34,955 nt of DNA from an uncultured Oscillospiraceae bacterium (GTDB taxonomy: Bacteria > Bacillota > Clostridia > Oscillospirales > Oscillospiraceae), in the NCBI GenBank assembly GCA_947631865.1, contig CANRNF010000028.1, positions 1 to 34,955 on the forward strand. The letters run 5' to 3'. A program made the position numbers and the translations under genes. Positions 1 through 34,955 of this stretch are shown piece after piece. The notes beneath the pieces were generated by a model. It worked only from the letters and a program-made list of their open reading frames with translations, searched no databases and was not told the origin of the DNA. Within the stretch, counting starts at the first letter, position 1. The number at the start of each line of letters is the position of its first letter.

Positions 1-245
1 GTCTTCCAGCCGATGGAGCCCACGCGCTTGATGTCGCCCAGGCTCACCACGCCGCTGACGATGCTGGTCAGGACCACGGGGACCACCAGGAATTTCAGCA
101 GGTTGATGTAGATGTCACCAAAGGGCTTCAAATAAGCCGTGGTGAACGCGCCGCCGTCCTCCATGCCGTACATGCAGGCCAGGCCGGCGACGATGCCCAG
201 GATCATGCCGATAAAGATCCATGCGGGCAGCTTCAGCTTCTTCAT
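1..245 (-). CDS. Dicarboxylate/amino acid:cation symporter, N-terminal part (truncated by window edge)
   Basis: The start codon is at 245 and the gene runs off the left edge, leaving about 81 codons. The visible protein begins MKKLKLPAWIFIGMILGIVA, a first membrane helix, followed by a segment containing GDIYINLLKFLVVPVVLTS and then LGDIKRVGSIGWK. The last two stretches match the conserved N-terminal region of the DAACS family (GltP/GltT/DctA), secondary transporters that import glutamate, aspartate or C4-dicarboxylates with protons or sodium through the cytoplasmic membrane. The substrate cannot be fixed because the C-terminal binding domain lies outside the window. An AAGGAG ribosome site precedes the ATG by about ten bases, and a good promoter lies upstream at 287-315. 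It is transcribed in the same direction as the lipoprotein gene upstream but separated from it by a terminator. Confidence 0.85.
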   Translation of the reverse strand, partial: MKKLKLPAWIFIGMILGIVAGLACMYGMEDGGAFTTAYLKPFGDIYINLLKFLVVPVVLTSIVSGVVSLGDIKRVGSIGWK

Positions 246-286
246 GTTTCACACGCTCCTTCATGCGGAATGATTTACTGCAAAAA

Positions 287-315
287 ACTATAACATATTC
301 TAATGGTAATGTAAA
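287..315 (-). promoter_or_regulatory. Sigma-A type promoter for the symporter gene
   Basis: Read on the minus strand: -35 TTTACA (310-315), 17-base spacer, -10 TATAGT (287-292), about 40 bases before the start codon. The surrounding sequence is AT-rich, unlike the flanking genes. Confidence 0.75.
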
Positions 316-363
316 GAGATTTTTTAACGATATGCGGTTGAACCGGGGTTGAGCGATAAAAGA

Positions 364-386
364 GCGCCCGGCGCAAGGCCGGGCGC
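364..386 (-). terminator. Rho-independent terminator after the lipoprotein gene
   Basis: A 9-bp GC stem (364-372 with 378-386) with loop GCAAG is followed on the minus strand by TCTTTTAT. It lies 16 bases past the lipoprotein stop codon and separates it from the symporter promoter. Confidence 0.8.
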
Positions 387-401
387 GGAAGATGTCGGAC
401 G

Positions 402-1259
402 TTAATTGGTTCCCATATGGACCACCAGGTCGTCGGCGCTCATGAGCACGGAGAAGAACTGGTGCAGGGCAGAGGGCCGGCCGGCGAAGGCCCACTGGCC
501 GTCCCGCAGCTCGTAGCGGACGGACACGCTGTCCGCTGGCAGCCGGGCCGCGGCTGTGGTGTAAGACAGGTCGAAGCTGTAGGCGTCCTCCTCCTGGTCC
601 GGGACCATGGTGAGCTCGCAGAGGAAGCCCAATGTCTCGGACACGTCGGCCCTGCCCACGCAGAGGACGCCGTCCACGTCCTGGGCGCCGATCTCGTCCA
701 GGAACACGTCCGCGATCTCCTCATGGAAGTGGCGGCAGGCGGCGGCGAACAGCTCGTCGCAGGAGGAGAATGTGCCCTCCTTCACCGGCCAGAGCTGGAT
801 GTCCCCCGTGCGGCGGTGGGCCACAGAGGCGGGGTCCTCGGCCGCCGGGTCGATGACCTTGGAGGCATTGTATATCCAGTCGCCGTAGAAGCTGAGAGCG
901 GCGTTCATGGCGGTCACCAGATCGTTTTCCGAGAGCTTGCCGGCCTTGAAAGCGGCGGGCTTAGGCTCGTCGGCTTCCTCTGGGGCGCCGGCCGATTCAG
1001 GTTCGTCGGCCGCGGCGGGCTCATCGGTGGCTTCGGGCTTGTCGGTGGCTTTAGGCTCTTCCGTGGCCTTGGGCGCGGGAGAGGGCGCCTCCGTGGGCTC
1101 GGGCTCGGCAGTGGCGGGGGCCAGCTCGTCGTTGGCCGGGCCCTGGGGCAGGGCGCCCACGCCGTCCGGGTCCAGCACGTCCGGCCCGGAGGCGGTCCGG
1201 GCGCAGCCGGCCAGCAGCATCAGCGCCAGCAGGAGGGCCAGAAGATGTATCCGCTTCAT
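402..1259 (-). CDS. Predicted lipoprotein with Pro/Glu/Ala-rich stalk and unknown globular domain
   Basis: This 285-residue protein starts with MKRIHLLALLLALMLLAGC: a basic N-terminus, hydrophobic core and LAGC lipobox with acylated Cys at residue 19, so it should be anchored to the outer face of the membrane. Residues of about 45-100 form a low-complexity stalk made of repeated EP/TEEPKATDKPEATDEP-like units. The remaining ~180 residues form a domain I do not recognise; it contains the phrases FYGDWIYNAS and YELRDGQWAFAGRPS. The ATG at 1259 was chosen because the lipoprotein signal begins there and GGAAAGGAA lies upstream; the reading frame stays open further upstream but would bury the signal. 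It has its own promoter and terminator, so it is monocistronic. No function is assigned. Confidence 0.85.
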   Translation of the reverse strand: MKRIHLLALLLALMLLAGCARTASGPDVLDPDGVGALPQGPANDELAPATAEPEPTEAPSPAPKATEEPKATDKPEATDEPAAADEPESAGAPEEADEPKPAAFKAGKLSENDLVTAMNAALSFYGDWIYNASKVIDPAAEDPASVAHRRTGDIQLWPVKEGTFSSCDELFAAACRHFHEEIADVFLDEIGAQDVDGVLCVGRADVSETLGFLCELTMVPDQEEDAYSFDLSYTTAAARLPADSVSVRYELRDGQWAFAGRPSALHQFFSVLMSADDLVVHMGTN

Positions 1260-1305
1260 GATATGATGATTCCTTTCCGAAGGTTTTTCCAATAAGAGCA
1301 CTGTC

Positions 1306-1334
1306 ATTATACAGTATGTCAGCCCCTTTCGCAA
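1306..1334 (-). promoter_or_regulatory. Promoter for the lipoprotein gene
   Basis: On the minus strand: -35 TTGCGA (1329-1334), 17-base spacer, consensus -10 TATAAT (1306-1311), 47 bases before the start codon. Confidence 0.7.
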
Positions 1335-1399
1335 GCGCCGCGCATGTTCTCCCGGAAAAGACATATACTTTACGGAAGAGCAACGAAAGGACAGGTACG

Positions 1400-1864
1400 A
1401 TGAAGAATAAGAAGCCCCTGATCATAAGTCTGGCGGTGAGTCTGGGCGTGGGCGGGCTGTCCGCGCTGCTGACCCGGTCATCCATGGAGAAGTACGCCTT
1501 TTTGGACCAGCCGCCCCTGGCGCCGCCGGGATGGGTGTTCCCGGTGGTATGGACGGTGCTGTTCGTGCTGATGGGCATAGCGGCCTGGCTGGTGTGGGAG
1601 CAGAATGGCCCGGGGCGGAAGGCCGCCCTCACCCTCTACGGGGCGCAGCTGGGGGTCAATTTCCTCTGGACCATCGTTTTCTTCAACCTGGGCCGGTACG
1701 GTTTTGCCCTGGGCTGGCTCATTCTCCTGTGGGCGCTCATCCTGGCCACGGTGCTGCGGTTTTGGAGGGAAAACGCCGCGGCGGGGAAGCTGATGATACC
1801 GTACCTTCTCTGGGTCACCTTCGCGGGCTATCTCAACGCCGGGGTGTGGCTGCTGAACCGCTGA
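1400..1864 (+). CDS. tspO: TspO/MBR family tryptophan-rich sensory protein
   Basis: A 154-residue membrane protein, typical in size for bacterial TspO. Five hydrophobic helices can be traced. The family's hallmark regions are present: PPLAPPGWVFPVVWTVLFVL in the loop 1/helix 2 region, GAQLGVNFLWTIVFF in helix 3 and LLWVTFAGYLNAGVWLLN at the end. TspO proteins bind tetrapyrroles such as protoporphyrin IX and cholesterol-like ligands and are linked to porphyrin, oxidative and stress responses; the exact role here is not shown by the sequence. The ATG at 1400 follows an AAAGGA ribosome site. The gene has its own terminator, so it is probably transcribed alone, directly upstream of the Fe-S operon. 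Confidence 0.9.
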   Translation: MKNKKPLIISLAVSLGVGGLSALLTRSSMEKYAFLDQPPLAPPGWVFPVVWTVLFVLMGIAAWLVWEQNGPGRKAALTLYGAQLGVNFLWTIVFFNLGRYGFALGWLILLWALILATVLRFWRENAAAGKLMIPYLLWVTFAGYLNAGVWLLNR

Positions 1865-1886
1865 GAGGACGGAAAATCGCATAGAG

Positions 1887-1917
1887 ACGCGGTCCGGACA
1901 GGGCCGCGTTTCATTTT
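1887..1917 (+). terminator. Rho-independent terminator after tspO
   Basis: A 9-bp stem (1887-1895 with 1901-1909, one G-U pair), loop GGACA, followed by TTTCATTTT. It isolates tspO from the nifS promoter. Confidence 0.8.
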
Positions 1918-1923
1918 CCCTAA

Positions 1924-1969
1924 TTTTAGGTAGGAAAATTCCTAAAACCTGTTGACACACTAGGAAATA
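1924..1969. promoter_or_regulatory. Candidate Rrf2-type operator overlapping the nifS promoter
   Basis: Nested dyads lie immediately upstream of and inside the nifS promoter: TTTTAGG (1924-1930) with CCTAAAA (1941-1947), inside which TAGGAA (1931-1936) pairs with TTCCTA (1939-1944). A further TAGGAAATA (1961-1969) falls between the -35 and -10 boxes and can pair with TTCCTA at 1939-1944. The same TAGGAAATA element occurs in the dyad upstream of cysK (17618-17626). An Rrf2 regulator is encoded as the last gene of this operon, so autoregulation by that protein is the natural inference; binding is not shown. Confidence 0.6.
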
Positions 1970-1980
1970 GGGTCTATACT
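1952..1980 (+). promoter_or_regulatory. Strong promoter of the nifS-nifU-mnmA-HD-rrf2 operon
   Basis: -35 TTGACA (1952-1957), 17-base spacer, -10 TATACT (1975-1980), 42 bases before the nifS start. A candidate operator overlaps the spacer. Confidence 0.85.
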
Positions 1981-2022
1981 TCTCCATGGATAAAAAGCTG
2001 CTTGGAAAGGCGAGTAGATATC

Positions 2023-3210
2023 ATGTATGTATATGCGGACAACGCGGCCACTACCTCCCTGAGCCCCAAGGCCCTGGAGGCCATGCTGCCCTATTTCACG
2101 GAGGAGTACGGCAACGCCTCCAGCCTCCACACCCCCGGCCAGCGGGCCGCCGAGGCCATGATGGAGGCCCGGCAGACCGTGGCGGCGGCCATCAACGCGG
2201 ACTTCAAGGAGATATACTTCACCGGCGGCGGCAGCGAGGCCGACAACCAGGCCATCCTCTCCGGCGCGTATATGGGCGCACGAAAGGGGAAGAAGCACAT
2301 CATCTCCACCGCCTTCGAGCACCACGCGGTGCTCCACACCCTGGATAAGCTGAAAAAGGAAGGCTTTGAGATCACCCTGCTGCCGGTACATGAAAACGGC
2401 GTGGTGACGGCCGATGACGTGGCCGCCGCCATCCGGGAGGACACGGCTCTCGTGACCATCATGATGGTGAATAACGAGATAGGCACCGTCCAGCCCATCG
2501 CCGAGATCGGCGCGGTGTGCAGGGAAAAGGGCGTGCTTTTCCACACCGATGCGGTCCAGGCTGTGGGCCACATCCCCGTGGACGTGAAGGCCCTGAACGT
2601 GGATATGCTCTCCATGGCGGCCCACAAGTTCCACGGCCCCAAGGGCGTGGGAGCCCTGTACGCCCGGAAGGGCGTGCCCCTGGTGAACGTGATAGAGGGC
2701 GGCCAGCAGGAGCGGGGCAAGCGGGGCGGCACCGAGAACATCCCCGGCATCGTGGGCATGGCCGCGGCGCTGAAGGAATCCGTGGAGGACCTGGACCACG
2801 ACATGGCCTACGTCACCGGCCTGCGGGAAAAGCTCATCACGGCGCTGTCGGAGATCCCCCACAGCCGCCTCAACGGCGATAGGGAAAAGCGCAATCCCGG
2901 CACGGTGAACTTCTGCTTCGAGGGCATCGAGGGAGAGGGCCTTCTGCTGTGGCTGGACCAGAAGGGCGTGGCGGCCTCCTCGGGCAGCGCCTGCACCTCC
3001 GGGTCCCTGGACCCCAGCCACGTGCTGCTGGCCCTGGGCCTGCCCCACGAGGTGGCCCACGGCAGCCTGCGCCTCAGCATAGACGCCCGCAACACGGAAG
3101 AAGAGATAGACCACATCATCCAGGCTGTGCCTGAGGTGGTGGAGTATCTTCGGGATATGTCCCCGGTGTGGGACGAGCTCGAGCGGGGCCTGACGCCCCA
3201 CCTTATCTGA
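2023..3210 (+). CDS. nifS: Cysteine desulfurase, NifS/IscS family
   Basis: A 395-residue PLP enzyme that converts cysteine to alanine and passes the sulfane sulfur to a scaffold for Fe-S clusters or to tRNA thiolation enzymes. Visible landmarks are ADNAATT at the N-terminus, the PLP Schiff-base lysine K202 in SMAAHKFHGPKGVGALY, and the catalytic C324 in SSGSACTSG on the mobile loop typical of class I desulfurases. Length matches NifS/IscS. The ATG at 2023 begins MYVYADNAATT; an in-frame TTG at 2002 overlaps the probable ribosome site and was not used. It is first in an operon with a U-type scaffold and MnmA, so it probably supplies sulfur to both. Nothing in the window suggests nitrogen fixation; the name reflects family similarity only. 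Confidence 0.95.
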   Translation: MYVYADNAATTSLSPKALEAMLPYFTEEYGNASSLHTPGQRAAEAMMEARQTVAAAINADFKEIYFTGGGSEADNQAILSGAYMGARKGKKHIISTAFEHHAVLHTLDKLKKEGFEITLLPVHENGVVTADDVAAAIREDTALVTIMMVNNEIGTVQPIAEIGAVCREKGVLFHTDAVQAVGHIPVDVKALNVDMLSMAAHKFHGPKGVGALYARKGVPLVNVIEGGQQERGKRGGTENIPGIVGMAAALKESVEDLDHDMAYVTGLREKLITALSEIPHSRLNGDREKRNPGTVNFCFEGIEGEGLLLWLDQKGVAASSGSACTSGSLDPSHVLLALGLPHEVAHGSLRLSIDARNTEEEIDHIIQAVPEVVEYLRDMSPVWDELERGLTPHLI

Positions 3211-3225
3211 CAGGAGGCAACTATT

Positions 3226-3675
3226 ATGGCACTTTATTCCGAGACTGTGATGGACCACTTCCAGCATCCCCGCAATGTGGGCGAGATGCCCGACGCCGAC
3301 GGGATCGGCGAGGTGGGCAACGCCGTCTGCGGCGACATCATGCGCATGTATATCAAGGTGAAGGACGGCGTCATCACCGACGTGAAGTTCAAGACCTTCG
3401 GCTGCGGCAGCGCCATCGCCAGCTCCTCCATGGCCACGGAGATGATCAAGGGCAAGCCCATCGAGGAGGCTCTGGAGCTCAGCAACAAGGCTGTGGCTCA
3501 GGCCCTGGACGGCCTGCCTGCCCATAAGCTGCACTGCTCCGTCCTGGCGGAGGAGGCGGTCCGGGCCGCTGTGAAGGACTACTACGACAAGAACAACATC
3601 AGCTACGACCCCGCGGTGTTCGGCTGCGACATGGCCTGCGCCCACGAGCATGACCACGCGCCCGCCGAGGAGTGA
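3226..3675 (+). CDS. nifU: Fe-S cluster assembly scaffold, NifU/IscU N-terminal type
   Basis: A 149-residue scaffold on which [2Fe-2S]/[4Fe-4S] clusters are built before transfer to apoproteins. It opens with YSETVMDHFQHPRNVGEM, the standard U-type start, and has the three conserved ligand cysteines: C35 in GNAVCGD, C60 in FGCGSA and C104 in LHCSVLAEEA. Lengths and motifs match the stand-alone NifU-like scaffold paired with NifS in Clostridia. The tail is unusual, ending GCDMACAHEHDHAPAEE with extra Cys and His residues. An AGGAGG site lies nine bases before the ATG, and the gene begins 15 bases after nifS. Its 3' end overlaps the likely start of mnmA by 26 bases. Confidence 0.93.
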   Translation: MALYSETVMDHFQHPRNVGEMPDADGIGEVGNAVCGDIMRMYIKVKDGVITDVKFKTFGCGSAIASSSMATEMIKGKPIEEALELSNKAVAQALDGLPAHKLHCSVLAEEAVRAAVKDYYDKNNISYDPAVFGCDMACAHEHDHAPAEE

Positions 3676-4756
3676 TATCCAGCCGGGCAGGGCGCTCATC
3701 GCCATGTCCGGCGGTGTGGACTCCAGCGTGGCGGCCCTGCTGATGCAGAGGGCGGGCTGCGAGTGCCTGGGCGTGACCATGAAGCTGTACGAGGGCGAGA
3801 CGGGGGACAAGACCTGCTGCACCGCCGACGACGCGGCCGACGCCCATGCCGTGGCGGCCCGGCTGGGGATGCCCTTTTACGTGTTCAACATGTGCGCCGA
3901 CTTTGACCGGGAGGTCATCGGTCGATTCGTGGCCGCTTACGAGGCGGGGGACACCCCCAATCCCTGCATCCAGTGCAACCGGCACATGAAGTTTGATAAG
4001 CTCCTGGAAAAGGCCTGGACGCTTGGCTGCGAATACCTGGCCACAGGCCACTACGCCCGGGTGGAGCAGGGACCAGAGGGACGGTGGCTTTTGAAAAAGG
4101 CCGCCGATCCCCACAAGGATCAGAGCTACGTGCTGTACATGCTCGGCCAGGAGCAGTTGGCCCACGTCCGGTTCCCTCTGGGGGGCATGACGAAGGAGGC
4201 TGTGCGGGCCCTGGCGGAGGAGAACGGCTTTGTCAACGCCCGCAAGCGGGACAGCCAGGACATCTGCTTTGTCCCCGATGGGGATTACGCCGCCTTCATC
4301 CGCCGGTATACCGGCAGGGACTATCCCGCCGGGGACTTCGTGGACGAGGAAGGCCGTGTGCTGGGCCGGCACCAGGGCCAGATCGCCTATACCATCGGCC
4401 AGCGCCGGGGATTGGGCGTGTCCGGCGGCCGGCGGCTCTATGTCTGCGGGAAGGATAAGGACGCCAACACCGTCCTCCTGGGCGACAACGAAAAACTCTT
4501 TACCCGGCGGCTCATCGCCCGGGACATCAACCTCATCCCCCGGGACAAGCTGGATGGTCCCATTCGGTGCAAAGCCCGGATACGGTACAAGCACGCCGAG
4601 CAGCCCGCCACCGTGAGCCAGACGGGGCCGGACGAGCTGGAGGTGGTGTTCGACGAGCCCCAGCGAGCCATCACCAGCGGCCAGGCCGTGGTCCTGTACG
4701 ACGGGGATCTGGTTTTGGGCGGGGGGAGGATTGCCAAAACGGAGGATATGCTATGA
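3650..4756 (+). CDS. mnmA: tRNA-specific 2-thiouridylase MnmA
   Basis: Catalyses ATP-dependent 2-thiolation of the wobble uridine U34 in tRNA-Lys, -Glu and -Gln, using sulfur from the desulfurase encoded two genes upstream. The protein has the PP-loop SGGVDSS (residues 20-26), TGHYARV, and the two catalytic cysteines of the family: C109 in NPCIQCN and C206 in DSQDICF. Total length is 368 residues, as expected. The start is uncertain: the ATG at 3650 lies inside nifU without a clear ribosome site, while GAGGAG at 3667-3672 precedes an in-frame ATC at 3677, so a shorter product from a non-ATG codon is possible. The stop overlaps the next start (ATGA), indicating translational coupling. Confidence 0.93.
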   Translation: MTTRPPRSDIQPGRALIAMSGGVDSSVAALLMQRAGCECLGVTMKLYEGETGDKTCCTADDAADAHAVAARLGMPFYVFNMCADFDREVIGRFVAAYEAGDTPNPCIQCNRHMKFDKLLEKAWTLGCEYLATGHYARVEQGPEGRWLLKKAADPHKDQSYVLYMLGQEQLAHVRFPLGGMTKEAVRALAEENGFVNARKRDSQDICFVPDGDYAAFIRRYTGRDYPAGDFVDEEGRVLGRHQGQIAYTIGQRRGLGVSGGRRLYVCGKDKDANTVLLGDNEKLFTRRLIARDINLIPRDKLDGPIRCKARIRYKHAEQPATVSQTGPDELEVVFDEPQRAITSGQAVVLYDGDLVLGGGRIAKTEDML

Positions 4757-5328
4757 CGAGAGACGAGGCGTGGGCCCTGCTCACGAAGTACAATAAAGAC
4801 CACTTCCACCTGCAGCACGCGCTGACGGTGGAGGGGGTCATGCGCTGGTACGCTGGTGAGCTTGGCTATGGCGACGAGGCGGACTTCTGGGCCATAGTGG
4901 GGCTTTTGCACGACCTGGACTTCGAGATGTGGCCGGAGGAGCACTGCGTAAAGCAGCAGGAGCTCATGCGGGACGCGGGGGTGGACGAGGCCGTCATCCA
5001 CGCCACGTGCTGCCACGGATGGGGCCTGACCGGCGTGGATATGGAGCCCACCCACCAGATGGAAAAGGTCCTGTTCGCCGCCGACGAGCTCACCGGGCTC
5101 ATCGGGGCGGCGGCCCTCATGCGGCCTTCCAAGAGCGTGCAGGACATGGAGGTCAAGAGCCTCAAAAAGAAGTTCAAGTCCACCGGCTTCGCCGCCGGCT
5201 GCTCCCGGGAGGTCATCCAGAAGGGCGCTGATATGCTGGGCTGGCCCCTGGAGGAGCTGATGGAGAAGACCATCCTGGCCATGCGCTCCTGCGAGGCGGA
5301 GGTCCAGGCCGCGGTGGAAAAGCTCTGA
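4753..5328 (+). CDS. HD-superfamily predicted metal-dependent phosphohydrolase
   Basis: A 191-residue soluble protein with the HD motif in GLLHDLDFEMWPEEH (H53, D54) and an upstream histidine in HFHLQHALTVEGVM (H22). It resembles the small stand-alone 'predicted hydrolase, HD superfamily' group that acts on an unknown phosphorylated substrate. The start overlaps the mnmA stop by four bases (ATGA), so the two are translationally coupled. Its place between a tRNA thiolation enzyme and an Fe-S regulator hints at a role in tRNA or nucleotide quality control or in sulfur metabolism, but that is guesswork from position. Sequence near the C-terminus is Lys-rich (SLKKKFKSTGF). Confidence 0.85.
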   Translation: MTRDEAWALLTKYNKDHFHLQHALTVEGVMRWYAGELGYGDEADFWAIVGLLHDLDFEMWPEEHCVKQQELMRDAGVDEAVIHATCCHGWGLTGVDMEPTHQMEKVLFAADELTGLIGAAALMRPSKSVQDMEVKSLKKKFKSTGFAAGCSREVIQKGADMLGWPLEELMEKTILAMRSCEAEVQAAVEKL

Positions 5329-5363
5329 GCGGTCAGTTCAAAAATCCTTGAGAAGGTGACGAT

Positions 5364-5801
5364 ATGAAGATATCGACCAGAGGCAGATACGCCCTGCGGA
5401 CCATGGTGGACCTGGCCCAGCACAGCGGCGAGGGGCTGGTGACGCTGAAAGACGTGGCCGCCCGGCAGGACCTGAGCCAGAAGTATCTGGAGCAGATCGT
5501 GACCCAGCTGAGCAAGGCGGGGCTGGTCAAGGGCACCCGGGGCCCTCAGGGGGGCTACAAGCTGGCCCGGGCCCCCAAGGACTACACCGTGGCGGAGATC
5601 CTGGAGCTGGTGGAGGGGAGCCTGGCCCCGGTGGAATGCCTGGAGGCGGACACCAACCAGTGTGACCGCTGCTCCTCCTGCGCCACCATCGACATGTGGA
5701 CAGGCCTCTATAAGGTGGTCACGGACTATCTGGGGAACATCACCCTGGAGGATGTGGTCCGCCGGGCCGACGCCAACGCCGGCAACGACTATATGATCTG
5801 A
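5364..5801 (+). CDS. Rrf2 family transcriptional regulator (IscR/CymR-like)
   Basis: A 145-residue winged-helix regulator. It begins MKISTRGRYALRTMVDLA, the Rrf2 signature, followed by the recognition region LSQKYLEQIVTQLSKAGLVKG and the wing GPQGGYKLAR. Cysteines C92, C100, C103 and C106 are clustered in the stretch ECLEADTNQCDRCSSC; IscR-type members bind a [2Fe-2S] cluster with three cysteines in this region, so redox or Fe-S sensing is likely. CymR of Bacillus sits beside a desulfurase and mnmA in a similar way and controls cysteine genes, which makes cysK (17.6 kb) a plausible second target. An AAGGTGA ribosome site precedes the ATG. It is the last gene of the operon, 35 bases after the HD gene and 10 bases before a strong terminator. 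Confidence 0.92.
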   Translation: MKISTRGRYALRTMVDLAQHSGEGLVTLKDVAARQDLSQKYLEQIVTQLSKAGLVKGTRGPQGGYKLARAPKDYTVAEILELVEGSLAPVECLEADTNQCDRCSSCATIDMWTGLYKVVTDYLGNITLEDVVRRADANAGNDYMI

Positions 5802-5810
5802 CAGCGGCAT

Positions 5811-5850
5811 GCAAAAGCCCGCCGTCCTTTGTGGGACGGCGGGCTTTTGC
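5811..5850 (+). terminator. Strong terminator ending the nifS operon
   Basis: A perfect 17-bp stem, GCAAAAGCCCGCCGTCC (5811-5827) with its complement at 5834-5850, and a six-base loop. The A and T tracts on each side make it work in either direction. Confidence 0.9.
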
Positions 5851-5903
5851 TGTATCCGGACGGGCAGGCGGCGCATAGGCTGGGGGAGAAAGGGGAGAGG
5901 TCT

Positions 5904-6716
5904 ATGAGCAGCGCGTCCAGGGTGATCGCCGTGGCTACGGCGGAGATAGGCTACAAGGAGAAGGCGTCCAACGCTGACCTGGACAGTCCCGCCGCCAACG
6001 CCGGCGGCGCCAACTGGAACAAATACGCCCGGGACCTGGCGGCCGCGGGCTATTATAACGGCAACAAGAACGGCTACGAGTGGTGCGACGTGTTCGTAGA
6101 CTGGTGCTTTTTGAAGGCCTGCGGCAGCAAGGCGGAGGCCCAGCGCGTCCAGTGCCAGACCGGGCCTCTGGGCGCGGCGGTGAACTACAGCGCGGACTAC
6201 TATAAAGCTCAAGGCCGGTACGATAAGACGCCCCGGCCGGGGGACCAGGTGTTCTACCAGGAAGGCGGGAAACTGGTCCACACGGGGATCGTGACGAAGG
6301 TGACGGCGGAGCAGATCACCACCGTGGAGGGCAACACCTCCAACGAAGTGCGCCGCCGGACCCACAGCCGGACGGACAGCTATATCGCCGGATATGGTCA
6401 TCCCCGGTACGAGGACAGCGCCGATGTGCCCGCCATCGCCCCGACGGAGAAGCTGGGCCGGGCGGTGACGGTGACCCTGAACCTGCTCAAGGCCGGCAGC
6501 ACCGGCCCCCAGGTGAAGACGGTGCAGCGGCTTCTGAACGCCGCCGGATACACCGACGCCGGGGGCAGGACTCTGGCCGAGGACGGCCAGTACGGCGCCG
6601 GGACAAAGGCGGCGGTGGCCAAGGCCCAGAAGGACCTGTTCCCCACAGAGCCCGCCCAGTGGGACGGCCTGGTGGGGGCAAGGACCTGGGAGGGCCTCCT
6701 CCGGGAGATGCGGTAA
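5904..6716 (+). CDS. CHAP-domain peptidoglycan hydrolase with C-terminal peptidoglycan-binding domain
   Basis: A 270-residue protein. Residues 1-165 form a CHAP amidase/endopeptidase domain with catalytic Cys61 in EWCDVFVDWC, His126 in KLVHTGIVTK and the following VEGNTS stretch (142-146) that normally provides the polar third residue. Residues 190-268 match a PG_binding_1 module (LKAGSTGPQVKTVQRLLNAAGY ... DGQYGAGTKAAV), which anchors such enzymes to cell wall. No signal peptide or membrane segment is seen at the N-terminus (MSSASRVIAVATAEIGYKEK), so the protein resembles a phage endolysin or a protein exported by another route. The ATG at 5904 follows GGGGAGAGG. The gene sits alone between two hairpin terminators; no phage genes are nearby. 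Confidence 0.88.
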   Translation: MSSASRVIAVATAEIGYKEKASNADLDSPAANAGGANWNKYARDLAAAGYYNGNKNGYEWCDVFVDWCFLKACGSKAEAQRVQCQTGPLGAAVNYSADYYKAQGRYDKTPRPGDQVFYQEGGKLVHTGIVTKVTAEQITTVEGNTSNEVRRRTHSRTDSYIAGYGHPRYEDSADVPAIAPTEKLGRAVTVTLNLLKAGSTGPQVKTVQRLLNAAGYTDAGGRTLAEDGQYGAGTKAAVAKAQKDLFPTEPAQWDGLVGARTWEGLLREMR

Positions 6717-6721
6717 ATGCA

Positions 6722-6753
6722 GATCGCCCCGCCGGGTGACCGGCGGGGCGATC
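6722..6753. terminator. Shared hairpin between convergent CHAP and rubrerythrin genes
   Basis: A 14-bp perfect stem (6722-6735 with 6740-6753), loop GTGA, between two convergent stop codons. T tracts are poor on both sides, so termination strength is uncertain. Confidence 0.65.
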
Positions 6754-6767
6754 GGTTACGGGAGATA

Positions 6768-7304
6768 TCAGTAGTTCTCGGCGTGGACCTCGAAATAGGC
6801 CTGGGGATGGTTGCAGGTAGGGCAGACCTCGGGGGCGGCGGTGCCCACCACGATGTGGCCGCAGTTGCGGCACTCCCACACCTTGACCTCGCTCTTGGCA
6901 AAGACCTGGGCGGTCTCCACGTTCTTCAAAAGGGCGCGGTAGCGCTCCTCATGGGTCTTCTCGATGGCGGCCACCAGGCGGAACCGGGCGGCCAGCTCAT
7001 GGAAGCCCTCGGCGTCGGCGGTGTCGGCGAAGCCGGCGTACATGTCGGTCCACTCGTAGTTCTCGCCGTCGGCGGCGGCGGCCAGGTTCTCGGCGGTGGT
7101 GCCGATGCCCTCCAACTCCTTGAACCAGAGCTTGGCGTGCTCCTTCTCGTTGTCGGCGGTCTTCAGAAACAGGGCCGCGATCTGTTCGAAGCCCTCCTTC
7201 TTGGCCTTGGAGGCGAAGTAAGTGTACTTGTTGCGGGCCTGGGACTCGCCGGCAAAGGCGGCTTCCAGGTTCTTCTCGGTCTGCGTGCCAGCGTATTTGT
7301 TCAT
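6768..7304 (-). CDS. rbr: Rubrerythrin
   Basis: A 178-residue non-heme iron peroxidase that reduces hydrogen peroxide in anaerobes using electrons from rubredoxin or NAD(P)H-linked reductases. The N-terminal ferritin-like four-helix bundle carries diiron ligands in [19 protein letters not shown] and [13 protein letters not shown]; the C-terminal rubredoxin domain has two CxxC knuckles, CRNCGH and CPTCNHP. Length and domain order are those of classical rubrerythrin. AAAGGAGA precedes the ATG at 7304. The gene is divergent from uppP; the promoter lies in a 55-bp dyad-symmetric region, which could be the target of a peroxide or metal regulator, but no such regulator is identified. Confidence 0.95.
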
Positions 7305-7362
7305 AACAGTGTTCTCCTTTGCAAAGATTTCCGCCCATGGCGGGCTGTTCCTATGTACATAA

Positions 7363-7423
7363 ATCTTACCATACCCGTCCCCGCGGTGCAAGACTTGCAT
7401 TTTTGGGGTGGGTATGGTAATAT
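7363..7423. promoter_or_regulatory. Symmetric divergent promoter pair for rubrerythrin (-) and uppP operon (+)
   Basis: Minus promoter: -35 TTGCAC (7386-7391), 17-base spacer, -10 TAAGAT (7363-7368). Plus promoter: -35 TTGCAT (7395-7400), 17-base spacer, -10 TAATAT (7418-7423). The two -35 boxes are three bases apart inside the palindrome TGCAAGACTTGCA (7387-7399). An outer 11-bp inverted repeat, TTACCATACCC (7366-7376) and GGGTATGGTAA (7410-7420), shares exactly the same axis at 7393. Confidence 0.8.
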
Positions 7424-7484
7424 ACTTAAATTAGTAAACATAATGCCGCAGTCTGTGCTCGCAGACAGGCGGAGGGAGGTCCTC

Positions 7485-8333
7485 ATGACGATACTGTACG
7501 CGGCGCTGCTGGGCCTGGTGCAGGGAGTGGCGGAGTTTCTGCCCATCTCCAGCTCCGGCCATCTGGCGCTGCTGGAGAATATCCTGGGCGGCACCGGCCT
7601 CATGGAGCTGGACGGGAGCGCGTTTTTCAATATCCTGCTCCATCTGGCCACCCTGGTGGCGGTGGTCATCGCCTACTGGCCCGATATCGTGGACATGTTC
7701 TTTGAGGTGGGGGACATGGCCGGGGACCTGGTCCACGGCCGGGGCCTCTCCGCCAGGGGCAAACCCACGCGGAAGCTCATCTACATGATATTGCTGGCCA
7801 CGGTGCCGCTTTTCGTCATCGTGCCCTTCAACGACGCCATCGAGCGGCTCAATGAGATCCCCTGGTTCATCGGCGCGGCCCTCATCCTGACGGGCACGCT
7901 CTTGTACATATCCGACCGGCTCCCCCGGGGCCGGAAAACGGAGCGGGACATGACCTGCCTGGACGCCGTCGTCATCGGCGTGGCCCAGGGTCTGGCCACC
8001 ATGCCGGGCCTGAGCCGGTCCGGGACCACCATCGCCGCCGGTATGGCGAGAGGGCTGCGGCGCAGCTTCGCCGTGCGGTTCTCCTTCCTCATGAGCCTGG
8101 TGTCCGTGGCCGGCGCGGTGGTGCTGGAGCTCATGGACGCCATCCGGGAGGGCATCAACGCTGCCATGCTCCCGTCCTACGCGGTGGGCATGATCGTGGC
8201 GGGCGTGACAGGGTACATGTCCATCCGGCTTTTGCAGCGCATCGTCCGCAAGGGCCGCTTCGGCGGGTTCGCCTATTACTGCTGGTTCGTGGGCGTCATC
8301 AGTATCGTCGTCTGGTTCCGGCTCAGCGCATAA
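7485..8333 (+). CDS. uppP: Undecaprenyl-diphosphatase UppP/BacA
   Basis: A 282-residue polytopic membrane enzyme that dephosphorylates undecaprenyl diphosphate, recycling the lipid carrier for peptidoglycan and other wall polymers; overproduction gives bacitracin resistance. The family motifs are present: GVAEFLPISSSGHL (residues 14-27) and MPGLSRSGTTIAAGMARGL, with six to eight hydrophobic helices. The ATG at 7485 was chosen for the strong GGAGGGAGG ribosome site and the usual MTILYAALLGLVQG start; the open frame extends far upstream without support. It is the first gene of a run with ftsK, mrnC and rqcH, separated from ftsK by 20 bases. Confidence 0.95.
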   Translation: MTILYAALLGLVQGVAEFLPISSSGHLALLENILGGTGLMELDGSAFFNILLHLATLVAVVIAYWPDIVDMFFEVGDMAGDLVHGRGLSARGKPTRKLIYMILLATVPLFVIVPFNDAIERLNEIPWFIGAALILTGTLLYISDRLPRGRKTERDMTCLDAVVIGVAQGLATMPGLSRSGTTIAAGMARGLRRSFAVRFSFLMSLVSVAGAVVLELMDAIREGINAAMLPSYAVGMIVAGVTGYMSIRLLQRIVRKGRFGGFAYYCWFVGVISIVVWFRLSA

Positions 8334-8353
8334 GAGTATTTTCGAGGTAGCAT

Positions 8354-11257
8354 ATGGCACAGAAGAAGACTTCCACCGGCCGCAGCACGGCGAAAAAGCC
8401 GTCCACCGCGTCCCGGAGCGGAGGGACAAAGAAAAAAACTACATCCACCGCCGGGCGTAAGACCACGTCCGGCAGTCATGCCGCGCCAAAAAAGACCACG
8501 TCCCGGGCGTCCTCGTCCCGGAACACTGCCTCCAAGAGCGGCTCCCGGAGCAGCACCTCCCGGAGCACGTCGTCCCGCGCCGCGTCGGCGGCCCGGACAA
8601 CGGCCGGCCAGCGGCCCATGCGCCGGGAGGTCGGCGCGGTGGTGCTGCTGTTCGCGGGGCTCATATCCGCCATCGCCTACTTCCCGGTAGACGGTTGGCT
8701 GGTGGGCGCGGTGCGCAAGCTGTTTTTCGGCCTGTCCGGCTGGGGTTTTTATATCTGGCCGGTGTGTCTGCTGTGGGGCGCGTTCATCCTGGGCTTCCAC
8801 AAGGGCCGTCCCGTGGCGGTCCGGCTGGCGTGCGTCATGTGCCTTCCCCTGGTGCTGGGCGCGTTCATCCACGCGCTTTTATGCACCCGGGACGGCATCT
8901 TCGTCTCCGGCGCCAAGTACGGCGTAGAACTTCTCTGGCGGCTGGGCCAGGACGTGACGGAGCACTGCGGCGGCGTCATCGGCGGCGCGGTGGGCATCGC
9001 GCTCAAAAAATCCATCGGCCTCATCGGCAGCTTCCTGGTGCTGGTGGTGGCATTTTTGCTCCTGCTGCTGCGGGGGCTGGACCTGTCTTTGGCGGACCTG
9101 CTGGAGCAGTTCCAGAACCGGGAGAAGCTTGACTATGAGCTGGAGCCGGATGAGGATGAGGACGAGGACCTGATCGCCGAGGAGGACTACCTGTTCCCCA
9201 TGAGCGGGGACAAGCGCTATCGGGTGATAGAGCCGCCCCCCGAGACCATGCCCATCCCCAAGAAACCGCCGGAGCCGCCTGTTAAGAAGCCCAGGAGGAG
9301 CCTTTACGACCAGAGCAAGGAGAGCGACAAGGAGCAGCTTTTCGCGGACTTTGACGTGGACCCGGAGGCGTTGGCCAAAGTGAACGCCGCCCTGGCCGCC
9401 AAGTCGGCCAAGCAGGTGGCGGACCGGCGCGCTCCGGCAAAAACGGCCAAGGCCAAAAAACCCGCCGACCCCACCAAAAACGTGGCGCCCCTCTCTGTGG
9501 AGGAGGCGGCGGACATCGCCGGCGTGGAGATCCACTCCGGGGATATGGACAGCGCCGCCGCGCCGGGCAAGCCTGAGAAGATCAAGATAGACAAGGACGC
9601 GGAGGCCGCGGCCGTGGCCAGCCAGATCGAGGCGGACGCGGCTGAGGACAAGCCCCAGTATATATTCCCGCCGGTGGACCTTCTCAATACCAGCGGCGAG
9701 GACAGCTACGGCGGCGACGAAGGCGACGAGATGGAGGCGCAGCTGGAGAGCGCCGTGCGCAGCTTCGGCGTGGGCGCCAGCGTGGTGGGCGCGGTCCACG
9801 GACCCACCATCACCCGCTACGAGCTGAAGCTGGATCAGGGCGTGAAGCTCAACAAGATCACCAACCTGGCGGGGGATATCGCCCTGAGCCTGGGCGTGAA
9901 GAGCGTGCGCATCGCGCCGGTGCCCGACAAGATCTCCACCGTGGGCGTGGAGGTGCCCAACAAGAGCGTGCACACGGTCTGGCTGGGGGACCTCATCGAC
10001 TCCAGCGAGTTCCGCACATCCAAGAACAAGCTCTGCGTGGCCCTGGGCCGGGACATCGGCGGCAGCGTGGTGGTGAGCAACCTGGCCAAGATGCCCCATC
10101 TGCTCATCGCCGGCACCACCGGCTCCGGCAAGAGTGTGTGCGTCAACTCCATGATACTGAGCCTGCTCTATAAATCCACCCCCGACGAGGTCCGCATGAT
10201 CATGATCGACCCCAAGATGGTGGAGTTCGTGGTCTACAACGGCATGCCCCACCTGTACGTTCCCGTGGTCACCGACGCCAAGAAGGCGGCGGGGGCCCTT
10301 CAGTGGGCGGTGGTGGAGATGCTCAAGCGCTACCGCCTCTTCTCCGAGACAGGGGTGCGGGAGCTGGCCGGATACAACGCGGCCATGAAGGAGCGGGGCG
10401 AACCGGCCCTGCCCCAGGTGGTGATCTTCATCGACGAGCTGGCGGACCTGATGATGGTGGCGTCCAAGGAGGTGGAGGAATCCATCTGCCGGGTGGCCCA
10501 GATGGGCCGCGCCGCGGGCATGCACCTGGTCATCGCTACCCAGAGCCCCCGTGCTGACGTGATAACGGGCCTTATGAAGGCCAACATCCCCAGCCGCATC
10601 GCCTTGTCCGTGTCCGGCCCGCTGGAGAGCCGCATCATCCTGGACCAGCAGGGGGCGGAAAAGCTCCTGGGCAACGGCGATATGCTCTATTTCCCCATCG
10701 GCAGCAAACCGGTGCGCCTGCAGGGCGCCTTCGTCACCGACGAGGAGCGGGAGGAGATCATCGAGTTCGTGAAGAAGGAAGCCGAAGCGGAGTACTCCGA
10801 CGAGATCCTGGCGGAGATCGAAAAGGCCGCCGCGGACAAGGACACAAAGAACGCCCCCGCCGAGGAGGAGGCCTCCGGCGGCAAGGACGATTACGACGAG
10901 CTGCTGCCCCAGGCGGTGGACGTGATATTCGAGACGAAACAGGCCTCCGTCTCCATGCTCCAGCGGCGGCTGAAGCTGGGCTACTCCCGGGCGGCCCGGC
11001 TCATCGACCAGCTGGAGGAGGTGGGCGTGGTGGGCCCCTACGAGGGCTCCAAGCCCCGCCAGATCGTCATCACCAAGCAGCAGTGGCAGGAGATGCAGTA
11101 CTCCCACGGCACCGCGCCGGTGGACACCATCGCCCACGAGTTCGCCCAGGTGGCGGAGAGCGACGAGTTCGCCCCCACCGCCGGGGAGGAGCCGGAGGAG
11201 AAGCTTTTGGATGGGCCCGACAACGCCGGGGACGGCGGGGAGGACGACCTGCTGTGA
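8354..11257 (+). CDS. ftsK: DNA translocase FtsK/SpoIIIE
   Basis: A 967-residue hexameric DNA pump that moves chromosomal DNA through the division or sporulation septum. Residues 1-88 are a Ser/Thr/Lys/Arg-rich cytoplasmic tail; about 90-240 hold four membrane segments; 250-430 is an acidic and Pro-rich linker; the RecA-like motor follows, with Walker A AGTTGSGKSVCVN (K593) and Walker B VIFIDELADLMM; residues of about 890-955 are the winged-helix gamma domain (LPQAVDVIFETKQASVSMLQ) that reads polar DNA motifs. The long basic N-terminal tail is the only unusual part. FtsK and SpoIIIE cannot be told apart by sequence alone here. Its stop overlaps the GTG start of mrnC (GTGA). Confidence 0.96.
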   Translation: MAQKKTSTGRSTAKKPSTASRSGGTKKKTTSTAGRKTTSGSHAAPKKTTSRASSSRNTASKSGSRSSTSRSTSSRAASAARTTAGQRPMRREVGAVVLLFAGLISAIAYFPVDGWLVGAVRKLFFGLSGWGFYIWPVCLLWGAFILGFHKGRPVAVRLACVMCLPLVLGAFIHALLCTRDGIFVSGAKYGVELLWRLGQDVTEHCGGVIGGAVGIALKKSIGLIGSFLVLVVAFLLLLLRGLDLSLADLLEQFQNREKLDYELEPDEDEDEDLIAEEDYLFPMSGDKRYRVIEPPPETMPIPKKPPEPPVKKPRRSLYDQSKESDKEQLFADFDVDPEALAKVNAALAAKSAKQVADRRAPAKTAKAKKPADPTKNVAPLSVEEAADIAGVEIHSGDMDSAAAPGKPEKIKIDKDAEAAAVASQIEADAAEDKPQYIFPPVDLLNTSGEDSYGGDEGDEMEAQLESAVRSFGVGASVVGAVHGPTITRYELKLDQGVKLNKITNLAGDIALSLGVKSVRIAPVPDKISTVGVEVPNKSVHTVWLGDLIDSSEFRTSKNKLCVALGRDIGGSVVVSNLAKMPHLLIAGTTGSGKSVCVNSMILSLLYKSTPDEVRMIMIDPKMVEFVVYNGMPHLYVPVVTDAKKAAGALQWAVVEMLKRYRLFSETGVRELAGYNAAMKERGEPALPQVVIFIDELADLMMVASKEVEESICRVAQMGRAAGMHLVIATQSPRADVITGLMKANIPSRIALSVSGPLESRIILDQQGAEKLLGNGDMLYFPIGSKPVRLQGAFVTDEEREEIIEFVKKEAEAEYSDEILAEIEKAAADKDTKNAPAEEEASGGKDDYDELLPQAVDVIFETKQASVSMLQRRLKLGYSRAARLIDQLEEVGVVGPYEGSKPRQIVITKQQWQEMQYSHGTAPVDTIAHEFAQVAESDEFAPTAGEEPEEKLLDGPDNAGDGGEDDLL

Positions 11258-11664
11258 CGGACGTATTCGCGCCCCTGGACGGGCAGACCCTGCAGGGGCT
11301 GGGGCCTCTGGAACTGGCCCACGTGGGCGACGGGGTCTATGAGCTGCTGGTACGCACCCACCTGGCCCGCCGGGGCGGCGGAAAGGTGGGGGAAAAACAC
11401 CGGGCGGCGGTGGCCTATGTGTCCGCCCCGGCCCAGGCCGCCGCGGCGGAAGGGCTCCAGGGCCGTCTCACCGAGGAGGAGCAGCACGTCTACCACCGGG
11501 GCCGCAACGCCCATGTCCACGGCTGCCCCGCGGGGTGCACTCCCGCCCAGTACCACGCCGCCACGGGCCTGGAGGCCCTGTTCGGGTGGCTGTGGCTGTC
11601 GGGACAGCAGGACCGGGCGGGCGAGCTGTTCGCGTATATATTGGAGGACGACCATGCCTCTTGA
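11254..11664 (+). CDS. mrnC: Mini-ribonuclease III (MrnC)
   Basis: A 136-residue RNase III-like catalytic domain without the double-stranded-RNA-binding domain. Family features are LAHVGDGVYELLVRTHL, containing the GD...E signature of the first catalytic helix, and LTEEEQHVYHRGRNAH and YHAATGLEALFGWLWLSG, the second signature helix. In Bacillus the enzyme matures 23S rRNA ends. The GTG start at 11254 overlaps the ftsK stop by four bases (GTGA), giving translational coupling. Mini-III is often next to cysS in other Firmicutes; here it is placed between ftsK and rqcH. Confidence 0.92.
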   Translation: MTDVFAPLDGQTLQGLGPLELAHVGDGVYELLVRTHLARRGGGKVGEKHRAAVAYVSAPAQAAAAEGLQGRLTEEEQHVYHRGRNAHVHGCPAGCTPAQYHAATGLEALFGWLWLSGQQDRAGELFAYILEDDHAS

Positions 11665-13240
11665 CGCCGTATTCATAACGGAATTGGGCCGGGAGCTTTC
11701 CGAAACGCTCACCGGCATGAAGATCGACCGTGTCCACCAGCCGGAAAAGGACACGGTCGTGCTGGCCCTGCGGGGCAATGGAGGCGGGGCGCGGCTGCTG
11801 CTGTGCTTCGGCTCCGGCTCGGCCAGGATATGCCTCACCCGGGCGGAGTATGAAAACCCCGCCCAGCCGCCCATGTTCTGCATGCTCCTGCGCAAGTACC
11901 TGCTGGGCGCCCGGATCACGGCGGTGACCCAGCCGGAGCTGGAGCGGATGCTCCTTCTGGAGCTGGCCGCCTTCGACGAGATGGGCGAGCCGGTGAAGAG
12001 GACCCTCGCGGTGGAGCTCCTGGGCCGGAACGCCAACCTCGTCCTGGTGGACGGGGAGGGACGCATCGTGGATGCCGCCCGCCGGGTGGATGAGGAGATG
12101 AGCCCCCTGCGGCAGTTGATGCCGGGGCTCAAATATCGCCTTCCCCCCAAGCCGGAGCCGGGGAAGTTCTCGGGGCTGTCCCCCCTCATCCGCCGGGAGA
12201 TGGAGTGGCGGGGCCTGCCGGCGGACCTGAGCGGCCTGGAGGGCTTGGAGCGGACCCCCACCATGCTGGTGGAGGACGGAAAACCGAAGGATTTTACCTT
12301 CCTGCCCATATTGCAGTACGGCCCCCAGGTGGAGAGCGTGACGTATCCGGGGTGGTCTGCCCTGCTGGAGGCGTTCTACGCCGAGAAGGACCGGACGGAG
12401 CACTTAAAGAGCCGGGCAAAAAGCCTCACCAAGCTGGTCAGGGGCGCCAAGAACCGGACGGAGAAGAAGCTGGCCCTGCGGATGCAGGAGCTGGCCGCCA
12501 CGCAGGACCGGGAAGAGGACAAGCGCCGGGCGGATCTCATCACCGCCAATATCTGGCGGATGAAGCCGGGGATGGCTTCCGTCACGCTGGAGGACTTCTA
12601 TGAGGAGGGGAGCCCGGAGATCGATGTGCCCCTGGACCCCCGGAAGAGCCCTCAGCAGAACGCCGCCCGGTACTATAAGCAGTACACGAAGAAAAAGACC
12701 GCCCGGGAGCACCTGACCGCCCTCATCCGGGAGAACGAGACGGAGGTCGAATACCTGGCCTCCATCGCCTCGGAGCTGGACCGGGCCCAGAGCCAGGCGG
12801 ACCTGGACGTGATACGCCAGGAGCTGGTCCAGGCGGGGTATGTGAAGGAGTCCCGGTCCAAGGGAAAGCGCCGGGAAAAACCGGCCCAGCCCATGCGGTT
12901 CGTGACGAGCGGTGGGCTGGAGGTGCTGGTGGGGCGGAACAACCTGCAAAACGACGAGCTCACCCTCCGCACCGCCCGGAGGACGGACCTGTGGCTCCAC
13001 GCCCAAAAGATCCACGGCTCCCACGTGATACTGCGCTGCGAGGGGACCGAGCCGGACGAGAAGAGCGTGTACGAGGCGGCCTGCCTCGCCGCCTTCTATT
13101 CCGAGGCGGGCCAGGCGGGCCATGTGGCCGTGGACGCCACCCTGGCCCGGTTCGTGAAAAAGCCCAAGGGCGCCCGGCCCGGCATGGTGATCTACACCGA
13201 CCAGCGGACCATCGTGACGGAGCCCCGAAAAGAGATATGA
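11654..13240 (+). CDS. rqcH: Rqc2-like RqcH (NFACT family) ribosome rescue factor
   Basis: A 528-residue NFACT protein of ribosome-associated quality control: it binds stalled 50S-peptidyl-tRNA complexes and recruits tRNA-Ala to add C-terminal alanine tails. The NFACT-N domain (residues 1-210) begins MPLDAVFITELGRELSETL and includes VELLGRNANLVLVDGEGRI; a charged coiled-coil region spans about 260-430; the C-terminal NFACT-R domain contains LVGRNNLQNDELTLRTARRTD followed by LWLHAQKIHGSHVIL. The older name for this family is FbpA fibronectin-binding protein. It overlaps mrnC by 11 bases and has GGAGG before the ATG. A stem-loop lies six bases past its stop. Confidence 0.94.
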   Translation: MPLDAVFITELGRELSETLTGMKIDRVHQPEKDTVVLALRGNGGGARLLLCFGSGSARICLTRAEYENPAQPPMFCMLLRKYLLGARITAVTQPELERMLLLELAAFDEMGEPVKRTLAVELLGRNANLVLVDGEGRIVDAARRVDEEMSPLRQLMPGLKYRLPPKPEPGKFSGLSPLIRREMEWRGLPADLSGLEGLERTPTMLVEDGKPKDFTFLPILQYGPQVESVTYPGWSALLEAFYAEKDRTEHLKSRAKSLTKLVRGAKNRTEKKLALRMQELAATQDREEDKRRADLITANIWRMKPGMASVTLEDFYEEGSPEIDVPLDPRKSPQQNAARYYKQYTKKKTAREHLTALIRENETEVEYLASIASELDRAQSQADLDVIRQELVQAGYVKESRSKGKRREKPAQPMRFVTSGGLEVLVGRNNLQNDELTLRTARRTDLWLHAQKIHGSHVILRCEGTEPDEKSVYEAACLAAFYSEAGQAGHVAVDATLARFVKKPKGARPGMVIYTDQRTIVTEPRKEI

Positions 13241-13245
13241 GAATG

Positions 13246-13269
13246 CCCCGGCGCTTCAAAGCGCCGGGG
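13246..13269. terminator. Terminator hairpin between rqcH and the convergent SLH gene
   Basis: A 10-bp stem, CCCCGGCGCT (13246-13255) with AGCGCCGGGG (13260-13269), loop TCAA, followed on the plus strand by TGTAGAATTTTC. It probably serves rqcH and perhaps the convergent gene. Confidence 0.75.
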
Positions 13270-13296
13270 TGTAGAATTTTCAGAGGCCTTTGGACG

Positions 13297-14424
13297 TCAG
13301 CGGCCAGCCAAAAGGGCGATGGCCTTGGCCAGCATCTGAGCCGCGCCGGCACGGGTCAGGACGGTCTCCACGTCCAGTTCCCGCTCCATGACGCCGCAGG
13401 CGGTGAGGTTCGCCACGGCCTGGGCCCAGGAGGCGTTAGAGTCCTCCTCGCCCACATAGGCCGCCGCGCTGACCACGTTAGTCACGCCCAAAACGTTGTT
13501 CAGCGTCACACAGGCCTCGCCTACGGTGAGGCTGCCGGCGGGGTCGAAGGCGGCGCTCTGGCCGGAGATATAGCCGTTCATGAGGGCGGTGGCCACATAG
13601 GGCTTCAGCCAGGGGCCGATGGCCTCGTCGTCCTTAAAGCCGGTGCTGGTCACGCCCCGGAGCACATCGCAGTCCGCCGCGGCCATGCACATGGAGAGGA
13701 ATTCGCCCCGGTCCATCTCCGTGTCCGGGCTGAACACGTAACTTGTGCCCACCTTCTCGCCGGTGAACACCCCGTTCTCTGCCAGGACGAGGGCGGCGTA
13801 TTCCGCGCCGTCGCCGGTCATGTCGGAGTAGGTGACCTTGGTCTTCTGCTTGATGAGCTTGATGATGACCGTGCCCTCCTGGGAGGCGTTGCCGAAGCTG
13901 TCCACGGCCCGGAAGCCGAAGTAGTCCTTGCCCCGCTTGCCCTCCTTGGGGGTGTAGACGAAGTAGCCCTCCGGGGAGATGTCCACGGCGCCCTTCATGG
14001 GCTGGGTGGTGACCTCAAAGGTGACGCCGTCCCCGTCCGGGTCATGGGCGGTGAGCTGGCCGCCTACGGATACGCCCCGGTAGGTCTCCAGTTCCTGGTT
14101 CTCCACCACGGGCGCGGCGTTCACGGTGTTGGGCTCAGTGGCGGCAGAGCCGGCGCTGGCGGACACGATGGACTGTTCCGGCACGTAGGCCTCCGCACTG
14201 GGGCTGGGACTGGCTGCGGCGTCCGTGACAGGCGAAGCCGAGGGAGTGGGGGAGATATCGGCCTCCGCCGCTGTGGCCGCCCGGCTCACGCTGGGCGTGG
14301 TCGAGGGGGCCAGGGTGGTCTGGGGATAGGTGGTCACGTCCCGCAGGGGGCCCGCGGCCAGGGCCGGCGTGACGCCCAAAGCGAGGATGAGGACGAGGAC
14401 CCATGCTATTGCAGTTCGTTTCAT
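13297..14424 (-). CDS. Secreted S-layer homology (SLH) domain protein with Ser/Thr/Pro linker
   Basis: A 375-residue exported protein. Residues 1-23 are a signal peptide (MKRTAIAWVLVLILALGVTP, cleavage after ALA). Residues of about 25-105 are a Ser/Thr/Pro/Ala-rich linker. Residues of about 105-190 resemble a cadherin/Ig-like repeat (LTAHDPDGDGVTFEVTTQP, GYFVYTPKEGKRGKDYFGFR), and the C-terminal ~180 residues look like divergent SLH modules (FKDDEAIGPWLKPYVATALMNGYI, FDPAGSLTVGEACVTLNNVL) which bind secondary wall polymers. It is probably held on the cell surface. GGAGG lies before the ATG. No clear promoter was found upstream. The Asp-rich loop may bind calcium, as in related beta-sandwich repeats. 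Confidence 0.82.
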   Translation of the reverse strand: MKRTAIAWVLVLILALGVTPALAAGPLRDVTTYPQTTLAPSTTPSVSRAATAAEADISPTPSASPVTDAAASPSPSAEAYVPEQSIVSASAGSAATEPNTVNAAPVVENQELETYRGVSVGGQLTAHDPDGDGVTFEVTTQPMKGAVDISPEGYFVYTPKEGKRGKDYFGFRAVDSFGNASQEGTVIIKLIKQKTKVTYSDMTGDGAEYAALVLAENGVFTGEKVGTSYVFSPDTEMDRGEFLSMCMAAADCDVLRGVTSTGFKDDEAIGPWLKPYVATALMNGYISGQSAAFDPAGSLTVGEACVTLNNVLGVTNVVSAAAYVGEEDSNASWAQAVANLTACGVMERELDVETVLTRAGAAQMLAKAIALLAGR

Positions 14425-14599
14425 GTAACGACCTCCATGTAAGATGATGTACGGTTATTCTGACCGGCGGCAAAGCAAAATATTCCCAGCAGGGGCGCGC
14501 TGCCAGGGGCTTGGCGCATTCTTGTAAATCATACACGGAGGCATGGACAGTTATTCCTGTTTTCGGACGGGCGAGGGGCCGCGGCGGCGGAAAAATCAC

Positions 14600-14627
14600 T
14601 TGACAATCCGGTCCGACGTGCTATAAT
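14600..14627 (+). promoter_or_regulatory. Promoter of the tRNA-Leu gene
   Basis: Consensus -35 TTGACA (14600-14605), 16-base spacer, consensus -10 TATAAT (14622-14627), ending 13 bases before the tRNA. Confidence 0.85.
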
Positions 14628-14640
14628 TATCAGGCGTCAT

Positions 14641-14727
14641 GCGGGGTTGCTGGAATTGGCAGACAGGCAGGCTTGAGGTGCCTGTGTTCATCAGGACGTG
14701 TGGGTTCAAGTCCCATACCCCGCACCA
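14641..14727 (+). tRNA. tRNA-Leu (anticodon GAG)
   Basis: An 87-base gene including encoded CCA. Acceptor arms GCGGGGT and ACCCCGC pair; the anticodon stem is CAGGC/GCCTG with loop TTGAGGT, giving anticodon GAG, which reads CUU/CUC leucine codons. The long variable arm and TTCAAGT T-loop are typical of class II tRNA-Leu. A terminator begins at its last base. Confidence 0.95.
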
Positions 14728-14763
14728 GCGCCCCCGGAAGCAAAGCTTCCGGGGGCGCTCTTT
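14727..14763 (+). terminator. Terminator of the tRNA-Leu gene
   Basis: A 14-bp stem, AGCGCCCCCGGAAG (14727-14740) with its complement at 14746-14759, loop CAAAG, then CTTTG. It ends 27 bases before the hydrolase start. Confidence 0.8.
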
Positions 14764-14789
14764 GCAACTACAGTTTGGGGGCGCTTGAA

Positions 14790-15725
14790 ATGACGTTGCT
14801 CATAATACTTATCGTGATAGCCGCGGTGGTCCTGGCGGTGAGCTATGCCGCCTATCGCATCCCGTTCTATCATCCCGACCACGGGGAGAGCCCCTATGAC
14901 CTGCCCCCGGAGGAGCAGTATGACCCCTACCGGGAGACTATGACGGCGCTGATCCGCGAGATGGACGCCGTCCCCTTTGAGGCGGCGGAGATCACAGGAT
15001 ATGACGGCGCCAAGCTCTATGGCCGCTGCTATCCTGCTCGCGACGGCGCGCCCGTGCTCATCGGGTTCCACGGCTTCAAGAGCACCGCTCTGCGGGATAT
15101 GTGCGGGGCCGGGAAGCTGGCGCGGCAGATGGGTCTGAACGCCATTTTCGTGGACCAGCGGTCCCACGGAAAGAGCGACGGCAAGACCATCTCCTTCGGC
15201 GTGAAGGAGCGGTTCGACTGCCTGAGCTGGGCCAAGTACGCCGCCCAGCGCTGGCCCGGCAGCCCCATCGTTCTGGTGGGCGTATCCATGGGCGCCGCCA
15301 CGGTGCTGATGAGCTCCGACCTGGACCTGCCCCCGGAGGTGAAGGGCATCATCGCCGACTGCCCCTACTCCGACCCCTCCGCCATCATCAAGAAGGTGGG
15401 GCGGGACAGCATGGGCGCCGCGTCCATCCTGCTCTATCCCTTCATCCTGCTGGGCGCCAAGCTGTACGGCGGCTTCGGTCTGACGGCCGCTGCCCCGGTG
15501 AAGGCGGTGCGCCATGCCAAGGTGCCCATCCTGCTCATCCACGGCGAGGACGACCGGTTCGTCCCCTGCGACATGAGCCGGGAGATATACGACGCCTGCG
15601 TGAGTCCCAAGACTCGCGTCACTATCCCCAATGCGCCTCACGCCATCGCCTACATCCTGGACCCGGACAAGTACGCCCAGGCCGTCCGCTCGTTCCTGGC
15701 ATCGCTTGGACTGGATGTGAAGTGA
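14790..15725 (+). CDS. Membrane-anchored alpha/beta hydrolase
   Basis: A 311-residue protein with one N-terminal membrane helix (MTLLIILIVIAAVVLAVSYA) followed by an alpha/beta-hydrolase fold. The oxyanion region is VLIGFHGFKS, the nucleophile elbow GVSMGAA carries the catalytic Ser, the acid is probably the Asp in LLIHGEDDRFVP, and the His lies in IPNAPHAIAYI. It resembles the BAAT/acyl-hydrolase-like and 'alpha/beta hydrolase' proteins common in Clostridia; the natural ester or peptide substrate is unknown. The ATG at 14790 follows GGGGGCGC. The open frame upstream crosses the tRNA and its terminator and was rejected. No clear promoter was identified between the tRNA terminator and the start. 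Confidence 0.87.
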   Translation: MTLLIILIVIAAVVLAVSYAAYRIPFYHPDHGESPYDLPPEEQYDPYRETMTALIREMDAVPFEAAEITGYDGAKLYGRCYPARDGAPVLIGFHGFKSTALRDMCGAGKLARQMGLNAIFVDQRSHGKSDGKTISFGVKERFDCLSWAKYAAQRWPGSPIVLVGVSMGAATVLMSSDLDLPPEVKGIIADCPYSDPSAIIKKVGRDSMGAASILLYPFILLGAKLYGGFGLTAAAPVKAVRHAKVPILLIHGEDDRFVPCDMSREIYDACVSPKTRVTIPNAPHAIAYILDPDKYAQAVRSFLASLGLDVK

Positions 15726-15746
15726 ACTCAAAAGAATATGAAATGA

Positions 15747-15769
15747 CCGGAGGCGTTGCACGCCTCCGG
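15747..15769. terminator. Hairpin between the hydrolase and the minus-strand low-GC operon
   Basis: A 10-bp stem, CCGGAGGCGT (15747-15756) with ACGCCTCCGG (15760-15769), loop TGC. T tracts are weak on both sides (TCATTTCAT on the minus strand). It probably ends both convergent units and marks the left edge of the low-GC stretch. Confidence 0.5.
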
Positions 15770-15778
15770 CTAAAAATA

Positions 15779-15946
15779 TTACCTTCTCTTGCGCTTGGAC
15801 GTTCCAAACATACCTTTCCATAGCATGTTCTGTGCCTTTCGCTTTCTCCCGGCTTTTGTTGTTGGTATGCCAGTTGCCCTTGCTACTTTCTGCTTTGCGC
15901 TGGTGATCCCCAGCGCACGTTTCCAGCTAAATCCGCCAAATGACAT
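15779..15946 (-). CDS. Small basic protein of unknown function (55 residues)
   Basis: A short open frame that fills the space after the channel gene. It begins MSFGGFSWKRALGIT and ends GTSKRKRR; 16 of 55 residues are Lys or Arg, and the tryptophans and Gly-Pro-Thr core suggest a small nucleic-acid- or membrane-associated peptide. GAGG lies eight bases before the ATG and overlaps the channel's stop region, with only nine bases between the genes, so it is probably translated from the same message. No family can be assigned with confidence. The good ribosome site, tight packing and shared low GC argue that it is real. Confidence 0.65.
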   Translation of the reverse strand: MSFGGFSWKRALGITSAKQKVARATGIPTTKAGRKRKAQNMLWKGMFGTSKRKRR

Positions 15947-15955
15947 CTGTAATCC

Positions 15956-16675
15956 TCATTTCTTGATCTGATCCATATACCCAGCGGTAATGATACCTGC
16001 GGGGAGGGCGACGATTGCAATGCCGACAAAAGATGACACCATCGTCACTATCCTGCCTGCTGTCGTCACCGGGTATATATCACCATATCCCATTGTTGTA
16101 AGACTCACGGTAGCCCAATAGATGGCTTCAAAGAAATTGGAAAACGTGTCAGGTTCCACGTTAAAAATTATCAGCGCGGAAATGAGCACATACCCAACGG
16201 CCAATGAGCAGACTGCCAAGAGCGGGGCTTTTTGTGACTTCATGACTGATGCTATTATCTGCACACTTCTGGCATAGCGGAGCATTTTGAACGACCGGAA
16301 TACTCTGAATGTACGGAACAAGCGAAATAGCTTTATCAGTCTGAGGCCGGGGAAAAGGGAGGTAAACTCTGGGAGTATCGCCAAAAGGTCCACGATGGCC
16401 AGCGGCGTAAAAGGATAAAGGACAAACGAGGCGGCTCCGTGTTTTAGTTTCAAATCGGCAGTTGCGAGCCGCATGACATAGTCTAAAATGAAGCAAGCCG
16501 TGGCAACGGCGTTGATAGCCGAAAAGATACCATTCGTTCCCTTGAAAGCCAGTGGGACAAGGCTGGCGATAATAAGGCACATCATACACAGGTCGTAGAC
16601 TTTACTTGCCTTGTCCCCCTCGTTGGCGACCTCTATTATCTCAAATATTCTCTTACGTATCTGTCTCTTTGGCAT
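15956..16675 (-). CDS. Voltage-sensor-type potassium ion channel
   Basis: A 239-residue six-helix channel subunit. After a charged N-terminus, hydrophobic segments lie at about residues 28-45, 52-70, 84-104, the S4 helix at 110-135, S5 at 150-172 and S6 at 205-232. S4 carries eight basic residues exactly three apart (R112, K115, R118, R121, R124, R127, K130, R133). The pore loop WATVSLTTMGYGD contains the K+ selectivity filter TTMGYGD (193-199), and S6 has the hinge VALPAG. Such channels pass K+ in response to membrane voltage. The start overlaps the 3' end of the preceding gene by 23 bases, so the two are coupled. Base composition matches its operon neighbours, not the flanking genes. Confidence 0.9.
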   Translation of the reverse strand: MPKRQIRKRIFEIIEVANEGDKASKVYDLCMMCLIIASLVPLAFKGTNGIFSAINAVATACFILDYVMRLATADLKLKHGAASFVLYPFTPLAIVDLLAILPEFTSLFPGLRLIKLFRLFRTFRVFRSFKMLRYARSVQIIASVMKSQKAPLLAVCSLAVGYVLISALIIFNVEPDTFSNFFEAIYWATVSLTTMGYGDIYPVTTAGRIVTMVSSFVGIAIVALPAGIITAGYMDQIKK

Positions 16676-17438
16676 TTTCTTTTTTCGCTTTCTGCGCTTG
16701 ATTCAATGCCCTGGTCACTTTCTTTTTTGCGTCAGCAGCTTTCTCGTCATCTAGCACTTCCCGCTTAATAACTTCTTCCAGGATTATCTTTCTGAGGTCT
16801 TCGTTTGGTACTTTAGCATCTGCGGAGATTTTACGGAGAGCCTTTCTCACGACATCAAGCACCGGGTCAGTCAGCAAAATCTGGCCAATAGTAAAGCGGT
16901 TGACAAACTGCTGCTGTGTCCGATATTCGTCAAGGGAAGATTTGTTTCCTTTAGAGATAGACTCTTTGGACAGATAGTACAGCATCTCCAGGTCATGCTG
17001 TTTCTTTGCACTCAATTCGCGGAAGTCAAACTCATACACCAAATCGGCGACGATGGGTTTTCCAAAAATGATGGAGTACACTTTCCATGTGACGGCATTT
17101 GTCAATATAACCCACTCAATGCCGGAATTAGAGCCGTAATCTACAGCTTGCTTGATATGCTGGTCTTTTAGTTCAAGACCAGCCGCCTTTGCTTCTATCA
17201 ATAGGCGCGGTTTGCCGTCGATCTTAACTGCGAGGTCACAGTAGGTTTTCTTGATGGCAAATTCAGAGGTTATTTCATTGAACTTGTCATAGCCAAACAC
17301 ATCTGCGAGGATATCAGAAATGATCATTACTGTATCGCTCTCGTTGATGTCCTTGTCCCGGGCGGCCCTTACGATAGGCTGGAATCTCTTTAGCCCAGCA
17401 GTCAGCCGCTCTTTCGTTTTTGCCGGAATATTAACCAT
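16653..17438 (-). CDS. HsdR_N-like PD-(D/E)XK nuclease-fold protein
   Basis: A 261-residue soluble protein related to the N-terminal domain of type I restriction endonuclease subunit R, found as a stand-alone protein in many bacteria. Residues of about 28-120 hold the fold: NESDTV (E33), then TYCDLAVKIDGK with D68, and LLIEAKAAG with E82-A-K84, which is the D...ExK metal-binding pattern. LKDQHIKQAVDYG and IEWVILTNAVTWKVY follow, as in HsdR_N. The C-terminal ~100 residues are helical and Lys-rich, ending QAQKAKKENAKETDT. No helicase domain, methylase or specificity subunit is present. The ATG at 17438 follows GAGAGGG; the frame is open further upstream. It is first in a three-gene operon with the channel and the basic peptide. 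Confidence 0.82.
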   Translation of the reverse strand: MVNIPAKTKERLTAGLKRFQPIVRAARDKDINESDTVMIISDILADVFGYDKFNEITSEFAIKKTYCDLAVKIDGKPRLLIEAKAAGLELKDQHIKQAVDYGSNSGIEWVILTNAVTWKVYSIIFGKPIVADLVYEFDFRELSAKKQHDLEMLYYLSKESISKGNKSSLDEYRTQQQFVNRFTIGQILLTDPVLDVVRKALRKISADAKVPNEDLRKIILEEVIKREVLDDEKAADAKKKVTRALNQAQKAKKENAKETDT

Positions 17439-17504
17439 GATCGCGCCCTCTCTTTCATGTTCAGCATTTAGCATCTTAGCTAAATTATCAAAATCACCTT
17501 TTAT

Positions 17505-17533
17505 AAAATAGCACAGTTTTCCACACATAGCAA
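17505..17533 (-). promoter_or_regulatory. Possible promoter of the nuclease-like/channel operon
   Basis: On the minus strand: -35 TTGCTA (17528-17533), 17-base spacer, -10 TATTTT (17505-17510), 67 bases before the chosen start. Both boxes differ from consensus and the AT-rich context makes chance matches likely. Confidence 0.45.
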
Positions 17534-17559
17534 GAATGTGGCGTTTTTTCATTTTCCTG

Positions 17560-17587
17560 TTGACATCCGCGGAAAAGGGAGTATAAT
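17560..17587 (+). promoter_or_regulatory. Promoter of cysK
   Basis: Consensus -35 TTGACA (17560-17565), 16-base spacer, consensus -10 TATAAT (17582-17587). The -35 is preceded by CCTG, exactly as at the nifS promoter (CCTGTTGACA in both). Confidence 0.88.
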
Positions 17588-17604
17588 TACAAGACAAGGA
17601 GAAA

Positions 17605-17626
17605 TCCTATTAAACCAATAGGAAAT
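17605..17626. promoter_or_regulatory. Candidate Rrf2/CymR-type operator in the cysK leader
   Basis: A 7-bp dyad TCCTATT (17605-17611) and AATAGGA (17617-17623), spacer AAACC, continuing as AATA to give TAGGAAATA. It lies about 15 bases downstream of the expected transcription start and just before the ribosome site, where a bound repressor would block transcription or elongation. Similar TCCTA, AAACC and TAGGAAATA elements occur at the nifS promoter. Confidence 0.6.
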
Positions 17627-17641
17627 AAGGAGATTTGAAAG

Positions 17642-18571
17642 ATGGCTATCTACAAGTCCTTTACCGAACTGGTGGGGAACACCCCGCTGCTGGAACTGAC
17701 CAACCTGGAGAAGAAGCTGGGCCTGAAAGCCAAGGTCGTGGCGAAGCTGGAGTATTTCAACCCCGCCGGGTCCGTGAAGGACCGCATCGCCAAGGCCATG
17801 ATCGAGGACGCGGAGGCGTCCGGGAAGCTGAAGCCCGGCGCGGTGATCGTGGAGCCCACCTCCGGGAACACTGGCATCGGCCTGGCCGCCGTGGCGGCCG
17901 CCAAGGGTTACCGGGTGATACTCACCATGCCGGAGACCATGAGCGTGGAGCGCCGGAACCTTCTCAAGGCCTACGGCGCGGAGCTGGTGCTCACCGAGGG
18001 GGCCAAGGGCATGAAGGGCGCCATCGCCAAGGCGGACGAGATCGCCGCCCAGACCCCGGGGGCGTTCATCCCCGGCCAGTTCGTGAACCCGGCCAACCCG
18101 GCGGCCCACAAGGCCACCACCGGCCCGGAGATATGGAAGGATTCCGAGGGGACGGTGGACATTTTCGTGGCCGGCGTGGGCACTGGTGGTACCCTGACAG
18201 GCGTGGGGGAGTACCTGAAGGAGCAGAAGCCCTCTGTGAAGGTGGTGGCCGTGGAGCCCGCCTCCTCCCCGGTGCTCAGCAAGGGCGTGGCCGGCGCGCA
18301 CAAGATCCAGGGCATCGGCGCGGGCTTCGTGCCTGACGTGCTCAACACGAAGGTCTACGACGAGATCATCCCCGTGGAGAACGAGGACGCCTTTGCCCTG
18401 GGCCGGGAGCTGGGCCGGACCGAGGGCATCCTGGTGGGCATCTCCGCCGGCGCGGCCCTCTGGGCGGCCATCGAGCTGGCCAAGCGGCCCGAGAACGAGG
18501 GCAAGACCATCGTGGCCCTGCTGCCGGATACGGGGGATAGATATTTGTCCACACCGATGTTCCAGGAATAA
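17642..18571 (+). CDS. cysK: Cysteine synthase (O-acetylserine sulfhydrylase)
   Basis: A 309-residue fold-type II PLP enzyme that makes cysteine from O-acetylserine and sulfide. The Schiff-base lysine is K46 in NPAGSVKDR; the substrate loop is [26 protein letters not shown] is the phosphate-binding loop; [13 protein letters not shown] and VGISAGAA complete the OASS signature. Length and start ([19 protein letters not shown]) match CysK. An AAGGAG site lies before the ATG. It is probably monocistronic. Its product is the substrate of the desulfurase NifS, and the operator-like dyad in the leader suggests common control. In Bacillus, CysK also binds the regulator CymR; whether that applies here is unknown. 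Confidence 0.95.
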
Positions 18572-18587
18572 AAACTACCTTATTGAA

Positions 18588-18819
18588 GCCTCCCTCTGAC
18601 GAGGGAGGTGGCTCCGGCGAACTTCGGGGTCCCCGCGCGAGCCTAGCGAAGCGGGTCGTGTGGGGAAGAGGAGGAGCCGCGGGCCACTTGAGCTTTGCCG
18701 CTTGCGGCAAAGGTATACCTGGCAGCGCGTGCTCCGACGACGAGACGGAGGGAGAGACCGATTTTTCCCTCCCCCAGTCAGCACCGGAGGCGCTGACAGC
18801 CCCCTCGTCTGAGGGGGCC
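18588..18819. repeat. Hairpin-rich intergenic repeat element, MITE-like
   Basis: About 230 bases without a supported gene, made of successive hairpins: CCTCCCTC/GAGGGAGG (18589-18608), CTTTGCCG/CGGCAAAG (18693-18712), GTCAGC/GCTGAC (18777-18797) and GCCCCCTC/GAGGGGGC (18799-18818). The left end and the reverse complement of the right end are similar (about 19 of 25 bases, including TCTGACGAGGG against TCAGACGAGGG), like terminal inverted repeats. Sequences of this kind are scattered between genes in related Clostridia in my recollection. No transposase and no obvious target duplication are seen. Confidence 0.55.
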
Positions 18820-18834
18820 GTTCCAAATAGTATT

Positions 18835-18860
18835 CTCCCCCTGCCGGAAGGCGGGGGGAG
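18835..18860. terminator. Hairpin at the end of the aminotransferase gene
   Basis: An 11-bp stem (18835-18845 with 18850-18860, one T-G pair) and a GGAA loop, 19 bases beyond the aminotransferase stop codon. T tracts are weak on both strands, so its role as terminator is probable rather than certain. Confidence 0.5.
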
Positions 18861-18879
18861 AACTCTATCTTTTGCGCTG

Positions 18880-20169
18880 TTATTTCTTCGCGCCCAGGAC
18901 CTCCAGGGCCGCCAGGCGGGCCGCCACGGAGAAGAGCTGGATGGCGGCGGCCAGGGAGGGCAGATCCGGGAAGGTGGGGGCGATGCGGATGACGCTGTCG
19001 CGGGGGTCCTTCCCGTAGGGGAAGGGGGCGCCGGCGGGGGTCAGGACCAGACCGGCCTCCTTGCATAGGGCCACGCACCGGGAGGCGGTGCCGTCCAGGC
19101 CCTCATAGGCCACGAAGTAGCCGCCGCGGGGGCGGTTCCAGTGGGCGATGCCCCGGGGGGCGATCTCCTTTTCCAGGGTGTGCAGAACGCAGTCGAACTT
19201 GGGCTTGACGAAGGCGGCGTGCTTTTTCATATGGGCGTAGACGCCGTTCACGTCCCCGAAGAAGTGGACGTGCCGGAGCTGGTTGATCTTGTCGTAGCCG
19301 ATGGTCTGGACGCCCAGCTGCTTGAGGAGGAACGTCACGTTCCCCTCGCTGGCCGCGAAGACGGCCAGGCCCGCGCCGGAGAAGGTGACCTTGCTGGTGG
19401 AGGCGAACTCGTAGACCATGTCCCCGCTGCCGAATTCTTTGCAGGCGTCGAAGATGTTGAGAAGGTGGTCGTCCTCCTCTTCAAAGCCGTGGACCAGGTA
19501 GGCGTTGTCCCAGAAGATGCGGAAGTCGTCCGCCGCGGGCTTCAGGGCCGCGAAGGCACGGACCGTGTCGTCGGAATAGGTGATGCCGGAGGGGTTGGAG
19601 TACTTGGGCACGCACCAGATGCCCTTCACGGAGGCGTCGCCCTCCACATACTTCTTCACCAGATCCATGTCCGGACCGGTGGGCAGCATGGGGATGTTCA
19701 CCATCTCGATGCCAAACTGCTCGCATATGGCGAAGTGGCGGTCATAGCCGGGGACAGGGCAGAGGAACTTGATATGTCCCTGCTGGCCCCAGGGCTTGGA
19801 GCCCTTGTAAACGCCCAGCAGCAGCGCCTTCACCACCGCGTCGTACATCAGGTTCAGACTGGACTGTCCGCCCATGATGATGTTTTTCTGCTCCAGACCC
19901 AGCAGGTCCGCGAACAGCTGCTTGCACTCGTCCACGCCGGCCAGCTCGCCGTAGTTGCGCACGTCGGTGCCCTTCCGGGTGACGATGAGCCCCGCCGGGT
20001 CCTGGCCCAAGAGGCCCATGGAAAGGTCCAGCTGCACCGGATTGGGCTTGCCCCGGGCCATGTTCAGATTCCGGGGCATGGCCTTCAAGGCTTCGTATTC
20101 GCTGCTGACCGCTTCATACTCGGCGGCCAGCTCGGCTTTGGTCATATCAAGATAACTTTTCATTATCAT
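18880..20169 (-). CDS. PLP-dependent aminotransferase, class I/II (aspartate aminotransferase-like)
   Basis: A 429-residue fold-type I PLP enzyme. It has the substrate-binding MARGKPNPVQLDLS segment, PLP-contact regions GGQSSLNLMYDAV and CVPKYSNPSGITYSD, the Asp/Tyr in IFWDNAYLVHGF, and the Schiff-base lysine in STSKVTFSGAGLA; the C-terminal arginine region is SVIRIAPTFPDLP. This pattern fits the long aspartate-aminotransferase subgroup common in Actinobacteria and Clostridia, which moves amino groups between aspartate or glutamate and 2-oxoacids. The exact donor is not certain. The ATG at 20169 was chosen because AAGGA is six bases upstream; an ATG at 20163 is the alternative. It has its own promoter and is not obviously tied to its neighbours. 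Confidence 0.88.
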   Translation of the reverse strand: MIMKSYLDMTKAELAAEYEAVSSEYEALKAMPRNLNMARGKPNPVQLDLSMGLLGQDPAGLIVTRKGTDVRNYGELAGVDECKQLFADLLGLEQKNIIMGGQSSLNLMYDAVVKALLLGVYKGSKPWGQQGHIKFLCPVPGYDRHFAICEQFGIEMVNIPMLPTGPDMDLVKKYVEGDASVKGIWCVPKYSNPSGITYSDDTVRAFAALKPAADDFRIFWDNAYLVHGFEEEDDHLLNIFDACKEFGSGDMVYEFASTSKVTFSGAGLAVFAASEGNVTFLLKQLGVQTIGYDKINQLRHVHFFGDVNGVYAHMKKHAAFVKPKFDCVLHTLEKEIAPRGIAHWNRPRGGYFVAYEGLDGTASRCVALCKEAGLVLTPAGAPFPYGKDPRDSVIRIAPTFPDLPSLAAAIQLFSVAARLAALEVLGAKK

Positions 20170-20195
20170 AACCGTTCCTTATTTTGTTCCCCTAC

Positions 20196-20224
20196 AGTAT
20201 ACTCACTTCGGGCGGGTTTTGCAA
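20196..20224 (-). promoter_or_regulatory. Promoter of the aminotransferase gene
   Basis: On the minus strand: -35 TTGCAA (20219-20224), 17-base spacer, -10 TATACT (20196-20201), 26 bases before the start codon. Confidence 0.75.
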
Positions 20225-20307
20225 TCCTTTTTATGCGGACGCGCCGCTTTTTGGGAGAATGTACGACTTCTCCGGCGGACTGGGACAGGAACTGGCGGAT
20301 ATGACAG

Positions 20308-21843
20308 TCAGGAACGGTCCATTTCCCGCAGATACGCCTTGGCGTCCTTGATGAAGCTGGCGATGATGAGCACGATCACCGCCGCGAGAGGGAAGGCCGC
20401 AATGATGGACACGGTCTGCAGGTTGTTCATGGAGCCCTCGGAGAAGATGAGGGCGATGGGCAGGAGGATGAGCAGGATGGCCCAGAACAGCTTCATCTTC
20501 CGGCTGGCCTCCTCCTCGGGGCGGAATTCCCGGTAGCTGTACTGGCTGGCCACAAGGGTGATGGAGTCGAAGCTGGTGGCGTAGAAGGCGATCATGGCCA
20601 GCACCAGCAGCACCAGCACGATCTGGTGGCAGGGGAGGGTGCCCAAAATGGCGATGACGGTCTGGTAGAGGTCCCCGCAGGCGGCGTAAAGGCCCAGGGC
20701 GTCGAACTTGCCCATCATCTGCAGGCCCAGCCCATAGTTGCCCAGGACGATGAAGGACACCAGCGTGCTGCTCACGCCGAAGACGTAGGTGCCCAGAATG
20801 ACCTGCTTTACCGTCCGGCCCCGGCTGATAGAGCCCATAAAGAAGGGGGAGGCCACCGCCCACACCATCCAGTAGGCCCAATAGAAGATGGTCCAGTTCT
20901 GGGGGAAGGAGGAGGTGCGCAGCGGGTCCGTCCAGGTGGACAGGCCGATGTAGTTTTGCAGCATATTGCCCAGCGCGGAGAAACCCGTCTCGATGATGTA
21001 CCGTGCCTGGCCGCCGAACAGCAGCACGTATAAAAGCAGCGCGCCGAAAAGGCCCATGCAGGCGTTGGCAAGCCACGAAACGCCCTTGATGCCCTTCAAT
21101 ACCGCCGCCGTGTACACAAGGCAGGTGACCGCCAATATGGCGATGGTGAGATACTTGGAACTGGGCACGCCCACCAGAGTGGTCAGCGCGGAACTCAGCA
21201 GGGGCGTCGCCACGGAGAAGGTGGTGGCGGTGCCGGCGATGAGGGCGGCCACGGCCAGCACGTCGATGATCCGGCCGGGGGCCCTGTCTGTCTGCCGGCC
21301 CAGCAGGGCCCGGCAGGCCTCGGAATACTTCTGCTTCTGCACGCCCCGCACGTGGAGCATGAACCCGAAGCAGGCGGCCAGGGCGGCGTAAAAGCTCCAC
21401 ACGGTGGGGCCCCAGTGGAACAGGGGGAAGGTGGAGGCCCAGTCCTGGATGGAGCCCAGCTCCGCCACCCGGGGCTCCTGGGCGTAGTATATCCACTCGC
21501 ACAGGGAGTAGAAGAGGATGTCCGCCGCGAGGCCGCAGGTGAACACCATGGCCCCCCATGTCCAGAAGCGGTACTGGGGTTTCTCCCCGGGCTTGCCCAG
21601 GGTGATCTTCCCGATGGGGGAGAAGGATATCCAGAGGGATGCCACCAGCACGCCCAGGCCGATGATCAGATAATACACCCCGAAGGTGTCCCCCAGCAGG
21701 GACCGGATGGTCCCCAGGGCCGCGGTGGACTTCTCCGGGAAGAGGATGAACAGCACGCACAGCGCCAATATCGCCCCGAAGGGCACCAGGGTGGTGAACG
21801 GGTCCAGGCGGCGTCTGCCGCCGGAGGTCTTCCTCTCATCCAT
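20308..21843 (-). CDS. BCCT-family transporter, probably choline/betaine uptake
   Basis: A 511-residue transporter with about 12 membrane helices of the betaine/carnitine/choline family. The family signature is clear: NWTIFYWAYWMVWAVASPFF followed by MGSISRGRT, where the tryptophans line the quaternary-amine site. The N-terminus (MDERKTSGGRRRLDPFTTL) and short C-terminal tail lack a long osmosensory extension. It is the third gene of an operon with a choline kinase fusion and a phosphocholine cytidylyltransferase, so import of choline (LicB-like role) for activation is the best inference. The start overlaps the licC stop by eight bases. No clear terminator follows it. Confidence 0.9.
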   Translation of the reverse strand: MDERKTSGGRRRLDPFTTLVPFGAILALCVLFILFPEKSTAALGTIRSLLGDTFGVYYLIIGLGVLVASLWISFSPIGKITLGKPGEKPQYRFWTWGAMVFTCGLAADILFYSLCEWIYYAQEPRVAELGSIQDWASTFPLFHWGPTVWSFYAALAACFGFMLHVRGVQKQKYSEACRALLGRQTDRAPGRIIDVLAVAALIAGTATTFSVATPLLSSALTTLVGVPSSKYLTIAILAVTCLVYTAAVLKGIKGVSWLANACMGLFGALLLYVLLFGGQARYIIETGFSALGNMLQNYIGLSTWTDPLRTSSFPQNWTIFYWAYWMVWAVASPFFMGSISRGRTVKQVILGTYVFGVSSTLVSFIVLGNYGLGLQMMGKFDALGLYAACGDLYQTVIAILGTLPCHQIVLVLLVLAMIAFYATSFDSITLVASQYSYREFRPEEEASRKMKLFWAILLILLPIALIFSEGSMNNLQTVSIIAAFPLAAVIVLIIASFIKDAKAYLREMDRS

Positions 21844-22573
21844 GGCGTATGCCTCCTTCCAAAAGATACCGGTAGCCGGGGTCGGCTGCGGCCAGATCAG
21901 CGATGCTGTCTATCTCCAGCACGGCACCGGGCTCCATGGGCCGCACGCCCAGGCTGTACTCCTCAGGGTGGCAGAACAGGGCCACGTCGTCCCAGTATAT
22001 CTGCCGGTTTTTCTCTATCTCGAATTCCAGTTCCAGGTGTTTTTTCAGTTTTCGGCCGTCTTCCGCTGTCCAGCGGGAGACGCTGAAAAGCTGCCAGCCG
22101 CGGCTGCCGCCGGTGCGGCTGCAGGATGTCACCACGCCGTTTTCCACGGTGAGCAGCCACTCGTCTGTGGGCTCCTCGGTCCACACGCAGTTGTAGCCGG
22201 ACCGGTCGAAATCCGGAGCCAGGGCGGCGGGGTCTTTGATGATCTGGTCCCCGTCCAGGATGATGGCGTCCTCCAGGTGGTCCCGGGCGGCGTACAGGGA
22301 GGAGATGTTGTTGGCGGTCGCGTACCAGGGGTTCTCGATGAGGCTGAGGCCGGGATAGTCGGCAGGGAGGCGGGCGAACAGCTCCTTTTTGTAGCCCACT
22401 ACCACGTATATCTCCGCGATGCCGTTTGCCCGCAGGGCCCGGATGCAGGAGTCTATCATGGGCATGCCGTTCACCGGGATGAGGGGCTTGGGTGTCTTAA
22501 GCGTCAGGGGCCGCAGCCGGGTCCCCTCCCCGGCGGCCATGATGACCGCCCGCTTTACGGTGTGCGCGCTCAT
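21836..22573 (-). CDS. licC: LicC-like CTP:phosphocholine cytidylyltransferase
   Basis: A 245-residue sugar-nucleotidyltransferase-fold enzyme. The nucleotide-binding signature is MAAGEGTRLRPLTLKTPKPL near the N-terminus; NPWYATANNISSLYAARDHL and LDGDQIIKD match the LicC group, which couples CTP and phosphocholine to CDP-choline for decoration of surface polymers. Its start overlaps the stop of the upstream fusion by four bases (ATGA). Specificity for phosphocholine is inferred from the LicC-like NNI-SLY segment and the operon context of choline kinase and BCCT transporter; phosphoethanolamine or aminoethylphosphonate remain possible substrates. No LicD-type transferase lies in the window. 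Confidence 0.85.
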   Translation of the reverse strand: MSAHTVKRAVIMAAGEGTRLRPLTLKTPKPLIPVNGMPMIDSCIRALRANGIAEIYVVVGYKKELFARLPADYPGLSLIENPWYATANNISSLYAARDHLEDAIILDGDQIIKDPAALAPDFDRSGYNCVWTEEPTDEWLLTVENGVVTSCSRTGGSRGWQLFSVSRWTAEDGRKLKKHLELEFEIEKNRQIYWDDVALFCHPEEYSLGVRPMEPGAVLEIDSIADLAAADPGYRYLLEGGIRHG

Positions 22574-24306
22574 AGGCCCATCTCCTTTACCAGCCGGCAG
22601 CAGTTCTTGGCGTAGCGGTATTGCCGCAGGGAGTACTCCCCGAACTCCACCCCCAGGTCCCGCTTGTACTCGCACCAGTTGCTCCACAAAAGCCCCCCGG
22701 CGGCCATGTAGCAGTATATCTTCATCCGCGTTTCCATGGGGCAGCCCTCGGGGAAGTAGGCGTCGATGAGCTTATCCGTCTGCTCCCGGTCGTACAGGGC
22801 GTAGATGGCGAACATGGCGATGTCCACGTGGGGGTCCTGCATCCCGGCGTACTCCCAGTCGATGAGCTGGATGTCCGCCCCGTCCCGGCCCACGAACAGG
22901 AAGTTATCCGGCACCGCGTCCATGTGGGTGAGGTGCTTTTCTTCGGCGTGGGCCTCTATGAAGGGGCGAAGGGAGAACACGTTTGCCTTCGTCTGGGCGT
23001 AGTCCCGGTAGATGGAGGGGGCCCCGTTTCGGAGAGCCTCGTAGTAGTCGATGGTGCCGAAGAGGTCAAACTCATGGTCTACGGTGAGCTTCATATCATG
23101 GAAGGCCCGCAGCCGGGCCATGCACCGGCGCACATCGTCCTCGCTCTCCGGGTCGCAGACCCGGACCCGGTCCAAAAACCGGGTGAGCTTATAGCCCGTG
23201 CCGGGGTCGATGGATACCGGGTCGTCGCAGAGATCCTTCCCCCGGATGGCGGCGTACACGGCCGCCTCCTGCCGCCTGTTGATGAGCTTATCTGTGCCCT
23301 CCCCGGGCACCCGCATCACATACCGCTCCCCCCGGCAGTCGAAGAGGAAGGACCGGTTGGTGATGCCCTTTTTCAGCACCTGGATGTCCCGGACCTCCGC
23401 CGGGTCCGCCCCCAGGGCCGCCGCCGCGGCGGACAGGGCCTCGGAGCGCAGATGGGCCGAGCCGCTGTCCAGCTCCCGGAGCTGCTCATAGGTGTTGATC
23501 TCCACCGCCTTGTCCCCGGGCCAGACCCGGGCGTAGATAGTCTCGCCGCAGGAGAACAGGGCGTCCTCCCACCAGGCGCCGTCGAAGCGCCGGTCGCCGT
23601 CCATGGCCAGCAGCCGCTGCCGCAGCGGCCCGGCCAGAGACGCCGGGATATAGGCCGGGCCCACCATGGCGCTGCCGCCCTGGGCGCTCACCAGCTCCAT
23701 CCGCCGGTTGGGCCGGACGGTGGAGGCGGGGGAGGGACGGTCCGCCACCATGTACCAGCCGTACAGCTCCCGGGGAGCAAATGGGTTCGGCTCACACCAC
23801 ACGTCGCAGGGCAGTATATAGGCGTTTTCCAGCCGGTCCGCCGCCATGGCCAGGGAGTGGAGATTGTTCCGCCCGGCGTAGTCCCGGTTGACTAAGAGAC
23901 GCACATCATATTGGTCGATGAGAAATTCGTAGGCGTCCTTCATAAAGCCCACGACCACGGTTATATCCCGAACGCCCGCCTCATGGAGCTGGCGGATGAG
24001 CCGCTCCACCAAGGTCTCGCCCCGGACCTGGAGAAGGCCCTTGGGGGTCTCCAGGTTGATGGGGACCATGCGCATGCCCGCCCCGGCGGCCAGGATGATA
24101 GCGCGCTGCGGCTTGCTCTCTTCAAATAGTGCAAGAGCCTTCTCCGTGGGCAGCATCGTATCGTCCAGCCAGCCCTCGGCGGCCAGGGACCGCAGGCAGC
24201 GGTTCACCGCCCCCAGGCTGTGGCCGCTCCTCTCCGCCAGCTCCCGCTGGCTGGAGAAGGGCTCCCCGCCCAGGATGTTCAGGATATCCATCTCTTGGAT
24301 GTTCAT
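22570..24306 (-). CDS. Three-domain fusion: winged HTH, nucleotidyltransferase, choline kinase
   Basis: A 578-residue protein. Residues 1-60 are a winged helix (FSSQRELAERSGHSLGAVNRCLRSLAAEGWL). Residues of about 65-280 are a nucleotidyltransferase domain (IILAAGAGMRMVPINLETPK, then DYAGRNNLHSLAMAADRL and ILPCDVW). Residues of about 300-578 are an APH/choline kinase fold: KKGITNRSFLFDCRG and YVMRVPG, Brenner motif THMDAVPDNF (about 457-467) and the choline kinase motif IDWEYAGMQDPHVD (about 480). It probably phosphorylates choline and activates a product with CTP or another NTP. The ATG at 24306 is used; an in-frame TTG at 24312 has better spacing to GAGG. First gene of the lic-type operon. 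The HTH may allow autoregulation. Confidence 0.85.
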   Translation of the reverse strand: MNIQEMDILNILGGEPFSSQRELAERSGHSLGAVNRCLRSLAAEGWLDDTMLPTEKALALFEESKPQRAIILAAGAGMRMVPINLETPKGLLQVRGETLVERLIRQLHEAGVRDITVVVGFMKDAYEFLIDQYDVRLLVNRDYAGRNNLHSLAMAADRLENAYILPCDVWCEPNPFAPRELYGWYMVADRPSPASTVRPNRRMELVSAQGGSAMVGPAYIPASLAGPLRQRLLAMDGDRRFDGAWWEDALFSCGETIYARVWPGDKAVEINTYEQLRELDSGSAHLRSEALSAAAAALGADPAEVRDIQVLKKGITNRSFLFDCRGERYVMRVPGEGTDKLINRRQEAAVYAAIRGKDLCDDPVSIDPGTGYKLTRFLDRVRVCDPESEDDVRRCMARLRAFHDMKLTVDHEFDLFGTIDYYEALRNGAPSIYRDYAQTKANVFSLRPFIEAHAEEKHLTHMDAVPDNFLFVGRDGADIQLIDWEYAGMQDPHVDIAMFAIYALYDREQTDKLIDAYFPEGCPMETRMKIYCYMAAGGLLWSNWCEYKRDLGVEFGEYSLRQYRYAKNCCRLVKEMGL

Positions 24307-24342
24307 AAACAATAAAAATCCTCATTTCGTGAACATAAAAGC

Positions 24343-24412
24343 ATTATATACCCCTGCACGGCCCCTGTCAATCCCCCTTTCGATTGACGAAAAGCTGACG
24401 ATGGAGTATCAT
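24343..24412. promoter_or_regulatory. Divergent promoters of the lic-type operon (-) and bile salt hydrolase (+)
   Basis: Minus promoter: -35 TTGACA (24366-24371), 17-base spacer, consensus -10 TATAAT (24343-24348). Plus promoter: -35 TTGACG (24384-24389), 17-base spacer, -10 TATCAT (24407-24412). The -35 boxes are embedded in an inverted repeat GTCAATC (24367-24373) and GATTGAC (24382-24388). Confidence 0.8.
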
Positions 24413-24442
24413 AGAGCCACCATCAAAAACGGAGGCGGGCCT

Positions 24443-25414
24443 ATGTGTACAGCGGCGACCTATAAGACGAATGACCACTATTTCGGGCGGAACCTGGACT
24501 ATGAGATATCTTTCCGCGAGGGGGTCACGGTGACGCCCCGGAATTTCCTGTTCAACTTCCGGCGGATGGGCCAGATGAGGACCCATTACGCCATGATCGG
24601 CATGACCAGCCTGGGGCCGGATTATCCTCTCTACTACGACGCCACCAACGAGAAGGGACTGTCCATGGCGGGGCTCAACTTCCCCGGCATCGCGGTATAC
24701 CAGCCCGCGGACCCGGTGAAGGACAACGTGACCCCCTTCGAGTTCATCCCCTGGGTCCTGGGCCAGTGCGCCACGGTGGCCCAGGCCCGGGCTCTCATGG
24801 AGAACATGAATATGTACAAGGAGGACTTCTCCCAGCAGATGCCCCTGTCGCCCCTTCACTGGATGATCGCGGACAGGGACGAGTGTGTCGTGGCGGAGCC
24901 GGTGGCAGAGGGGCTGAGGGTCTACGACGACCCGGTAGGGGTCATGACCAACAACCCCACCTTCGACTGGCATATGACGAACCTTTCAAACTACATGTCC
25001 CTGAGCCCGGCGGACCCGGCCAACGCCATGGCGCCGGGGGTGGAGCTTGTCCGCTACAGCCGGGGCATGGGCAGCCTGGGACTGCCCGGCGACCTGTCCA
25101 GCGCGTCCCGGTTCGTCAAGGCGGTCTTCACCCGCATGAACTCCCTGTCCGGGGACTCCGAGAGCGAGAGCGTGAGCCAGTTTTTCCACATCCTGAGCTC
25201 CGTGGAGCAGCAGAAGGGCTGCTGCAAGGTGGATCACGGCTACGAGTACACCATCTACTCCTCCTGCTGCAACACCGATAAGGGGATCTATTACTACACC
25301 ACCTATGAAAACAGCCAGATCACGGCGGTGGACATGTACCGCTGCGACCTGGACGGGGATAAGCTCGTGAGCTACCCCCTGGTGACGGGGCAGCAGATAC
25401 ACTGGCAGAACTGA
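24443..25414 (+). CDS. bsh: Bile salt hydrolase (choloylglycine hydrolase family)
   Basis: A 323-residue N-terminal-nucleophile hydrolase that splits glycine or taurine from conjugated bile acids. The catalytic residues of the family are in place: Cys2 after the initiator Met (MCT), R16 and D19 in GRNLDYE, N79 in GLSMAGLNFP, N171 in TNNPTFDWH and R223 in LPGDLSSASRF. These phrases follow Clostridium-type bile salt hydrolases closely, including LHWMIAD and KGIYYYTTYENSQI, rather than penicillin V acylases, though acylase activity cannot be excluded. There is no signal peptide, as expected for the cytoplasmic enzyme. The ATG at 24443 follows GGAGG. It is divergent from the choline operon and ended by a strong hairpin. 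Its presence supports a gut habitat. Confidence 0.93.
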   Translation: MCTAATYKTNDHYFGRNLDYEISFREGVTVTPRNFLFNFRRMGQMRTHYAMIGMTSLGPDYPLYYDATNEKGLSMAGLNFPGIAVYQPADPVKDNVTPFEFIPWVLGQCATVAQARALMENMNMYKEDFSQQMPLSPLHWMIADRDECVVAEPVAEGLRVYDDPVGVMTNNPTFDWHMTNLSNYMSLSPADPANAMAPGVELVRYSRGMGSLGLPGDLSSASRFVKAVFTRMNSLSGDSESESVSQFFHILSSVEQQKGCCKVDHGYEYTIYSSCCNTDKGIYYYTTYENSQITAVDMYRCDLDGDKLVSYPLVTGQQIHWQN

Positions 25415-25421
25415 AAGGCAA

Positions 25422-25448
25422 CGGCCCGGAGCGGGAAGCTCCGGGCCG
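25422..25448. terminator. Terminator between bsh and the convergent PAP2 gene
   Basis: An 11-bp perfect stem, CGGCCCGGAGC (25422-25432) with GCTCCGGGCCG (25438-25448), loop GGGAA, followed by GTTCTT. It lies between the convergent stop codons and may serve both. Confidence 0.8.
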
Positions 25449-25452
25449 GTTC

Positions 25453-26124
25453 TTATGTATTTGCGCTTTTTCGCTCGGGGCGGATGAACACCAGATACTC
25501 CGCGATGAGACACACAGGGATAGCGCCCAGCACGTCCGCCGCCGAGTGCTGCTTCACGAAGCACACAGAGGCGCACACCCCCAGCACGAAGAGCGTCATC
25601 AGCACCTTGCCCGCCTTGGAGAAGTCCCTGTCATGCAGGAACGCGGACAGGATGCCCAGGGAGTAGGCCACGTGCAGGGAGGGAAAGACCCCGGTGCTGG
25701 TGTCGAAGGCGTAGATGAGCCCCAGGACCCAGGTGAACACATTCTCCCGGGGGAACACCGCCGGCCGCAGGTCCTGGCGGCTGGGCCAGAGGATGTACAC
25801 CGCCATGGCCATGGCCTGGGTGAGCATGATGTATATCTGTATCTTACGGAACTTGCCGATGTCATAGAGGGCCGTCCACAGCAGGGACCCGAACACCAGC
25901 ACGTACCAGCCCACGTAAAACACCAGAAAATACTCGCAGAAGGGGATGCGGTCGTCCAGCCAGATGTGGATGACGTGGCACTTCTCCGGCGGTATCAGGT
26001 TCTCCGTGAGAAAGTACAGGGCGAAGTAGGCCAGCCACCCGCCCAGCAGCTTCAAGTGGGAGAACTCCGGCGTGTTCAGCCTGGAAAAGCGGAAACGGCG
26101 GTAGTCAACGACCGGCTTTTTCAT
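25453..26124 (-). CDS. PAP2-superfamily membrane phosphatase
   Basis: A 223-residue protein with about six membrane helices. The active-site motifs of type 2 phosphatidic acid phosphatases are partly visible: GVFPSLHVAYSLG (the PSxH motif) and VKQHSAADVLGAIPV (the third motif, H...D). The first motif is represented by WPSRQDLRP, which is divergent. Such enzymes dephosphorylate lipid phosphates or transfer inositol/ceramide headgroups in the outer leaflet. It overlaps the upstream acyltransferase gene by 20 bases, so the pair probably work on the same lipid pathway. The ATG at 26124 is supported by GAGG nine bases upstream; ATG 26130 is too close to that site. Confidence 0.82.
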   Translation of the reverse strand: MKKPVVDYRRFRFSRLNTPEFSHLKLLGGWLAYFALYFLTENLIPPEKCHVIHIWLDDRIPFCEYFLVFYVGWYVLVFGSLLWTALYDIGKFRKIQIYIMLTQAMAMAVYILWPSRQDLRPAVFPRENVFTWVLGLIYAFDTSTGVFPSLHVAYSLGILSAFLHDRDFSKAGKVLMTLFVLGVCASVCFVKQHSAADVLGAIPVCLIAEYLVFIRPERKSANT

Positions 26125-26881
26125 GGGCATATACCTCGAGGGGTCTGTTCTTGGGGTAGTCCTTCTTGGGGATGTTCCGGTAGGGGACCACGGTGTGCTC
26201 AGGGCACGACACGGCGATATCGGTGATAGCGTCCATCAGCGCGGCGCACAGCCGCTCCCGTTCGGCCTTGATGGGGGCCTCCGGGTCGAAGGGGATGGGC
26301 TTGCCCAGGTACATGGTCTTTAGGTTGGGCGCTATGTACAGAGGCACGAAGGACAGGACTTTCCCCGTCTTTTTCCAATACATCCTGCCCAGGTCGATGA
26401 ACTTGTCCTGGAAGGCGTAGAGGATGTTGTTGTACCGCTGGTTCTTCTCCGGGAATATGACGATGCTGGCACCCTCCTGCAGGAGCTTCAATGTCTCCCG
26501 GAAGGTGGTGATGATGCGGGTGTCGTGGTACACCGCCACGGTGTGGGCGTTGTTGAACACGCACACGGAAAGGGGCGCGATGAGGTAGGAGGCGATCTTG
26601 AAAAGCCACCGCACGCTCTTCGGCTTGAAGGACCAGAAGTCCTCGAAAGCGTAGGTGGGGACTTCCTTCAGGTGCATCATCTGTCCGGCGCACCAGATGT
26701 AATGGATGCCGGGGTAGTAGAGCTCGGCGGCGATGGGGCCGAACATCTGGGTGTGGTTGCCCACGGCGACGACGGGCCCGTCGGGCAGGTTCTCCAGGCC
26801 CTCCACCTTCATCTTCGGGGAGAACAGGCGCACCAGCCATCGTATGAACTTGTAAAGCAGAGAGGTCTTCTTGTCCGACAT
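26105..26881 (-). CDS. Lysophospholipid acyltransferase-like protein (divergent LPLAT)
   Basis: A 258-residue member of the 1-acylglycerol-3-phosphate acyltransferase superfamily, which adds acyl chains to lysophosphatidate or other acceptors at the membrane. The NH-box is VAVGNHTQMFGP and the acceptor-binding block is IVIFPEKNQRYN. The family's catalytic HX4D appears as H-TQMF-G here, so the aspartate is replaced by glycine, and the FPEGxR block is FPEKNQR. The protein may therefore use a different mechanism or act on another acceptor. AAGGAG lies nine bases before the ATG at 26881. A -10-like TATACT is visible at 26922-26927, but no convincing -35. Confidence 0.8.
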   Translation of the reverse strand: MSDKKTSLLYKFIRWLVRLFSPKMKVEGLENLPDGPVVAVGNHTQMFGPIAAELYYPGIHYIWCAGQMMHLKEVPTYAFEDFWSFKPKSVRWLFKIASYLIAPLSVCVFNNAHTVAVYHDTRIITTFRETLKLLQEGASIVIFPEKNQRYNNILYAFQDKFIDLGRMYWKKTGKVLSFVPLYIAPNLKTMYLGKPIPFDPEAPIKAERERLCAALMDAITDIAVSCPEHTVVPYRNIPKKDYPKNRPLEVYAHEKAGR

Positions 26882-26985
26882 GTGGGCGCGCTCCTTTCCC
26901 CGGTTTTGGTGAACAAAAGATAGTATAGCACAATTTCTTCCTTGTGGCGAATGATTTTCTGAGCCGGGAAATTTTGCGCCGGCCG

Positions 26986-27014
26986 TTGAAGCGCCGCGGG
27001 TCTTGGAGTATAAT
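26986..27014 (+). promoter_or_regulatory. Promoter of pfkA
   Basis: -35 TTGAAG (26986-26991), 17-base spacer, consensus -10 TATAAT (27009-27014), 45 bases before the start codon. Confidence 0.75.
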
Positions 27015-27059
27015 GGAGTCATCCAAAAAACGATACCTGTGGGAAAGAGGGAAACTGTT

Positions 27060-28043
27060 ATGAGCGAGAGCATCAAGCGGATCGGCGTGCTGACCAGCGG
27101 CGGCGACGCGCCGGGCATGAACGCGGCGGTGCGGGCCGTGGTCCGCACGGCGCTGGGGCAGGACATCGAGGTGGTGGGCATCCGCCGGGGATGGAACGGC
27201 CTGGTGCACAGCGACTTTTACCAGATGAATTCCTCCTCCGTGGACCACATCCTGGCCCAGGGGGGAACCATCCTGTACACCGCCCGCAGCAAGGAGTACA
27301 TGACCGAGGAGGGCCGGGCCCAGGCCGTGGCCACCTGCAAGCTCTTAGGCCTGGACGCGGTGGTGGCCATCGGCGGCGACGGCACCTTCCGGGGCGCTTT
27401 GGAGATGAGCCGCCTGGGCGTGCCCGTGGTGGGCATCCCCGCCACCATCGACAACGACATCGGCTGCTCCAACTACACCATCGGCTTCGACACCGCCTGC
27501 AACACCGCCATCGAGTGCATCGACAAGCTCCGGGACACCATGCAGAGCCATGAGCGCTGCTCCGTGGTGGAGGTCATGGGCCGCCACGCCGGGTATCTTG
27601 CCCTGTACGTGGGCATCTCCGTGGGCGCCACGGCGGTATTGATCCCCGAGCGGGAGGTGGACTTCGACCGGGACGTGATCGAGCGCATCCGCCAGTCCCG
27701 CATGCTGGGCAACACCCACTTCATGATCGTGGTGGCCGAGGGCGCGGGCAGCGCCGTGGAGATCGGCAAGCGCATCCAAGAAGAGCTGGGCATGGACCCC
27801 CGGGTCACCGTCCTGGGCCATATCCAGCGGGGCGGCTCCCCCACGGCAAGGGACCGGGAGATGGCCACCCGCATGGGCTATGCCGCCGTCATGGCCCTGG
27901 TCAACGGCGAGCTCAACTGCATCGTCGGCACCAAGGCCGGCGACCTGGTGACCACCCCCATCGAGGAGGCCCTGAACCAGCAGAAGCACCTTCAAATGGA
28001 GCGCTACGCCGTCCTGGAGGCCATGCACGCCAAGAACAAGTGA
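27060..28043 (+). CDS. pfkA: ATP-dependent 6-phosphofructokinase
   Basis: A 327-residue glycolytic enzyme converting fructose 6-phosphate to fructose 1,6-bisphosphate. Visible motifs are GVLTSGGDAPGMNAAVR (ATP site), GGDGTFRGA (105-113), PATIDNDIGC with catalytic D131, EVMGRHAGYLAL and VLGHIQRGGSPTARDR. Gly in GGDGT (G108, the position filled by Asp in pyrophosphate enzymes) points to ATP as donor; the second diagnostic position is Ala (A128) rather than the usual Gly, but not the Lys of pyrophosphate-dependent forms. Length is that of bacterial PfkA. An AGAGGGA ribosome site precedes the ATG at 27060. It has its own promoter. Confidence 0.95.
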   Translation: MSESIKRIGVLTSGGDAPGMNAAVRAVVRTALGQDIEVVGIRRGWNGLVHSDFYQMNSSSVDHILAQGGTILYTARSKEYMTEEGRAQAVATCKLLGLDAVVAIGGDGTFRGALEMSRLGVPVVGIPATIDNDIGCSNYTIGFDTACNTAIECIDKLRDTMQSHERCSVVEVMGRHAGYLALYVGISVGATAVLIPEREVDFDRDVIERIRQSRMLGNTHFMIVVAEGAGSAVEIGKRIQEELGMDPRVTVLGHIQRGGSPTARDREMATRMGYAAVMALVNGELNCIVGTKAGDLVTTPIEEALNQQKHLQMERYAVLEAMHAKNK

Positions 28044-28047
28044 GCGC

Positions 28048-28076
28048 TTTTCATCCGGGAACATATGTGATACAAT
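28048..28076 (+). promoter_or_regulatory. Possible promoter of the metallo-hydrolase gene
   Basis: -35-like TTTTCA (28048-28053), 17-base spacer, -10 TACAAT (28071-28076), 33 bases before the start codon. The -35 is weak; read-through from pfkA is an alternative. Confidence 0.45.
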
Positions 28077-28109
28077 AAGATAAACATCAAGAGAAAGGGA
28101 GCGTGCGAT

Positions 28110-29729
28110 ATGAAGCTGACATTTTTAGGCGCCACCCATGAGGTCACCGGCAGCTGTACCCTCATCGAGAACGGCGGCGTGTTCGGTCTGGTGGACTGCG
28201 GCATGGAGCAGGGCGCGGACCAGTTCGTCAACCAGGAGATCCCCGTCCAGCCCGGCAGCATCGACTTCGTCCTTCTGACCCACGCCCACATAGACCACTC
28301 CGGCAACCTGCCCCTGCTGTACAAGCAGGGCTACTCCGGCCCCATCTACGCCACGGCGGCCACCTGCCACCTGTGCGAGATCATGCTCCGTGACTGCGCC
28401 CACATCCAGGAGTCGGACGCGGAGTGGAAAAGCCGCAAGTCCCAGCGGGCCGGCGGCCCTGCCGTGGAGCCCGTGTACACCATGGACGACGCGGAGGCGG
28501 CCATCGCCCACCTGCGCCCCTGCAACTACGGCGAGCAGGTCCACATCGCGGAGAACGTCATCATCCGCTTCACCGACGCGGGCCATCTCATGGGCTCGGG
28601 CAGCATCGAGGTCTGGCTCACCGAGGGCGACGTGACCAAAAAGGTGGTCTTCTCCGGCGACATCGGAAACCTCAACCAGCCCATCATCAACGACCCCCAG
28701 TACCTGAAAGAGGCCGACTATGTGGTCACCGAGTCCACCTATGGCGACCGGTACCACGAAAAGGCGGACCGGAATAACGTCCAGTTTCTGGCGGATGTGA
28801 TCCAGCGGACGCTGGACCGGGGCGGCAACCTGGTGATCCCCTCCTTCGCGGTGGGCCGGACCCAGGAGATGCTCTACTTCATCCGGGAGATCAAGCTGGG
28901 TAACATGGTCACCGGGCACGGGGACTGGCCCGTGTATGTGGACAGCCCTCTGGCCAACGAGGCCACGGGCATCTTCCTCCAGTGCGACAGGGTCTACTTC
29001 GACCCGGACACCCAGGCCCTTCTGGACCAGGGGGTGAACCCCCTGGTGTTCCCGGGCCTGAACGTATCCGTGTCCAGCGAGGAGTCCAAGCAGATCAACT
29101 TCAACAAGGACCCCAAGGTCATCATCTCCGCCAGCGGCATGTGCGAGGCGGGCCGTATCCGCCACCACCTGAAGCACAACCTGTGGCGGCCGGAGTGCAC
29201 GGTCCTGTTCGTGGGCTACCAGGCCGCGGGCACCACCGGCCGGGCCATCCTGGACGGGAAGGAGAAGATCAGCCTCTTCGGCGAGGAGGTGGCCGTGAAG
29301 GCGGAGATATGCTTCTTCCCCGGCAAGAGCGGCCACGCCGACAAGGACGGCCTCATCAAGTGGATCACCGCTTTTGAGAAGAAGCCGGACCTGGTGTTCG
29401 TCAACCACGGCGAGGACGAGACCTGCCAGAGCTACGCCGCGTGCCTGCGGGACGAGTACGGCTTCAACACCTTCGCCCCCTATTCGGGCACCATCTACGA
29501 CCTGGCGGCCGGGCAGTTCATCGAGACGCCCAACGGCATCCCGGTGGTGAAGAAGACCTCCAAGCAGGCGCGGAACGACAGCGTCTTTGGCGGGCTCCTC
29601 GCGGCCTGCCAGCGGCTCACCGAGCTGGCCAAGAGCTGCAAGGAGATACCCAACAAGGAGCTGGCCAAGCTCACCGGTCAGATCAACTCCCTGGCCGACA
29701 AGTGGAGCGGCTGGGCGAAAAAGAAATAA
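28110..29729 (+). CDS. Beta-CASP metallo-beta-lactamase-fold RNA-processing hydrolase
   Basis: A 539-residue protein of the MBL/beta-CASP group, related to archaeal and eukaryotic CPSF73-type nucleases. The metal-binding motif HAHIDHSG (residues 58-65, HxHxDH), the DAGHLMGSGSI block, VFSGDIGNLNQPI, TESTYGDRYH and the beta-CASP phrases IPSFAVGRTQEML and ISASGMCEAGRIRHHL are all in place, and FFPGKSGHADKDGL carries a late histidine. These enzymes are usually RNA exo- or endonucleases, though the bacterial members of this subgroup are poorly characterised. The C-terminal ~60 residues are a Lys-rich helical tail. An AAAGGGAG site precedes the ATG; a strong terminator follows. Confidence 0.88.
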   Translation: MKLTFLGATHEVTGSCTLIENGGVFGLVDCGMEQGADQFVNQEIPVQPGSIDFVLLTHAHIDHSGNLPLLYKQGYSGPIYATAATCHLCEIMLRDCAHIQESDAEWKSRKSQRAGGPAVEPVYTMDDAEAAIAHLRPCNYGEQVHIAENVIIRFTDAGHLMGSGSIEVWLTEGDVTKKVVFSGDIGNLNQPIINDPQYLKEADYVVTESTYGDRYHEKADRNNVQFLADVIQRTLDRGGNLVIPSFAVGRTQEMLYFIREIKLGNMVTGHGDWPVYVDSPLANEATGIFLQCDRVYFDPDTQALLDQGVNPLVFPGLNVSVSSEESKQINFNKDPKVIISASGMCEAGRIRHHLKHNLWRPECTVLFVGYQAAGTTGRAILDGKEKISLFGEEVAVKAEICFFPGKSGHADKDGLIKWITAFEKKPDLVFVNHGEDETCQSYAACLRDEYGFNTFAPYSGTIYDLAAGQFIETPNGIPVVKKTSKQARNDSVFGGLLAACQRLTELAKSCKEIPNKELAKLTGQINSLADKWSGWAKKK

Positions 29730-29749
29730 AGGGAGACATTATAACGAGA

Positions 29750-29782
29750 GAGGCGCTTCTTGGCGAAGCGCCTCTTTTTTTT
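29750..29782 (+). terminator. Strong terminator after the metallo-hydrolase
   Basis: A 10-bp stem, GAGGCGCTTC (29750-29759) with GAAGCGCCTC (29765-29774), loop TTGGC, followed by eight T residues (29775-29782). Confidence 0.92.
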
Positions 29783-29795
29783 GGTATATCGCAGG

Positions 29796-31064
29796 TCAGA
29801 TGTGTTCCCCTATGGCCCCCGGCGGGGCGGAAGGGGGCTCCTCCGGCGTTTCCTCCGGGGCGTCCGCCATGGACATGGCGGTATAGACCGTGACAAGCGC
29901 CAGGGCGAACAGGTTGGCGATAGCGCCGTAGCGCATGGGCAGCAGGTAGCGCATTTTGAGGTATGCGTGATAGCCCAGCAGGGAGCCGAAGCTGACGCAC
30001 AGGGCCGCCGGGGCGAAGGCGGGGGCCGACACCGCCAGCACCACCGTCAGGATATCTGCCATGAAGAAGTACCGGTCATGCATGTGGGGCAGGAAGAAGG
30101 GCACCCCGATGCAGAACAGCAGCGCCGCGCCGAAGAGGGTCCTGTTGTTGAGCTTCTTCAGCCGGATCACCAGCCACACGTACAGGGCGCTGCAGAAGAA
30201 GAACGTCATGGCGATGCCCACCCGGGCCGCCCCGGTCTTGGACAGGGCGTCGAAGTTGAACAGGGCGTAGAGGGTGGAGGCGTTGTAGTTGAGCCCGTCG
30301 CCGATGGTGCCCGTGTTGCGCAGGTACAGCGTCAGTAGCTCCCAGAAGCCCCGGCCCGCGAACACGGCGGGGAGGATGGAGGCGATGTACACCGCCGGGA
30401 AGAGGAAGATGTGCCGGATCCTGATGCGGCCGGAGACGAGAAACAGGAAGTACACCGGCAGCAGGAAGATGCCCTGGAGCTTGAAGGACACGCTCAGGGC
30501 CGCCATGGCCACGCTGAGGCCGGGCCGCTCGTCCAGCGCCAGGTACACCGCCAGCACGGCGAAGGCGCCGTAGATGCTGTCGCACTGGCCCCAGAGAGCG
30601 CCATTCAATATCACCGAGGGCAGCCACAGCACCAGCAGAAACGCGGAGAGCTTTCGCCCGGGGTCCCCCTTGGTGAGCACGCCTGTAAGGCGCATGGCCC
30701 CCCAGGCCAGCACCACGTCAAAGAAGATGCTCAAAAGCTTCACGAGATAGAGGTCGTAGATCTCGCTCACGGAGAACAGGGACAGGAAGTAGAGATAGGG
30801 CACGTTGTAGTTGCAGCTCCATATCTCCTGGCCCAGGCCCTTCCAGGGACCAGCCTCCCGCAGGGACTGTATCCACACCTTGACCCAGTCCTGGTAGTCC
30901 AGGGTCTCGTAGGTGAGCAGGCAGTAGCGCAGCACAAAGGCCAGCGGCACCAGGACCAGCGCCGGGAACAGCCGGTTTTTATCCTTCAAAAGCCCCTCCC
31001 GCCAGAGGAGCCACAGCGCGAAGAGAAGCTCAAAATAGAGCATGATGGTCGCCCGATAGTCCAA
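29796..31064 (-). CDS. Polytopic GT-C-type glycosyltransferase (Gpi18-like mannosyltransferase)
   Basis: A 422-residue membrane protein with about ten helices. It has an early luminal acidic pair in TYETLDYQDWVKVWIQSL, GALWGQCDSIYGAFAVLAVY, and FFLPHMHDRYFFMADIL, which together match the GT-C fold family related to Gpi18-like/DUF2029 mannosyltransferases. These use polyprenyl-phosphate sugars to glycosylate lipids or polymers on the outside of the membrane; the acceptor is unknown. The C-terminal tail is Pro/Glu-rich (EETPEEPPSAPPGA). A TTG at 31064 was chosen as start because AGGGGG lies seven bases upstream; the first ATG (31043) lacks a ribosome site. A terminator-like hairpin lies directly upstream of the ribosome site. 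Confidence 0.82.
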   Translation of the reverse strand: MDYRATIMLYFELLFALWLLWREGLLKDKNRLFPALVLVPLAFVLRYCLLTYETLDYQDWVKVWIQSLREAGPWKGLGQEIWSCNYNVPYLYFLSLFSVSEIYDLYLVKLLSIFFDVVLAWGAMRLTGVLTKGDPGRKLSAFLLVLWLPSVILNGALWGQCDSIYGAFAVLAVYLALDERPGLSVAMAALSVSFKLQGIFLLPVYFLFLVSGRIRIRHIFLFPAVYIASILPAVFAGRGFWELLTLYLRNTGTIGDGLNYNASTLYALFNFDALSKTGAARVGIAMTFFFCSALYVWLVIRLKKLNNRTLFGAALLFCIGVPFFLPHMHDRYFFMADILTVVLAVSAPAFAPAALCVSFGSLLGYHAYLKMRYLLPMRYGAIANLFALALVTVYTAMSMADAPEETPEEPPSAPPGAIGEHI

Positions 31065-31083
31065 GGAAGATCCCCCTTACAGG

Positions 31084-31110
31084 AAAAAGGCGGCGGAAAA
31101 GCTCCGCCGC
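31084..31110 (-). terminator. Terminator-like hairpin in front of the GT-C gene
   Basis: On the minus strand, an 8-bp stem (31103-31110 with 31090-31097) and a five-base loop are followed by CTTTTT (31084-31089), 20 bases before the TTG start. It could be an attenuator of the GT-C gene or a stop for antisense RNA from the rpoB promoter region. Confidence 0.55.
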
Positions 31111-31133
31111 GGGAAAAGTTCATAAAAATTGTC

Positions 31134-31163
31134 TTGACAGGTATGAATTAAAAATGATAGAAT
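31134..31163 (+). promoter_or_regulatory. Promoter of rpoB
   Basis: Consensus -35 TTGACA (31134-31139), 18-base spacer, -10 TAGAAT (31158-31163). The region is strongly AT-rich. It leaves a leader of roughly 140 bases before the start codon. Confidence 0.75.
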
Positions 31164-31180
31164 AATTTGCTATGCTCAGA

Positions 31181-31204
31181 AGGATGGGCATTAGCACCCA
31201 TCCT
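31181..31204 (+). promoter_or_regulatory. Stem-loop in the rpoB leader
   Basis: An 8-bp perfect stem, AGGATGGG (31181-31188) with CCCATCCT (31197-31204), loop CATTAGCA, about 12 bases after the expected transcription start. It is followed by CATCGTCTTTATATT, so it could act as a weak attenuator or a 5' stabilising stem. Confidence 0.6.
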
Positions 31205-31311
31205 CATCGTCTTTATATTACCACATTCACAGAAAAAATCAAGGCGAGAGACAAAATTTGTAACAACTTACCCTGGCGTATCATCATATACCAAAGGAGT
31301 GATCGAAACAC

Positions 31312-34955
<3,644 letters not shown>

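Follow-up and report, generated by a model that had tools for sequence, protein, structure and literature searches.

The window, by which we mean the whole analysed stretch of 34,955 nucleotides from an uncultured Oscillospiraceae bacterium, contains three intact open reading frames on the minus strand that are referred to here as A, B and C. Gene A (16653–17438) encodes a stand-alone HsdR_N-type PD-(D/E)XK protein of 261 amino acids counted from the ATG at 17438, with the reading frame remaining open up to 17597, gene B (15956–16675) a predicted voltage-sensor K+ channel of 239 amino acids, and gene C (15779–15946) a basic protein of 55 amino acids belonging to a family with conserved homologues. 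A overlaps B by 23 nt and a gap of 9 nt separates B from C, which is exactly the tight packing given in the original prediction made from the letters alone. The operon ends at a hairpin resembling an intrinsic terminator (15746–15770, minus strand; a 58-nt stretch with −23 kcal/mol, z −4.96), and a search for a minus-strand consensus promoter at the operon found none. Chance reading frames could be ruled out by the purifying constraint in the homologues and by relatives of C in 16 viral contigs. As had also been predicted, the operon is low in GC: A, B and C show a GC content of 0.448, 0.479 and 0.494 and a GC3 of 0.515, 0.562 and 0.518, and GC in sliding windows across 15751–17750 is 0.44–0.49. 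The GC3 of ten of the twelve other window genes that were measured is 0.82–0.93 (0.70 and 0.64 in the remaining two). A second dip in GC, to 0.50–0.53, lies at 30751–31500.

The operon is flanked by an alpha/beta hydrolase gene (14790–15725, plus strand) and by cysK (17642–18571, plus strand), both identified by Pfam and both native, as their products are 97% and 99% identical to those of the genus-mate G307. The DNA of the flanks matches that of G307 at 94–95% identity, and between the hydrolase stop and the cysK promoter G307 has about 49 bp where the window has about 1.82 kb. Judged by this empty site, the acquired low-GC stretch runs from about 15724 to 17543 and is thus larger than the operon itself. 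Since the site is empty in G307 and the GC3 of the operon differs from that of its surroundings, it is simpler to assume a gain in the window lineage than a loss in G307, and the earlier suggestion of horizontal acquisition agrees with both observations. No repressor, integrase or other phage gene was seen within the insert and no clear target duplication at its ends, and the tRNA-Leu gene at 14641–14727 is located on the far side of the hydrolase, away from the insert junction. An intact mobile element, which we had considered, was ruled out on these grounds.

For A a Pfam scan at E ≤ 1 returned HSDR_N_2 (1.2e-10) and HSDR_N alone, and over its full length the protein matches phrog_17239 (1.3e-96), whose function is listed as unknown in PHROG. 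Residues 1–174 form the nuclease fold, an assignment made among the families shown in the fold listing, and residues 175–261 are helical. The residues D68, E82 and K84 are unchanged in 50 of 50 aligned proteins, namely the window protein and 49 chosen from 81 listed homologues, so that the predicted PD-(D/E)XK fold and its triad have held up and A carries both features of the PD-(D/E)XK HsdR_N group (fold and D...ExK triad) as far as its sequence tells. Neither Foldseek at E ≤ 0.001 nor a sequence search with A gave a match in the PDB. The homologues of A are stand-alone proteins, most of about 255–300 amino acids by open reading frame, which rules out a remnant of a type I restriction enzyme; A has no motor domain, and no HsdM or HsdS is found among its direct neighbours in the window (the channel, C, the alpha/beta hydrolase and cysK). 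Searching A, B and C with the PADLOC-DB 2.0.0 models at E ≤ 1 gave no match, and across the 50 A proteins some members showed weak matches to methyltransferase, type IIG, mads_2 and DRT models. Two further HSDR_N_2 matches, one of them below the cut-off, are present in the genome of the window (G000; C43:6103-6420 and C91:2520-2675). In a passage of one paper, an HsdR N-terminal domain protein, which we matched by name, is given as a difference between phage-resistant and phage-sensitive Campylobacter strains, without a test (PMC8713573), and a search of the open PMC full text for 'HsdR N-terminal domain' together with prophage found nothing beyond it.

The intact signature of B, consisting of the Pfam domains Ion_trans (1.4e-25) and Ion_trans_2 (2.8e-16), an S4 segment with repeated Arg/Lys and the filter TMGYGD, upholds its identification as a voltage-sensor K+ channel. 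B also matches Kv2.1 (2.4e-20) and KCNQ sequences, and GYGD, D65, D96, R118 and R121 are unchanged across a chosen subset of 21 aligned channels including that of the window. With the Ion_trans domain, the S4 charges and the K+ filter it has the sequence features of a Kv channel and is a predicted one. It matches phrog_7872 (2e-36), again with the function listed as unknown in PHROG, and its relatives in annotated phages include an 'ion transport protein' of Dulem virus 33 (64%) and of Halorubrum virus Humcor1 (30%) and an 'ion transporter' of Lactobacillus phage PLE2 (28%). Elsewhere the window genome encodes a second channel (G000:C77:6585-7310), whose frame is longer and which shares 35% identity with B.

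C shows no Pfam match over the cut-off (a single Myb-like match stays sub-threshold, E 0.13), no match to NCBIfam, PADLOC or PHROG and none in annotated phages, and its structural model is weak (pLDDT 68). Homologues occur in 7 of 300 family genomes, and C adjoins B in the window as well as in L046, L048, L079 and L359. In one locus (L102:4959-5810) C is part of a fusion protein that also has a transmembrane segment and an exported domain, a hint that C may act on the cytoplasmic side of the membrane. By eye, no lipobox or signal peptide was seen in A, B or C themselves. A fourth recurrent gene, here called D, was observed near A, B or C and encodes an exported or lipoprotein-like product with a C-terminal motif of the Ada_Zn_binding type; such genes were found by script in L006, L047, L056, L072, L079, L091, L099, L104 and L113 and by eye in L048, L082 and L418, and Pfam confirmed the motif in L091, placed it slightly below the cut-off in L113 and did not confirm it in L048. 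A C-terminal motif like that of D was also noticed by eye in an ImmA-type (Peptidase_M78) protein encoded between repressor and A (L243:2381-2884). By eye, an exported protein or lipoprotein is the first gene after A in about 17 of the 66 non-redundant viral loci (for example L256, L283, L285, L286, L295, L313, L315, L323 and L326), and A may therefore be paired with various envelope proteins besides channels.

To see where these families reside we turned to viral genomes. Scans of IMG/VR yielded 78 loci with A, 42 with B and 16 with C, which left 66 non-redundant loci for A and 38 for B (under 95% identity by ungapped end-anchored comparison; the fragments L332 and L333 are excluded from the 66). 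Repressor, integrase and channel calls were made with our own HMMs and an ORF caller, and ten proteins were checked with Pfam, which on the examples confirmed the labels S24/HTH repressor, phage integrase, resolvase and ImmA-type (Peptidase_M78). A repressor lies less than 2 kb upstream of A in 35 of the 66 loci, in 19 of them within 150 bp, and an integrase less than 3.5 kb downstream in 20; either is present in 41, both in 14 and neither in 25. With B the picture is a repressor upstream and an integrase downstream in 21 loci, a repressor only in 5, an integrase only in 4 and neither in 8, so that a repressor accompanies 26 of the 38. Thirteen of the 16 viral loci with C, which were not deduplicated, have both genes, L103 and L104 are uncalled and L111 has neither. 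The window itself has no repressor beside the operon. The same order recurs in annotated phages, as in Thermus phage Riverbug (a LexA-like regulator, A, a periplasmic protein and an integrase) and Dulem virus 33 (an XRE gene and the channel, with an integrase further along). Altogether annotated phages account for one record of A and twelve of B, eleven of these at 27–30% identity only, and plasmids for nine of A (six from Leptospira) and one of B at E ≤ 1e-30. The same slot is occupied in different phages by A alone, B alone, C alone or the exported Ada-type protein.

From these gene orders, each of A, B and C belongs to a family that is carried in the slot between repressor and integrase of temperate phages, and the window operon probably represents left-over prophage genes. 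Genes in this slot are expressed in the lysogen and some guard it. In the passages of PMC3952083 that concern the ltp gene of phage TP-J34, this gene is placed between repressor and integrase, and part of PMC7067206 describes loci next to the repressor as a common site for morons. Membership in the lysogeny slot, which was absent from the original prediction, is the best functional clue to the operon, and the slot offers a simple rule for finding more genes of this kind.

Outside of viruses the families are widespread, though sparse within any one group, which rules out a strain-specific curiosity. A is strongly matched in 2 of 300 family genomes and weakly in 5 more, and is present in 3 of 391 genomes of the class and in 9 of 198 of the family of Lysobacter dokdonensis. 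A repressor or integrase was called near A in 13 of 80 genomic loci and none was called in 67. Within the family to which the window bacterium belongs, the short channel occurs mostly as a solitary gene, and among 19 host channel loci a repressor plus integrase accompanies it in two (L072, L077), a recombinase in one and a repressor in one. Some solitary copies of B are low in GC compared to their surrounding locus (0.43/0.66 in L073, 0.44/0.63 in L076, 0.41/0.57 in L082) and others match their own locus (L080, L081, L083, L084, L086, L087). Within the genus B is found in G320, G319, G326, G308 and G302 and C in G326 and G311, at positions that differ from that of the window; no repressor or integrase was called near these copies, both G326 contigs being shorter than 4 kb. 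A tRNA gene lies within 400 bp of A or B in 6 of 24 stretches scanned (L071, L073, L082, L085, L414 and L417, the last two at one common tRNA cluster), a raw count with no control set, and these copies might be leftovers of phages integrated at tRNA genes. In three genomes (L088–L090) B is flanked by a helicase gene and by the spoIIA operon, both named by eye, where it is apparently vertically kept. The window is thus one among many copies outside a visible phage.

Besides the window, A adjoins a Kv-type channel in seven loci, which show four arrangements; the homologue of A is a close one in six of these loci and a distant one in the seventh. These comprise 5 of 80 genomic A loci, 1 of 78 viral A loci and one locus reached from the channel side. 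The channel is followed by A in a Lachnospiraceae genome (L156, filter SVGYGD) and in an uncultured bacterium (L218), A is followed by the channel in two Pedosphaera genomes (L183, L210), the genes are divergent in Lysobacter dokdonensis (L167) and they are convergent and 9 bp apart on a viral contig (L292), the latter two pairs not being operons. The remaining locus, L401, was the single case among 29 further loci obtained with the channel alignment as bait (loci given for 30 of 73 places found) and shows a distant HsdR_N protein, 27–34% identical to A, followed by a channel after a 9-bp gap. Of the proposed association outside close relatives, the part concerning A with a channel therefore stood, and the three-gene order did not; A-B-C was seen in the window only, and a three-gene system conserved as such is ruled out.

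The neighbours of A were clustered for 89 loci (the window, those from viruses, phages and plasmids, and 79 from genomes), and the recurrent ones within 1.5 kb are repressors at 7 loci, Kv-type channels at 6 with the window included, tyrosine integrases at 5 and serine recombinases at 3. By homology, channels were found within 1 kb of A in five genomic loci and one viral locus, and further out in the same 158 loci in none of either kind, the sequence compared near and far amounting to 149 and 481 kb for genomic, 149 and 382 kb for viral and 298 and 863 kb for all loci. The pore-motif scan had recovered four of the five near channels, with L156 added by homology, and a far pore-motif match in L198 was discarded by eye as it is no channel. 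Each of the eight genomes that we checked has one to three such channels, and the sole channel of G331, of G332 and of G333 is the one adjoining A; from these gene numbers a rough hand estimate of 0.15 is obtained for about 150 A loci by chance. By this comparison the neighbourhood of A and a channel is recurrent above the rough chance estimate. In L183 and L210, which are one lineage and count once, A is 80.6% and B 80.9% identical with synonymous sites saturated, suggesting that the two genes have stayed side by side; among the 13 pairs compared, dN/dS was saturated in 11. The channels involved are of dissimilar types, assigned by similarity alone: window and L156; L183, L210, L218 and L292 (37–43% identical to L292); L167; and L401. 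A channel type devoted to A was ruled out, as the 13 close type II channels from a search of one phylum have A at the bait locus only (30 of 73 places covered), and type II channels gave no match in annotated phages or plasmids. Within 1 kb of A no channel is found at 75 of the 80 genomic loci and at 77 of the 78 viral ones, contig ends included, and A is found within 2.6 kb of B in none of the 38 viral B loci.

Taken together, what had been read as a speculative local operon is now better read as stranded members of three families of temperate-phage genes, and two of these families recur as a pair. With slightly more confidence than doubt, we read A-B-C as lysogenic-conversion genes from the repressor-to-integrase slot of a temperate phage that were stranded and most likely protect the lysogen in a RexAB-like way; a role in superinfection or abortive defence is probable by analogy. 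We infer that the genes arrived from such a slot and now reside in the chromosome without their phage. The cytoplasmic A with its HsdR-type nuclease fold would recognise or cut incoming phage DNA and signal to B, B would alter membrane potential and K+ content, and the infection would then be excluded or aborted, with the small, basic and helical C as a possible accessory of the membrane step. Against the lysogenic-conversion reading speak the chromosomal A copies, most of which have no lysogeny gene, the insert without any phage gene and the empty PADLOC result. A more specific form of it, which we offer tentatively and expect to fail rather than to hold, is a two-part exclusion system of temperate phages and of bacteria from several phyla, in which a nucleic-acid sensor or nuclease with the HsdR_N fold would gate a voltage-sensor K+ channel, joined by C in places, and which would be RexAB-like in design, repeatedly assembled from unrelated parts and kept by the host after loss of the phage. 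Such coupling has against it that most A copies lack a channel, that viral B loci lack A and that the A-B-C order is confined to the window. These very counts favour the main rival, possible in our eyes though somewhat doubtful, according to which each of A, B and C is a lysogenic-conversion gene in its own right within a freely swapping slot, A perhaps restricting DNA and B perhaps acting on the membrane with no signal between them; it would also account for A, B, C or the exported Ada-type protein each being alone in the slot of different phages. It is less easily reconciled with an adjacency above rough chance that includes chromosomal loci without visible phage genes and dissimilar channels, and with A and B staying together over saturated divergence in L183/L210.

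It could also be that B is kept by the host for membrane potential or K+ balance, with the phage as its vehicle and A incidental, which we consider unlikely. Solitary B recurs among genus-mates and family members and looks vertically inherited at the spoIIA operon, a passage of PMC9898762 places the K+ transporter TrkG in rac, a cryptic prophage of E. coli, and a statement in PMC8269230 treats viral K+ channels of desert soil as putative stress-related auxiliary genes; however, phage-borne B is accompanied by a repressor at a site of superinfection genes and the window genome already has another channel. A still less probable reading, to which we give little credence, makes A a DNA-binding partner of repressor or integrase instead of a defence protein. 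The repressor within 150 bp upstream of A in 19 of 66 viral loci would fit, as would the lambda RexA protein, which also modulates the switch according to a passage in one of three papers (PMC12894663, PMC6426596, PMC6426606), but A is kept without repressor and integrase in the window and in the 67 genomic loci where none was called, and the nuclease triad is unchanged throughout the alignment.

The closest parallel to the lysogenic-conversion reading that we favour is given by RexAB-type pairs, which the relevant sections of PMC12894663, PMC6426596 and PMC6426606 describe as a cytoplasmic DNA-associated protein together with a membrane channel protein, both produced by the lysogen, with genes downstream of the repressor in lambda, CarolAnn and P. 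putida. A and B resemble these pairs (lambda, Sbash 30/31, CarolAnn 43/44, P. putida RexAB) in two-part logic and, in many phage homologues though not in the window itself, in a position next to the repressor, and they differ from them in the HsdR_N nuclease fold of A and in B being a voltage-sensor K+ channel with Ion_trans/Ion_trans_2 and GYGD instead of a four-TM protein of the RexB type. RexA-like DUF4747 was not among the matches of A at E ≤ 1, which were of the HSDR_N types only, and for relatives of RexA HHpred itself gives weak DUF4747 matches, as a passage in one of the three papers reports (PMC12894663, PMC6426596, PMC6426606). Since B lacks the RexB feature, A-B-C is not a RexAB member, but it plausibly works like one. 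Ltp-type superinfection exclusion genes have the lysogeny-module slot in common with the families of A, B and C, and the excerpts of PMC3952083 give the order integrase, ltp and a 122-aa ORF for Streptococcus thermophilus phages, with a metalloproteinase motif in TP-778. Ltp is an exported lipoprotein, and among the genes described here the D-type neighbours alone resemble it, unlike A, B and C. Compared to type I HsdR and type IIG enzymes (BpuSI, DrdV), A is short with 261 amino acids, has no other Pfam domain and stands without a modification partner among its direct neighbours. The Kcv channel of chlorella virus is not known to have a voltage sensor. The channels described here differ from virus-borne K+ channels such as Kcv and those of soil viruses by the voltage sensor, the place between repressor and integrase and the recurrent HsdR_N neighbour.

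Viral K+ channels as such have already been mentioned in print, as Kcv in the passages on chlorella viruses in PMC9405923 and in one sentence of PMC8269230 that lists K+ channel genes of desert-soil viral populations among putative stress-related auxiliary genes, and public phage records already include genes annotated as channels. PHROG 17239 and 7872 are the families matched by A and B, with role, slot and pairing not given there. In the open PMC full text we found no paper that assigns voltage-sensor K+ channels to the lysogeny module in phages of bacteria and none linking them with an HsdR_N protein. If these channels act in exclusion, membrane potential would be a battlefield of phage–phage competition, and an orphan nuclease-fold family spread across many phyla would gain a testable role. 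In L157/L158, L204 and L209 A adjoins genes that by eye look HNH-like, DUF262-like and SIR2-like, and these loci are possible other defence neighbourhoods.
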